This document shows, one piece after another, positions 1-64,000 of a DNA stretch of 64,000 nt. Positions within the stretch are counted from its first letter, which is position 1, and each line of letters begins with the position of its first letter. The notes under the pieces are model-generated. The model was not told the origin of the DNA, did not search any database, and saw nothing but the letters and a program-made list of their open reading frames with translations. Made by a program: the position numbers and the translations under genes. Source of the DNA: Bosea vaviloviae (GTDB taxonomy: Bacteria > Pseudomonadota > Alphaproteobacteria > Rhizobiales > Beijerinckiaceae); NCBI RefSeq assembly GCF_001741865.1, contig NZ_CP017147.1:957001-1021000 (forward strand). Direction: 5' to 3'.

Positions 1-13
1 GGAGTTTCCAACG

Positions 14-1492
14 ATGAATTTCAAGACCCTCAGCCGGGCCGGACTTGTCGGGCTGGCGCTCGCGGCGGCCGCTGGCACCGCGCTCGCGCAGGCTCCGGCC
101 ACCCCTCCCGCGCCCGTTCCCAACAAGGGCGACGTCGCCTTCATGATGAGCTCGACGATCCTCGTCCTGCTCATGACCATTCCCGGCCTCGCGCTGTTCT
201 ATGGCGGTCTCGTCCGCAGCAAGAACATGCTCTCCGTACTGACGCAGGTCTTCGCCATCGTCTGCATCGTCTGCCTGCTCTGGGTCTTCTACGGCTACTC
301 GCTCGCCTTCACCAATGGCGGCAGCCTGAACGACTATGTCGGCGGCTTCTCCAAGGCCTTCCTGAAGGGCATCGATCCGAACTCGACGGTCGCGACCTTC
401 TCCAACGGCGTCGTCATTCCGGAATATGTCTATATCTGCTTCCAGATGACCTTTGCCTGCATCACGCCGGCCCTCATCGTCGGCGCCTTCGCCGAGCGCA
501 TGAAGTTCTCGGCGCTGCTGCTCTTCAGCGTGCTCTGGGCCACCTTCATCTATTTCCCGATGGCCCATATGGTCTGGTACTGGGGCGGTCCCGACGTTGT
601 CGGCAATGCCGCCAAGGCGCTGGCTGTCGCTGGGGCTGACGGCAAGGTTGCGGCCCAGGCCGCGCTCGACGCCGTCAACGCCGATGCCGGCATGCTCTTC
701 AAATGGAGCGCGCTCGACTTCGCCGGCGGCACCGTCGTGCACATCAATGCCGGCATTGCGGGCTTGGTCGGCTGCCTGCTGCTCGGCAAGCGCATCGGCT
801 ACGGCAAGGAGCTGATGGCGCCCCACTCGCTCACCATGACGCTGATCGGCGGCGCCCTGCTCTGGGTCGGCTGGTTCGGCTTCAACGCCGGCTCCAACCT
901 GGAAGCCAACGGCACCGCCGCGCTCGCCATGATCAACACCTTCGTCGCCACGGCGGCGGCGGCAGTCGGCTGGCTCTTCGTGGAATGGGCCGTCAAGGGC
1001 AAGCCCTCGATGCTCGGCATGGTCTCGGGCGCGGTCGCGGGCCTTGTCGCGGTCACGCCGGCCGCCGGCTTTGCTGGCCCGATGGGTTCGATCATGCTGG
1101 GCCTCGTCGCCGGCGTCGTCTGCTTCGTCTTCTGCTCCACCGTCAAGAACGCGCTGGGCTATGACGACTCGCTCGACGTCTTCGGCATCCACTGCATCGG
1201 CGGCATCATCGGCGCCCTGGCGACCGGCATCCTGGTGAATGTCGATCTCGGCGGCGTCGGTATCCCGGACTATTCCTCGAAGCCCGGTGAACTTGCCGTC
1301 GGCGCCTATGTGCTGGGCGATGCCTTCCTGGCGCAGGCCAAGGCGGTGCTGTTCACGCTGGTCTTCAGCGGCGTCGGCTCGCTGATCCTCTACAAGATCG
1401 TCGACGTCATCGTCGGCCTGCGCGTCGCCCCCGATCAGGAACGCGAAGGTCTCGACATCGCCGAGCATGGCGAGCGCGCCTATCACGACTGA
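14..1492 (+). CDS. amtB: Ammonium transporter (Amt family)
   Basis: Inner-membrane ammonium channel, 492 aa. Residues 1-26 form a signal peptide ending ALAQA, as in many Amt proteins, followed by about 11 membrane segments. The twin pore histidines are visible in VVHINAGIAGL (near residue 242) and FGIHCIGGIIGA (near 393), and the aromatic gate region is AHMVWYWGG. GGAG at positions 1-4 sits at good distance from the ATG, so the start is sound. A PII gene (glnK) usually lies just upstream and would be outside the window. The gene ends at a strong hairpin terminator. Family assignment is secure; substrate specificity is inferred from the family. Confidence 0.95.
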   Translation: MNFKTLSRAGLVGLALAAAAGTALAQAPATPPAPVPNKGDVAFMMSSTILVLLMTIPGLALFYGGLVRSKNMLSVLTQVFAIVCIVCLLWVFYGYSLAFTNGGSLNDYVGGFSKAFLKGIDPNSTVATFSNGVVIPEYVYICFQMTFACITPALIVGAFAERMKFSALLLFSVLWATFIYFPMAHMVWYWGGPDVVGNAAKALAVAGADGKVAAQAALDAVNADAGMLFKWSALDFAGGTVVHINAGIAGLVGCLLLGKRIGYGKELMAPHSLTMTLIGGALLWVGWFGFNAGSNLEANGTAALAMINTFVATAAAAVGWLFVEWAVKGKPSMLGMVSGAVAGLVAVTPAAGFAGPMGSIMLGLVAGVVCFVFCSTVKNALGYDDSLDVFGIHCIGGIIGALATGILVNVDLGGVGIPDYSSKPGELAVGAYVLGDAFLAQAKAVLFTLVFSGVGSLILYKIVDVIVGLRVAPDQEREGLDIAEHGERAYHD

Positions 1493-1508
1493 GCCGCTCT
1501 CGCCTCAG

Positions 1509-1524
1509 CGTCTCACGTGAAACA
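1509..1524. promoter_or_regulatory. parS-like ParB site (14/16)
   Basis: CGTCTCACGTGAAACA matches the parS consensus TGTTTCACGTGAAACA at 14 of 16 positions; the right half is perfect. It lies between the amtB stop codon and the amtB terminator, about 23 kb from the probable origin. Binding is inferred from the motif only. Confidence 0.55.
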
Positions 1525-1525
1525 A

Positions 1526-1552
1526 CCCCGGCGGGAAACCGCCGGGGTTTTT
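1526..1552 (+). terminator. Intrinsic terminator of amtB
   Basis: Perfect 9-bp stem CCCCGGCGG / CCGCCGGGG with a GAAA tetraloop, followed by five T, 33 bases after the amtB stop. A parS-like site ends two bases before the stem. Confidence 0.9.
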
Positions 1553-1574
1553 CATTGGCGTCAGGAACCGGACG

Positions 1575-1919
1575 TCAGAAATCCACTGCCCGGCGATCGA
1601 CAACGACGTCCAGGATCTGCACGCTTTCAGGCAGCTCGATCAGAAATTCCGCATCACGTTCGAGATGGTGGATGCGGCGCGGATCGGAGCCGGCGAAGCG
1701 CGACATCGCCTCGATGCTCTCCCAGTACGAGATCGTCACGAATTCCGTCTCGGCGCCGCGATCCTCGCGAAACATCTGCGCCCCGAGCGCGGTTTCGAGC
1801 AGTGGTGTCACGCCCACCTCGCGCAGATAGACGGCATATTCATCCGCTTTCGCCGCGGTTGTTCGGCCGCGCCAGATGCGCGCGATCGCCGCGATCTTCT
1901 CCCCATGAGCGTCTCGCAT
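1575..1919 (-). CDS. Antibiotic-biosynthesis-monooxygenase-like (ABM fold) protein
   Basis: A 114-aa single-domain protein resembling the dimeric alpha-beta-barrel ABM/heme-degrading family: a short beta strand (IAAIARIWRG), a helix with YAVYLREVGVTPLLET, the strand pair EFVTISYWESIEAMSRFAG, and a C-terminal strand. Such proteins are small oxygenases or stress-induced proteins, and the substrate here cannot be told. It converges on amtB and is divergent from ftsK. The ATG is preceded by a weak purine stretch (GGAGACATCGCG). Family call is moderate; function is open. Confidence 0.7.
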   Translation of the reverse strand: MRDAHGEKIAAIARIWRGRTTAAKADEYAVYLREVGVTPLLETALGAQMFREDRGAETEFVTISYWESIEAMSRFAGSDPRRIHHLERDAEFLIELPESVQILDVVVDRRAVDF

Positions 1920-2004
1920 CGCGATGTCTCCTGTCTGGCTGCCTACAGGGCGGAAATGCAGCAGCGCCCGTAACGTTCCATCCGAAGTCGCCAGCGCGCC
2001 AAGG

Positions 2005-2020
2005 TTAAGCGGGTCTTAAC
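2005..2020. promoter_or_regulatory. CtrA-type binding box upstream of ftsK
   Basis: TTAA-GCGGGTC-TTAAC, an exact TTAA-N7-TTAAC full site for the cell-cycle regulator CtrA of alphaproteobacteria, 68 bases before the ftsK start. The only other exact copy I found is in the probable origin at 24902-24917. Control of ftsK by CtrA is an inference from motif and position. Confidence 0.65.
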
Positions 2021-2087
2021 CTCACCTTCCTAACGTGACCGGACAGGCCCGACTCTGGCGGCCGGAAGCCCGAAGCACGACACCAGC

Positions 2088-4649
2088 ATGCGCACGATCC
2101 GACGTTCCTCCTCGCTGATGGACCGCCTGCCCGATCCGGTGCGGGAGTTCCTGTCGCGGCGCGCGGCGGAGTTGACCGGGCTCGGCCTGCTGGCCCTGAC
2201 ATCGGCGATCGCGATCGCGCTCGCGACCTGGTCCGTCGACGACCCCAGCATCAACAACGCCACCAGCGGCGCCGTCAGGAACTGGCTCGGCCGTCCCGGC
2301 GCGATGGTCGCCGATCTGCTGATGCAATTGATCGGGCTCGGCGTCGTCGCCCTGCTGTTCCCGCCGGTGATCTGGGCACTCCGGCTGATCCGCTTCCATC
2401 TGTTCGATCGCGGTGCGCTCAAGCTCGGCCTCTGGGTCGTCGGCATCGTCGCCACCGGCGCGGTCGCCAGCGCCCTGCCCGCGACGCCGCGCTGGCCGCT
2501 GCCGACCGGCATGGGCGGCGTCATCGGCGACGGCCTGCTGTTCGGCACCCGCAACCTCGTCGGCATCGCCGGCAATGCGCTCGGCGGCCTCGTCGGTTTC
2601 CTCTATGCCGGCATCTCGATCCTAGCGATCACGGCCGCGGCCGGCTTCGGTTTCGTCACCGACGAGGATCCGAGCGCCGAGAACGAGGATGAGGACGAAT
2701 CCTGGAGCGAGAGCGAGGATCGCCGCGACGACGAGCCCGGCATCGCGGTCATCCTGATCGGCTGGCTCGCCCATGGCGCGATGTCGCTCAGGGGCATGAT
2801 CCTGCGCCGTTTGCCGCAGCCGCCCGAGCCGCTGGTCAATGCAGGCCCGGCCGCCTCGGCCCCCGTGCCCGGCCGCGTCCGTCGCGAGCCACAATTCGGC
2901 GAGACAGCACCGCGCGCCGCGAGCCAGCCTTTCGCCCCCGAGCCCCTGCCTGTTTCGCGCCCGCGGCCCGCCGCGGTCGACCTGCCCGAGGACGACGACG
3001 AGCCGCAGGATCTGCGCGATCTCAACGCACCGCGCGTCACCGCCCCGGCGATCGCGCCCAAGCCGGGAAAGCGCATGCAGCGCGAGGCCCAGCCCTCGCT
3101 GCTCGACCGCGACCAGTTCGAATTGCCGCCGCTGACCTATCTGTCGGAACCCAAGAAGCTGCCCGCCAACGCGATCTCGACCGACGCGCTGGAGCAGAAT
3201 GCGACCTTGCTCGAAGGCGTGCTCGAGGATTTCGGCGTGCGCGGCGAGATCACCCAGGTTCGACCCGGCCCTGTGGTGACGCTTTACGAGCTTGAGCCTG
3301 CGCCAGGAACCAAATCCTCGCGGGTGATTTCGCTGGCCGACGACATCGCCCGCTCGATGAGCGCGATCGCGGCGCGCGTCGCCGTGATCCCGGGCAAGAA
3401 CGCCATCGGCATCGAACTGCCCAACGCCAAGCGCGAGACCGTCTTCCTGCGCGAACTTCTGGCCAGCCAGGATTTCGAGAGCTCCAAGCACAAGCTCGCC
3501 TTGGGGCTGGGCAAGACCATCGGCGGCGAGCCGGTGATCGTCGATCTCGCCCGGATGCCGCATCTGCTCGTCGCCGGCACCACCGGCTCGGGCAAGTCGG
3601 TGGCGATCAACACCATGATCCTGTCGCTGCTCTACCGGCTGAAGCCGGAGGAGTGCCGCCTGATCATGGTCGATCCCAAGATGCTCGAACTCTCCGTCTA
3701 TGACGGCATTCCCCATCTGCTCACCCCTGTCGTCACCGACCCGAAGAAGGCGGTCGTGGCGCTGAAATGGGCGGTGCGCGAGATGGAGGAGCGCTACAAG
3801 AAGATGTCGAAGGTCTCGGTGCGCAACATCGACGGCTTCAACGCCCGCGTCGGCGAGGCCAAGGCCGCCGGCGAGGTCATCACCCGCACCGTGCAGACCG
3901 GCTTCGACAAGCATTCCGGCGAGGCGATCTATGAGGAGGAGGTCATGGACCTCGAGCCTCTGCCCTATATCGTCGTCATCGTCGACGAGATGGCCGATCT
4001 GATGATGGTCGCCGGCAAGGAGATCGAGGGCACGATCCAGCGGCTGGCCCAGATGGCGCGCGCGGCCGGCATCCATGTCGTGCTGGCGACGCAGCGCCCC
4101 TCCGTCGACGTCATCACCGGCACGATCAAGGCGAACTTCCCGACCCGGATCTCCTTCCAGGTCACCTCCAAGATCGACTCGCGCACGATCCTGGGCGAGC
4201 AGGGCGCCGAGCAGCTGCTCGGCCAGGGCGACATGCTCTACATGGCCGGCGGCGGGCGCATCACCCGCGTCCACGGCCCCTTCGTCTCCGATGCCGAGGT
4301 CGAGAAGGTCGTCGCCCACTTGAAGACGCAAGGCCGGCCGCAATATCTCGAAGCCGTCACCTCCGAGGAGGAGGAGGGCGCAGCCGAGGGCGAGGATGGC
4401 GCGGTCTTCGACAAGAGCGCCATGGGCCAGGCCGAGAGCGACGACCCTTACGACCAGGCGGTGGCGGTGGTGCTGCGCGACAAGAAGGCCTCGACCTCCT
4501 ATATCCAGCGCCGCCTCCAGATCGGCTACAACCGCGCCGCCTCGATCATGGAGCGGATGGAGAACGAAGGCATCGTCGGCCCCGCCAACCATGCCGGCAA
4601 GCGCGAAATCCTGGTCGAAACCGGACGCGCCCGCGAAGACGAGGATTGA
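2088..4649 (+). CDS. ftsK: DNA translocase FtsK
   Basis: Septum-anchored DNA pump that clears the chromosome terminus at division and activates XerCD at dif; 853 aa. The N-terminal third has several membrane helices (about residues 25-190), followed by an acidic, proline-rich linker (about 200-340). The motor domain carries Walker A GTTGSGKS near residue 497 and Walker [14 protein letters not shown] near 630. The C-terminal winged-helix gamma domain ([22 protein letters not shown], about 800-825) reads KOPS-type sequences. No clear ribosome site precedes the chosen ATG; a second in-frame ATG 30 bases later is possible. A CtrA box lies upstream. Assignment is secure. Confidence 0.96.
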
Positions 4650-4730
4650 ACGCCGGCATTCCGTCCTCAAATTGCCATGACGGTACTGCAACCTTCGTCC
4701 ATCGCGATGCGTTGACTGGATCGGGTTGGT

Positions 4731-4755
4731 AAAAAGTGGAAGCCGGTTTTTCGGA
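4731..4755. repeat. Copy of dispersed AAAAAGTGG...CCGGTTTTTC repeat
   Basis: AAAAAGTGGAAGCCGGTTTTTC resembles the centre of the larger palindrome at 25142-25192. It lies in the ftsK-lolA gap. The family is typical of intergenic repeats in Rhizobiales; no function is visible. Confidence 0.55.
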
Positions 4756-4873
4756 TGAATCCGCGCCAAGATTTGACCGGAGCGGTAGGTTCGCTTCCAT
4801 GACCTGTTTGTTGCAGCGTGCCGGCAAAGGCACGCTGATCCCGGCCACTGGGCCGATTTTGAGTGGAGCTTGC

Positions 4874-5704
4874 ATGCTCATGACACGCCGCCTCCGGATG
4901 CGGGCCTCGATCAGCGCGCTCGTCGCGCTCGGCTTCGCAGCCACCCTCGGTGGGGCCAGCGCCCAGCCGCTGAATCTGCAGCCCGCCAAGCAGGCGATCA
5001 CTGCCGCCAAGCCGTCGCGCAGCGGCACGCGCCTGCCGCCCGTGCGGCCTGAGGGCCTCGGATTGCCGCGCATGGCGACGGCGGCGACGCCGGTGCAAAC
5101 CGCTTCCGCCGAAGCGCCTCAGCGCATCGCGGCCACGCCGGCGAAAGCATCGGGCAAGTCCTCCGCCCCACAGACGCAAGACGAGGCCGTCGAGCGGTTG
5201 AACGCCTATTTCAACGGCTTCGCCACTCTGCAGGCCGATTTCATCCAGTTTTCTCCCGATGGACGCCGTCTTGAGGGCAAGCTCTACATTCAGCGCCCGG
5301 GCAAGATGCGCTTCGAGTATCGCGCTCCGGTGACGACGGAGGTCATCGCCGACGGCACCTCCGTCGCGATCCGCGACAAGAAACTGGCGACGCAGGATAT
5401 CTATTCGATCGGCCAGACCCCGCTGAAATTCCTGGTCAAGGAGCGCATGGATCTGGCGCGCGATTCGGTCGTGATGGGCGCCGGCACCAAGGGTGACATC
5501 CTATCAGTCAGGATCGAGGACCGCTCGACGCTGGGCGGCACCTCCAAGATCACCCTGAATTACGACATCACTGCCAATGAGTTGCGCGGCTGGGTGGTGA
5601 TCGATCCGCAAGGTTATGAGACGACAGTCTCGGTCTACAATCTCGACACCCAGCGCCGCCCCGATCCGAAGAATTTCACGATCAACTACGAGCGCATGCT
5701 CTGA
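4874..5704 (+). CDS. lolA: LolA-type outer-membrane lipoprotein carrier
   Basis: Periplasmic chaperone that takes lipoproteins released by LolCDE to the outer membrane; 276 aa. The N-terminal signal peptide (MLMTRRLRMRASISALVALG, then an Ala-rich cleavage region) precedes a low-complexity stretch of about 80 residues. The LolA fold follows: ERLNAYFNGFATLQADFIQF, EGKLYIQRPGKMRFEYRAP, and QTPLKFLVKERMDL. The ATG at 4874 is preferred over an earlier in-frame ATG at 4736 because GGAG lies five bases before it and the signal peptide begins there. The long linker between signal and fold is an alphaproteobacterial trait. Family assignment is good. Confidence 0.9.
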   Translation: MLMTRRLRMRASISALVALGFAATLGGASAQPLNLQPAKQAITAAKPSRSGTRLPPVRPEGLGLPRMATAATPVQTASAEAPQRIAATPAKASGKSSAPQTQDEAVERLNAYFNGFATLQADFIQFSPDGRRLEGKLYIQRPGKMRFEYRAPVTTEVIADGTSVAIRDKKLATQDIYSIGQTPLKFLVKERMDLARDSVVMGAGTKGDILSVRIEDRSTLGGTSKITLNYDITANELRGWVVIDPQGYETTVSVYNLDTQRRPDPKNFTINYERML

Positions 5705-5739
5705 GGCCCAGCGCCACATAGCTTGATTTCGACCAAGCT

Positions 5740-5885
5740 CCGCCCTTCCGGGCGCAGCCCTCGGGTCCGGTCTTCGATCGCCCAAGGATAAACTCTGCGC
5801 AGACCCGGAATCCACCATAGGGCACCGTGGCTCCGATGGATTCCGGCTCGACGCCGCTGATGTGGCTTGTCCGGAATGACGGCGT
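5740..5885. repeat. Degenerate palindromic intergenic repeat (CCGGAATCC type)
   Basis: The lolA-xth gap holds imperfect inverted repeats, the clearest being CCGGAATCCACCAT near 5807 opposite ATGGATTCCGG near 5837, ending in GGAATGACGGCG. The pieces resemble the repeat at 6841-6948 and the fragment at 57898-57945, so I read it as a decayed dispersed element. Confidence 0.5.
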
Positions 5886-5959
5886 GATTGCCCTCGCGGA
5901 GCTTGCTTTTCTGCGCGCTACAAACCAGTTTCCGGCAGCCCTCCGCCCGGAACATTCGC

Positions 5960-6775
5960 GTGCAACTCACCGTCACCAGCTGGAATATCAATTCGGTCCG
6001 CCTGCGCATTGGCATGGTCTCGGATTTCCTGACCACGCATGCGCCCGATGTGCTGTGCCTGCAGGAGACCAAGACGCCCGACGAGCAGTTCCCGGCCAAG
6101 GCCTTCGAGAAGATCGGCTATGTCCATCAGGCCTTTATCGGCCAGAAGGGCTATAACGGCGTCGCCATCGTCTCAAAGCTGCCCTTCAGCGAGAAGGACG
6201 CCATGGCGATGTGCGGCAAGAACGACGCCCGCCATATGACCGTCGTACTCGACAAGGCCGCGGGCGCCGCCGCCGGCGTCGCGATCCATAATTTCTACAT
6301 TCCGGCGGGCGGTGACATTCCCGACCCGGCCAGGAACGACAAATTCGCCCATAAGCTCGCCTTCCTCGACGAGATCGGCGCCTGGGGCATCGCCAAGAAG
6401 CCGACCGACCGACCCGCCATCCTGCTCGGCGACCTCAACATCGCGCCTTATGAGCACGATGTCTGGAGCCACAAGCAATTGCTCGATGTGGTCAGCCATA
6501 CCCCGATCGAGACCACGACGCTGGAGAAGCTGCGCAGCGAGCTCGGCTGGACCGACGCCGCGCGCACGCTCAGGCCCGAACCCGAAAAACTCTATAGCTG
6601 GTGGAGCTACCGCGCCGCCGACTGGGAAGCCTCCAACCGCGGCCGCCGCCTCGACCATATCTGGCTCTCGGACGCGCTGAAGCCGGCTCTGCGCGACCTC
6701 AGCTTCCTGCGCGAGGCGCGCGGCTGGGAGCGCCCCTCGGACCACGTGCCGGTGACGGTAACGCTGGAGCTTTGA
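5960..6775 (+). CDS. xth: Exodeoxyribonuclease III (AP endonuclease)
   Basis: Mg-dependent base-excision-repair enzyme that cuts abasic sites and degrades 3' ends; 271 aa from the GTG. The exonuclease III signature blocks occur in order: TSWNINSVR, DVLCLQETK (metal-binding Glu), YNGVAIVSKLP, LLGDLNIAPYEHDVW (catalytic Asp/Asn), GRRLDHIWLS and the final SDHVPV (catalytic His). I chose the GTG at 5960 because family members begin immediately before this TSWN block; the upstream in-frame ATG at 5888 adds 24 residues drawn from a repeat-like region. The gene is followed by another dispersed palindrome. Assignment is secure. Confidence 0.94.
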   Translation: MQLTVTSWNINSVRLRIGMVSDFLTTHAPDVLCLQETKTPDEQFPAKAFEKIGYVHQAFIGQKGYNGVAIVSKLPFSEKDAMAMCGKNDARHMTVVLDKAAGAAAGVAIHNFYIPAGGDIPDPARNDKFAHKLAFLDEIGAWGIAKKPTDRPAILLGDLNIAPYEHDVWSHKQLLDVVSHTPIETTTLEKLRSELGWTDAARTLRPEPEKLYSWWSYRAADWEASNRGRRLDHIWLSDALKPALRDLSFLREARGWERPSDHVPVTVTLEL

Positions 6776-6840
6776 GCGGCCGGAAAGGAGCGGGCGTTCC
6801 ACCGTCAATGGGATATTGAGCAAAGACCGATCGTTCAAAC

Positions 6841-6948
6841 GCGCCGTCATCCTGGCCGAAGCGAAGCGGAGCGCCGGGATCCATCGTAGAGCTCCGGGGC
6901 CCTCCGATGGATCCCGGGCCGACCTTCGGCCGCCCGGGATGACGGCGC
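6841..6948. repeat. Nested palindromic intergenic repeat (GTCATCC...GGATGAC)
   Basis: Outer arms GCGCCGTCATCC (6841-6852) and GGATGACGGCGC (6937-6948) are perfect complements. Inner arms CGGGATCCATCG (6874-6885) and CGATGGATCCCG (6905-6916) are also perfect. It lies between the convergent genes xth and the cyclic-nucleotide-binding gene, a usual place for such elements. No coding content. Confidence 0.8.
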
Positions 6949-6974
6949 GTATTGTGGAGACCGAAGAGCTAACC

Positions 6975-7439
6975 TCAGCCTCGATCGATCGCGTCCAGCG
7001 CAGCCTGGACCTGGCTCAATTCGCCGACGAACTCGCGCAAACGATCGCCGATCGCTTCAGCGATCGCCTCGGCCGACTTCGGAAACTCGGCGAGGACACG
7101 GCGCATCACACTGCGCGACAGCTTCATCACCTGCGTCGGCTCGCGCGCGATCGCCGTCACCGGCCGGTGCGCCGAGGTGAACAGGGCGATCTCTCCGAGC
7201 AAGGCGCCGGCGCCGACGATCTCGTCGGCGGGCTGGCCGTCATCCTGGTGCAGCAGGGCAACCGCGCCCGAGATGATCAGCACGGCGCCATCAGACAAAT
7301 CGCCGCCACGAAACAGGACATCGCCGGCGCGCAGGATGCGGCTTTCCGCCGCGAACGCCACCAGCCGCAGCGCATCGCGCTCCATCAGACTCAGCAGCGG
7401 CTGCTGGGCCAGCAGGGCAATGTCGTTGTCGAGAGCCAT
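6975..7439 (-). CDS. Cyclic-nucleotide-binding-domain protein without DNA-binding domain
   Basis: A 154-aa protein consisting of a single CRP-like cNMP-binding fold: LLSLMERDALRLVAFAAESRILRAGDVLFRGGD, then the phosphate-cassette region GALLGEIALFTSAHRPVTAIA, where the usual Arg-Ala contact reads HRPVTA. A C-terminal helix follows, with no helix-turn-helix. It probably acts as a sensor or protein-interaction module. It lies six bases downstream of a response-regulator gene on the same strand, so the two are probably co-transcribed. The ligand is unknown. Confidence 0.85.
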   Translation of the reverse strand: MALDNDIALLAQQPLLSLMERDALRLVAFAAESRILRAGDVLFRGGDLSDGAVLIISGAVALLHQDDGQPADEIVGAGALLGEIALFTSAHRPVTAIAREPTQVMKLSRSVMRRVLAEFPKSAEAIAEAIGDRLREFVGELSQVQAALDAIDRG

Positions 7440-7445
7440 ATCGAC

Positions 7446-8132
7446 TTAAGGGTTGAGGCGGTAACCGCCCGCATCCGTCACGAGCAAACGCGCATTGCCC
7501 GGATCAGGTTCGATCTTCTGGCGCAACCGGTAGATATGCGTCTCCAGCGTGTGGGTCGTGACCTGGCTGTTATAGCCCCAGACCTCCTGCAGCAGAATCT
7601 CGCGGGCGATCGGCTTGCGGCCGGCGCGATAGAGAAAGCGCAGGATCGCGGTTTCCTTCTCGGTCAGCTTGGTCTTGGAGCCCTTCTCGCTGACCAAAAG
7701 CTTCGAGCCGGGATGGAAGGTATAAGGCCCGACCTGAAAGACCGCGTCCTCGCTCGCCTCATACTGGCGCAAATGCGCCCGGATGCGCGCCAGCAGCACG
7801 GCGAATTTGAACGGTTTGACGACATAATCATTGGCGCCGGCTTCCAGCCCCAGCACCGTGTCTGAATCGGAGCCTTGGCCGGTCAGCATGATCACCGGGC
7901 TCTTGAAGCCGTTCTTGCGCATCATCTTGACCGCTTCGCGCCCGTCCATGTCGGGCAGGCCGACATCCATCACGGCAAGATCGATCCGCTCGGCCTGCAC
8001 GGCCTTGACCGCCGAGGTCGCGGTGCCGGCGGTCGAGATCTTGAACTCGTCGTAGAGCGCGAGCTGTTCGGCCAGCGCGTCGCGCAATGTCTCGTCATCA
8101 TCGACGAGAAGGATATGATGAACGGCGGACAT
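7446..8132 (-). CDS. OmpR-family response regulator
   Basis: A 228-aa two-component response regulator. The receiver domain (1-120) has the acidic pocket LLVDDDE, the phospho-acceptor Asp in LAVMDVGLPDMDG, Thr in VIMLTGQGSD and Lys in DYVVKPF. The C-terminal winged helix (about 135-228) shows ILRFLYRAGRKPIAREILLQEVWGYNSQVTTHTLETHIYRLRQKI. No histidine kinase is adjacent, so it is an orphan here. It is divergent from an L,D-transpeptidase gene across about 80 bp, which suggests, but does not prove, an envelope-related regulon. Confidence 0.92.
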   Translation of the reverse strand: MSAVHHILLVDDDETLRDALAEQLALYDEFKISTAGTATSAVKAVQAERIDLAVMDVGLPDMDGREAVKMMRKNGFKSPVIMLTGQGSDSDTVLGLEAGANDYVVKPFKFAVLLARIRAHLRQYEASEDAVFQVGPYTFHPGSKLLVSEKGSKTKLTEKETAILRFLYRAGRKPIAREILLQEVWGYNSQVTTHTLETHIYRLRQKIEPDPGNARLLVTDAGGYRLNP

Positions 8133-8213
8133 GAACGATCATTGTGACGGTTGCGCAGCGGGCACCATGAGCCCGCTGATTCGTGTCTGCAAGTCACGCA
8201 GGATGGAATTTCA

Positions 8214-8783
8214 GTGAGAAAACGTGAGAGCCCGATCACATCCTGGTCGGTTCGCAAGCCGCGCGGCCTCACCCGGCTGCGGGTCTTCGCCTCGGTCCGG
8301 GACCGCAGCAAGGGCTTCCTGGTCGCAGGAAGAGCGGTATTCCCCTGCGCGCTTGGCCGCTCCGGCATCGTCGTACTCAAGCGCGAGGGCGACGGCGGCA
8401 CCCCGCGCGCCGCTCTGCCGCTGCGCAGCGTGCTCTACCGCAAGGCGCGGCTGCCGAGGCCGAGGACCCTGCTGCCGCTGCATGCCATCACCGGCCATGA
8501 CGCCTGGTGCGACGATGCCGGCGACCGCCGCTACAACCGGCTGATCGCCCGCCCGCCCGGCGCCGCCGAGGAGCGGCTGCAGCGCGACGACCATCTCTAT
8601 GATGTCATCGTCGAGCTCGGCTGGAACGACGCGCCGGTGATTCGCGGCCGCGGCAGCGCGATCTTCTGGCATCTCGCGCGGGCCGGCTTCACGCCCACCG
8701 CCGGCTGCGTCGCGGTCGAAGGCCATGTCTTCGCCAAGGTCCTGCCGCGGCTGGCGCGGCATTGCGTGATGGTGGTGCGATAA
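8214..8783 (+). CDS. L,D-transpeptidase family (YkuD-fold) protein
   Basis: A 189-aa protein with a YkuD-type catalytic block: FWHLARAGFTPTAGCVAV supplies the conserved His and the Cys of the T/S-x-G-C motif, preceded by LPLHAITGHDAWCDDAGDRRYNR. Such enzymes make 3-3 peptidoglycan cross-links or attach proteins to the wall, and small members like this may process other peptides. I place the start at the GTG at 8214 because GGATGG lies seven bases before it and the earlier in-frame ATG lies in the divergent promoter. No clear signal peptide is seen, which is odd for a periplasmic enzyme. Confidence 0.8.
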   Translation: MRKRESPITSWSVRKPRGLTRLRVFASVRDRSKGFLVAGRAVFPCALGRSGIVVLKREGDGGTPRAALPLRSVLYRKARLPRPRTLLPLHAITGHDAWCDDAGDRRYNRLIARPPGAAEERLQRDDHLYDVIVELGWNDAPVIRGRGSAIFWHLARAGFTPTAGCVAVEGHVFAKVLPRLARHCVMVVR

Positions 8784-8802
8784 GGAGGGCTTGGGCGCCC
8801 TA

Positions 8803-8868
8803 CTCGGGTCTGCGCTTCGCTTCACCCGAGAAGCTTCGGCAAGAGATGCTCGGGTCAGATCCGAGCAT
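8803..8868. repeat. Pair of small hairpins between convergent genes
   Basis: CTCGGGT (8803-8809) pairs with ACCCGAG (8824-8830), and ATGCTCGG (8846-8853) with CCGAGCAT (8861-8868). The second lacks a T-run, so neither is a clear terminator. They lie between the L,D-transpeptidase and yggS genes, which converge. Confidence 0.55.
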
Positions 8869-8896
8869 GACCCAACCGGCCCCCCTCAGCCTGTTT

Positions 8897-9562
8897 TCAC
8901 ACCCGCGCGCCAAAAATCGCGCTGCCCACGCGCACATAGGTCGCGCCCATCTGGATCGCGGCCTGGTAATCGGCGCTCATGCCCATCGAGAGTTCGCGCA
9001 GGCCATGGCGCACCGCGATCTTGGCGAGCAGGGCAAAATGCGGCGAAGGCGGTTCATCGGCCGGCGGAATGCACATCAGCCCCGTGATCACGAGGCCGTG
9101 ATGCTCGCGGCAGTTTTCCAGGAAGGCATCGATCCCGGCCGGGCTGACGCCGCCCTTCTGCGGCTCGTCGCCGGTATTGACCTGGACGAAAAGGATCGGA
9201 GCCTTGCCGATACGCCCGATCTCGCGCGCCAGCTCCTTGGCCAGGCTCTCGCGATCGAGCGAATGGATCGCGTCGAACAGTTCGACCGCCTCGCGGGCCT
9301 TGTTGGATTGCAACGGCCCGATCATGTGGAGCTGGGCATCGGGAAAACGCTGCTTCAGCTCCGGCCATTTGGCCTTGGCCTCCTGGACATAATTTTCACC
9401 GAAAATGCGCTGCCCGGCTTCCAGCGCTGGCAGGATCGCCTCTGCCGGCATCGTCTTCGAGACCGCGATCAGCGCAACCGAATCGGCCTCGCGCTCGAAA
9501 TCGCGCGCCGCGCGCGCAATCGCGGCCCGTGTGGCGGCCAAACGCGTAACCGTATCGCTCAT
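8897..9562 (-). CDS. yggS: YggS-family PLP homeostasis protein
   Basis: PLP-binding protein of the alanine-racemase N-terminal fold, thought to buffer pyridoxal phosphate and amino-acid pools rather than catalyse a reaction; 221 aa, normal length. The PLP lysine lies in VALIAVSKTMPAEAI. FGENYVQEAKAKWPEL, LHMIGPLQSNKA, GLMCIPPADEP and LSMGMSADYQAAIQMGATYVRVGSAIFG are the family blocks. The inner ATG (MSDTVTRL) is chosen because AAGGGA stands before it; an ATG 15 bases earlier is possible. It is divergent from leuS. Confidence 0.93.
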   Translation of the reverse strand: MSDTVTRLAATRAAIARAARDFEREADSVALIAVSKTMPAEAILPALEAGQRIFGENYVQEAKAKWPELKQRFPDAQLHMIGPLQSNKAREAVELFDAIHSLDRESLAKELAREIGRIGKAPILFVQVNTGDEPQKGGVSPAGIDAFLENCREHHGLVITGLMCIPPADEPPSPHFALLAKIAVRHGLRELSMGMSADYQAAIQMGATYVRVGSAIFGARV

Positions 9563-9657
9563 CGGTAGTCCCTTCATGTCCTGTGCAGCGTTGACCGCGT
9601 GGCTGCAATGGTGTCCTAGTCCGGGCTCATCCGATCACGCAAGAATTGCCCGTTATC

Positions 9658-12268
<2,611 letters not shown>

Positions 12269-12282
<14 letters not shown>

Positions 12283-12832
12283 AGTCCAGAACCGGCCCCT
12301 GTCACAGCCGATTCCCACCCGCCGCATGATGCTGGCCGCCACATTGCTCGCGACCGCCTTCGCCGGGGGCTGCCTGCAGCCGCTCTATTCCGAGAACACC
12401 ACGAGCACCGTCGGCGGCAGCGTCAGGTCCGCGCTGAAGAGCGTCGAAATCCCCCAGATTTCGGGGCTGACCGGCCATTATCTGCGCAACGAGCTTGCTT
12501 TCGAGCTCGATGGCGGCGGCGAGCCCGACGTTCAGAAGCGCCTGCGCTTCGAGGCCAAGACGTCCGAATCAATCGAGGTCGTCACGGTCGACTACAACAC
12601 CGGCCGCGCCGATTCGGCGGTCCTGATCGCCACCGCGACCTGGACGGTGAAGCGCATAGGAGGCGCGGGCGAGACTGTCTCCTCGGGCACCAATGTCGTG
12701 CGTGCACCCTATGAGCGCTCCTCGCAGCGCTTCGCCACCGTGCGCGCCGCGCGCGACGCCCAGATCCGTGCGGCCAAGAGTCTGGCCCAGCTGATCAAGG
12801 GGCAGCTCGCCGCCGATCTGGTCTCCGGCTGA
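12269..12832 (+). CDS. lptE: LPS-assembly lipoprotein LptE
   Basis: A 187-aa outer-membrane lipoprotein that plugs the LptD barrel for LPS insertion. The signal peptide runs through [18 protein letters not shown], with the lipobox-type AGGC cysteine at about residue 35. The mature part has the LptE pattern ([32 protein letters not shown], and a C-terminal helix [21 protein letters not shown]). The position between leuS and holA is the classic lptE location in proteobacteria, which supports the call. It overlaps leuS by 14 bases. Sequence similarity is low in this family, so context matters. Confidence 0.87.
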
Positions 12833-12848
12833 AGCGAGAATCTCTGCC

Positions 12849-13880
12849 ATGGCCGCCGTCAAGGCGCATGAGGCCGAACGCACGCTGGCCAAGCCCGATC
12901 CGGCCTGGCGGCTGTTTCTGATCTACGGCCCCGATACCGGCCTGGTCTCGGAGCGCGCCGCCGCACTGGCGCGCGCCAATGTAGACGACGCCAACGACGC
13001 TTTCCAGCTCGTGCGGATGAGCGGCGACGACATAGCCTCCGACCCGCTCAAGCTCGTCGACGAGGCCAATACCATCGGCCTGTTTGGCGGCCGGCGCGCC
13101 ATCCGCGTCTCCGCTACGGGCAAACTGCTGACGGCCGCCGTCGAGCCTTTGCTGGCGACACCATCGCGGGACGCTATCGTCATTATCGAGGCCGGCGATC
13201 TCCAGCGCAGCAATCCGCTGCGCGTCGCCTGCGAGAAGGCGCGATCCGCCCTCGCCGTTCCCTGCTACAGCGATGGCGCGCGTGATCTCGGCAGCCTGAT
13301 CGATGAGATGCTGCGCGCGGCAGGCAAGACCATCGACCGCCTCAATCGCGACCATCTCGCCGGATTGCTCGGCGGCGACCGGCAGACATCGCGACGCGAG
13401 ATCGAGAAGCTCCTGCTTTATGTCGGGGCCGATCCCGCTGTTCTAAGCGAGCATATCGAGGCGGTCGTCGGCGACACCGCCCAGCGCGAGCAGGCTGCTC
13501 TGGTCGACGCCGTCTTCGCCGGGCGCCTGCCGGCGCTCGATCTGGCCTATGCCAAACTGAGCGGGGAGGGCCTCGACCCCGGCGTCATGTTGGGCGCGGT
13601 GCTGAGACAGGCGCTGACGCTGCTCAAATCCCGGCAAAGCGTCGATGCCGGCCGCGGCGTCAAGGACGTCGTTGCAACCATGCGGCTGCCTTTTCCACGC
13701 ATTCCAGCGATGGAGGCGGCGCTCGCCGCCTGGACGACCCCGAAACTGACCGAGGCCATCTCGCTTCTGGGGGCTGCGACGCTTGCCGTCAGGCGGGACG
13801 GCGATATCGCCCGGCCCGCCGCGGTGCGCACGCTCTGGACCTTGGCGCGTCTCGGCCGTTCCGGAGCGCGCGGAGACTGA
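12849..13880 (+). CDS. holA: DNA polymerase III delta subunit
   Basis: Clamp-loader delta subunit that opens the beta clamp; 343 aa. The N-terminal AAA-like fold has FLIYGPDTGLVSERAAALA, and the clamp-contact region is RVSATGKLLTAAVEPLL and AIVIIEAGDLQRSNPLR. The C-terminal collar domain is alpha helical (EIEKLLLYVGADPAVLSEHIEAVVGDTAQREQAALVDAV). The start ATG follows the lptE stop by 16 bases. It is followed by a palindromic repeat, then the convergent gene parB. Confidence 0.92.
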   Translation: MAAVKAHEAERTLAKPDPAWRLFLIYGPDTGLVSERAAALARANVDDANDAFQLVRMSGDDIASDPLKLVDEANTIGLFGGRRAIRVSATGKLLTAAVEPLLATPSRDAIVIIEAGDLQRSNPLRVACEKARSALAVPCYSDGARDLGSLIDEMLRAAGKTIDRLNRDHLAGLLGGDRQTSRREIEKLLLYVGADPAVLSEHIEAVVGDTAQREQAALVDAVFAGRLPALDLAYAKLSGEGLDPGVMLGAVLRQALTLLKSRQSVDAGRGVKDVVATMRLPFPRIPAMEAALAAWTTPKLTEAISLLGAATLAVRRDGDIARPAAVRTLWTLARLGRSGARGD

Positions 13881-13889
13881 AGCGTTTAC

Positions 13890-13925
13890 GAGCAATTCTC
13901 GATCCAGTCAGATCGGAAATTGCTC
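13890..13925. repeat. Palindromic repeat between holA and parB (GATCCAGT-core family)
   Basis: Arms GAGCAATT (13890-13897) and AATTGCTC (13918-13925) enclose a second pairing CGATC / GATCG around a CAGTCA loop. The core GATCCAGTcaGATC also forms the centre of the palindrome at 48159-48198, so the two are copies of one family with different outer arms. It could double as the holA/parB boundary, but there is no T-run. Confidence 0.7.
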
Positions 13926-13928
13926 TCT

Positions 13929-14813
13929 TCAGGCCTTCAATCGGCGGCAGAGCGCTTCAAGCTGCTCGAGCGTCTTGTAGCTGATCTTCATCTCGCCGCC
14001 GCCATTGGCCCGATGCTGGATCGAGACCGACAGCCCCAGCGCTTCCTCGAGAGCCTTCTCGACCGCGCGGGTATCGGGATCCTTGTCGATCTTGGGCTTG
14101 CCTGGAACGCTTTTGGTTTCGCCGCGCGATTCGTCTTGAACGATCCGTTCGATGTCACGGACGCTGAGCCCTTCGTCGATGATCTTGCGAGCCATCAGTT
14201 CCGGCTCCGAAACAGACAGCAAGGCGCGGGCATGGCCGGCCGAAACCGCGCCTTCGCTGACCATCTTCCGCACCGATTCCGGCAGTTTGGACAGCCGCAG
14301 GGTGTTGGCGACATGGCTGCGGCTCTTGCCGATGACCCGCGCAAGGTCGTTTTGCGTATAGCTGAACTCCGCGATCAACCGCTCATAACCGGCGGCCTCC
14401 TCAATCGCGTTCAGATCGGTGCGCTGGACGTTCTCGACAATGGCGATTTCGAGCGCTTCGCGATCATCCGCCTCGACCAGGATGACCGGCACATCGTGCA
14501 AGCCTGCGCGCTGGGCAGCGCGCCAGCGCCGTTCACCCGCAATGATCTCATAGGCATCGAGCATGCCTGGAATCGAGCGCACGATGATCGGCTGCAGGAT
14601 GCCGCGCTCGCGGACCGAGGCCGTGAGTTCTTCGAGATCGTCCTCGCCGAAGCTGCGCCGCGGATTGCGCGCGCTCGGACGCAGGAACTCGACAGGCACG
14701 CGCCTCTGGCCGCGCGCCCGGTCGATCGCACCGATCTCCTCGCCGACATCGCCGATCAACGCCGCCAGGCCTCGGCCGAGCCGTGAGCGCCCCTGTTCTT
14801 CGGCCATTGCCAT
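13929..14813 (-). CDS. parB: Chromosome-partitioning protein ParB (CTP-dependent clamp)
   Basis: Binds parS and spreads as a CTP-gated sliding clamp to form the segregation complex; 294 aa. The N-terminal CTPase domain has the motifs FGEDDLEELTASVRERGILQPIIVR, GERRWRAAQRAG and ENVQRTDLNAIEEAAGY. The central helix-turn-helix YTQNDLARVIGKSRSHVANTLRL contacts parS. The C-terminal dimer domain is at about 245-294. A basic N-terminus with GRGLAALIGD is the usual ParA-contact segment. It is 29 bases downstream of parA on the same strand. Several parS sites occur in this window. Confidence 0.97.
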   Translation of the reverse strand: MAMAEEQGRSRLGRGLAALIGDVGEEIGAIDRARGQRRVPVEFLRPSARNPRRSFGEDDLEELTASVRERGILQPIIVRSIPGMLDAYEIIAGERRWRAAQRAGLHDVPVILVEADDREALEIAIVENVQRTDLNAIEEAAGYERLIAEFSYTQNDLARVIGKSRSHVANTLRLSKLPESVRKMVSEGAVSAGHARALLSVSEPELMARKIIDEGLSVRDIERIVQDESRGETKSVPGKPKIDKDPDTRAVEKALEEALGLSVSIQHRANGGGEMKISYKTLEQLEALCRRLKA

Positions 14814-14842
14814 CCTCTTGTACTCTCTCGTCTTTTCCTGGA

Positions 14843-15669
<827 letters not shown>

Positions 15670-15673
<4 letters not shown>

Positions 15674-16317
15674 GAATCGGCCCGCTTCTCGACCGCACGA
15701 ACCATCAGGATGCGCGCGGCGCTGTCTGTCACGGAAGAAACCGTTGAGGCCTGAATCTTCCAATATTTAGACGCGTCGGTCAATTCAGCATCTAGATGTT
15801 GTCCCTTGGGAAAAAGCCCCAACGCCCCTGTTCTCAACAGGTCTTTGCACCAGTCCAGCAGCAATGGCAGCGGCGCCAGGGCTCGCGCGCAAACCACGTC
15901 GATCTTGCCCACAAAATCGCCAACGGCATCCTCGATCCGCGCATTGTGAACCCTGACCGGTGCCCCCGTCAAACGCGCGGCATGTCGCAAAAAAGCGCAT
16001 TTTCGGCTGTTGCTCTCGACAAGATGGATTTCGCCGGCCCCCCGCTCCGCCAGGCAAATGCCGATCACCAACCCGGGAAAGCCGCCGCCGGAGCCGAGAT
16101 CAAGCCAGCGCTGCGAGTCTCGCGCCAGATCGAAGAGTTGCAGTGAATCGGCAATATGGCGTGTCCAGACATCTTTCAACGTGCCCGAGGACACCAGATT
16201 CTTTGCCACCTGCCAGCGCTCGAGCTCAGCGACGAGGATCGCCAGACGCTCCTCTGTTTCACGTGAAACAGGCGTCAAGCTCAAAGCATGCGCCCTGTCG
16301 CTTTTATCAACAGTCAC
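15670..16317 (-). CDS. rsmG: 16S rRNA (guanine-527-N7)-methyltransferase
   Basis: SAM-dependent enzyme that makes m7G527 in 16S rRNA, also known as GidB; 215 aa. The SAM pocket is WLDLGSGGGFPGLVIGI, with EIHLVESNSRKCAFLRHAAR next and DVVCARALAPLPLLL for substrate contacts. A perfect parS (16255-16270) lies within the codons for the N-terminal residues VSRETE, so the coding sequence and the centromere overlap. It follows mnmG by three bases and overlaps parA by four. Confidence 0.96.
16255..16270. promoter_or_regulatory. parS site, perfect 16/16
   Basis: TGTTTCACGTGAAACA, the exact parS consensus and a full palindrome, inside the 5' part of rsmG. It is about 1.4 kb from parB and about 8.7 kb from the probable origin, and is the strongest candidate centromere site in the window. 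Confidence 0.93.
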
Positions 16318-16320
16318 GAA

Positions 16321-18213
16321 TCACGCGATCGGTTCGGGGGCGCGCTGGCGACGCCCACGCCGCGCATGCGCCGCCAACAGGGTCAGCGCGGCAGGCGTCA
16401 TGCCCTCGATCCGCGCCGCCTGGGCGAGATCAGCCGGCCGCTCCGCGTTCAGCTTCAACTTGATCTCGTTGGACAAACCCGAGATTTCGTCGAGATCGAG
16501 ATCCTCCGGCACCTTCAACGCCTGGTCGCGCTTATGCGCCTGGATCTCTGCAGACTGGCGATCGAGATAGACCGAATAGACCGCATCTGCCGTCACACGT
16601 GAAACAACCGACGGATCATAGTCAGCAAGATCCGGCCAGATCGTCGCGAGGCTCTCATAGTCTATATCGGGATAGGAGAGCAGCTGGTAGGCGCTCCGCC
16701 GAAGGCCGTCGCGGTTAAGATGGATTCCGGCCCCTTCCGCTTGTTGCGGGGTGACCCAGACATCCTTTAATCGAGCCTGCAACCGTGCGATGGCGGTCCG
16801 CCGGGCTTCGAAATGGTCGCGACGCAATGAGCTCACTAGGCCAAGCTCCATACCACGCGGCGTCAAGCGCTCATCGGCGTTGTCGACGCGCAATGACAGC
16901 CGAAACTCCGCCCGCGACGTGAACATTCGGTACGGCTCCGTAACGCCGCGCGTAACCAGATCGTCGACCAGAACCCCGATATAGGAGGTGGTGCGCTCGA
17001 ACACGGTCGGCTCGGCCCCGCTAGCCCGGCGCGCAGCGTTCAAACCGGCGAACAGTCCTTGTGCGCCGGCCTCCTCATAACCTGTCGTGCCGTTGATCTG
17101 GCCAGCCAGGAACAAGCCGCGGACCGCACGCGTCTCCAGCGTGTTCTTTAGGGCGCGTGGATCGACGAAATCATACTCGATCGCATAGCCGGGGCGCAGC
17201 ATGGTGGCGCGCTCCAGACCCGGAATCGTCTTGAGCACGCCGAGCTGCACATCCTCCGGCAAGGAGGTCGAGATGCCATTTGGATAGACCGTGTCGTCAT
17301 CGAGCCCCTCGGGCTCAAGGAAAATCTGATGGCCGTCGCGATCGCCGAAGCGCCCGACCTTGTCCTCGATCGAGGGGCAATAGCGCGGCCCGCGGCCTTC
17401 AATCTGGCCGGAAAACATTGGCGCGCGGTGGAGATTGGCGCGGATCAGGTCATGCGTCGCCAAAGTCGTACGCGTGATCCCGCAGGAAATCTGCGGCGTC
17501 GTGATCGCCGTGGTCAACGCCGAGAAGGGCTCAGGCGGATCGTCGCCCGCCTGCATTTCGAGCGCTGCCCAATCGATCGTGCGGCCATCCAGACGCGGCG
17601 GCGTGCCGGTCTTGAGGCGGCCCAGCGGAAAGCCATGACGCTCCAAGGTCGCAGACAACCCCAACGAGGGCGCCTCATCGACCCGCCCAGCCGGAATCTT
17701 GGCTTCGCCGATATGGATCAAGCCGCGCAGGAAGGTTCCAGTCGTCAATACGACCGTTCCGGTAGCGAATCGACGCCCATCCGCCAGGATCACGGCGTTG
17801 ACCTGGCCGTTCCCGATCTCGATATCGAACACCTCGCCGGTGACGATATCGAGATTGCCCTGTTCGGCTAACAAATCCTGAACAGCAAGACGATAAAGCT
17901 TACGATCCGCCTGGGCCCTAGGGCCGCGCACGGCCGGGCCTTTGCGGCGGTTGAGCATACGGAACTGAATGCCGGCCCGGTCGGCTGCCCGCGCCATGAC
18001 GCCATCGAGCGCATCGATCTCGCGGACGAGATGCCCCTTGCCAAGACCGCCTATCGCCGGATTGCAGGACATCACGCCGATCGTCTCCGGCCGATGCGTG
18101 ATCAGTGCGGCGCGCGCGCCAAGCCGCGCAGCTGCGCTCGCCGCCTCGGCGCCGGCATGGCCGCCACCGACCACGATCACGTCGTAGCGTGTTTCGACAA
18201 CAGGAAGAGACAT
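16321..18213 (-). CDS. mnmG: tRNA uridine-34 carboxymethylaminomethyl modification enzyme MnmG (GidA)
   Basis: FAD enzyme that with MnmE installs cmnm5U34 in tRNA wobble positions; 630 aa. The FAD-binding motif [21 protein letters not shown] is at residues 10-30, followed by the family blocks [48 protein letters not shown] and [14 protein letters not shown]. The C-terminal helical MnmE-contact domain ends near residue 620. It lies three bases upstream of rsmG, and a weak parS-like sequence lies inside it at 16591-16606. The Cys of [22 protein letters not shown] context is intact family sequence. Confidence 0.96.
16591..16606. promoter_or_regulatory. Weak parS-like site (13/16)
   Basis: CGTCACACGTGAAACA has a perfect right half and three mismatches in the left half. 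It lies inside mnmG, 336 bases from the perfect parS. It may be a secondary ParB site or chance; I give it low weight. Confidence 0.35.
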
Positions 18214-18270
18214 GCGGATTCGCTAGCGAAGCCCGAGCCGGGGGTCAATGACTATAAGGCGATGACGCCT

Positions 18271-18286
18271 CGTTTCACGTGAAACG
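18271..18286. promoter_or_regulatory. parS site, symmetric 14/16
   Basis: CGTTTCACGTGAAACG is a perfect 16-bp palindrome that differs from the consensus only at the two outer bases. It lies in the mnmE-mnmG gap (18214-18317), about 6.5 kb from the probable origin. Confidence 0.85.
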
Positions 18287-18317
18287 GCCCGAATTATGAA
18301 GGTGAGGCCGCCGCTTG

Positions 18318-19643
18318 CTATTTTCCGATGCAGAAGCCGGAAAACAGCTGGTCGAGAACATCCTCGACATCGATGCGTCCGACCAAGCGCTCCAGCGCCG
18401 TCACGGCCAGGCGAACCTCCTCGGCCAGCAATTCGACCTGGCCGTGCCGGGCATCGATCGCGCGCTCCAGCGCAAGCACGGCATCGGACACCGCAACCCG
18501 GTGCCGCTCACGCGTCAGCAATGCCGGTTCGGGCTGCGAGAGCGCCCCGAGCTCGGCAATAATGCTCGCCAGCAGATTATCCAGGCCTGCGCCCGTGCGA
18601 GACGAAACCGCGATCTCGCCCGGCAAGGCCTGGCTTGCCAGATCGCTTGCCAGATCTGCCTTCGTGGCGATGCAAAGCGTCTTTTGAATCGAGGCGAAAC
18701 GATCCGGAGGCGAATCGATCGCCCGAAGCTTGAGAACGAGATCCGCCCGCGCGACCAAATCCAGGGCCCGCCTGACGCCCTCGGCTTCGATTGCCTCGGT
18801 GCTCTCGCGCAAACCCGCCGTATCGACCAGCGTGACCGGCAAACCCGCCAGATCGAGCCGCACCTCGATCGCATCGCGCGTCGTACCCGCCATGGCCGAG
18901 ACGATGGCGACATCGCGGCGGGCGAGCGCGTTGAGCAGGCTCGACTTGCCGGCATTGGGCGGGCCGGCGAGGACCACGACGAAACCCTCGCGGACGCGTT
19001 CGCCCATGGCAAAGCTGCCGAGAGCCTCTCGCAGCTCCGCGGCGATGCCTGCTGCGATCGCCAGCGCCTCATCGACGAGCGGTCCCGAGACATCGCCCTC
19101 GTCGGAGAAATCGATATCCGCGGCAAGCAGCGCCATCGCCTCGATCAATCGGCTGCGCCACGCCGCCGCTTGCTTGCCGAGTGTGCCCGTCATCTGGCGC
19201 AACGCCTGCCGGCGCTGCCATTCCGTTTCCGAATCGATCAGGTCCGCCAGACCTTCGACGGCGGCGAGATCGAGCTTCCCGGCTTCAAAGGCCCGCCGGG
19301 TGAATTCACCAGGCTCCGCAAGCCTCACCCCGGGCAGATGTGTCAGGACGTTCAGCAGACGGGCAATGACAGCCCTTGCGCCATGAACCTGGAACTCGGC
19401 GATATCCTCACCCGAAAAGCTCGCTGGCGCGGGAAAATACAGCACGAGCCCGGTATCGATGACCTCGCCGGCCTCGTCACGCAGTTGCCGCAAGACGGCA
19501 TGGCGTGGCGCAGGGATTCCGCCCGCAATCGTTTCGAGCACGAATCGAACCCGCGAGCCGGATATCCGGATGACAGCGACACCCGCCCGTCCGCTGCCGG
19601 AGGACAGGGCGACGATCGTCGGATAGGCTGCTACGTCGCTCAT
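18318..19643 (-). CDS. mnmE: tRNA modification GTPase MnmE (TrmE)
   Basis: Partner of MnmG in wobble-uridine modification; 441 aa. The formyl-THF-binding N-terminal domain ([21 protein letters not shown]) is followed by a helical domain. The inserted GTPase has G1 [15 protein letters not shown]3 DTAGLRE and the G4-like TKAD. The C-terminus ends FCIGK, the diagnostic CxGK motif with its catalytic Cys. Divergent from the thioredoxin-domain gene. The 104-base gap to mnmG holds a parS site. Confidence 0.96.
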
Positions 19644-19708
19644 CTCTCGAACACCATGCTGCGCCCGGCCCCAACCACGCTTTGGCGCCCCGCTGGAAAG
19701 CCACGCCG

Positions 19709-21709
<2,001 letters not shown>

Positions 21710-21724
21710 GCCGGTGTGACCGGC

Positions 21725-22990
<1,266 letters not shown>

Positions 22991-23260
22991 GGGGCACCCG
23001 GATCGTGAAAGCCCCTGCGAAACGAACAGGGGTCAGGAGGTAACGGAGAAGAACGGCAGGTCCAGGACGGACCAGCGTTGCGGTTGCGCGCCATGAGCGT
23101 CTGCGCAGGCAGCGGGCTCACGAACCATCGGCAACAGGGAATACGCCAAACGAGCGCAGGGGCTTGATAGCGGGATTCTCACCTGGGCTCAAGCGGGAAA
23201 CGACACGGCGTCGTCCCCTCAGAAAACCGGTCAAGCCGAGGCGAAATTCAGAACGGCAAA
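22991..23260. other. Gene-free leader between hemJ and rho
   Basis: 270 bases with no convincing coding frame. It presumably carries the rho promoter and the leader through which Rho often controls its own synthesis. I see no strong hairpin-plus-T terminator for hemJ here. Confidence 0.4.
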
Positions 23261-23683
23261 TCAGAACGGCTTGACGATGACGAGGATCACGATCAGCGCC
23301 ATCAACACGGCCGGAACCTCGTTGATGACGCGATAGAACCGCGCGCTCTTGAGGTTGCGATCCTCGGCGAAGGCGCGGACCCGTCCTGCCAGATAGCCAT
23401 GGATGGCGGACAGGATGAAGACCAGCAGGATCTTGCCGTGCAGCCAGCCGCCCTTGAAGCCAAAGGCCGACCAGGCGAGGTAGAGGCCCAGGATCCAGGT
23501 CACGATCATCGAGGGCGTCATGATGCCCTTGAGCAGCCGCCGCTCCATGATCTTGAAGGTCTCGGACTGGATCGACCCGGTCTGCGCTTCCGCATGATAG
23601 ACCATCAACCGCGGCAAATAGAGCATGCTCGCCATCCAGGCGATCACCGCCATGACGTGGAAGGCCTTGATCCATTCATACAT
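23261..23683 (-). CDS. hemJ: Protoporphyrinogen oxidase HemJ
   Basis: A small membrane heme enzyme that oxidises protoporphyrinogen IX to protoporphyrin IX; 140 aa with four membrane helices. The N-terminal WIKAFHVMAVIAWMASMLYLPRLMVYH supplies the conserved heme-ligand His and Arg region. GWLHGKILLVFILSAIHGYLAGRVRAFAED is the second family block. It sits 15 bases downstream of hemE, so the two heme genes are probably co-transcribed. Confidence 0.92.
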   Translation of the reverse strand: MYEWIKAFHVMAVIAWMASMLYLPRLMVYHAEAQTGSIQSETFKIMERRLLKGIMTPSMIVTWILGLYLAWSAFGFKGGWLHGKILLVFILSAIHGYLAGRVRAFAEDRNLKSARFYRVINEVPAVLMALIVILVIVKPF

Positions 23684-23698
23684 CGCGATGGTCCTCCC

Positions 23699-24733
23699 TC
23701 AGGCCCTGACGGCGGCAATCAGCCGCTCGACATGCGCGATCGGGGTGTCGGGCAAGATGCCGTGACCCAGATTGAAAACGAAGGGCTTAGGCCCGAAAGC
23801 CGATCTGATCGCGGCAACCTCGCGCTCCAGCTCCGGTCCCCCGGCGCGCAGGATCAACGGATCGAGATGGCCCTGGACCGGCACCAGCGATTGGATCGCG
23901 TCGCGCGCGAAACCGCGGTCGATATCGGTTTCGAGTCCAGCGGCATCGACGCCTGTCGCCGTGACATAACCCGGGATGAGCGCACCGGCGCCACGAGGGA
24001 ACCCGATGATGCGGGTCCGGGGATGACGCGCCCGCACGCCCTCGACGATCCGCTTCGTCGGCGCAATGCACCAGCGTTCGAACTCGGCCGGCCCCAGAGA
24101 TCCCGCCCAGCTGTCGAAGATCTGGACGGCATCGACGCCGGCTTTGATCTGCGCGTTGAGATAATCGATCGACGAAACGACGATCCGGTCGATCAGGCGC
24201 TGGAAGAGATCCTGGTCGCGCGTGAACAGCTCTTTCGCCGGCCCTTGATCGGGAGTGCCTCGACCGGCCACCATATAGGTCGCCACGGTCCAGGGCGCGC
24301 CACAGAAGCCGATGAGGGCGGTCTCCCTGGGCAGGGCCCCTCTCACCCGGCGTACGGTCTCGATGATCGGCGCAAGCTTGTCCTGGTCGGCTTGCCCATC
24401 GATCGCGCGCAAGCGCTCCTCATCGGCTACGGGCTCGAGGCGGGGACCTTCGCCTTCGGCGAACCAGAGGGCCTGCCCGAGCGCTTGCGGAATAACGAGG
24501 ATGTCCGAGAACAGGATCGCGGCATCGAAACCGAAGCGCCGGATCGGCTGCAAGGTGACCTCGGCAGCCATTTCGGGATTATAGCAAAGCGCGAGGAAGC
24601 TTCCAGCCTTGGCGCGAAGCTCACGATACTCCGGCAGATATCGGCCAGCCTGACGCATCAGCCAGAGCGGGGGAGTGACCAGTGTCTCTCCATCGAGTGC
24701 CCGCAGGAAAACCGGTTTGCTATGCGTCGACAT
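23699..24733 (-). CDS. hemE: Uroporphyrinogen decarboxylase
   Basis: Decarboxylates the four acetate side chains of uroporphyrinogen III to coproporphyrinogen III; 344 aa. The substrate motif [20 protein letters not shown] is intact, along with [38 protein letters not shown] and the C-terminal [20 protein letters not shown]. The ATG at 24733 ([13 protein letters not shown]) is chosen over a longer frame that would run into the origin, because family members begin at this block. hemE flanking the chromosome origin is a well-known alphaproteobacterial arrangement. Confidence 0.96.
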
Positions 24734-24772
24734 GTTCGATCCAGACCATCGCTCTCGATCTCTTCTAAATAT

Positions 24773-24790
24773 GATTCTTGAGAGAGAATC
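24773..24790. promoter_or_regulatory. GANTC-capped inverted repeat beside hemE
   Basis: GATTCTTGAGAGAGAATC is an inverted repeat whose two ends are GANTC methylation sites. It lies 40 bases upstream of the hemE start, in the A+T-rich part of the origin, so it could touch both hemE expression and unwinding. Confidence 0.5.
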
Positions 24791-24834
24791 TTCTTTTTTG
24801 ACTCTTGGGGGCAGGCACAGGCTTAGCCGCAAAG

Positions 24835-24854
24835 CCATCCACAGCCGGTCCACA
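24835..24854. promoter_or_regulatory. Two weak DnaA-box-like sequences
   Basis: CCATCCACA (24835-24843, 7/9 to TTATCCACA) and CGGTCCACA (24846-24854, 6/9) lie 11 bases apart in the same orientation. This is one helical turn, which is typical of cooperative DnaA arrays. Weak individually. Confidence 0.45.
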
Positions 24855-24901
24855 GCTCCTGGGCCCTCAAGGCCGGAATGCGGCAATGGCGATCGAGGTC
24901 G

Positions 24902-24917
24902 TTAAGGCTTTCTTAAC
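24902..24917. promoter_or_regulatory. CtrA-type binding box in the origin
   Basis: TTAA-GGCTTTC-TTAAC, an exact TTAA-N7-TTAAC site. In Caulobacter, CtrA bound in the origin blocks replication in swarmer cells; a comparable brake is inferred here. Confidence 0.72.
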
Positions 24918-24953
24918 CAATTGGAATCGGGGTCGGGCTTCCGGCCTCCAAAA

Positions 24954-24969
24954 TGATTCACGTGAAACA
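24954..24969. promoter_or_regulatory. parS site in the origin (15/16)
   Basis: TGATTCACGTGAAACA matches parS at 15 of 16 positions. The one change creates a GANTC (GATTC) methylation site within the motif. Confidence 0.85.
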
Positions 24970-25016
24970 TCGCCGAACCTGACCACAGCCCTTTGCCTGT
25001 TGATCGAAATGGGGGG

Positions 25017-25064
25017 TTATACACGCCGCTTTCCGGAGGCCTCTGGGACGCTCGGTTGTCCACA
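25017..25064. promoter_or_regulatory. DnaA-box-like sequences, right cluster
   Basis: TTATACACG at 25017-25025 (7/9) and TTGTCCACA at 25056-25064 (8/9 to TTATCCACA, the best match in the region). Confidence 0.55.
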
Positions 25065-25141
25065 CTCATCCCCGGCGTCGTGAATCCGTCTGCGCCGCCG
25101 ACGGCCTCCCGGTCCAATTTGCTTTGTCCGCTCAGCGCGCC

Positions 25142-25192
25142 AGAGCAGGATGCGAAAAAGTGGGAACCGGTTTTTCGCATAGATCCTGCTCT
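25142..25192. repeat. Dispersed palindrome, AGAGCAGGAT family
   Basis: Outer arms AGAGCAGGAT / ATCCTGCTCT and inner arms GCGAAAAA / TTTTTCGC enclose GTGGGAACCGG. It is followed by ACTCTTTGATGAGAGACG, the same tail as the copy at 36561-36605. Typical of intergenic repeats in Rhizobiales. Confidence 0.8.
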
Positions 25193-25217
25193 AACTCTTT
25201 GATGAGAGACGGATTCA

Positions 25218-25256
25218 GATCTCAGATGGGATCACTTTGTGATTCCATCTGAGATC
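25218..25256. repeat. 39-bp near-perfect inverted repeat before the regulator gene
   Basis: Arms GATCTCAGATGGGATCAC and GTGATTCCATCTGAGATC pair with one mismatch around TTT. It ends 44 bases before the chosen GTG. Its place directly after the AGAGCAGGAT palindrome suggests a composite repeat element, but its nearness to the start leaves a leader hairpin possible. Confidence 0.75.
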
Positions 25257-25300
25257 ATCCGGCTCTAGAGGTGGCTCTGTTCGTTAATCCGGGAGCCAAC

Positions 25301-26131
25301 GTGGCCCGCAATTATTTTCACCTCCATCTCGTCTCGGACGCGACCGGCGAAACGCTGATCGCGGTCAGCCGCGCAGCAGCCGCACAATACGAGACCGTCT
25401 CGGCGATCGAGCACGTCTATCCGCTCGTCCGCTCCGAGGCGCAGCTCGCCCGCGTGCTGGCAGAGATCGAGGCCTCGCCCGGCGTCGTGCTCTACACCCT
25501 GGTCGAACCGGAATGGTCGGCGCGGCTCGAGGCGTTTTGTCGCGATCTCGGCTGCCCCTGCCTATCGGTGCTCAATCCGGTACTCTCGCTGTTCCAGTCC
25601 TATCTCGGCCAGGCCTCGGCGCCGAAGCCTGGTGCCCAGCACGTCCTCAACGCGGAATATTTCCGCCGCATCGACGCGATGAACTACACGCTGCTGCATG
25701 ATGACGGGCAGCTCGGTGGCGATCTCGAAAGCGCCGATATCATCCTGGTTGGTATCAGCCGGACCTCGAAGACGCCGACCTCGATCTATCTCGCCAATCG
25801 CGGCATCAAGACAGCCAATATCCCGCTCGTGCCGAATGTGCCGTTGCCGCCAGAGCTCGAAGCCCTGAAGAAGCCGCTGGTCGTCGGTCTCGTCGCCAGC
25901 GCCGACCGCATCGTCCAGATCAGGCAGAACCGCCTGCTCTCGCTCAAGGCCGATGACGAGACGCCCTATGTCGATCCCGCCATGGTCGCCGACGAGGTCG
26001 CGCAGTCGCGCCGGCTTTGCGCCCGTAAGGGCTGGCCGGTGATCGACGTCACCCGCCGCTCGATCGAGGAGACGGCAGCCGCTATCCTCGATCTCCTGCG
26101 CGACCACCGCATGAAGTTCATCGCGACATGA
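25301..26131 (+). CDS. PPDK / PEP-synthase regulatory kinase-pyrophosphorylase (DUF299)
   Basis: Bifunctional serine/threonine kinase and phosphate-dependent phosphorylase that switches pyruvate-phosphate dikinase or PEP synthase off and on; 276 aa. Family blocks are [14 protein letters not shown] at the N-terminus, the nucleotide-binding loop [18 protein letters not shown] (about 153-170) and [20 protein letters not shown] choose the GTG at 25301 because GGGAG precedes it by five bases and homologues begin here; a GTG 30 bases earlier is possible. Which of the two target enzymes it controls cannot be told. It starts a rightward run with maf, aroE, coaE and dnaQ. Confidence 0.92.
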
Positions 26132-26754
26132 ATGGCGCAGCTGCGCTCTGGCTCGGCTCGGTCCCGCTCGTGCTGGCCTCGGGCAGCACGACGCGGCGCG
26201 ACATGCTGCTGGCGGCAGGAATTCTGGTCGAGGTGATCAAGCCCGAGATCGATGAACGCGCCGTCGAAGCGGCGCTGCTGCAACGCGGTCTGCCGGGCGA
26301 GGATGCAGCTCTCGAGCTTGCGCGCGCCAAGGCCTTGGTGGTCTCAAGGGCTCATGCCCAGCGCATCGTGCTCGGCGCCGATCAGACTTTGACCTGTGAC
26401 GGCGTCAGTCATCACAAGCCCGCTGACGCCGCCGGCGCTCGCGCCCAGATCGCTGCGCTGTCGGGTCGAACGCACCAGCTGCGCTCGGCCTTCGTCCTGG
26501 CGCAGGCCGGCGAGGTCATCGCGCAGGGCGCCCAGACGGCCGGCCTGACCATGCGTGCTTTGAGCCCGGATTTCATCGCGGCCTATGTCGATGCGATGGG
26601 CCCGTCCGCTTTCGTCAGCATCGGCGGCTACCAGATCGAAGGGCTCGGCGCCCAGCTCTTCGACACAGTCGAAGGCGACCATTTCACCATTCTCGGCCTG
26701 CCGCTCCTTGCCGTCCTCGCCGCCTTGCGCGGTCACGGCCTGCTCGCGCACTGA
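26128..26754 (+). CDS. maf: Maf-family nucleotide pyrophosphatase
   Basis: House-cleaning nucleoside-triphosphate pyrophosphatase acting on modified or canonical NTPs; 208 aa. The N-terminal phosphate-binding block is [19 protein letters not shown], the active-site region is [13 protein letters not shown], and the conserved tail is [29 protein letters not shown]. The start overlaps the upstream stop by four bases (ATGA), so translation is coupled. The subclass (dTTP/UTP or m7GTP) is not decided; GGYQIEG suggests a canonical active site. Confidence 0.93.
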
Positions 26755-26775
26755 TCCCTCGGACCGCTATCCACC

Positions 26776-27609
26776 ATGACTCTTCGCTGCTTCGTCATCG
26801 GCCATCCGATCGCCCATTCGAGATCGCCGCTGATTCACGGAACCTGGCTCGAGCAGCATGGGCTCGACGGATCCTATGAGCGCATCGATGTCGCGCCGTC
26901 GGAGCTGCCGGGCTTCGTCGCGCGCATCCGGGCAGGCGCATTCGCGGGTGGCAATGTCACTGTCCCGCATAAGGAAGCGATGCTGCCCTTGCTCGACGAG
27001 GTCAGCGCGGCGGCGCGCGCCATAGGCGCGGTCAATACGATCTGGTGCGAGAACGGACGGCTTTACGGCGACAACACCGACGCTGCCGGTTTCCTCGGTC
27101 ATCTCGATGCGATTGCGCCGGGCTGGCAGGAGAGGGTTCGCACGGCGCTGCTGATCGGTTCGGGTGGCGCCGCGCGGGCCATCGCCTACGGCCTGAAGAG
27201 CCGTGGCGTGGCCCGCATCATCCTGGCCAATCGCGGCCGGGAGCGGGCCAAAGAGCTTGCCCGGGTTCTCGGCGCGCCGCTGCAAGCGCGCGACTGGGAC
27301 GAGCGCGACGCACTGGTCGGAGAGGCGGATCTCATCGTCAACACGACCTCGCTCGGCATGAAGGGCCAGCCGCCGCTGGCTCTCGATTTGGCGCGCCTGC
27401 GCCCCGGCACGCTCGTCGACGACATCGTCTATGTACCGCTGAAGACGGCGCTGCTGACGCAGGCCCAACAGCGCGGCGGCGTCATCGTCGATGGCCTCGG
27501 CATGCTGCTGCACCAGGCCGTGCCCGGATTCGCGCGTTGGTTCGGGGTGACGCCGGCGGTAACGCCGGCCCTGCGCGCAAGGCTCGAAAGGGATATCCTG
27601 GGGGCCTGA
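26776..27609 (+). CDS. aroE: Shikimate dehydrogenase
   Basis: NADPH-dependent reduction of 3-dehydroshikimate to shikimate in aromatic amino-acid synthesis; 277 aa. The substrate site is GHPIAHSRSPLIHGTWLEQHGL, the catalytic Lys is in GNVTVPHKEAML, the Asp is in YGDNTDAAGFL, and the Rossmann loop is IGSGGAARAIAYGL. NTTSLGMKGQPPL and the C-terminal GLGMLLHQAVPGFARWFG are also standard. Starts 21 bases after maf. Confidence 0.96.
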   Translation: MTLRCFVIGHPIAHSRSPLIHGTWLEQHGLDGSYERIDVAPSELPGFVARIRAGAFAGGNVTVPHKEAMLPLLDEVSAAARAIGAVNTIWCENGRLYGDNTDAAGFLGHLDAIAPGWQERVRTALLIGSGGAARAIAYGLKSRGVARIILANRGRERAKELARVLGAPLQARDWDERDALVGEADLIVNTTSLGMKGQPPLALDLARLRPGTLVDDIVYVPLKTALLTQAQQRGGVIVDGLGMLLHQAVPGFARWFGVTPAVTPALRARLERDILGA

Positions 27610-27648
27610 TTCGGCGGGATCCCATGGCCACTCCATGATCTTCATCGC

Positions 27649-28275
27649 ATGACCTTCATCCTCGGACTCACCGGCTCGATCGGGATGGGGAAATCGACGA
27701 CCGCGGCCTTCTTTCGCGCGCGTGGTGTGCCGGTGCATGATGCCGATGCCTGCGTTCACGCGCTCTATCGCGGCCGCGCCGCGCCATTGATCGGCGAGGC
27801 CTTTCCCGGTGTCGTCCGTGACGGCGTGGTCGATCGCGCGCGTCTCTCAGTGGCGGTGGTCGGACAGGCGGAGGCGCTGAAGCGGTTGGAGGGCATCATC
27901 CACCCGCTCGTTCGCGAGGAGGAGGAGGCCTTCCTCGGGAATAGCCGCAAGGCAGGCGCAGGGCTTGTCGTGCTCGATATTCCGCTGCTGCTGGAGACCG
28001 GCGGGCAAGGGCGTTGCGATGCCGTGCTCGTCGTCACCGCCTCGGCCGCGGTCCAGCGCGCCCGCGTCCTGGCGCGCCCGGAGATGACGGAGGAGAAGTT
28101 CGCCGCCATCCTCGCCCGCCAAATGCCGGATGCGCAGAAGCGCCGCCAGGCCCATTTCCTTGTGGACACGGGCGGCGGTCAGCTGGCCGCGCAGCGGCAG
28201 GTGAGTTCTATCCTGAGCGTCCTTGCCGGCCGGCCTGGCCGCAGGCTTCCAGTGGAGAGCGCCGCTCATGCGTGA
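27649..28275 (+). CDS. coaE: Dephospho-CoA kinase
   Basis: Last step of coenzyme A synthesis, phosphorylating dephospho-CoA; 208 aa. The P-loop is [18 protein letters not shown], followed by [14 protein letters not shown] and [29 protein letters not shown] is the CoaE domain block. It overlaps dnaQ by eight bases, so the pair is probably coupled. Confidence 0.95.
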
Positions 28276-28975
28276 AATCGTCCTCGATACCGAGACGACC
28301 GGCGTTGAAGCCAATAGCGGCGATCGCATCGTCGAAATCGGTTGCGTCGAGCTGGTCAATCACTGCCCGAGCGGGCGCAATTTTCACGTCTACATCAATC
28401 CCGAGCGCTCGATGCCGGACGGCGCCTTCAGGGTCCACGGCCTCTCCGAAGCCTTCCTCTCTGACAAGCCGCTCTTTGCGGCGATCGCCGATGGCTTCAT
28501 CGAGTTCATCGGCGATGCGCGCCTCGTGATCCACAATGCTGCCTTCGATATCGGCTTCCTCAATATGGAGCTGAAGCGGCTCAGCTATGGGCCGATCGAA
28601 CAGCACCGCGTCGTCGACACCCTGGCCATGGCGCGCCGAAAGCATCCCGGTGCCTCCAACAGCCTGGACGCGCTCTGCTCGCGTTACGGCATCGACAACA
28701 CCAGGCGCACCAAGCACGGCGCGCTGCTCGACTCCGAAATCCTGGCCGAGGTCTATATCGAGCTGATCGGCGGCAAGCAGACTTCGCTTGGCCTGGGCGT
28801 CGCGATGGCGGGTGACGGTGGCGGACTCGGCGGCGCGGCGATCGACCGTCCGCAACGCCAGCGGCCTCTCGCCTCCCGCCTCGACGACGCAACCATCGCC
28901 GCCCACGAAACCTTCATCCGCACGCTGAAGACGCCGCTCTGGAGCGGCTATCTCGGCCTGACCGACGAGGCGTGA
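28268..28975 (+). CDS. dnaQ: DNA polymerase III epsilon subunit (3'-5' proofreading exonuclease)
   Basis: Proofreading nuclease of the replicase; 235 aa. The DEDDh motifs are present: Exo [10 protein letters not shown], Exo [16 protein letters not shown], Exo III with [20 protein letters not shown]-terminal tail after about 180 carries the polymerase-contact segment. The ATG at 28268 lies inside the coaE end (overlap of eight bases) and matches the standard start [12 protein letters not shown]. Confidence 0.96.
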
Positions 28976-28994
28976 GCGGGCTTCGTAGAGCGGT

Positions 28995-29097
28995 CGTCAT
29001 TGCGAGCGCAGTGTTCAGCCTTGAGAGATGGCTGAAGCATCCAGCGTCTCGCACGAGGCCCCTGGATTGCTTCGTCGCTGCGCGTCTCGCAATGACG
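28995..29097. repeat. Long inverted intergenic repeat (CGTCATTGCGAG...)
   Basis: Perfect 12-bp outer arms CGTCATTGCGAG (28995-29006) and CTCGCAATGACG (29086-29097), with further partial pairing such as GCATCCAGCG against CTGGATTGC. It lies between the convergent genes dnaQ and terC. This sequence type occurs in many bacterial genomes as a dispersed palindrome. Confidence 0.8.
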
Positions 29098-29124
29098 GAA
29101 AGAGACTGGACGGAGAGCGACTGA

Positions 29125-29859
29125 TCAGCTCTTCGTCTTGCGCCGCGACAGCATGTTCAGGCCCTCGATCGCAGCCGAGAAGGCCATGGCGGCGTAGATG
29201 TAGCCCTTGGGCACATGCGCGCCAAAACCCTCGCCGATCAGCGTGCCGCCGATCATCAGCAGGAAGCCGAGCGCCAGCATCACGATGGTCGGGTTGCGCT
29301 CGATGAAGCTCGCCAGCGGGTCGGCCGCGAGCAGCATCACCAGAACCGCGAAGACGACGGCGATCACCATCACCGGGATATGATCGGTCATGCCGACGGC
29401 GGTGATGATGCTGTCGATGGAGAAAACGAGGTCGAGCAGCAGGATCTGGACGATGACGCCACCGAAGGTGACGGCCGCCGCCTTGCCGCCATCGAAGACG
29501 TCGGGCCCATGGTCGGCATCGACCTTGTGATGGATCTCCTTCGTCGCCTTCCAGACCAGGAAGAGGCCGCCGGCGATCAGGATGATGTCGCGCCAGGAGA
29601 AGGCCTTGCCGAGCACCGAGAAGACCGGGGTGGTCAATTGCACGATGATGGCGACGGTCGAGAGCAGGCCGAGCCGCAGGATCAGCGCCAGCCCGATGCC
29701 GATCTTGCGGCCGCGCGCGCGCTGCTCCTCCGGCAGCTTGTTGGTCAGGATCGAGATGAAGATCAGGTTGTCGATGCCCAGGACGACTTCCATGGCGATC
29801 AGTGCCCCGAGCGCGGCCCACACCGTGGGGTCGGCGGCAAGCGTCATCAGATAGTCCAT
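29125..29859 (-). CDS. TerC-family integral membrane protein
   Basis: A 244-aa protein with about seven membrane helices and the acidic TerC motifs [19 protein letters not shown] and [23 protein letters not shown]. The family is linked to tellurite resistance and to Mn(II) or other metal export; the exact metal here is not known. The ATG at 29859 has a strong AAGGAG five bases upstream, which settles it over an earlier frame start. It is downstream of secB with a terminator between. Confidence 0.9.
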
Positions 29860-29980
29860 CCCGGCTCCTTCATGTCGCGAAACGGCGGGCGCCCGAATGA
29901 GCGTCCGCCGTCGACTGCTCCGCGAGATGGAAATTCCCCCGGCCCGCCGCAAGGGGTGGGTGAGCAGAACCGTCAACGAA

Positions 29981-30002
29981 AAAGGGCCCGCGAGGGCCCT
30001 TT
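29981..30002 (-). terminator. Intrinsic terminator of secB
   Basis: Palindrome AAAGGGCCC-gcga-GGGCCCTTT; read leftward it is followed by further T residues (TTTTTCG). It lies 29 bases beyond the secB stop and upstream of terC. Confidence 0.8.
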
Positions 30003-30030
30003 CCGTAGCAAGTCATGCTGCCGGGAAGGC

Positions 30031-30522
30031 TCAGGCGTTCGGTGCGCCCTGGGCCTGGAGCTCCTGCACGCGCTGCTGGAACAAGGCCGCGAAATCGATC
30101 GACGGCACATAGAAGGGCGGGAAGCCGCCGTTCTGGACCGCCTCGGCGATGATCTGCCGGGCGAAGGGGAAGAGCAGGCGGGCGCAGTCGATCACCAGCA
30201 CAGGATGGATGTGCTCCTGCGGCACGTTCTGGATGCGGAACACGCCGCCATAGCTGAGATCGAAAGCAAACAGCGTCTCGCCGCCGAGCTCGGCCTTGCC
30301 CTCGAGCTGCAGCACGGTCTCGTAATCGTCCTCGCCGAGCGGAGCGGTCGAGACGTTGACCTGCAGCGACATCTGCGGTCCCTGCTGCGTCTGCTGGCTG
30401 AGCGAGCGCGGCGCCTTGGGATTCTCGAAGGAGAAATCCTTGGTGTACTGGATCAGGGCGCTCATGCTCGGAGCCGTCTCGGGGGCTTGCGCGCCGTTGC
30501 CGTTGGGAATGTCGTTGGCCAT
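30031..30522 (-). CDS. secB: Protein-export chaperone SecB
   Basis: Cytosolic tetrameric chaperone that keeps preproteins unfolded and hands them to SecA; 163 aa. Family blocks are QYTKDFSFENPKAPRSL, VNVSTAPLGEDDYETVLQLEGKA, AFDLSYGGVFRIQNVPQEHIHPVLVIDCARLLFPFARQIIAEAVQNGGFPPFYVPSIDFAALF, all intact. I take the ATG giving MANDIPNG; a start 12 bases earlier (MMGP) is equally possible. Divergent from the Tim44-like gene. Confidence 0.95.
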   Translation of the reverse strand: MANDIPNGNGAQAPETAPSMSALIQYTKDFSFENPKAPRSLSQQTQQGPQMSLQVNVSTAPLGEDDYETVLQLEGKAELGGETLFAFDLSYGGVFRIQNVPQEHIHPVLVIDCARLLFPFARQIIAEAVQNGGFPPFYVPSIDFAALFQQRVQELQAQGAPNA

Positions 30523-30773
30523 CGGTCCCATCATGATCTGAAGGCTGACTTAAGGAAATCCCGGGCCGGATTAAGACGTTCGGGACTGTGCGCCGTCCTG
30601 CGGTGCAATGCGGGCGTCGGCTATCATGGACGCCACCCTGGCACAAGAAGCCGCCTTCACAAGTTCAGGGGTGGATGTTACGAGCCTTGATCACCATATC
30701 ACGCTTCACGGCCGAAAACCTTTAGGGGACAGGCCGATGCAAGGCGGCCACTGGAGCTTCGGATCAGGTTTCG

Positions 30774-31505
30774 ATGCAAAATTCCTTCGACATGACGACG
30801 ATTATTTTCCTGGCTCTGGCCGTTTTCGTCGCCTGGAAGCTGCGCTCGGTGCTGGGTCAGAAGACCGGTCAGGAACAGCCGCCGACCGACCCCTTCGCGC
30901 GTCGCGAGGGAACGCCGGTGCGGCCCGACCAGGCTCCCCCGGCTGACAGCAAGCGCGACAACGTCATCCGCCTGCCCGGCGCGGCCAATGATCCCGCGGT
31001 GAGCCCGGCTCCCGCCGCCGACCGCTGGAAGGATATCGCGCCCGCGGATTCGGCCATCGTTGCCGGCATCGAGGCGATCATCCGGCAGGAGCCGGGCTTC
31101 GACCCGCGCGCCTTCATCGGCGGCGCCAAGGCAGCCTATGAGACGATCGTCACCGCTTTCGCGCGGGGCGACCGCAAGGTGCTGAAGGGCCTCCTCGCCA
31201 AGGAGGTCTATGAGGGCTTCGAGCAGGCGATCACGGATCGTGAGAAGCGCGGCGAAAAGGCTGAATCCTCCTTCGTCTCGATCGACAAGGCGGAGATCAC
31301 CGCCGTCGACGTCAAGGGCAAGAACGGCCAGGTCACGCTGGCCTTCGTCTCGCAATTGATCAGCGTCACGCGCGATGCTCAGGGCGCGGTCGTCGACGGC
31401 AGCGCCGAAGCGGTCTCCGAGGTCAACGACATCTGGACTTTCGCGCGCCAGCTCGGCAGCCGCGACCCCAACTGGCTCCTGGTCGCCACCGAATCCGCCG
31501 CGTGA
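30774..31505 (+). CDS. Tim44-like domain protein
   Basis: A 243-aa membrane-anchored protein. One N-terminal helix (MTTIIFLALAVFVAWKLRSVLG) is followed by a Pro-rich linker (40-85). The C-terminal Tim44/TimA fold (about 95-240) shows FDPRAFIGGAKAAYETIVTAFARGDRKVLKGLLAKEVYEGFEQAI and DIWTFARQLGSRDPNWLLVAT. Alphaproteobacterial relatives are linked to translocation or assembly of membrane proteins, and the place beside secB fits this. Its stop overlaps the mltA start. Confidence 0.88.
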   Translation: MQNSFDMTTIIFLALAVFVAWKLRSVLGQKTGQEQPPTDPFARREGTPVRPDQAPPADSKRDNVIRLPGAANDPAVSPAPAADRWKDIAPADSAIVAGIEAIIRQEPGFDPRAFIGGAKAAYETIVTAFARGDRKVLKGLLAKEVYEGFEQAITDREKRGEKAESSFVSIDKAEITAVDVKGKNGQVTLAFVSQLISVTRDAQGAVVDGSAEAVSEVNDIWTFARQLGSRDPNWLLVATESAA

Positions 31506-32683
31506 TCCGTGGCGCCGTTGCTGCGCTGGCGCTTGGCCTCGTGGCTTGCGGTGCGGCCATGAGCGCAGCGCTCGCCCAGGCCCCGCCACTGCCGCCCGGC
31601 GCGCGCGCCGAGGCGGTGTCCGTCGCCGGCATTCCGGGATGGGCCAAGGACGATCATCGCATTGCCCTGGACATCTTTGCACGCGGCTGCATGACAGACC
31701 CGCCGCTGCGAGCGTCTGTGCCGACCCCCGAAGTGCTGGACCTCATCTGCGCCCGCACCCGTCTTCTGGCGCAGAAGGCCCGACCCGATCGCGAGACGGC
31801 GCGTCGGTTTTTCGAGCAGAATTTCTCGTTCTGGCGAATCCGCCCCGCGGCCGCTGAGGCCGGCTTCATGACCGGCTATTTCGAGCCCGAATTCGAGGGC
31901 TCGCTCACGCGCTCCGCAGCTTTTCCGACGCCGCTCTATGGCCGCCCGGCCGATCTGGTGACCCGCCAGCCCGGCGATGACTGGCCGGGCATCGAGGCCG
32001 GGTTATCGGCGGCGCGCCGTACGGCGCGGGGGCTCGTGCCCTTCCCCGATCGCGCCGCGATCGAGGCGGGAGCGCTCGATGGCCAGAGGCTCGAAATCCT
32101 CTGGATGCGCGATCCGGTCGATCGCTTCGTGCTGCAGGTCCAGGGCTCCGGCCGGATCCGTCTGCCCGATGGCCGGGTGACGCGACTGGTCTATTCCGGC
32201 CGCAACGGCCACGCCTATACCTCGCTCGGCCGGGCGCTGAGCGAGCGCGAGAACATCCCGCCTGCAGAGATGACGATGGACCGGTTGATCGCGCGACTGA
32301 AAGCCGATGCCGGCTTCGCCCGCGATCTGATCGCGCTCAACCGTTCCTTCGTCTTCTTCGCGCGCCGGGACGATCTGCCGCCGGATTCCGGACCGATCGG
32401 CGGAGCCGGCTTGCCGTTGACGCCTTTGCGCAGCATCGCGATCGACCGCACGGTCTGGCCCTATGGCCTGCCCGCCTGGATCGATGCCACGATCCCCGAT
32501 GGACAAGGCGGCAGCGAACGGCTTTCGAGATTGATGATCGCGCAGGATACCGGCTCGGCAATCCTCGGGCCGGCGCGGGTCGACCTCTTCGTCGGTTCGG
32601 GTGCGGTGGCCGGACATCGGGCGGGGCTGATCCGCCACAACTTCGATTTCACCGTGCTCTGGCCGCGCGATCCGAGGCCCTGA
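31502..32683 (+). CDS. mltA: Membrane-bound lytic murein transglycosylase A
   Basis: Periplasmic enzyme that cuts glycan strands of peptidoglycan with 1,6-anhydro product formation; 393 aa. An N-terminal signal peptide (GAVAALALGLVACG...ALAQA) contains a possible lipobox LVAC. MltA blocks are AGFMTGYFEPEFEGSL, DPVDRFVLQVQGSGRIRLPDG, NGHAYTSLGRAL and the 3D motif AQDTGSAILGPARVDLFVGSG with its catalytic Asp. GTG start overlapping the upstream stop by four bases. Next to a Tim44-like gene, as in other alphaproteobacteria. Confidence 0.93.
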   Translation: MIRGAVAALALGLVACGAAMSAALAQAPPLPPGARAEAVSVAGIPGWAKDDHRIALDIFARGCMTDPPLRASVPTPEVLDLICARTRLLAQKARPDRETARRFFEQNFSFWRIRPAAAEAGFMTGYFEPEFEGSLTRSAAFPTPLYGRPADLVTRQPGDDWPGIEAGLSAARRTARGLVPFPDRAAIEAGALDGQRLEILWMRDPVDRFVLQVQGSGRIRLPDGRVTRLVYSGRNGHAYTSLGRALSERENIPPAEMTMDRLIARLKADAGFARDLIALNRSFVFFARRDDLPPDSGPIGGAGLPLTPLRSIAIDRTVWPYGLPAWIDATIPDGQGGSERLSRLMIAQDTGSAILGPARVDLFVGSGAVAGHRAGLIRHNFDFTVLWPRDPRP

Positions 32684-32685
32684 CG

Positions 32686-33246
32686 ATGCGGTCGCGGCGG
32701 GGCAAGACATTGTCGCCGGCCGATATCGCGCTCTGGCGCGAAGTCGCGCGCTCGGTGACCCCGCTTCCCGGCCGCAAGCCGGTCGAGCCCGAGCAGCCGG
32801 AGCCGGCTGCGCCCACCCCCATCATGGCTGAGGCCACCATTCCAGCGGTGGCTGCAAAGCTGGCCCAATCCAGACCGGCGCCACCGCCATTGGCGCCGCT
32901 CGAACGCCGCCTGCGCACCCAATTGCGGCGCGGCCAGCAGGGCGTCGAGGCGGTGATCGATCTGCACGGCATGCGCCAGGACGAAGCGCATCTGGCATTG
33001 CGCGCCTTTCTGCGGCGCGAGCAGGCGCGCGGCTGCAAGCTCGCGCTGGTCGTCACCGGCAAGGGCGCGGCTGGAGACAGCCTGTTCGGCGAGGAACGCG
33101 GAGTGCTGCGCCGCATGGTGCCGCATTGGCTGCGCCTGCCCGATCTGCGTCCGCTGGTCGTCGGCTTCGAGGAGGCCGAGCAGCGCCATGGCGGAACAGG
33201 GGCGCTCTATATACGCCTGCGCCGCCAGCGCGAGATCGGGCCATGA
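32686..33246 (+). CDS. Smr-domain protein
   Basis: A 186-aa protein. The first 85 residues are basic then Pro/Ala-rich; the Smr domain follows with VIDLHGMRQDEAHLALRAFLRREQARGCKLALVVTGKG, holding the LDxHG-type motif and TGKG. Smr domains are DNA or RNA endonucleases, and small stand-alone members like this have been linked to nicking or ribosome rescue. Starts two bases after mltA; overlaps the next gene by four bases (ATGA). Confidence 0.9.
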   Translation: MRSRRGKTLSPADIALWREVARSVTPLPGRKPVEPEQPEPAAPTPIMAEATIPAVAAKLAQSRPAPPPLAPLERRLRTQLRRGQQGVEAVIDLHGMRQDEAHLALRAFLRREQARGCKLALVVTGKGAAGDSLFGEERGVLRRMVPHWLRLPDLRPLVVGFEEAEQRHGGTGALYIRLRRQREIGP

Positions 33247-33623
33247 CCCCCTTCGGCCAGAGGGTGCGGGCCCTGCGCGCGGCCCGTGGCGTCACCTTGG
33301 CGCAAATGGCGGGCTCGCTCGGCGTCACCCCGGCCTATCTCTCGGCGCTGGAACACGGCAAGCGCGGTCGGCCGACCTTCGTGCTGATCCAGGGCGTCAT
33401 CCATGTGCTGGGCGTGATCTGGGACGAGGCGGATGAATTGGTGCGCCTTGCCGATCTCTCGCATCCGCGGGTCACGGTCGATACGGCCGGCCTCGATGCC
33501 GAGGCGACGCTGCTCGCCAACCGCCTCGCCCGCGAGATCGCGGTATTGGAGCCGGATGAACTCAAACGTCTTGCGGATATCCTCGACGAAGCCGCGATTC
33601 GCCGCGCTGCTGCGCCGGATTGA
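33243..33623 (+). CDS. XRE-family helix-turn-helix regulator
   Basis: A 126-aa regulator. The helix-turn-helix at about 5-60 reads FGQRVRALRAARGVTLAQMAGSLGVTPAYLSALEHGKRGRP; the rest is a helical tail with EIAVLEPDELKRLADILDEA. The start ATG lies inside the Smr stop. It closes the Tim44-mltA-Smr run. Its target is unknown. Confidence 0.88.
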   Translation: MTPFGQRVRALRAARGVTLAQMAGSLGVTPAYLSALEHGKRGRPTFVLIQGVIHVLGVIWDEADELVRLADLSHPRVTVDTAGLDAEATLLANRLAREIAVLEPDELKRLADILDEAAIRRAAAPD

Positions 33624-33704
33624 GCCCGGCTTGCTTGACCCGAAGCCCGGCGGATGCAACACGCGCCGCCAACCTCTCCTTAAGATCAGCATCCGGACCT
33701 GTTC

Positions 33705-34703
33705 ATGAGCAATTCGCGCACCGACGTCCTCGCCCTCGGCAACGCCATCGTCGACGTCATCGCTTCCGCCGAGGAGGACTTCCTGGCCAAGCACGACCTC
33801 GCCAAGGGCGCGATGATGCTGATCGACGAGGCCCGCGCCGAGGCGCTCTACGCCGCCATGGGCCCGGGCAAGGTTATTTCCGGCGGCTCGGCCGCCAACA
33901 CCATCGCCGGCCTCGCCTCCTTCGGCGGCAAGGGCGCCTTTATCGGCAAGGTCAAGGCCGACGAGCTTGGCAAGCTCTACCGGCATGACCTGACCTCGCT
34001 CGGCGTCTCCTTTGACACGGCTTTCGCGGCCGATGGTCCGGCGACCGCGCGCTCCTTCATCATCGTCACGCCCGATGGCGAGCGCACGATGAACACCTAT
34101 CTCGGCGCCTGCCAGGGGCTCACTGTCGCCGATGTCGACGCCAAGGCGGTTGAGAGCGCCGACATCATCTATCTCGAAGGCTATCTCTGGGATCCGCCGG
34201 CGGCCAAGGAGGCCTTCCGCAAGGCCTCAGAGATCGCCCACAAGGCCGGTGGCCGCGTTGCCATCACGCTCTCGGATTCGTTCTGCGTCGACCGCTATCG
34301 TGACGAGTTCCTCGGCCTGATCCGCAACCGCATGGTCGATATCGTCTTCGCCAACGAGCACGAGCTGAAGAGCCTCTACCAGACCGCTGACTTCGAGACG
34401 GCCCTGGCGGCGTTGCGGGCCGAGAACATCCTCGCCGCCGTGACCCGCTCGGAGAAAGGCGCTCTGGCCGTGACGCCGGACGGCATCGTCGCCGAGCCGG
34501 TCTTCCCCGTCGAGCGCATCGTCGACAGCACCGGCGCGGGTGATCTCTTCGCTGCCGGCTTCCTCTTCGGCCTGACCTCTGGCCGCGAGGTGCGCGACGC
34601 ATTGCGCCTGGGCGCGCTCGCCGCCGCCGAGATCATCAGCCATGTCGGCGCAAGGCCGGATGTGAACCTGAAGGTGCTGGCAGGGAACGAAGGGCTGCTG
34701 TGA
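33705..34703 (+). CDS. PfkB-family kinase, probable adenosine kinase
   Basis: A 332-aa sugar/nucleoside kinase. PfkB signature 1 is ISGGSAANTIAGLASFGGKGAFIGKVKADELG (about 64-95). Signature 2 with its catalytic Asp is DSTGAGDLFAAGFLFGL (about 270-286). The pattern GGSAANT and the overall length fit the bacterial adenosine-kinase-like group; inosine or ribose kinase remains possible. It ends in a terminator and a repeat block. Confidence 0.88.
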   Translation: MSNSRTDVLALGNAIVDVIASAEEDFLAKHDLAKGAMMLIDEARAEALYAAMGPGKVISGGSAANTIAGLASFGGKGAFIGKVKADELGKLYRHDLTSLGVSFDTAFAADGPATARSFIIVTPDGERTMNTYLGACQGLTVADVDAKAVESADIIYLEGYLWDPPAAKEAFRKASEIAHKAGGRVAITLSDSFCVDRYRDEFLGLIRNRMVDIVFANEHELKSLYQTADFETALAALRAENILAAVTRSEKGALAVTPDGIVAEPVFPVERIVDSTGAGDLFAAGFLFGLTSGREVRDALRLGALAAAEIISHVGARPDVNLKVLAGNEGLL

Positions 34704-34720
34704 GCCCTTCCTTCTCCCCA

Positions 34721-34967
34721 CCAAGATCGGGCTTGCCCGATCTTGGCAAGTAGGAGGCCCATGTCGGAAACATCCGACATGGGTGGGAGAAGGTGTCTGC
34801 GGAGCAGACGGATGAGGGAAGGGTCGCGCAAGCGGCCCTTTTTTCTTGTCTTGGGTTGAGGCTCTGCCCTCATCCGTCAGCGCTTCGCGCTGCCACCTTC
34901 TCCACCCATCTCGGGCTTGCCCGAGATGGGCAACCCAAAGTGTCAAAGTCGGCAACAGCCGACTTTG
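34721..34967. repeat. Block of four hairpins in two alternating pairs
   Basis: Four perfect hairpins. CCAAGATCGGGC/GCCCGATCTTGG (34721-34746) and CCCATGTCGGA/TCCGACATGGG with an AACA loop (34758-34783) lie left of the kinase terminator. CCCATCTCGGGC/GCCCGAGATGGG (34905-34930) and CAAAGTCGGC/GCCGACTTTG with an AACA loop (34944-34967) lie right of it. The first and third share a TT loop, the second and fourth an AACA loop. No coding content across 34704-34994. Confidence 0.8.
34821..34845 (+). terminator. Intrinsic terminator of the PfkB kinase gene
   Basis: GGGTCGC-gcaa-... pairs as GGGTCGC with GCGGCCC (one G-U), followed by six T. It is 118 bases after the stop codon. Confidence 0.7.
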
Positions 34968-34994
34968 ATGGGGGAGAAGGGAAAACCACACCCC

Positions 34995-35630
34995 TCAATA
35001 CAGCGTCGCCTTCACCCGCTCCGGCAGCGCCTTGTCATAGGCTTCGCCGTCGAAGGTCTCGAGCTTGTCGTTCTTCTCCGTGATCGCGCGCAGGATCTGT
35101 CCGGCGCTCGGCAGGCTGCGCTTGTCGAGCTGTGCTGCCGGGTTCCAGAGGTCGGCGCGCACCACTGCGCGCGAGCACTGGAAGTAGGCGCTCTCCACCG
35201 CGACCACGATCACGCAGGCCGGCAGCTTTCCGGCCATCGCGAAGCCCGCGCAGAGCTCGGGATCGGTCGAAAGCGTCGCCGTGCCGTTCACGCGCAGCGT
35301 TTCGCCGTAACCGGGGATCAAAAAGAGCATTCCGATTCGGTTGTCGAACAGGATATTCTTCAATGAATCCAGACGGTTATTGCCTCTTCTGTCCGGAATC
35401 AGGAGCGTTTTCGCGTCCCGGAGTCGCACGAAGCCCGGCATATCCCCACGCGGTGAGCAATCCAGACCGTCCGGACCGTTGGTCGCGAGCACGAAAAACG
35501 GCGAGGCGGCGATCAGGGCGCCGTAATTCGCATCGACGTGATCGATCTCCTTGGCGACCGAGGCCGGGGCGATGGGGTTGGGATAAAGTGCCGCAAGGTC
35601 ATCAAGCGAGGTGAGGGTGTGGTCGGGCAT
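34995..35630 (-). CDS. PNPOx-fold (pyridoxamine 5'-phosphate oxidase-like) protein, MSMEG_1061 type
   Basis: A 211-aa split-barrel flavin protein. Blocks are FFVLATNGPDGLDCSPRGDMPGFVRLRD, TLLIPDRRGNNRLDSLKNIL and IGMLFLIPGYGETLRVNGTATL, characteristic of the family of flavin or F420-like small reductases. The substrate is unknown; it is not the PLP-synthesis enzyme itself. The ATG at 35630 is chosen because GGAG precedes it by six bases. Downstream of the alpha/beta hydrolase gene on the same strand, separated by about 100 bases. Confidence 0.85.
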   Translation of the reverse strand: MPDHTLTSLDDLAALYPNPIAPASVAKEIDHVDANYGALIAASPFFVLATNGPDGLDCSPRGDMPGFVRLRDAKTLLIPDRRGNNRLDSLKNILFDNRIGMLFLIPGYGETLRVNGTATLSTDPELCAGFAMAGKLPACVIVVAVESAYFQCSRAVVRADLWNPAAQLDKRSLPSAGQILRAITEKNDKLETFDGEAYDKALPERVKATLY

Positions 35631-35729
35631 GCCAATCTCCATGGGGCCTAATAGTCTAGACTATTGACGATCAGCCGTCACCCCGGCTTCACGCCGGCCG
35701 GACCCATACCATCCCGGACCCATGCCATC

Positions 35730-36494
35730 TCAGGACAAGGCGCGCGCGATCGCCTGGGCCAGGCCGGCCGGATTCTCCCAGGCCATGGCATGCCCGGCTG
35801 CCGGTATGATGGCGACGTTGACGCCGAGCCGGGGAAGACCCTCCGCATCGCTGCTTGGAAGTGTCGCCTCTCCGAACAGGACGCAGCGCGGCTGCGGCAG
35901 CTCTGCGAGCATCTCGCGCCAGCTCGGGATGCTGCCGGCGACCAATGAGCAGGCCCCGCGATGCGCCGCATAGGGGGCGCTGATGGCGAGCGACGCGGCC
36001 CAGATAGCGTTGCCTTCGGAGCGGCTGGCCTGGACGAGTTCGTCATGGCCGCGCTCAATATAGTCGCACTCGGTCATGGCGGCGATACGCCGGCTGAAAA
36101 AGCCGCCGCCGGGCTCCAGATTGGGCTCGCCGAGGACGAGCCGCCTAAGGCGCTCACCCAGCATCCGCGCCGCCGTGATGGCCACCGCCCCACCCATGCT
36201 GTGGCCGAACAGATCGAGCTCGGTCAATCGCAGATGCTCGGTCAATGCCACGATGCTGCGGGCATGGTCCTCGATGGTGTAGCCGAACCCGGTCGGCCGA
36301 TCGCTGAAGCCCGAGCCCAGCAGGTCGACCAGGAGCATGCGCCGCCCCCGCAAGGCGGCGTCCGCCGCGACGCTCGGATAGTCGCAAGACGAGGCGCAGC
36401 CCAGCCCATGGATGAAGAGAAGCGCAGGGCCTTCGCCTGCGATGTCGTGATAGCGCAACCCCGCATCGGCGGCTGGGACGGTGAAAGACTTCAT
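35730..36494 (-). CDS. Alpha/beta-hydrolase
   Basis: A 254-aa hydrolase. The oxyanion region is LLFIHGLGCASSCDYPSV. The nucleophile elbow is LFGHSMGGAVAITAARMLGE with Ser near 98. The catalytic Asp is probably in the LPSSDAEGLPRLG segment, and His is in IIPAAGHAMAWENP. It belongs to the large esterase/lipase group; the substrate cannot be told. The ATG is followed by the typical MKSFTVPA; upstream region holds a palindromic repeat. Confidence 0.9.
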   Translation of the reverse strand: MKSFTVPAADAGLRYHDIAGEGPALLFIHGLGCASSCDYPSVAADAALRGRRMLLVDLLGSGFSDRPTGFGYTIEDHARSIVALTEHLRLTELDLFGHSMGGAVAITAARMLGERLRRLVLGEPNLEPGGGFFSRRIAAMTECDYIERGHDELVQASRSEGNAIWAASLAISAPYAAHRGACSLVAGSIPSWREMLAELPQPRCVLFGEATLPSSDAEGLPRLGVNVAIIPAAGHAMAWENPAGLAQAIARALS

Positions 36495-36560
36495 TGCTGG
36501 ACCCTGGTTTGCCGCGGAAGACTGCAGCAGCTCGCATCATGGATCTGTCAGCATCGCCTA

Positions 36561-36605
36561 AGAGCAGGATCCATCGATCCTGCTCTCACTCTTTGATGAG
36601 AGACG
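36561..36605. repeat. Dispersed AGAGCAGGAT palindrome, second copy
   Basis: Perfect arms AGAGCAGGATC / GATCCTGCTCT around CATC (36561-36586), then CACTCTTTGATGAGAGACG, which matches the tail of the copy at 25142-25210. The long GCGAAAAA...TTTTTCGC inner part of that copy is absent here, so this is an internally deleted version. Confidence 0.8.
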
Positions 36606-36617
36606 AGCAATAAAAAA

Positions 36618-36643
36618 CGCCCCGCATCCTGCGATGCGGGGCG
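36618..36643 (-). terminator. Intrinsic terminator of pnp
   Basis: Read leftward, the stem CGCCCCGCATC / GATGCGGGGCG with a four-base loop is followed by six T. It lies 28 bases after the pnp stop. Confidence 0.92.
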
Positions 36644-36646
36644 TCT

Positions 36647-36662
36647 CGTTTCACGTGAATCG
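36647..36662. promoter_or_regulatory. Weak parS-like site at the pnp terminator (13/16)
   Basis: CGTTTCACGTGAATCG has a CACGTG centre with three mismatches to parS. It sits between the pnp stop and the pnp terminator, the same relation as the site at 1509-1524 has to amtB. Confidence 0.4.
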
Positions 36663-36670
36663 TGTGCTGC

Positions 36671-38839
<2,169 letters not shown>

Positions 38840-39099
38840 GGATTTGTCTTTCGGATCGGATGCGACCCGGCCGGTGTCTCCGGCCCATGAGCAAGACGGC
38901 GGAAAGCTCGGGTTTTGTGAAAATATGCGCCCGAGCGCTCGGCGATCCTGCCATGGACATCGAGGACGCCCGGCGGGTCATGCGGGAAGGCCGCCCCTTG
39001 CGGCTCCCGCGATGAAATCAGGACGCCGCCCCATTGCGGCAGATCCTGGAAAACCGCCCGGAGCGATGTCGCACCGGGCGTGAAGCAGTCAGCGCTCGA

Positions 39100-39369
39100 T
39101 CAGCGGCGGATGCCGAGCTTCTCGATCAGGCTCTTATAGCGCGGCTCGCTCTTGCTCTTGAGATAGTCGAGCAGCGAACGGCGCTGCGAAACCATCTTGA
39201 GCAGGCCGCGACGCGAATGGTTGTCCTTGACATGCGACTTGAAGTGGCCGGTCAGGTTGTTGATGCGTTCCGTCAGGATCGCGACCTGGACTTCCGGCGA
39301 GCCGGTGTCGTTCGGCTTGGTGGCGTGTTCCTTCATGAGCGCAGTCTTGCGCTCGGCAGTGATCGACAT
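39100..39369 (-). CDS. rpsO: 30S ribosomal protein S15
   Basis: An 89-aa primary-binding protein of the 30S platform. The whole sequence is canonical: [73 protein letters not shown]. The ATG at 39369 is the family start; a longer frame upstream is not used. truB normally lies directly upstream, but here about 9 kb of other genes intervenes. Confidence 0.97.
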
Positions 39370-39521
39370 CGTGAGATCCTCATATTGGGGTTGATCTGGC
39401 GGGCCAGGCCGGGATGTCGTCCAGCAAGGTCCGAAGCCCGCAATCGCTCTCATCGAGGAGAGGATGCGCAGCCGGCTTTCACGCCGGTTGGCTGGGCATA
39501 TACACGAAACGGCGGGAAAGG

Positions 39522-39914
39522 CTAGCGCGATGCGGTTTCAGCCAAATCCGGCCCGGCCCCGCGATCATAGCGCCGCTGCGCCGCCTCGACCGTGCCGATA
39601 TGGGTTTCCGCCCAGATCCTCAGGCTGTCGACGGTCACGGCAAGCGTCCGGCCGAGTTCGGTGAGCGAATATTCGACCGTGACCGGCACGGTCGGGAAGG
39701 CCTCGCGGCGGATCAGGCCGTCGCGCTCCAGGCTCTTCAGCGTCTGCGATAGCATCTTCTGGGAGATCGCTTCGATGCGCCGGCGCAGTTCGTTGAAGCG
39801 CAGCGTCTCATGCTCGAGCAGGATCAGGATCAACACCGCCCATTTGTCGCCGATGCGGTCGAGCACCTTGCGGGTCGGGCATTGCGCGTCGAAGGGATTG
39901 GGGCGCTGCAGCAT
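39522..39914 (-). CDS. HxlR-family transcriptional regulator
   Basis: A 130-aa MarR-like winged-helix regulator. The HxlR signature [36 protein letters not shown] holds the conserved N-terminal Cys (residue 12), which in relatives senses quinones or electrophiles. [21 protein letters not shown] is the recognition helix. It is divergent from an NAD(P)-binding oxidoreductase, the usual arrangement for an HxlR-controlled target. A candidate operator lies between them (40003-40019). Confidence 0.92.
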
Positions 39915-40002
39915 GCGGGTTTCCTGGAGGTGACCATGTCTCGCGGAAGTGCCTTCTTTACGGAAGGGAACAGGCGAGCCATCTAGGCTCCATTGGAGTG
40001 GT

Positions 40003-40019
40003 AGTATCCATCAGATACT
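40003..40019. promoter_or_regulatory. Candidate HxlR operator
   Basis: AGTATC-CATCA-GATACT, a perfect inverted repeat with a five-base spacer, 20 bases before the NAD(P)-binding gene. HxlR proteins bind such short dyads in the gap between themselves and their target. Inferred from position and symmetry. Confidence 0.55.
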
Positions 40020-40038
40020 GGAAAAACAGGACCATGTC

Positions 40039-40650
40039 ATGACAATCGCACTCATCGGCGCCACCGGCTTCATCGGCTCGCGCATTCTGTCGGAGCTGGT
40101 CTCCCGCGGCCATAAGGTCACGGCCATCGTCCGCAATCCGGAGAAGGTTCCAGCCTTGCCCGGCGTCACCGCTGTCAAGGGCGATATCTTCGACAAGGAC
40201 AGCCTGGCCAGACTGCTTGCCGGCCATGAGGCGGTGATCAGCTCCGTCCATTATCTGGCGAGCGATGCGGAAGCGCTGCTCGGGGCCGTGAAGCAGTCCG
40301 GCGTCAAGCGCTACCTCGTCGTCGGCGGCGCAGGCAGCCTTGAGGTCGCTCCCGGCGTGAAGCTGTTCGACACGCCCGATTTCCCCGCGATCTACCATGC
40401 CGAGGCCAAGAAGGGTGGCGCCTATCTCGAGCTTCTGCGCCAGGAGACGGCGCTGGACTGGAGCTTCCTGTCGCCCTCGGCCGTGATCGCTCCCGGTGAG
40501 CGGACTGGAAAGTTCCGTCTCGGCGGCGATCAGCTGCTGGTCGATGCCGGCGGCAACAGCGCGATCTCCGCCGAGGATTTCGCGGTGGCGCTGGTCGATG
40601 AGCTGGAGAAGCCGGCCCATAGCCGCAGGCGCTTCACGGTCGGTTACTGA
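40039..40650 (+). CDS. NAD(P)-binding (NmrA/YwnB-like) oxidoreductase
   Basis: A 203-aa short Rossmann protein. The nucleotide loop is MTIALIGATGFIGSRILSELVSRGHKVTAIVRNPEK; FSLSPSAVIAPGERTGKF-like block reads SFLSPSAVIAPGERTGKFR, a feature of the NAD(P)H-binding family with flavin-reductase-like members. The ATG at 40039 is the family start; the frame can be read further upstream but without support. Divergent from hxlR-type gene, which probably controls it. Confidence 0.88.
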   Translation: MTIALIGATGFIGSRILSELVSRGHKVTAIVRNPEKVPALPGVTAVKGDIFDKDSLARLLAGHEAVISSVHYLASDAEALLGAVKQSGVKRYLVVGGAGSLEVAPGVKLFDTPDFPAIYHAEAKKGGAYLELLRQETALDWSFLSPSAVIAPGERTGKFRLGGDQLLVDAGGNSAISAEDFAVALVDELEKPAHSRRRFTVGY

Positions 40651-40677
40651 AAAAATGCGCGGTTACTGAAAAAACGA

Positions 40678-40708
40678 GGGCCGGCGCCACCCTGCGCCGG
40701 CCCTTTTT
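40678..40708. terminator. Bidirectional intrinsic terminator
   Basis: Perfect 10-bp stem GGGCCGGCGC / GCGCCGGCCC with a six-base loop, five T on the right and a T-rich run on the left. It serves both the NAD(P)-binding gene and the convergent Atu4866-type gene, whose stop is at 40708. Confidence 0.9.
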
Positions 40709-41073
40709 CATGCGGCGCTGCGTGCGCCCGGCCTGATGAAGCGATGGTCGCCCAGCGTGAGAATGCCGCGGCGGGTTTCGCCGATCGCGGTGCGGCCGGT
40801 ATCGCCCTCGAAATAGAGGCGCGACCCGTCGACCTCGTAGCGGCCGCGATAGATGTCGCGACCCGCACGGAGCGTCTTGCCATAGCGGCCGTTCGGCAGG
40901 AGCGAGAGCCGGGTCGCCCCGTCATCGGCGACCCAGACGCCCATCATGGCGCGCTCGGCGGCGTTGGGCTGCATCAGGGCTTCGAGGTCGATCTCGAGCG
41001 GGTGGGTTGCGTTGTTGGCGCGGATGGATCCGGTGAGCGCGCTGAACGCGGTGAGAACGCGATTGAACTGCAT
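40708..41073 (-). CDS. Atu4866-domain protein
   Basis: A 121-aa protein matching the Atu4866 type known from Agrobacterium: GVWVADDGATRLSLLPNGRYGKTLR then DIYRGRYEVDGSRLYFEGDTGRTAIGE. No catalytic role is established; the fold is a small beta barrel. The ATG at 41073 has AGGAG eight bases upstream. It is divergent from an AraC-family regulator, which likely controls it. Confidence 0.8.
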   Translation of the reverse strand: MQFNRVLTAFSALTGSIRANNATHPLEIDLEALMQPNAAERAMMGVWVADDGATRLSLLPNGRYGKTLRAGRDIYRGRYEVDGSRLYFEGDTGRTAIGETRRGILTLGDHRFIRPGARSAA

Positions 41074-41289
41074 GGCTTGCTCCTGTGTTTCGAGCGGCCA
41101 CCTAATTGGGCCAGTGCGAGGAGATGAATGCCGCATGCGGGCTCGCGGGCGATAGACCGAAGCGCCGCAAGGATTGCCTGATCCTCCGTGAGTGCTGGCT
41201 TCGGGTCGCAGGAACCACCAATTCCTTGTATGAAAATCCAGACGCTGGCGCCGTTTGGACCAGCGTTGGCCCTATGATGGAGCGGTTGG

Positions 41290-42225
41290 ATGCGGCAGGC
41301 GGATGAACTGGCGGCGTTGCTCGGCCGCCTCGTGACCTTGGATGGCGTGCATCAGACAGCGATCCCGCGGCTTGCCCTGATCCGGTCCAGCCAGCCGACC
41401 GAGCCGATGCATGGGCTGCATCTGCCGGCGCTCTGCATCATCGTGCAGGGCCGCAAGCAGGTCATGCTGGGCGAGCAGATCTATCTCTATGATCGGACGC
41501 ATTACCTGGTCGTCTCCGTAGATCTGCCGATCATCGGCCAGGTGGTGGAGGCCAGCACTGAGGAGCCCTATTTCTCCGTGAGGCTCGATCTCGATCCCGT
41601 CCAGCTCAGTGCGCTGATGCTGGAGAGCAAGCCCAACGCGACCAAGCCCAACGCGACAAAACCCGGCGAGGGCGGTCATACCGGCGCGGGACCGGGGCTT
41701 GCCGTGAATCCGGCAGCGCCCGAACTGCTCGATGCCATGCTGCGGCTGGTCAGGCTGCTGGAGACGCCGCATGACATCGCGGTTCTGGCGCCGCTGGCCG
41801 AGCGCGAGATCCTCTACCGCCTGATGAATGGTGAACAGGCGGCCCGCCTGCGCCAGATCGCGACGGCGGAAAGCAAGTTGCAGCAGGTGAACAAGGCCAT
41901 AGGCTGGATCAGGCGCAACTACGACAAGACCTTCAGCATCGAGGTGCTGGCGTCCGAGGCGAGCATGAGCCCCTCGGCGCTGCATCAGCATTTCAAGGCG
42001 GTCACCGCGATGAGCCCGCTGCAGTACCAGAAGCAATTGCGCCTGCAGGAGGCGCGACGGCTCATCCTGGGCGCGGCGCTGGACGCCGCTTCCGCCGGTT
42101 TCAGGGTCGGCTATGAAAGCCCGTCGCAGTTCAGCCGCGAATATCGCCGGCTCTTCGGCGCGCCGCCGCTGCGGGACGTTGCAAGGCTGCGCGGTGCTTC
42201 AGCCTTGGAGATGGTTGGAGCCTGA
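41290..42225 (+). CDS. AraC-family transcriptional regulator
   Basis: A 311-aa regulator. The N-terminal AraC_N sensor domain shows LHLPALCIIVQGRKQVMLGEQIYLYDRTHYLVVSVDLPIIGQV. The C-terminal double helix-turn-helix shows FSIEVLASEASMSPSALHQHFKAVTAMSPLQYQKQLRLQEARR and FRVGYESPSQFSREYRRLFG. Between them, at about 114-125, is a short tandem KPNATKPNATKP encoded by a 15-bp duplication. Divergent from the Atu4866-type gene with a 216-bp gap. Confidence 0.93.
   Translation: MRQADELAALLGRLVTLDGVHQTAIPRLALIRSSQPTEPMHGLHLPALCIIVQGRKQVMLGEQIYLYDRTHYLVVSVDLPIIGQVVEASTEEPYFSVRLDLDPVQLSALMLESKPNATKPNATKPGEGGHTGAGPGLAVNPAAPELLDAMLRLVRLLETPHDIAVLAPLAEREILYRLMNGEQAARLRQIATAESKLQQVNKAIGWIRRNYDKTFSIEVLASEASMSPSALHQHFKAVTAMSPLQYQKQLRLQEARRLILGAALDAASAGFRVGYESPSQFSREYRRLFGAPPLRDVARLRGASALEMVGA
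41629..41658. repeat. In-frame 15-bp tandem duplication
   Basis: AAGCCCAACGCGACC is followed by AAGCCCAACGCGACA, coding KPNAT twice in the linker of the AraC regulator; a third partial unit follows. In frame, so it adds five residues without disruption. Confidence 0.85.
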
Positions 42226-42249
42226 GGCTGCGCTCAGGCCTTCCCCGTC

Positions 42250-44745
42250 TCAGAACTCCTCCCATCCGGCGTCATTGGCGCGGCCGTTGACGGCGCGCTT
42301 GGCCGGTGCAGAGGCCCGCGCCGGGGCGTGGGCCGGCGTCGCCGCCCGGGATTGCCCGAAGGCGGCTTCGGCGAGCTTGCGCAGGCGCGCGGGCTCCGAG
42401 CCATGACTGGCCGGTGAGGCAGCTGCACCCTCAGGACCCGTCCTGAAGGCCGCGACGAGGTCATTGAGCTGGACGATGCGGCCCGAGAGCGAACCGGCAG
42501 AGGCTGCGCTCTGTTCGGCGAGCGCCGCATTGGCCTGCGTCATCTCGTCGAGATGGGCGACAGCCTGGCTCATCTCGTCGATGCCGTTGGCCTGTTCGCC
42601 AGACGCCGCCGAGATTTCGGCGATGGTGGCCGCGACCTTCTGCGAGGCCGCCAGGATCTGGGTCAGGGCGTCGCCGGCCTGGCGCACCAGCTTGACGCCG
42701 GCATCGACCTCCATGTTGGAGGACGAGATCAGGCCGGAGATATCCTTGGCGGCAGCGCCCGAGCGCTGCGCCAGCGTGCGGACTTCCGAGGCGACGACCG
42801 CAAAGCCCTTGCCGGCATCGCCGGCGCGCGCCGCTTCCACCGCCGCGTTCAGCGCCAGCAGATTGGTCTGGAAGGCGATGTCGTCGATCACCCGGATGAT
42901 GTCGGAGATCTTCTGCGAGGCGCTCTCGATGCGCGCCATGGCATCGACTGCCTGACCGGCGATCACGCCGCCTGACTGGGCTGCCTGCATGGCCTCGGTC
43001 GCGATCGCGGCGGCGTTCTTCGAGGCCTGGGCCGAGGCCTTCACCGAGGCTGCGAGCTCCTCGGTCGTGGCTGCGGTCTCCTCCAGCGAGCTCGCCTGCT
43101 CCTCGGTGCGCTTCGACAGATCGTCAGCACCCATGGTGATTTCGCGGGCGGCCAAGCCGACATCCGCAGAGGTCGTCTGGATCGTGCGTACCGTCGAGGA
43201 CAGGCGGTCGACCGTCTCGTTGATCGCGCCCTTGAGTTCGGCGAACTTGCCGCGATAGGCGGTCTCGATCCGGGCGGTCAGGTCCCCGCCCGCAACCGCG
43301 TGCAGGGCGGCGGCGAACTCGGATGTGGCGCTGTCGACCACGGCATTGATCTCGTTGATGCCGGCGACGAGCTTCTGCATCTGCTCATCGGCATGCTCGA
43401 TCTGCAGCCGTGCCGAGAAATCGCCCGACGCCGCAGCCGCGACCACATCCCCGACATCGGAGACCACGGCCTCCATCGATTGCGCCCGCGCCAGGCGAGC
43501 GGCCGAGGCTGCGCGCTCCGATTGCTCAAGCTCGCGCATCTTGACCAGATTTTCCTGGAAGACCGACAAGGCGCTCGCCATCGCCCCGATCTCATCCTTA
43601 TGGCTGATCCGCGGCAGCGCGGCATCGAGATCGCCCTTCGCCAGCTGCGTCATCGCCGTCGTCATCTGCGCGAGCGGGGTGGTGACGCGCGAGCGCACCA
43701 CGACATATCCAGTGATGGCGATCAGCAGGCTGACGAGCAGGACGGCGCCATATTTCAGGAGTTCGGAAAAGGCCTGATCTGCGGCTGCATTCGCTCCTGC
43801 GATGGCCTGGTCCAGCGCCGTGCTGGCGACGGCCGCGATGGTTTCGAGCGCAGGTACGATCTCGCCGCGCCACTGGTCGACCGACATGCTGGGCTTGCTG
43901 CCGGTGGTCGCCTGGGCGACGAGCTTTTCGCGCATCTCCTTGACCGGGCCGGAGAAATAGGTGGCTTGGCCCTTGACGATGGCGGCTTTGATCACCGGGT
44001 CGGTCTGGGCGGTGTCGGCCATGTCGCGCAGGGCCTGCCAACTGGCCAGCGCGCTGGCGTCATTGTTTAACAGGATGCGCGTCTCCCTCGCGTCGAAGGG
44101 GCGCTGCTGCGCCGTGATCGTGCTGACCATGACGCCGGACGTGCCGGCATAGGTGCGTGTCGCCCAGGAAAGCGCTCGCGCGACCACGAGTTCGGTCAGA
44201 GCCGGATTGAGCGCGCGAATCTCGCTGTCGACGGCCAATGACGTCTTGTCGAGGCTGACCAGCAGCTTCTCGCCGACAGCGAGGATACGCTCGGGCATCT
44301 GCTTGTCGCGGCCCTCGGCCGGCTGTTTGAGCTCGCTCTCGACGCTGTCGCGGAGCTTGCGAGTCTCGTCATAGATGGCGGCGAGGTCGCGCTGGAACGG
44401 GGCGAGAGCCGGGCGGTTCGAAGCGGTCAGTACCGAATTCGCCTGTGCGATGGCGTCGTCGACTTGCTTGCGTCGCTGCTGATAGGTGGCGATCGAGGAC
44501 TGGTTCTTGTCGCTCGGCAGGATGACGGCGCTCTGCATCGAGGCGCGCTCGAGCCGGAAGGCGCCGAGCGCATCGAACAGGTTCCGGTTCAATCCCGCCA
44601 GCCCGACAACCTGCTGGGACACGCCGTAGCGCTTGTAGGAGGACCAGATTTCCTGGAGCGTCAGGCCGCAGGTCGTCAGCGCCATCGCGCAGATCAAGCC
44701 GATCAGGATATGCCTGATCGACAGGTTCGAAGTCGACAAAGTCAT
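42250..44745 (-). CDS. Methyl-accepting chemotaxis protein
   Basis: An 831-aa chemoreceptor. TM1 is at about 10-30. A long, mostly helical periplasmic region (about 31-330) shows no recognisable sensor domain. TM2 ([15 protein letters not shown]) is at about 335-350, then tandem HAMP-like segments. The signalling tip [40 protein letters not shown] is near 620-655. The extreme C-terminus is GWEEF, which fits the W-x-x-F pentapeptide that tethers CheR/CheB. ATG at 44745 with the standard membrane N-terminus. Convergent with the AraC gene. Confidence 0.93.
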
Positions 44746-44876
44746 GTGCGGCCCCAGCTCGCCCGGCCGCGCGCGCTTTCTGCCGCACGGCAACTGGATC
44801 AAATTGCCGCAGAAGCCTTGAAATTGCGTTTACGCTTGATTTACCAACCTATGCGTGCAGGTGATTCCAAACGAGT

Positions 44877-44948
44877 TCACAGGTTGAAGACGCTGCATGG
44901 CGCCAGCTCGCTATTGTCGATCGAGCCGGTCGCGATCAGCACGCCACC
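44877..44948 (-). pseudogene. Remnant of the 3' end of truB
   Basis: 72 bases that code, in frame and with a TGA stop, for [23 protein letters not shown]. The end of intact truB is [23 protein letters not shown]: 19 of 23 residues identical, and 62 of 69 bases match over 44881-44949 versus 48291-48359. The remnant begins immediately after the TAG of the second ABC permease, in the same frame. It has no start and cannot be expressed as a protein by itself except by read-through. Confidence 0.93.
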
Positions 44949-45791
44949 CTATTTCACGGCGCCCTGCGTCATCCCGGCGATGAATTGGCGCGATAGCACG
45001 ATGTAGACCAGCGTGATCGGCAGCGCCGCGATGGTGAGCCCGGCGAACAGCATGCCCCAGTCGGTCGCGTACTCGCCGATGAATGTGGTCAGGCCCTGAG
45101 GCAGCGTCTTTCGCGCATCGCTCTGGATGAAGATCAGCGGGAAGAAGAAATCGTTCCAGACCGGCACGGCATTGTGGATGCCCGCGATCACCAGAGGCGG
45201 CTTGCACAAGGGCAGCATGATCGACCACATGATGCGCGGCTCGGAGGCGCCGTCGATGCGGGCGGCATCCTCGAGTTCGCCCGGTAAGGTGCGCAGGAAG
45301 CCGGTCATGATGAAGACGGTCGATGGCAGCCCCATCGCGGCATAGATCAGGATCAGCGAGAGCCGCGAATCGATCAGCCCGAGCCCGTTCATCTGGACGA
45401 AGAGCGGGATGATCGCGAGCTTCAGCGGCAGCATCAGCCCGGCAAGGAAGATCAGGAAGATCGGCGTCGCCAGCGCAAACCGGTAGCGTGCAATCGCATA
45501 GGCCGCCATCGTCCCCAGTACCAGGATCAGCGCGACCGAGACGCCCGTGACCAGGATCGAATTGCCGAGATAGCGCAGGAAATTGGCTTCCTCGACGATA
45601 CGGACGAAATTGTCGACATGGCTGAAATCTGGCGGCGCGAAGGGCCTGGCGAAGATCTCCGCCGTCGGCTTGAAGGCAGCGAACACCATGATCACGATCG
45701 GGTAGAGCATCAACGCTGAGTTCAGGATCAGCACGAGCTGGACCATGCCGGCGCTGGCAAGATCGCCGGGACGAGCGAACCAGCGCGTCAC
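44949..45791 (-). CDS. Carbohydrate ABC transporter permease 2 (MalG-like)
   Basis: A 280-aa inner-membrane subunit with about six helices. The cytoplasmic EAA loop is EDAARIDGASEPRIMWSIMLPLCKPPLV. GTG start overlaps the stop of permease 1 by four bases. The N-terminus VTRWFARPGDLASAGMVQLVLILNSALMLYPIVIMVF fits the MalG type. The TAG stop directly abuts the truB remnant, so the insertion end coincides with the gene end. Confidence 0.92.
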   Translation of the reverse strand: MTRWFARPGDLASAGMVQLVLILNSALMLYPIVIMVFAAFKPTAEIFARPFAPPDFSHVDNFVRIVEEANFLRYLGNSILVTGVSVALILVLGTMAAYAIARYRFALATPIFLIFLAGLMLPLKLAIIPLFVQMNGLGLIDSRLSLILIYAAMGLPSTVFIMTGFLRTLPGELEDAARIDGASEPRIMWSIMLPLCKPPLVIAGIHNAVPVWNDFFFPLIFIQSDARKTLPQGLTTFIGEYATDWGMLFAGLTIAALPITLVYIVLSRQFIAGMTQGAVK

Positions 45792-46711
45792 AGCGCGATC
45801 TCGCGTCGGCGCAGACGAATAGTTGCCGCCGTCGCGACAGCCGCCATGAACAGGAAGAGCAGTGTCGCCAAGGCCGAACCATGGCCAAAATCCTGAACGC
45901 TGGCACTCTGGTTGCCGAAGGCGAGGCGGTAGAACACGAGGCCGAGCACATCGGTCGAACCGAAGGGCGAACCTTCGAGACCGGTCATCAGATAGGGCAG
46001 CTCGAACCAGTTGAAGGCGCCGATGAAGAGCAGGGTGAAGGTCACCGTCGCGCTCGGCGCCGCCAGTGGCCAGACGATGCGGCGCAGAACCTGGATCTGG
46101 CTCGCTCCATCGAGTTCGGCGCTTTCCAGGACCTCGCGCGGAATGCGCTGCATGCCCGCAAGGAAGACCAGCGTCGGGAAGCCGATCCAGTGCCAGGCAT
46201 TGGCGAAGATCAGGGCGGCAAGCGCGGTGCGGCTGTCGCCCAGCCAAGGCAGAGCGAGGCTGCCCAGCCCCGCCGCGTTCAGCGCGCCGTTCACTGCGCC
46301 AAAATTCGGATGAAGCAGCAGCTTCCAGAGGAAGGCGACGATCACGCTCGACAGGATGACAGGCAGGAAGACAGCGACCCGGTGAAAGCGAAAGCCGAAG
46401 GGCTCGCGGTGCAAGAACCAGGCGAGCAGAAAGCCGCCGCCGTTCTGCACCACGAGCAGGGCCGCGAGCACGATCAGGTTGTGTCCGAAGGCGCGCATGA
46501 TCGGCTGCGCGTAATGCGGCTTCGTGAACAGGTCGACGAAATTTTCAAGCCCGACGAAGGCCTCGCGCGACAGGCCATGCCACGCGAAGAAGGCGTAAGA
46601 GAACGCTGACAGGATCGGATAGACCACGAACACCGCCATCACCGCCAGAGGCGGCGTGACGAGGAACGTCACCCAGACCCGGTGGCGGGTGGCCGAACCC
46701 ATATCCGACAT
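45788..46711 (-). CDS. Carbohydrate ABC transporter permease 1 (MalF-like)
   Basis: A 307-aa inner-membrane subunit with about six helices (WVTFLVTPPLAVMAVFVVYPILSAFSYAFFAWHGL at the N-terminus). The EAA loop is ESAELDGASQIQVLRRIVWPLAAPSATV. It lies seven bases after the binding-protein gene. Substrate is presumed a sugar or sugar alcohol from family membership. Confidence 0.93.
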   Translation of the reverse strand: MSDMGSATRHRVWVTFLVTPPLAVMAVFVVYPILSAFSYAFFAWHGLSREAFVGLENFVDLFTKPHYAQPIMRAFGHNLIVLAALLVVQNGGGFLLAWFLHREPFGFRFHRVAVFLPVILSSVIVAFLWKLLLHPNFGAVNGALNAAGLGSLALPWLGDSRTALAALIFANAWHWIGFPTLVFLAGMQRIPREVLESAELDGASQIQVLRRIVWPLAAPSATVTFTLLFIGAFNWFELPYLMTGLEGSPFGSTDVLGLVFYRLAFGNQSASVQDFGHGSALATLLFLFMAAVATAATIRLRRREIAL

Positions 46712-46718
46712 GGCTCAG

Positions 46719-47984
46719 CTATTTCTTGAACGGCGTATAATAGGTCGCGATGCCCTTGGTGATCTCGGCGCCGACCTCGGCGGGCGTCGTCTGCCCGGCG
46801 AGCATCTTCTGCACGCCAGCTTGCAGCAGCACCGAGCCAGAGGGCTCCTGGTAGCGGAAATGCACCAGCATGAGGTACGACATCGCGTTTTCGTTGAGCT
46901 TCATCACCTGCTGCACTGCCGGCGCCTCAGCTTTGACGCCCTTGATCGGCGAGACGTTCTGCAGAGTGCCGCTCAGCATCGTCCCGAACTCTGGCGTGCC
47001 GAGCCAGCGCACCAGCTTCAGCGCCGCCTCCTTCTTGTCCGTCCTGGCGTTCACGGCATAGCCGCCATCGTAGAAAACGGCGACGAGCGACGGCTCGCCA
47101 GCCTTGGCGGGCGGGGACGCGAAGACGCCAAGCTTGAGGCGCGGATTCTGTTTTTGAAAGGCCGCGACCTCGTAGGAGCCGCCGGCAAACATCGCCGCGC
47201 TGCCGGCGGCGAAGAGCTGCTGCGACGAGGCGTAGTCGATGCCGGAGAAATTCGGCGCGAAATAGTCCTTGAGCTCGTTCAACTTGGTCAGCGCGCCGAC
47301 GAAGCGCGGATCGGTGAAATCGGCCTTGCCCGAAAGCAGGTCGGCCTCGAACTCCTTGCCGAGCAGGGATGAGAGCAGCGCCTGAACGATGGTCTCATTC
47401 TGCCAGGCTGTGGCGGTGCCGTTGGCGAACGGCGTCACACCCTTGGCCTTGAGAGCCTTGCACAGGGCCACGAGTTCGTCCCAGCTTCCGGGCGGGGTGA
47501 CTCCGTGTTTGGCGAAGAGTTCGGTGTTGTAGACCACCAGCATGGTCTGCGAGGCGAAGGGCAGCGCGTAGACCTTGCCGTCGGCGCGCAGGCTCTCGGC
47601 CGCCAGCGCCGAATCGGGGAAATTGGCGGTTTCAGGCGCGTTGGCCTTGTCGAGCGCCATGAGATAACCGGGCCTGGCGATGCTCTCGAGATTGCCATAG
47701 GCCCGCACCTGCATCACATCGGGCCCGCGCCCTCCCGCCAGCGCCGTCGACAGGATGGTCTGGTAGTTGGCGGGCTCGAAGCCCTCGAATCTGACCTTGA
47801 TGCCGGGATTGGCCTTTTCGAAGGCCTGGAAGAACGTTTGATACGCCGCGCGATCCTCCTGACGCCAGGTCCAGAAAGTCAGCTCCGTCTGCGCGGAGGC
47901 GATACCGGAGAGTCCGCCGACAAGCGCGACAATGGCCGCGGCGGCGATGCTGAGGCGGCGAGCGATCGCGATCATGGTTTTCAT
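46719..47984 (-). CDS. Sugar ABC transporter substrate-binding protein
   Basis: A 421-aa periplasmic family-1 binding protein. The signal peptide runs through about residue 31 (MKTMIAIARRLSIAAAAIVALVGGLSGIASAQ). Mature blocks are LTFWTWRQEDRAAYQTFFQAFEKANPGIKVRFEGF and ALAGGRGPDVMQVRAYGNLESIA. First gene of a three-gene operon without an ATPase gene; a MalK-type subunit must come from elsewhere. Sugar specificity cannot be read from the sequence. Confidence 0.93.
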   Translation of the reverse strand: MKTMIAIARRLSIAAAAIVALVGGLSGIASAQTELTFWTWRQEDRAAYQTFFQAFEKANPGIKVRFEGFEPANYQTILSTALAGGRGPDVMQVRAYGNLESIARPGYLMALDKANAPETANFPDSALAAESLRADGKVYALPFASQTMLVVYNTELFAKHGVTPPGSWDELVALCKALKAKGVTPFANGTATAWQNETIVQALLSSLLGKEFEADLLSGKADFTDPRFVGALTKLNELKDYFAPNFSGIDYASSQQLFAAGSAAMFAGGSYEVAAFQKQNPRLKLGVFASPPAKAGEPSLVAVFYDGGYAVNARTDKKEAALKLVRWLGTPEFGTMLSGTLQNVSPIKGVKAEAPAVQQVMKLNENAMSYLMLVHFRYQEPSGSVLLQAGVQKMLAGQTTPAEVGAEITKGIATYYTPFKK

Positions 47985-48093
47985 CCCCTGACGTCGGGCC
48001 GCATCTGGTCGCGCAGCGCCGGCTCTATGGTCTCTAACAGGTCTGCCCGCTCCAATCTATTTTGGCCGCTCGGCCGATGCAATCGGGATTCAG

Positions 48094-48158
48094 AGCAGAA
48101 CGTTTTCCAGCGAAGTGGGCACCGGTTCGCGTGAAGAAAACGCGTCAAAACAAAGAGC
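48094..48158. repeat. GGTTCGCGTGAAGAAAACG-type dispersed repeat
   Basis: Contains AACGTTTTCC, AAGTGGGCACCGGTTCGCG and GAAGAAAACGCGTC, a familiar layout in rhizobial intergenic repeats, with GTTTTC complementary to GAAAAC. AAGTGGGnACCGG is shared with the copies at 4731 and 25142. Confidence 0.6.
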
Positions 48159-48198
48159 TAGAGCCGTTTGCGATCCAGTTGGATCGAAAACGGCTCTA
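48159..48198. repeat. Palindrome of the GATCCAGT-core family
   Basis: Arms TAGAGCCGTTT / AAACGGCTCTA enclose a second pairing CGATCC / GGATCG around AGTT. The centre matches the repeat at 13890-13925; the outer arms differ. Confidence 0.75.
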
Positions 48199-48228
48199 GA
48201 GCGCAGCAAGACCAGTTCGAGACCACAA

Positions 48229-48262
48229 ACGCCGCCAGACATGCAACGCCGCCAGACATGCA
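48229..48262. repeat. 17-bp perfect tandem duplication
   Basis: ACGCCGCCAGACATGCA occurs twice head to tail, directly upstream (in truB direction, downstream) of the truB stop. Recent duplication. Confidence 0.85.
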
Positions 48263-48286
48263 ATGTTGTCAGAAAATGACCGGAAA

Positions 48287-49246
48287 TTACAGGTTGAAGA
48301 CGCGGTGCGGCACCAGCTCGCCATTGTCGATCGAGCCGGTCGCGATCAGCACGCCGCCCGAGGTCGCGTAGACGGCCTGCGCTTCGACCGGTGCGTCGCG
48401 CCCGCGCAGCAGCACGCTCTGGCCGCGCTTCAGGCGCAGCGCCGCGTCGCGATGGACGACGATCTCGGGGATCAGCGACAGCGCGGTCTTCACCGGCAGG
48501 AGCGCGGCGGTCGCCGCCTCCGGGCTCTCGCGCAGGCTCTCGACACTGGCAGCATCCGCGACGCTGAACGGGCCGACACGGGTGCGCCGGAGATGGGCGA
48601 CATGCCCCAGGCAGCCGAGCGCCAGGCCGAGATCGCGTGCGATCGCCCGCACATAGGTGCCCTTGCCGCATTCGGCCTCGAAGGTCGTGGTCTCGGCGCT
48701 GTGGCTGACGATGCGCAGCGCGTCGATCTCGACGGGGCGTGCCTGCAGCGTCACCTCCTCGCCCTCGCGGGCGAGATCATAGGCACGCTCGCCGGCGATC
48801 TTGATGGCGGAGTATTTCGGCGGCACCTGCTGGATCGTGCCGGTGAAGCGCGGCAGCAGCGCGGTGATCGCGGCTTCCTCCGGACGGGTTTCCGAAGTGG
48901 CGATGACCTTGCCCTCGGTATCGTCGGTGTCGGTCTGTGAGCCCCAGGCGACGGTGAACTGATAGGCCTTGCGCCCGTCCATGACGAAGGGAACGGTCTT
49001 GGTCGCCTCGCCGAGTGCGATCGGCAGCAGGCCCGAGGCGAGCGGATCGAGCGTGCCGGCATGGCCGGCCTTCTTGGCCGAGAAAGCGCGCTTCACCACG
49101 CTGACGGCATGGGTCGAGGTCATGCCGACGGGCTTGTCGAGCACGACCCAGCCATGCACGTCGCGCTTCTTCGGGCGCGGCGTAAAGCTGCGACCTTCGT
49201 CCTGCGCCGGCAGGGCGGCGTCTTCGGCAGCGGCGACCTCACTCAT
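48287..49246 (-). CDS. truB: tRNA pseudouridine-55 synthase
   Basis: Makes pseudouridine-55 in the T-loop of tRNAs; 319 aa. The catalytic Asp is in [81 protein letters not shown] and RSIARDLG-type [35 protein letters not shown] are standard. It overlaps rbfA by eight bases. The 3' end has a divergent copy at 44877-44948. Confidence 0.96.
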
Positions 49247-49688
49247 CGTCCTGCCCTCCCTCGTCCTGGTTCGGGTGGTCCTGTTGGATCCGTAGCGGCT
49301 GCTTCAGGATGTCCCGGCGCACCTTGTCGGAATAAAGCAGCGCATCGACGCGCTCGGCCTCGGCGAAGCTCTCATCCTGCAGGAAGCGGACATCGGGCGC
49401 GTATTTTAGGTTCACCCGATGGGCGATCTCGCCGCGGATATAGCGCTTATGGGCGGTCAGCGCCTTGAGCACCGGCTTCACGTCACCACCGCCGAGCGGC
49501 ATGATGTAGCAGGTCGCGAGCTTCAGATCGGTTGAAAGGCGCACCTCGGGCACGGTGATGACGTGCTTGGCGAGGACATCGTCATGGATGTCGCCGCGCG
49601 CGAGCAACTCGGCGATGGCGTGGCGGATCAGTTCGCCGATGCGCAACTGCCGCTGCGAGGGGCCGGACGGTTTTGCTGGTCTTGCCAT
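49239..49688 (-). CDS. rbfA: Ribosome-binding factor A
   Basis: A 149-aa 30S maturation factor with a KH-like fold. Blocks are [53 protein letters not shown] and [37 protein letters not shown]. The ATG at 49688 ([14 protein letters not shown]) is the family start; an upstream in-frame ATG falls within a repeat. Overlaps truB by eight bases; translation is probably coupled. Confidence 0.95.
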
Positions 49689-49721
49689 GGTTCTCGTTCT
49701 CCGGGATCGGACCGGATTAAA

Positions 49722-49819
49722 CGTCATGGCCGGGCTTGACCCGGCCATCTCTTGAAGGATGAGGCGCTGGACGGCGCTCTTTTCGTCACGAGATGGCCGG
49801 GTCAAGCCCGGCCATGACG
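49722..49819. repeat. Perfect 30-bp inverted repeat between infB and rbfA
   Basis: The arm at 49722-49751 (CGTCATGGCCGGGCTTGACC...) and that at 49790-49819 are exact reverse complements for 30 bases, around a 38-base spacer. Each arm itself contains a GGCCGGG / CCCGGCC hairpin. It fills most of the gap in an operon that is normally continuous. Confidence 0.92.
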
Positions 49820-49844
49820 CGCTTCCTTGGGGAAGCGGCTGCTT

Positions 49845-52706
49845 TTACAGCGTCCGCTTGATCTCTTCGACGCGGTAGCACTCGATGACGTCGCCCGGGC
49901 GCATGTCCTGGTAGTTCTCGAAGGACATGCCGCATTCCTGGCCGGCCACGACTTCCTTGGCGTCGTCCTTGAAGCGCTTGAGCTGGGCGAGCTTGCCCTC
50001 GTGAACCACGACATTGTCGCGGATCAGGCGGACATTGGCGCCGCGCTCGATCGTGCCGTCGGTGACGCGGCAGCCGGCGATCTTGCCGACCTTCGAGACA
50101 GCGAAGATCTCGAGGATCTGCGCATTGCCGAGCATGGTTTCGCGGAGCGTCGGAGCAAGCAGGCCCGACATCGCCGCCTTAACATCATCCACGAGGTTGT
50201 AGATGATGTTGTAGTAGCGGATCTCGACGCCGGCCCGTTCGGCCGCCTCGCGCGCTTCCTTATGGGCGCGCACGTTGAAGCCGATCACGGCAGCGCCCGA
50301 AGCCTGGGCCAGCGTGATGTCGGATTCGGTGATGCCGCCGACGCCCGACTGCAGCACACGGGCGCGCACCTCGTCGTTGCCGACTTTTTCCAGTGTTCCC
50401 ACAATGGCTTCGACCGAACCCTGCACGTCGCCCTTGACGACGAGCGGGAATTCTTTGCGGCCAGCGCCTTCCTTGAGGTCGCGCATCATGTCGGCGAGCG
50501 AACGGCCCGCCGCCGAGCCGCCGCCGCGCGCGGCGATGCGGTCGCGCTTCTGGCGCTCACGGTAATCGGTGATCTCGCGGGCGCGCGCCTCGGATTCGAC
50601 CACCGCAACGCGGTCGCCGGCCTCGGGTGTGCCGTTGAAGCCGAGCACCTCGACGGGAAGCGAGGGGGGGGCTTCCTTGATATGAGCCCCGGTGTCGCCG
50701 ATCAGGGCGCGCACGCGGCCCCATTCCGAACCCGCCACGACGATGTCGCCGGTGCGCAGCGTGCCGCGCTGGACAAGCACGGTCGCGACCGGGCCACGGC
50801 CGCGGTCGAGCTTGGCCTCGATCACGGTGCCTTCGGCCGGCCGGTCGGGATTGGCCTTCAGGTCGAGCAGTTCGGCTTGCAGCGCGATGGCTTCGAGCAG
50901 CTTGTCGAGGTTCTTGCCGGTCTTGGCCGAGACCTCGATCTCCAGCGTCTCGCCGCCGAGCGTCTCGACCTGGATCTCGTATTGCAGCAGCTCCGAGCGG
51001 ACCCGCTCGGGGCTGGCATCGGCCTTGTCGATCTTGTTGATCGCCACGATCAGCGGCACGCCGGCCGCCTTGGCGTGATTGATCGCCTCGACCGTCTGCG
51101 GCATGACGCCGTCATCGGCCGCGACCACGAGCACGACGACGTCGGTGACCTTGGCGCCACGGGCGCGCATCGCCGTGAAGGCGGCGTGGCCGGGCGTGTC
51201 GATGAAGGTGACCTGTGCGCCCGACGGCGTCTTCACCTGATAGGCGCCAATATGCTGGGTGATGCCGCCGGCTTCGCCGGTGACGACATGCGTCTGACGG
51301 ATCGCGTCGAGCAACGAGGTCTTGCCGTGGTCGACATGGCCCATGATGGTGACGACGGCCGGACGCGGGAGAAGCGTGTCCTCGGGATCGGCTATGTCGA
51401 ACAGGCCGCCTTCGACGTCGGAATCGGCGACGCGCTTGACGGTGTGACCCATTTCCTCGGCCACGAGCTGGGCCGTGTCCGCGTCGATCACATCGGTGAT
51501 CTTGTGCATCGCGCCCTGCTTCATCAGCAGGCGGATGACATCGACGCCACGCTCGGTCATGCGGTTGGCGAGTTCCTGGATGGTGATCGTCTCGGGAACG
51601 ATCACCTCGCGCATCACGCGCTCCTTGGCGACGTCCGAGGCGCGGTGCCCGGTCATGCGCTGGACACGACGACGGAAGGCCGCGACCGAGCGCGTGCGCT
51701 CGTCGTCGCCGCCGGTCGCGGTCGACAGCGTCAGGCGGCCACGCGGCTTCTCGCCGACCTTGGGAGTCTTTGGCGCGGGCACGGGTGCGCCACGCGGCGG
51801 ACCGCCGGCAAAGCCGCCGGGACGACGGAACGCGGGACGCGCCTCAGCGTCATCGGGACGGCTGCGCGGCGCTGCCGTGGAGGGCGCCTGGCGCGTGGGC
51901 CGGGTGATGGCTGGCTCGGCCGGTGCAGTCGTATCGACCGGGCGCGGCGGGCGCGGGGTGTCGAGGCGCGGCGGGCGCGAGTCCAGACGGGGCGGGCGAG
52001 CACCGATATCGCGCATCGGTGTACGCGGGGCGAAATCGGGACGCGGACCGGAAGGAGCCGGACGGGGCGCCTGGGCGTAAGCAGGCGCCGGGGCTGCCGG
52101 CGAAGCCGCCGGGCTATCGCCTTGCGGAGCGGGCGCGGCGTCACGCGGCGGCTGGGGGGATGCCGGACGCGGAGCCTGCTGCTCGTCATGCATGCGCTGG
52201 CGAGCAGCGCTTTCGGCGCGGCGCTTGTGATCGTCTTCCTGGCGGCGACGCTCTTCTTCCTCGCGCTGGCGGGCAAGGGCGGCTTCGCGCTCCTGGCGCT
52301 CGCGTTCGATCACGACGGCGCGCTGGCGCGCTTCGTCCTCGGCGATGCGGCGCGCTTCCGCTTCACGGTCGCGCGAGTCGGAGAGCGCGCGCTGGCGGGC
52401 GTCCTTCTCGTCTTCCGAGAGCGTGCGCAGCAGCATGCTGCCGGCCGGTCGTGTGATGGGTGTAGGCGCCGGAGGAACCGGGCGCGGCGCAGCCTGCTGG
52501 ACCTGAGGCTGAGGGGCGCGCGCGATCGGCGCCTCCTTGACCTCGGGGCCGGCTGCGCGTCGCTTGACCTCGACGACGACCTGCTTCGAGCGCCCATGCG
52601 AGAAGCTCTGCCGGACAGTGCTCTGTTCGACAGGACGCTTCAACGTCAGGGTCTTCGGGGGGCTGACCGTCAAGGTCTTATCGCCCGGGGTCTTGGTATC
52701 GCTCAT
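49845..52706 (-). CDS. infB: Translation initiation factor IF-2
   Basis: GTPase that brings initiator tRNA to the 30S subunit; 953 aa. A long, low-complexity, Arg/Pro/Glu-rich N-terminal region (about 60-330) precedes the IF2 N-domain ([27 protein letters not shown]). The GTPase domain has G1 [18 protein letters not shown] (about 455), G3 [16 protein letters not shown] and G4 NKIDKADA. Domains II to IV follow, ending [28 protein letters not shown]. Starts within the ylxR stop (ATGA). Confidence 0.97.
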
Positions 52707-53431
52707 TCCGCGTTCGGTCCTGCCGGTTCGGTCGTTTGTTCGTCTAAGGGGTCGGAGTGCGCCGGGTGGTCAGGCTCCGTCGCACCGACATCGTCCGTCC
52801 TGTAGCGGACGAGCCGACGCCAGCGGAAGAGGAAACCCTCGGCCGCCGGACCCGGAGCAAGCGCCGCATGTATCACATGTGCCCGCCCCAACGCCAATTC
52901 CAAATCCGTCGCCGCAAAAATTGCGACGACAGGTGTCTTTCGTACCTTCAAACCCGCGCTTTCGCGGGCAATCTCAGCCCGCTTCAGGGCTTGTCCGATC
53001 TTGCGGCGGCCATCCTCGGCGCCGTCGCTGGCTTCGATCACCGCTGCGCAGCGACCAGATCCGATCACGGCCTCGACCTTGGCGAAGCCGCTCGAGACCA
53101 GCCCGGCCTTGTTGGCCATCGCCAGAGCCTGCAGCGCATCGCGCAGCATCAGGCTATCGATCATCGCGACCAGATCGGCCGGCACGGTGATCTTCGCCTT
53201 GAGCGATCGCTCGAAGGCCTTGCGCTTCACCGCCTCGCTGACGGTCTTGGCGCTCAGGCTCGTCCAGACGCCTCGCCCCGGCAGCTTGCGCCGGAGGTCT
53301 GGCGTCAGGACCCCGTCGGGCCCGACCACGAAGCGGATCAGGTCGTCGGGCGATTTCACCGCCCGGCTCACGACGCAGCTGCGCTCCGGGCCGTCTTTCC
53401 GCGTCTCGCTCATCGAGACAGCCCGTTGCAT
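52703..53431 (-). CDS. ylxR: YlxR-type RNA-binding protein with L7Ae-like C-terminal domain
   Basis: A 242-aa nucleic-acid-binding protein. The YlxR (DUF448) domain is at about 10-85: [45 protein letters not shown]. The second part (about 95-190) resembles ribosomal L7Ae: [28 protein letters not shown]...[17 protein letters not shown]. The two-domain form is usual in alphaproteobacteria. Start is one of two ATGs (53431 or 53413); the first is listed. Between nusA and infB, 13 bases after nusA. Confidence 0.9.
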
Positions 53432-53444
53432 CTGCGTAATCCGC

Positions 53445-55040
53445 TCAGGCCTCGGCCGATTCTTCGGCGGCGTCGGCTTCGGTCTCTTCGGCAGCGGCCT
53501 CGATCCAGCCGGCCTTGACACGCGCGGCCATGATCATGGCCTCGGCATCCTGGCGGGACAGATCATAGCCGTCGAGATAGCCGGCATGGCGGGTGGTTTC
53601 GCCATCCTTGCGCTCGGTCCAGCCAACCAGATCATCGGTGGCGCAGCCAGCGAGGTCCTCGACGTTCTTCACGTCGTTCTCGCCCAGCGCAACCATCATG
53701 GAGGTAGTGATGCCTTCGACCTCGCGCAAGTCGTCCTCGACACCGAGCGCGCGGCGCTTCTCGTCGAACTCGGCTTCGATCGTGGCGAGATACTCCTGCG
53801 CGCGCGCCTGGATCTCGGCGGCGGTGTCCTCGTCGAAGCCTTCGATCGCGGCGAGCTCGGAGGGCTCGACATAGGCGACCTCCTCGACCGTGCGGAAGCC
53901 TTCCGAAGCCAGGAGCTGGCCGACCGTCTCGTCGACGTTCAGCGCATTCATGAAAATCTCGGTGCGCTGCAGGAACTCCTTCTGGCGGCGCTCCGATTCC
54001 TCGGCCTCGGTCAGGATGTCGATGTCCCAGCCGGTGAGCTGCGAGGCGAGGCGGACGTTCTGGCCGCGGCGGCCGATGGCGAGCGAGAGCTGCTCGTCGG
54101 GCACCACGACCTCGATCTTGTCGGCCTCCTCGTCGAGCACGACCTTGGCGACTTCCGCCGGCTGCAGGGCGTTGACGACGAAGGTCGCGATATCGGGCGA
54201 CCACGGGATGATGTCGATCTTCTCGCCCTGGAGCTCGCCGACGACGGCCTGGACGCGCGAGCCGCGCATGCCGACGCAGGCGCCGACCGGGTCGATCGAG
54301 GAATCGCGGCTGATCACGGCGATCTTGGCGCGGGAACCGGGGTCGCGAGCGACGGCCTTGACCTCGACGATGCCGTCATAGATCTCCGGCACTTCCTGGC
54401 CGAAGAGCTTGGCCATGAACTGCGGATGGGTGCGCGACAGGAAGATCTGCGGGCCGCGCGGCTCGCGGCGCACGTCGTAGACATAAGCGCGGGCCCGGTC
54501 GCCGACCTTGAAGGTCTCGCGCGGGATCATCTCGTCGCGGCGGATGATCGCCTCGCCACGGCCGAGATCGACGAAGACATTGCCGTATTCGACGCGCTTG
54601 ACCGCGCCGTTGACGATCTCGCCGATGCGATCCTTGTATTCGTCATACTGACGGTCGCGCTCGGCCTCGCGCACCTTCTGCACGATGACCTGCTTGGCCG
54701 ACTGCGCGGCGATGCGGCCGAAATCGAAGGGCGGCAGCGGATCGGCGATGACGTCGCCGACCTGGGCTGCCGGATTATGGCGCTTGGCCTCGTCGACGGT
54801 GATTTCGGTCGCGCCGTTCTCGACGAGGTCGACGACCTGGAGATGGCGGGCGAGGCGCAGCTCGCCGGTCTTGGTGTTGATCTCGGCATGAACGTCGGTC
54901 TCGGCGCCGTAGCGCGAGCGCGCGGCCTTGGCGATGGCATCCTGCATCGCATCGACGACGATCTGCCGGTCGATCGATTTCTCGCGGGCGACCGCGTCGG
55001 CGATCTGCAGCAGTTCGAGCCTGTTGGCGCTGACGACCAT
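53445..55040 (-). CDS. nusA: Transcription termination/antitermination factor NusA
   Basis: RNA-polymerase-binding factor in pausing, termination and rRNA antitermination; 531 aa. Order: N-terminal polymerase-binding domain (1-130), S1 domain (IGEIVNGAVKRVEYGNVFVDLGRGEAIIRRDEMI), KH1 (DPVGACVGMRGSRVQAVVGELQGEKIDII) and KH2 (LSLAIGRRGQNVRLASQLTGWDIDILTEAE), then C-terminal helix-hairpin-helix units (LREVEGITTSMMVALGENDVKNVEDLAGCATDDLVG). ATG at 55040 with GAGGAG eight bases upstream; a GTG at 55049 overlaps the rimP stop. Confidence 0.97.
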   Translation of the reverse strand: MVVSANRLELLQIADAVAREKSIDRQIVVDAMQDAIAKAARSRYGAETDVHAEINTKTGELRLARHLQVVDLVENGATEITVDEAKRHNPAAQVGDVIADPLPPFDFGRIAAQSAKQVIVQKVREAERDRQYDEYKDRIGEIVNGAVKRVEYGNVFVDLGRGEAIIRRDEMIPRETFKVGDRARAYVYDVRREPRGPQIFLSRTHPQFMAKLFGQEVPEIYDGIVEVKAVARDPGSRAKIAVISRDSSIDPVGACVGMRGSRVQAVVGELQGEKIDIIPWSPDIATFVVNALQPAEVAKVVLDEEADKIEVVVPDEQLSLAIGRRGQNVRLASQLTGWDIDILTEAEESERRQKEFLQRTEIFMNALNVDETVGQLLASEGFRTVEEVAYVEPSELAAIEGFDEDTAAEIQARAQEYLATIEAEFDEKRRALGVEDDLREVEGITTSMMVALGENDVKNVEDLAGCATDDLVGWTERKDGETTRHAGYLDGYDLSRQDAEAMIMAARVKAGWIEAAAEETEADAAEESAEA

Positions 55041-55045
55041 GGCGC

Positions 55046-55729
55046 TCACTCCTCTTCCGTTGTGTCCTGCGGAGCCTGTCCGGGCTTCTTGCCCGGGCGC
55101 GGTCCCAGCGATTTTCCCATGCCCTTCTTCGGGCTGGCGATCTCTTCGGCCGGCGGCATCTCGGGCGGCAGGCCCGATTTGCCGCGGCGCAGCGATTCCG
55201 TCACGAGCGCGTCGGTCAGCACGAGGCGGGCCTCGGCGATCAGCGACATCGGAATGGCGACGTCGCGCTCCTCTTCCGATTTCGCATCGTCGCGAGCGAG
55301 CAGGGCATTGCCGCCAGCCACGCCGCGCAAGATGCCGCGGAAGCGCTTGCGGCCGGCGACGACGGCTTCAGTATCGATCTTGGCGAGGTGCCCGGCCCAG
55401 CGCTCGAAATCGCTCGCCCGCACCAGCGGCCGGTCGATTCCCGGCGAAGACACCTCAAGATGATAGGCGACCTGCACGGGATCATCAACGTCGAGCGCCG
55501 GCGAGACGGCCTGGCTGACGGCCTCGCAGCCCTCGACATTCATGGTGCCGTCGGGCCGCTCGGCCATGATCTGGACCGTGCAGCCGTTCTGGCCGGTGAC
55601 GCGCACGCGCACCAGCCTGTAGCCGAGATCGGCGATCGCCGGCTCGACAATGGCCGCCACGCGCGCCGCCACGCCGCTTTCGACGACGAGGCGTGCCTCC
55701 TGTTCGGTGCTTGCTGTGGTCTCGTTCAT
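55046..55729 (-). CDS. rimP: Ribosome maturation factor RimP
   Basis: A 227-aa factor in 30S assembly. Blocks are [60 protein letters not shown] and [30 protein letters not shown]. The C-terminal tail after about 175 is basic and Pro-rich and longer than in E. coli, as in other alphaproteobacteria. The ATG at 55729 is chosen (MNETTASTE); AGGCGG lies before it. First gene of the rimP-nusA-ylxR-infB run. Confidence 0.94.
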
Positions 55730-56100
55730 ACCTTGGCCGCCTGCATGGAGCTGAATGTCATCCGGCTCCAAACCAAATCACTGGACCATGACGTCGCCCG
55801 AAAACCGGTTTCCGCTCTATTGCTAATGCGGGTCTTCGGCGCGGCATCATGCTCTGGCCCCGGCAGGGCTTCAGCCAATAAAAAAGAGCGGGCCGGCAGG
55901 CCCGCTCTTGATCATCGGCTGATACCGAAACCAGAGCTGTTAGACGCTATTTAGTCCGGCTCGCCAATGCATGCAAGGTCTGGATCGATTGCGGGTCTGG
56001 ATCGATCGATCCTGGAAGTCGCGCTTTCTCCGTTCGCGCTAACCGGCTGGTCATTCTTCTCCCCGATAGTGCGGCCGCAGACGTTGCGTGAGGATGCTGC
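55730..56100. other. 371-bp divergent gap between rimP and the DUF2336 gene
   Basis: No convincing gene. It holds the divergent promoters, a GAAAACCGGTTTCC palindrome near 55800-55815 and a leftward terminator (55885-55908) described separately. A 74-codon frame here has no family features. Confidence 0.5.
55885..55908 (-). terminator. Leftward intrinsic terminator with no leftward gene upstream
   Basis: Perfect 10-bp stem AGAGCGGGCC / GGCCCGCTCT with a four-base loop; read leftward it is followed by a run of T residues. The nearest leftward gene is trmB, which ends about 1.26 kb away beyond an opposite-strand gene. So it terminates either a long antisense 3' tail or an unannotated short transcript. 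Confidence 0.8.
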
Positions 56101-57189
56101 ATGAGTTCGGTGAGTGCGCTGTTGCGCGATCTTGAAGCGACGATGACGCGTGGGTCGACTGACGACCGCACTCAGATTCTGGCCCGCCTGACTGACCTCT
56201 TTCTCAGCACCGCCGCCGGTATGGAAGAGGACCAGGTCAGCATTTTCGACGTGGTGATCGGCCGGCTTTCGCGCGCCATCGAGGTCCGGGCCCGTATCGA
56301 ATTGTCGGAGCGGCTCGCTCCCATTCCCAATGCGCCGAGCGGCGTCGTGCGCCAACTCGCGCTCGACGAGATCGCCGTCGCCAGGCCGGTGCTGATCGCC
56401 TCGAAACGTCTCACCGACCAGGATCTGGTCGCTGTCTCGGCCGCCAAGGGCCGCGATCACATGCTCGCCATCACCGAGCGGCCCGATCTCGGCGAGCCGG
56501 TCACGGATTTCCTGATTCTGCGCGGTGGCCGCGTCGTCACCCATGCGGTGGCGGCAAACCAGACCGCGCGCTTCTCACGCCATGGCATGGGCGTGCTGGT
56601 GATGCGGGCCGTCCAGGACGATGCGCTCCAGGCGACTTTGGGCTCGCGAAGCGACATTCCGGCCGAATTGCTCGATCAGCTTCTGGTCGCCGCCAAGAAT
56701 TCGGCGCGGCGTCGCCTCACGGCGACGCTGGAGCCCTCGCTTGCCGGCGCGGTCGACATGGCCGTCGAGCGCGGTGCCCAGGCGATCGTCGCCGAGGCGC
56801 AGATGAGTGACGGGTACGCCAAGATCAACGCGGCCCTGATCGAGATCAACCGGCTCCACGAAGCCGGCCAGCTCGACGAGGCCAAGCTGGTCGAATTCGC
56901 TGCTGCAGGCGCCTTGGAGCATGCGATGTGCGCCGTTGCGGCGCTGGCGCAGCTTGGTCTGCCGGCGACCGAGCAGATCATCCTGGGCACGGACCGTGAC
57001 GCCGTGCTCCTGGTCGGCCGGGCTCTCGGCTGGTCCTGGGAGACCACGCGCGCGCTGATCGGCCTGCGCAAGGATCTCGGCAAGTCGGAGGTCGCGATCG
57101 AGCGCGCCCGTCAGAGCTTCCGCACCTTGAACACGACGACCGCCCAGCGCGTGCTCGGCTTCCTCAGGATGCGCGACGCACAGCCGTGA
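56101..57189 (+). CDS. DUF2336 protein
   Basis: A 362-aa protein of a family found mostly in alphaproteobacteria, with unknown function. It is nearly all helical, with HEAT-like repeating helices: DLFLSTAAGMEEDQVSIFDVVIGRLSRAIEVRARIELSERLAPIPNAPSGVVRQLALDEIAVARPVLIAS. No signal, membrane segment or catalytic motif is seen. ATG with GAGGAT upstream. Its 3' end overlaps the trmB 3' end by 26 bases, tail to tail. Inserted between trmB and rimP, which are usually close in relatives. Confidence 0.87.
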   Translation: MSSVSALLRDLEATMTRGSTDDRTQILARLTDLFLSTAAGMEEDQVSIFDVVIGRLSRAIEVRARIELSERLAPIPNAPSGVVRQLALDEIAVARPVLIASKRLTDQDLVAVSAAKGRDHMLAITERPDLGEPVTDFLILRGGRVVTHAVAANQTARFSRHGMGVLVMRAVQDDALQATLGSRSDIPAELLDQLLVAAKNSARRRLTATLEPSLAGAVDMAVERGAQAIVAEAQMSDGYAKINAALIEINRLHEAGQLDEAKLVEFAAAGALEHAMCAVAALAQLGLPATEQIILGTDRDAVLLVGRALGWSWETTRALIGLRKDLGKSEVAIERARQSFRTLNTTTAQRVLGFLRMRDAQP

Positions 57190-57862
57190 GGTAGCTCGGC
57201 ACGCGGCCCGCCGCGACGGCCTTCGCCTCGTAGCGCGTGCGGATCCAGCCGGGGTAAGGCTTGCGCCAATCATCGGCGCGCTCATCCGTCCAGTCGAAAT
57301 CGGGCGAGCGGGCGAGCCGTGCCAGCGTCCAGCCGACATAATCGTCGATGTCGCTGGCGAAGCGGAAGCGACCGCCCGGGCGCAGACAGCGGGCGAACAA
57401 GCCAAGTGTGCGTTCGGAGACGAAACGCCGCTTGCGCTGGCGCCGCTTCGGCCAGGGATCGGGATAGAGCAGGTCGATCGCATCGAGCGAGCCTTCCGGC
57501 AGGCGCGGCAGCATCAGTGCAGCGTCGCCGTCCCAGAGCCGGATATTGGTCAGCCCTTCCCGCTCGACGATGGCGAGGAACTTCGCCATCCCATTGATGA
57601 AGGGCTCGACGCCAATGAAGCCGATCTGCGGGCTCTCGCGCATCCGCGACAGCAGATGCTCGCCGCCGCCGAAGCCGATCTCGAGCCGAACCGCCGTCAT
57701 GGGCTGCGGAAACAGCGCCGCCAGATCGGTGATCGCGCCATCGGGCAGGCGCAGGCGCGGCAATACGCCCTCGATCATCGCATTCTGGCCTTCGCGCAGG
57801 GCCTTGCCTTTGCGACGGCCGAAGAAGGCGCGGTCAGGATCGAAGTCGTCTGTCATGCTCAT
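57164..57862 (-). CDS. trmB: tRNA (guanine-46-N7)-methyltransferase
   Basis: SAM-dependent enzyme that makes m7G46 in the variable loop; 232 aa. The SAM site is VRLEIGFGGGEHLLSRMRESPQIGFIGVEPFINGMAKF; IDLLYPDPWPKRRQRKRRFVS is the diagnostic tRNA-binding block with its Asp. The start is one of two ATGs six bases apart; the upstream one is listed. Its end overlaps the DUF2336 gene. Confidence 0.95.
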   Translation of the reverse strand: MSMTDDFDPDRAFFGRRKGKALREGQNAMIEGVLPRLRLPDGAITDLAALFPQPMTAVRLEIGFGGGEHLLSRMRESPQIGFIGVEPFINGMAKFLAIVEREGLTNIRLWDGDAALMLPRLPEGSLDAIDLLYPDPWPKRRQRKRRFVSERTLGLFARCLRPGGRFRFASDIDDYVGWTLARLARSPDFDWTDERADDWRKPYPGWIRTRYEAKAVAAGRVPSYLTAVRRAS

Positions 57863-57897
57863 GTCTTTGATATTGAATTGTTTTTCAAAGGAACACG

Positions 57898-57945
57898 CTG
57901 TCATCCCAGACAGGCGGCGAAGCCGCGCAGATCCGGAATGACGAC
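57898..57945. repeat. Fragment of the GTCATCC...GGAATGACG repeat
   Basis: GTCATCCCAGAC at the left and TCCGGAATGACGACG at the right resemble the ends of the elements at 6841-6948 and 5740-5885. It lies between metK and trmB and probably separates them as transcription units. Confidence 0.5.
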
Positions 57946-57996
57946 GTGTTTCCACGGCCTTGCAGCCTGCTCTAGCGGATTCTGGGCAAAGAAAAA

Positions 57997-58018
57997 GGCC
58001 GGAGCCAAGGCTCCGGCC
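57997..58018 (-). terminator. Intrinsic terminator of metK
   Basis: Perfect 10-bp stem GGCCGGAGCC / GGCTCCGGCC with an AA loop; read leftward it is followed by TTTTTC. It lies 27 bases beyond the metK stop. Confidence 0.93.
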
Positions 58019-58044
58019 TGATGCAATTCAGTCGAAACCGTCGC

Positions 58045-59250
<1,206 letters not shown>

Positions 59251-59380
59251 GGTCAGATAACCCTTCGGATGGGGTTGGCGAGTGACCGGCGTGACGACAC
59301 GATCGGCCGACGAAAACGGGCACCCTCTTTGCAGCGGGCGCGTTCGCCGTCAAGCCGGAAATCCGTTTTTCGGGAGCCTT

Positions 59381-59396
59381 GTTCGTCAGGACGAAC
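59381..59396. promoter_or_regulatory. Short hairpin between the XRE gene and metK
   Basis: GTTCGTC-AG-GACGAAC, a perfect seven-base dyad about 130 bases upstream of metK. No T-run follows it on the leftward strand, so it is not a clear terminator. It could be a binding site or chance. Confidence 0.35.
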
Positions 59397-59411
59397 AAAA
59401 ACAGAGCTAGA

Positions 59412-59825
59412 TCACGCGATTCCGCTGTCTTCTTCCGCCAGCGCCTCGACGAGATCGACGATGCGCCGTCGCACCCGCCCGCTCTTGATGCGTACGAAGG
59501 CCTTGGTCAGCTGTACGCCTTCGCTGGTCGCCATGAAGTCGGAGACATAGGCCGATGAGGCGGCGTCGGAGAAGCCGCCCGCCGGCATGTCGCCGGTCGG
59601 GGCTCCGTCGAAGAAGAAGGAGACCGGCACGTCCAGCATCTTGGCGATCTGCTGCAAGCGGCTGGCGCTGATGCGGTTCGAGCCTTTTTCGTACTTTTGG
59701 ACCTGCTGGAAGGTCAGTCCGAGACCCTCGCCGAGCCTCTCCTGGCTGACTCCAGCAAGCATTCGGCGCATCCGGACACGGCTTCCGACATGGCGGTCGA
59801 TCGGGTTGGGCACTTTTTTGATCAT
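59412..59825 (-). CDS. XRE-family regulator (PraR/PhrR-like)
   Basis: A 137-aa helix-turn-helix regulator. The DNA-binding domain at about 10-70 reads IDRHVGSRVRMRRMLAGVSQERLGEGLGLTFQQVQKYEKGSNRISASRLQQIAKML, followed by a helical tail. The sequence and its place between lnt and metK match PraR/PhrR of rhizobia, known as a low-pH or quorum/biofilm-linked regulator in some species. The role here is inferred. Confidence 0.88.
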   Translation of the reverse strand: MIKKVPNPIDRHVGSRVRMRRMLAGVSQERLGEGLGLTFQQVQKYEKGSNRISASRLQQIAKMLDVPVSFFFDGAPTGDMPAGGFSDAASSAYVSDFMATSEGVQLTKAFVRIKSGRVRRRIVDLVEALAEEDSGIA

Positions 59826-59955
59826 GAATCGACCACCCTTGGGTCAGTTTTCTTGGAAATCATCATCCGGCAGGCATGAATTTATTTTAGCAATTTATAT
59901 GCTTCCCGCGGGAACAGCCATCCCTTTCGCAGGAAAAAAGTTCCAGATGGGATGA

Positions 59956-61551
59956 TCAGCCCGGTCGAACCCGCGCAAGCAGCAAGAACAGCGCAATTAG
60001 CCCCACTAAAGCGGCATCTCCGAATTGCGCATAGAGCGTAACGGGAGCCGCTTGCGGCAAGTTTGCATCGAGAACACCCTGTGTGCCCAAGGGCAAGCTG
60101 GCTGTGATGCGGCCATAACCATCGATCACCGCCGAGATTCCGGTATTGGCGACGCGGACCAGCGGCAGCCCTTCCTCGATGGCGCGCATCCTCGCCTGGG
60201 CCAGGTGCTGGTAAGGTCCGCTGGTCTGGCCGAACCAGCCGTCATTGGTGAGGTTGAGCATCAGGCCGGGGCGCGGACCCTGCTGCGGCATGACTTCGCC
60301 GGGGAAGATCGCCTCGTAGCAGAGCAGCGGTGCGACCGCGGGCAGGCCGCGGATCGAGAGCGGGGTGTGCCGCGTGCCTGCGGCGAAGCCGCCCGGAATC
60401 GAGACGAATTCCGACAGCCCGACGCCGCGGATCAAGCGTTCCAGGATCGGCGGCAGATACTCGCCGAAGGGCACGAGATGGACCTTGTCGTAGCTCGAGA
60501 CGATCACGCCTTCGTCGTTCACGACCTGCACCGAATTGAAGATCGGCGGCCGGCTTTCGCCGGGCAGCGCCTCGCCTGCCCGCGCCGCGCCGGTGATCAG
60601 CGTCGTGTTCGGCGGTAGGACCGCGGCGATGCGCTGGAGCGCCTGGGGCGAGCGGCCGAGCAGGAAGGGAAAGGCCGATTCCGGCCAGATCAGATGTGTG
60701 ACGTCCTGCACGCCGAGCGTCGAGGGGCTCGTCGCCCGGTCGCTGAGCGTGAGATATTCGTTCAGAATCGCCTCGCCGTTATGGGCGTTGAATTTGGCGT
60801 CCTGCGCCAGGTTCGGCTGCATCAACCGCAGCTTCACGCCGGCAACCACCGGCGCCGCCGCATTCGGAATGTGCCAGGCGCCAAAGCCGATGAGAGCGGC
60901 GAGCGTCAGGACGGCGAGGATCGGCGCGCGCCAGCGCCTCGCGCCGGCCTCGGCCGTGCCGAGCGTCGCAGGCGCCGCGCCGATCGCGACCGCCAGCAGT
61001 GTCAATCCATAGAGCCCGCCGAGCGCGGCGAATTGCGCGATGAAGCCCTGGCCGGCCAGCATCATGCCGTAGACGTTCCAGGGAAAGCCGGTCAGCACAT
61101 GGCCGCGCAGCCATTCGCTGACGGTCAGCGCGACGGCGAGCATGAGGATGCGTCCAGCTCCGGCCGGCCAGAGCAACCGGGCGCAGCCGAAGGCCAGCGC
61201 CGGGAACAGGGCGAGAAAGGCCGGCAGGGCGACGACGCCGAGCGGCATCGCCCAGGCGAATTTGTCGGCCTCCACCAGGAAGGCCGAGCCCAGCCACCAG
61301 AGGCCGGCGAGGAAGAAGCCGAAACCCCACCACCAGCCCGCCGCGAAAGCCGCCCTGAAGCGGCTCGACGCAGTGGCGCCGACGGCTCCATCGATCAGCC
61401 AGACGGCGACGGTCATGGGCACGACGATCAGCGGCCAGAGATCGAGCGGGGGCAGGGCAAGCGCGCCGCTGGCGCCCGTAACGAGCGCGATCAGGCGCTT
61501 GCGCCATCCCCAGGAGAGGATGATCCCGTCGGCCAGCGCGGAGAGCCGCAT
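59956..61551 (-). CDS. lnt: Apolipoprotein N-acyltransferase
   Basis: Inner-membrane enzyme that adds the third acyl chain to lipoproteins; 531 aa. About seven membrane helices in the first 220 residues lead into the nitrilase-fold domain with the catalytic triad: Glu in HLIWPESAFPFLL, Lys in VSSYDKVHLVPFGEYLP and Cys in APLLCYEAIFPGEV. The start overlaps the corC-type stop by one base (TGATG), so the two are coupled. Confidence 0.95.
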   Translation of the reverse strand: MRLSALADGIILSWGWRKRLIALVTGASGALALPPLDLWPLIVVPMTVAVWLIDGAVGATASSRFRAAFAAGWWWGFGFFLAGLWWLGSAFLVEADKFAWAMPLGVVALPAFLALFPALAFGCARLLWPAGAGRILMLAVALTVSEWLRGHVLTGFPWNVYGMMLAGQGFIAQFAALGGLYGLTLLAVAIGAAPATLGTAEAGARRWRAPILAVLTLAALIGFGAWHIPNAAAPVVAGVKLRLMQPNLAQDAKFNAHNGEAILNEYLTLSDRATSPSTLGVQDVTHLIWPESAFPFLLGRSPQALQRIAAVLPPNTTLITGAARAGEALPGESRPPIFNSVQVVNDEGVIVSSYDKVHLVPFGEYLPPILERLIRGVGLSEFVSIPGGFAAGTRHTPLSIRGLPAVAPLLCYEAIFPGEVMPQQGPRPGLMLNLTNDGWFGQTSGPYQHLAQARMRAIEEGLPLVRVANTGISAVIDGYGRITASLPLGTQGVLDANLPQAAPVTLYAQFGDAALVGLIALFLLLARVRPG

Positions 61552-62540
61552 CAGCCGGCTTCCGCCTGCGGCGCCGTGTCGGGGGCCGCCGTGCTGCGCC
61601 GGAGAATGCTGAGCCGCTTGATTCGGCGCGGATCGGCCTCGATGATCTCGAAGGACAGGCCTTCCGGCCCCTCGATCGTCTCGCCCTGCGCCGGTACGCG
61701 GCCGGCCAGCGTCACGATCAGCCCACCCAGCGTGTCGATCTCCTCGGCCACTTCGGTATCCGAGAGATCGATGCCGGTCGCGTCCTTGAGTTCGTTGAGC
61801 GTCGCGCGCGCATCAGCGGTGAAGCGGTCCTGGCCCGTGGCGGCGATCGCGGGAGCCTCGTCGAGATCGTGCTCGTCCTCGATGTCGCCGACGACGATCT
61901 CGACGAGATCCTCCATCGAGACCAGCCCGTCCGTTCCGCCATACTCGTCGATCACGAGAGCGATATGCGTGCGTGTCGCCTGCATCTTCACGAGCAGGTC
62001 GACCGCCGGCATCGAGGGCGGGACATAGAGCACGGGGCGCAGGATCTTCGCACTCGCCAGCGTGGTGGAGAGGTCGACCGCGCCGAGATTGTGCAGCGCC
62101 GGCTCCGACAGGCCTGGGCTCGGCTCGGCCTTGCCCTGTTCGGCGATGAATTCCAGGAAGTCGCGGATATGGACCATGCCGCGCGGGTCATCGAGCGAAT
62201 CGTCGAAGACCGGCAGGCGCGAATGGCCCGCCGTCCGAAACAGCGCCAGCAATTCGTCCAGCGTGGCATCGGCGGGGACGGCGATGATATCGGCGCGCGG
62301 CACCATCACGTCGCCGACGCGTCGTTCGCGCAGGCTGAGCACATTGGAGAGCATCACGCGCTCCTGCGCGCTCAGATCGGCCGATTGGCCGCTGTCGCGG
62401 TCCTGCGCCAGCGCTTCGGTGATGTCCTCGCGGATCGTCGCGCCGCTGCGCATGCCGAGCCGTTCGAGGAACTGGCCAAGCCAATGGGAGAGGCCACGAC
62501 TGGTGGCGTCCGTCTGGGTAGATCGACTGTCGTCGCTCAT
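61551..62540 (-). CDS. CorC/HlyC-family CBS-domain protein
   Basis: A 329-aa cytosolic protein with a CBS pair (about 70-200: LRERRVGDVMVPRADIIAVPADATLDELLALFRTAGHSRLPVFDDSLDDPRGMVHIRDFLEF and VPPSMPAVDLLVKMQATRTHIALVIDEYGGTDGLVSMEDLVE). The C-terminal CorC_HlyC domain (about 220-310) follows. Relatives are linked to Mg/Co efflux or to YbeY/Lnt operon function. No DUF21 membrane part. Overlaps ybeY by four bases. Confidence 0.92.
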   Translation of the reverse strand: MSDDSRSTQTDATSRGLSHWLGQFLERLGMRSGATIREDITEALAQDRDSGQSADLSAQERVMLSNVLSLRERRVGDVMVPRADIIAVPADATLDELLALFRTAGHSRLPVFDDSLDDPRGMVHIRDFLEFIAEQGKAEPSPGLSEPALHNLGAVDLSTTLASAKILRPVLYVPPSMPAVDLLVKMQATRTHIALVIDEYGGTDGLVSMEDLVEIVVGDIEDEHDLDEAPAIAATGQDRFTADARATLNELKDATGIDLSDTEVAEEIDTLGGLIVTLAGRVPAQGETIEGPEGLSFEIIEADPRRIKRLSILRRSTAAPDTAPQAEAG

Positions 62541-63106
62541 GATGCTGTGGAGAGAACCAGGGTTGGGGCGAGCGGCTCGGAGTCCGCATAGGGGTCGGCG
62601 ATGCCGAGCCGGGCGAGCGCTGCGATCTCGAGCGCTTCCATCCGTTCGGCTTGCGCTGGTGTTTCGTGATCCTCGCCGAGCAGGTGCAGCAGGCCGTGTA
62701 TCACAAGATGGCTGACATGGTCGCCGAAATCCTTGCCCTCGTCCTGCGCCTCGCGGGCAATCGTCTCATAGGCCAGGACGATGTCGCCGAGAACCGGGCT
62801 GCCAGCGATCCGCTCGGGCGGCGCGGCCGGAAATGAGAGAACATTGGTCGGCTTGTCGAAGCCGCGCCAGTCGCGGTTGACCACGCGGATGCGCTTGTCA
62901 TCGGTCATCAGCAGGCTGAGCTCGGCGCCTTCGAGCGGCGTGACAGGCGCAACGGCGAGCGCCGCCTGCGTCGCATCCGCCACGCGCTGGCGCAGATCGG
63001 CAAGCTCGCGCCAGCGTTTCGCCTGGATCCTCAGCGCCAGGGTCAACTCCGGCGCGGGCCTGTCAGCATGCGGCGCCGAGCGCCGCATGCGAGGTCGGTC
63101 GTTCAT
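62537..63106 (-). CDS. ybeY: Endoribonuclease YbeY
   Basis: Metal-dependent RNase for 16S rRNA maturation and ribosome quality control; 189 aa. The H3xH5xH zinc motif is [25 protein letters not shown] (about 135-155). [30 protein letters not shown] is the N-terminal family block. Overlaps phoH and the corC-type gene by four bases each (ATGA), a tight operon. Confidence 0.95.
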
Positions 63107-64000
63107 CGCGGCCGCTCCCGCGACAAGGTGCGCTTCAGGCCTTCGGTATCGTTTTCGATCGGGGGCTGGGGCTCGAGTGCGCGCAGCCGCTCCTCGCGTT
63201 CCTCGCGCTCACGCCGGGCCGCGCCCTCATAGGCCATGACGATGCGGCGCACGAGATCGTGACGGACGACGTCGCCCTCCTCGAACTTGGCATAGCCGAC
63301 GCCCTCGACGCCCGAGAGCAGCTTGACGGCCTCGATCAGGCCCGAGCGCTGGCCCGGCGGCAGGTCGATCTGGGTCGGGTCGCCGGTGATGATCATGCGC
63401 GAGCCCTCGCCGAGGCGGGTCAGGAACATCTTCATCTGGACCGAGGTCGCGTTCTGGGCCTCGTCGAGCAGCACGACGGCGTTGGTCAGCGTGCGTCCGC
63501 GCATGAAGGCGAGCGGCGCGATCTCGATCATGCCGGTCTGCAGGGCGCGCTCGACATGGCGGGCCTCCATGAAGTCGTTCAGCGCGTCGTAGATCGGCCG
63601 CAGGTAAGGGTCGACCTTCTCGCGCATGTCGCCGGGCAGGAAGCCGAGCCGCTCGCCGGCTTCGACAGCCGGGCGCGACAGCACCATGCGCTCGACCACG
63701 CCCTGCTCGATCAGCGAGACGGCATGGCCGACGGCGAGCCAGGTCTTGCCGGTGCCGGCCGGGCCTTCGGCGAGGACGAGTTCGTTGCGCTTGAGCTGGC
63801 GCAGATAGGCGTCCTGCGCCGCGTTGCGGGCGCGCACCGGTCCGCGCTTGCGCGTCACGATCGCGTCGAAAGAGGCCTTGCCGGCGTCGGCGGCCGGGAA
63901 GAAGGAGCGCTGCACATTGCTCTCCTCGATCGCGCCATCGACCTCACCGAGGGTGACGGAAGCGCCGGCCTTGGCCCGCGTATAAAGCGTCTTCAGCACG
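63103..64000 (-). CDS. phoH: PhoH-family ATPase (5' end outside the window)
   Basis: Partial: 298 residues are visible and the frame remains open to the window edge, so the start lies beyond it. The P-loop is [24 protein letters not shown], Walker B is [43 protein letters not shown], and [23 protein letters not shown] closes the PhoH domain. It lies upstream of ybeY in the standard phoH-ybeY-corC-lnt order. Role probably RNA-related ATPase. Confidence 0.94.

Follow-up and report, generated by a model that had tools for sequence, protein, structure and literature searches.

A putative Cori-type chromosomal origin of Bosea carries a parS-like site that overlaps a GANTC motif

Is the short gap between hemE and a PPSR gene the replication origin of the Bosea chromosome, and what does the parS-like sequence inside it do? 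We analyzed a window of 64,000 bases, positions 957001–1021000 of a 6,373,793-base chromosome (a second contig has 339,755 bases), in which the gap lies at 981.7–982.3 kb of the chromosome. The PPSR family (PF03618) is taken here to be COG1806. Among the best 80 of 551 matches, the PPSR protein matched its counterpart in Bosea sp. OK403 at 100% identity and the one in Bosea psychrotolerans at 98%. The gap and its flanks are as follows.

24734..25300, no strand, hemE–PPSR gap, putative chromosomal origin, 567 bases
23699..24733, minus strand, hemE, left flank of the origin (TIGR01464 above cut-off; PF01208)
25301..26131, plus strand, PPSR (DUF299-type kinase/pyrophosphorylase, COG1806), right flank (PF03618; NF003742 above cut-off)

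The Caulobacter origin, Cori, is flanked by hemE and COG1806 (PMC1914354), and profile matches revealed the same pair around the Bosea gap, in agreement with the first-pass annotation, which had compared the position beside hemE with that in Caulobacter. As at a Cori-type origin, the gap is A+T-rich (55% GC, against about 65% in the window), and the A+T-rich stretch that had been noticed near hemE was found at 24757–24806, which includes the GANTC sites at 24773, 24786 and 24800. An Rfam scan of 23500–26500 gave no match at the gathering threshold. The elements within the gap are listed below.

24757..24806, no strand, most A+T-rich 50-mer of the gap (70% A+T), candidate unwinding element and/or hemE promoter region
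24835..24856, plus strand, two TCCACA cores (24838 and 24849), candidate weak DnaA boxes, invariant at 24838–24843 and 24849–24855
24901..24917, no strand, palindromic CtrA box GTTAAGGCTTTCTTAAC, a two-way match and perfect palindrome
24924..24928, no strand, GANTC next to the CtrA box, present in 16 of 25 Bosea gaps (from the best 80 of 551)
24954..24969, plus strand, hybrid parS/GANTC site TGATTCACGTGAAACA, a 15/16 parS match, in 25 of 25 Bosea gaps (from the best 80 of 551)
25017..25025, plus strand, DnaA-box-like TTATACACG, 2 mismatches
25056..25064, plus strand, DnaA box TTGTCCACA, the sole one in the gap within 1 mismatch
25138..25270, no strand, dispersed double-hairpin repeat of about 130 bp inserted in the gap, carrying the GANTC sites at 25212 and 25241

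Among 125 sequences, 99 had a hemE–PPSR gap, and 86 of these gaps were distinct (13 duplicates); 16 of the other 26 had neither gene and 10 had no hemE. Conservation was scored on the window and 24 named loci, which were selected from the best 80 of 551 by a PPSR identity of 89% or more and not by motifs. The median pairwise identity of these 25 gaps was 55%, and 68 of 387 columns (24734–25120) were invariant. The longest invariant runs fell on the parS-like site, the TCCACA cores and parts of the CtrA half-sites; the longest of all, 18 columns at 24952–24969, comprised the parS-like site and two A's upstream, compared to a longest run of 8 in 10000 column shuffles. A set of 40 rows picked by the presence of the 16-mer gave the same longest run, and because this set is circular for the parS block, the count is based on the 25 PPSR-chosen rows instead.

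The perfect CtrA box reported in the first-pass annotation (TTAAGGCTTTCTTAAC, 24902–24917) is in fact a two-way palindrome starting one base earlier. CtrA-box strand matches in the window numbered four, at two places, with 0.01 expected; the 6.7-Mb genome has three such two-way palindromes, of which one is the box in the gap and another lies in the window at a distance of 22.9 kb. TTAA-N7-TTAA was present in 25 of the 25 Bosea gaps and the full 17-mer palindrome in 19 (from the best 80 of 551). The gap would thereby possess the CtrA site of a Cori-type origin. The second palindrome of the window (2004–2020) is located 67 bases upstream of a gene at 2088–4649, presumably ftsK-like as named from its translation, and near a parS-like sequence, CGTCTCACGTGAAACA (1509–1524, 2 mismatches).

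One DnaA box matching 8 of 9 bases and several weaker ones had been claimed. The former is present at 25056–25064, and the weaker ones, TTAGCCGCA (24823), CCATCCACA (24835) and TTATACACG, all have 2 mismatches. TT[A/G]TCCACA occurred in 21 of the 25 Bosea gaps (from the best 80 of 551). The single box at 1 mismatch and the conserved TCCACA cores are thus candidate DnaA sites of a Cori-type origin, fewer than at Cori. A scan of the gap with the strict IHF consensus gave no site, and one at 1 mismatch inside the dispersed repeat; an IHF-like site at 1 mismatch or better was present in 9 of the 25 Bosea gaps (from the best 80 of 551).

GANTC sites start at 24773, 24786, 24800, 24924, 24955, 25082, 25212 and 25241, the eight given in the first-pass annotation. 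Its estimate of about two by chance was too high, with about 0.8 expected per 567 bp. GANTC is avoided, the window having 131 sites compared to 365 after shuffling, and the 961 kb sampled having 1386. A group of eight within 567 bases is therefore rarer than had been stated. Eight were reached in 2 of 18714 sliding 567-bp windows across the 961 kb, and overlapping windows on the gap would account for these. The cluster holds as a count, but 25212 and 25241 come from the repeat, which has been inserted in this lineage. The genome G001 matches the whole query at the same place and has a copy of the repeat in its origin gap, whereas the near relatives G008 and G032 match only up to its start, and the G008 gap has 442 bases. 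In the 961 kb sampled, the repeat had 19 matches of at least 110 bp, its own copy included, and as a single strand it forms strong hairpins (z −12). Across the 25 Bosea gaps (from the best 80 of 551), the sites were kept in 13 (24773), 22 (24786), 20 (24800), 16 (24924), 25 (24955), 4 (25082), 2 (25212) and 2 (25241), so four of them (24786, 24800, 24924 and 24955) recur in 16–25 gaps. A CcrM-type methylase, GcrA, DnaA and ParB are all encoded in the genome. The CcrM candidate matched N6_N4_Mtase and RAMA, and matched NF050803 with an E value of 7.6e-184 at 610 bits, below the 830 cut-off; by sequence, GANTC sites in the gap thus go with a CcrM gene in the genome.

GC skew was sampled in 47 pieces of the chromosome (43 stretches and four window quarters, with 6.077–6.374 Mb outside the sample); stretches of the second replicon (L052–L057) were left out. 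All 22 pieces on the side that runs from 4.52 Mb across position 0 to 0.989 Mb had negative skew. Of the 25 pieces between 0.989 and 4.38 Mb, on the right arm, 20 were positive and five negative. The sampled skew of the 6.37-Mb chromosome thus turns over near the gap and again near 4.3 Mb. The octamer GGGNAGGG flipped together with the skew (43 stretches): forward and reverse copies numbered 14 and 55 on the side running from 4.36 Mb across position 0 to 0.94 Mb, and 60 and 15 between 1.04 and 4.22 Mb. On the local scale, cumulative skew over 937–1041 kb had its minimum at 994,484, about 12 kb right of the gap, so the skew does not separate the gap from its neighbours. The GC-skew check proposed with the first-pass annotation therefore favored the gap at the coarse turnover, but not at the local minimum. 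The skew sampled in a second Bosea (G012, 24 stretches) switched sign repeatedly, and the hemE gap of that genome did not stand out. One stretch (L015, chromosome 880001–900000), about 80 kb left of the putative origin, has 42% GC against about 65% for the chromosome and is perhaps an island.

Skew was weak and mixed near 1.04–1.21 Mb, and one of three extra stretches (1.11, 1.205 and 1.255 Mb) was negative. Together with the offset minimum, this would suit a gap that is mainly a divergent promoter of hemE and PPSR under CtrA, GcrA and CcrM, with replication starting elsewhere, for example near dnaA; the GANTC sites and the A+T-rich block adjoin the start of hemE. We consider this very improbable. 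dnaA lies at 1.188 Mb, 206 kb from the gap, and the 3.5 kb of its locus contain neither a DnaA box within 1 mismatch nor a TTAA-N7-TTAA motif. The gap is flanked by the same two genes as Cori, promoter and origin roles can coexist, and the parS-like sites of the genome end at the gap. The par genes and the nearest of these sites are listed below.

13929..14813, minus strand, parB (PF17762, PF02195, PF23552; best solved relative 6t1f, ParB)
14843..15673, minus strand, parA (PF13614; open frame to 15763, first ATG chosen as start)
16255..16270, no strand, perfect parS at the gidB start, 8.7 kb to the left of the site in the gap
18271..18286, no strand, parS-like CGTTTCACGTGAAACG in the gidA/mnmE gap, 2 mismatches, 6.7 kb left of the origin site

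The 15/16 parS noted earlier at 24954–24969 was found again, a putative site that fits the 16-bp parS palindrome. Across 6.7 Mb, five parS-like sites with at most 2 mismatches were present (903,074, 958,509, 973,255, 975,271 and 981,954), all within 79 kb (903–982 kb), the last being the one in the gap. parAB lies 9–11 kb left of the gap site, in the origin-proximal clustering usual for parS. A sequence 11.7 kb right of the origin site, CGTTTCACGTGAATCG (36647–36662), has 3 mismatches to parS, again with the change that makes GANTC. The skew turnover, the grouping of the five parS-like sites, the hemE/COG1806 flanks and the conserved CtrA, TCCACA and parS blocks together support the origin proposed in the first-pass annotation. 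Our direct observations are the sequence, conservation and position of the gap, the sampled skew and the presence of the named genes. We infer, with a probability of about 0.88, that the gap is a DnaA-dependent chromosomal origin of Bosea and the positional homologue of Caulobacter Cori.

ParB binding at the origin parS is a prediction from sequence, and 40 of 46 distinct non-Bosea gaps had no site within 3 mismatches of parS. Both would be expected if the sequence were a relic or the site of another protein, which we regard as quite improbable. The invariant run is the 16-bp parS with its two A's, and conservation drops on both sides. Furthermore, in 37 of 38 genomes (16 families) picked for carrying the 16-mer, its position was inside the parA-to-dnaQ block or no more than about 3 kb from it; the exception was G358.

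Read as a parS, the gap site differs from the consensus by T3 to A, and this change makes GATTC, a CcrM (GANTC) site. TGATTCACGTGAAACA occurred in 16 of 17 whole Bosea genomes: 13 of 14 further genomes had one perfect parS and one TGATTCACGTGAAACA, and G000, G035 and G058 complete the total. The locus was opened in 7 of these 13 genomes (G010, G012, G016, G032, G042, G048 and G060), and in all 7 the hybrid lay in the origin gap. The exception, G040, is a distant member (hemE 55%, PPSR 77% identity); the 10 kb round its hemE–PPSR gap (G040:C1:472000-482000, L308) held no parS within 3 mismatches and no TTAA-N7-TTAA. Five GANTC sites and a single DnaA-type box were present in that gap.

Across the order Hyphomicrobiales, 161 of 397 genomes, belonging to 60 of 141 genera, carried the hybrid 16-mer (reversed control, 0 matches). 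C or G at the same base occurred in 20 of the 397 (11 of 141 genera; 19 C and 1 G; reversed control, 1 match). In a phylum sample (n=299), 15 of 38 Hyphomicrobiales had the hybrid, compared to none of 48 other alphaproteobacteria and 1 of the remaining 213, whereas some parS within 1 mismatch was present in 42 and 154 members of the latter two groups, respectively. At 56 non-Bosea loci of up to 20.8 kb, chosen by PPSR, the hybrid made up 11 of 14 single-mismatch parS with an inner-base change, and 11 further single-mismatch sites had the change at the outermost base. In the 38 genomes picked for carrying the 16-mer, its position varied among the gidA/mnmE gap, the start of gidB, rho-mnmE, maf/aroE and coaE/dnaQ. 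In Pseudochelatococcus contaminans (L158) it lay reversed in the origin gap, where two relatives had a two-mismatch form, and three MAGs (L171–L173) had a perfect parS inside the origin gap. Tandem hybrids 23–27 bp apart were observed in the rho–mnmE interval, both in a different genus of the Bosea family and in a different family (L224:9654-9692 and L243:9963-10030). A rule that the hybrid is the parS nearest the origin, measured from the PPSR start, held in 23 of 23 Bosea loci and 8 of 8 other loci with both kinds and was dropped, being false in several further loci (L216, L218, L219, L220, L239, L241, L242 and others).

Full-text literature, mostly outside subscription, gave no mention of the 16-mer TGATTCACGTGAAACA. 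Work on parS with GANTC, CcrM or methylation, likewise mostly from non-subscription papers and present as excerpts, had no overlap of GANTC within parS, and the excerpt of PMC7022226 contained nothing on methylation.

ParB of the order may accept A at base 3, selection for a CcrM site may retain A, or both may hold. The first of these would make the GANTC overlap incidental, A being tolerated or mildly preferred by ParB. Near-limitation of the hybrid to Hyphomicrobiales, where parS within 1 mismatch is common outside the order, points in this direction. CcrM is conserved in most Alphaproteobacteria (PMC3973325, PMC11514494), so CcrM alone does not predict a limit to one order, which argues against methylation as the only cause. 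CcrM is also said to be dispensable for replication initiation in Caulobacter (PMC6090056). In Caulobacter ParB, K or R at residue 184 is permissive (PMC7383237). The equivalent residue, mapped from a ParB alignment to K176 of Bosea, was K or R in 40 of 55 Hyphomicrobiales but in none of 8 other alphaproteobacteria, numbers that ignore kinship. The second half, GTGAAA, is kept in Caulobacter parS (PMC5815017) and is intact in the hybrid too.

Tolerance alone would predict C, a transition, about as often as A, whereas A was found in 161 and C or G in 20 genomes; this difference, uncorrected for kinship, argues against pure tolerance. Tolerance also leaves the absence of T at the Bosea origin (25 of 25 gaps, from the best 80 of 551) without explanation. 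The contact residues named for Caulobacter ParB (PMC7383237) have the same identities in Bosea (Q, G, K, S, R, N, G and R at the equivalents of 162, 170–173, 178, 201 and 204, mapped from the same alignment). Contacts were nearly identical with and without the hybrid, with one exception at Q154 among the 22 genomes without and one at G162 among the 33 loci with it; a search for ParB residues that separate hybrid from non-hybrid genomes gave none that was clear at known contacts. On balance, we give tolerance as the whole account about an even chance, and a role of methylation in keeping A a clearly smaller one.

Tentative, and on our estimate unlikely, is a reading in which the parS copy at the origin acts as a centromere whose methylation state is read. 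Methylation of GATTC by CcrM would alter ParB nucleation and link the start of segregation to fork passage; old, fully methylated and new, hemimethylated sisters would load ParB differently; and this one-base solution would have been kept or re-made round origins in much of Hyphomicrobiales. At the GANTC sites of the Caulobacter parS locus, used as a control, methylation was the same on altered CcrM activity, and local hypomethylation was not considered major in cell-cycle control (PMC5172544).

Returning to the gap as a Cori-type origin, binding and timing of each step are modeled by analogy with Cori, where DnaA fires under CtrA (PMC1914354). DnaA would bind TTGTCCACA and the weaker TCCACA-type boxes and open the A+T-rich stretch next to hemE. 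In non-replicating cells, this opening would be blocked by phosphorylated CtrA, bound to the palindromic box that lies between them. ParB may nucleate both on the embedded parS and on the left-hand sites 6.7 and 8.7 kb away, which would make the origin itself part of the centromere. After firing, the CcrM sites, including the one inside parS, would stay hemimethylated until late in the cycle, when CcrM acts, and replicated origins would thus be marked.

Methylation also marks the origin in Escherichia coli, through Dam and SeqA at oriC. Methylation sites cluster at origins there and in repABC replicons (CcrM) as in the Bosea gap. The gap shares with Cori the flanking genes, a CtrA box, a DnaA-type box, an A+T-rich stretch and several GANTC motifs, which also occur in close relatives of Caulobacter (PMC3973325). 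However, Cori has five CtrA sites and five DnaA boxes (PMC1914354), compared to one palindromic CtrA box and one DnaA box within 1 mismatch in the Bosea gap. Like other ParABS centromeres, that of Bosea consists of 16-bp sites near parAB-gidBA, all near the origin, with a perfect copy in gidB; its origin copy differs by T3 to A, and hence by GANTC. Caulobacter parS sites cluster about 8 kb from the origin (PMC5815017), whereas Bosea has one inside the origin. repABC loci are GANTC-rich, and one motif near predicted parS sites has been suggested to affect partitioning (PMC11514494, PMC9040568); in Bosea a GANTC motif is inside a parS sequence of the main chromosome. The gap departs from the Caulobacter layout by a centromere-like site that overlaps a methylation site, identical in all Bosea gaps compared (from the best 80 of 551).

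In many bacteria the link between the firing of the origin and the onset of segregation is an open question. If the conserved 16-mer is read as both a ParB and a CcrM site within the origin, it would offer a one-base test of segregation timing, and the T, A and C versions of parS base 3 all occur among natural genomes.
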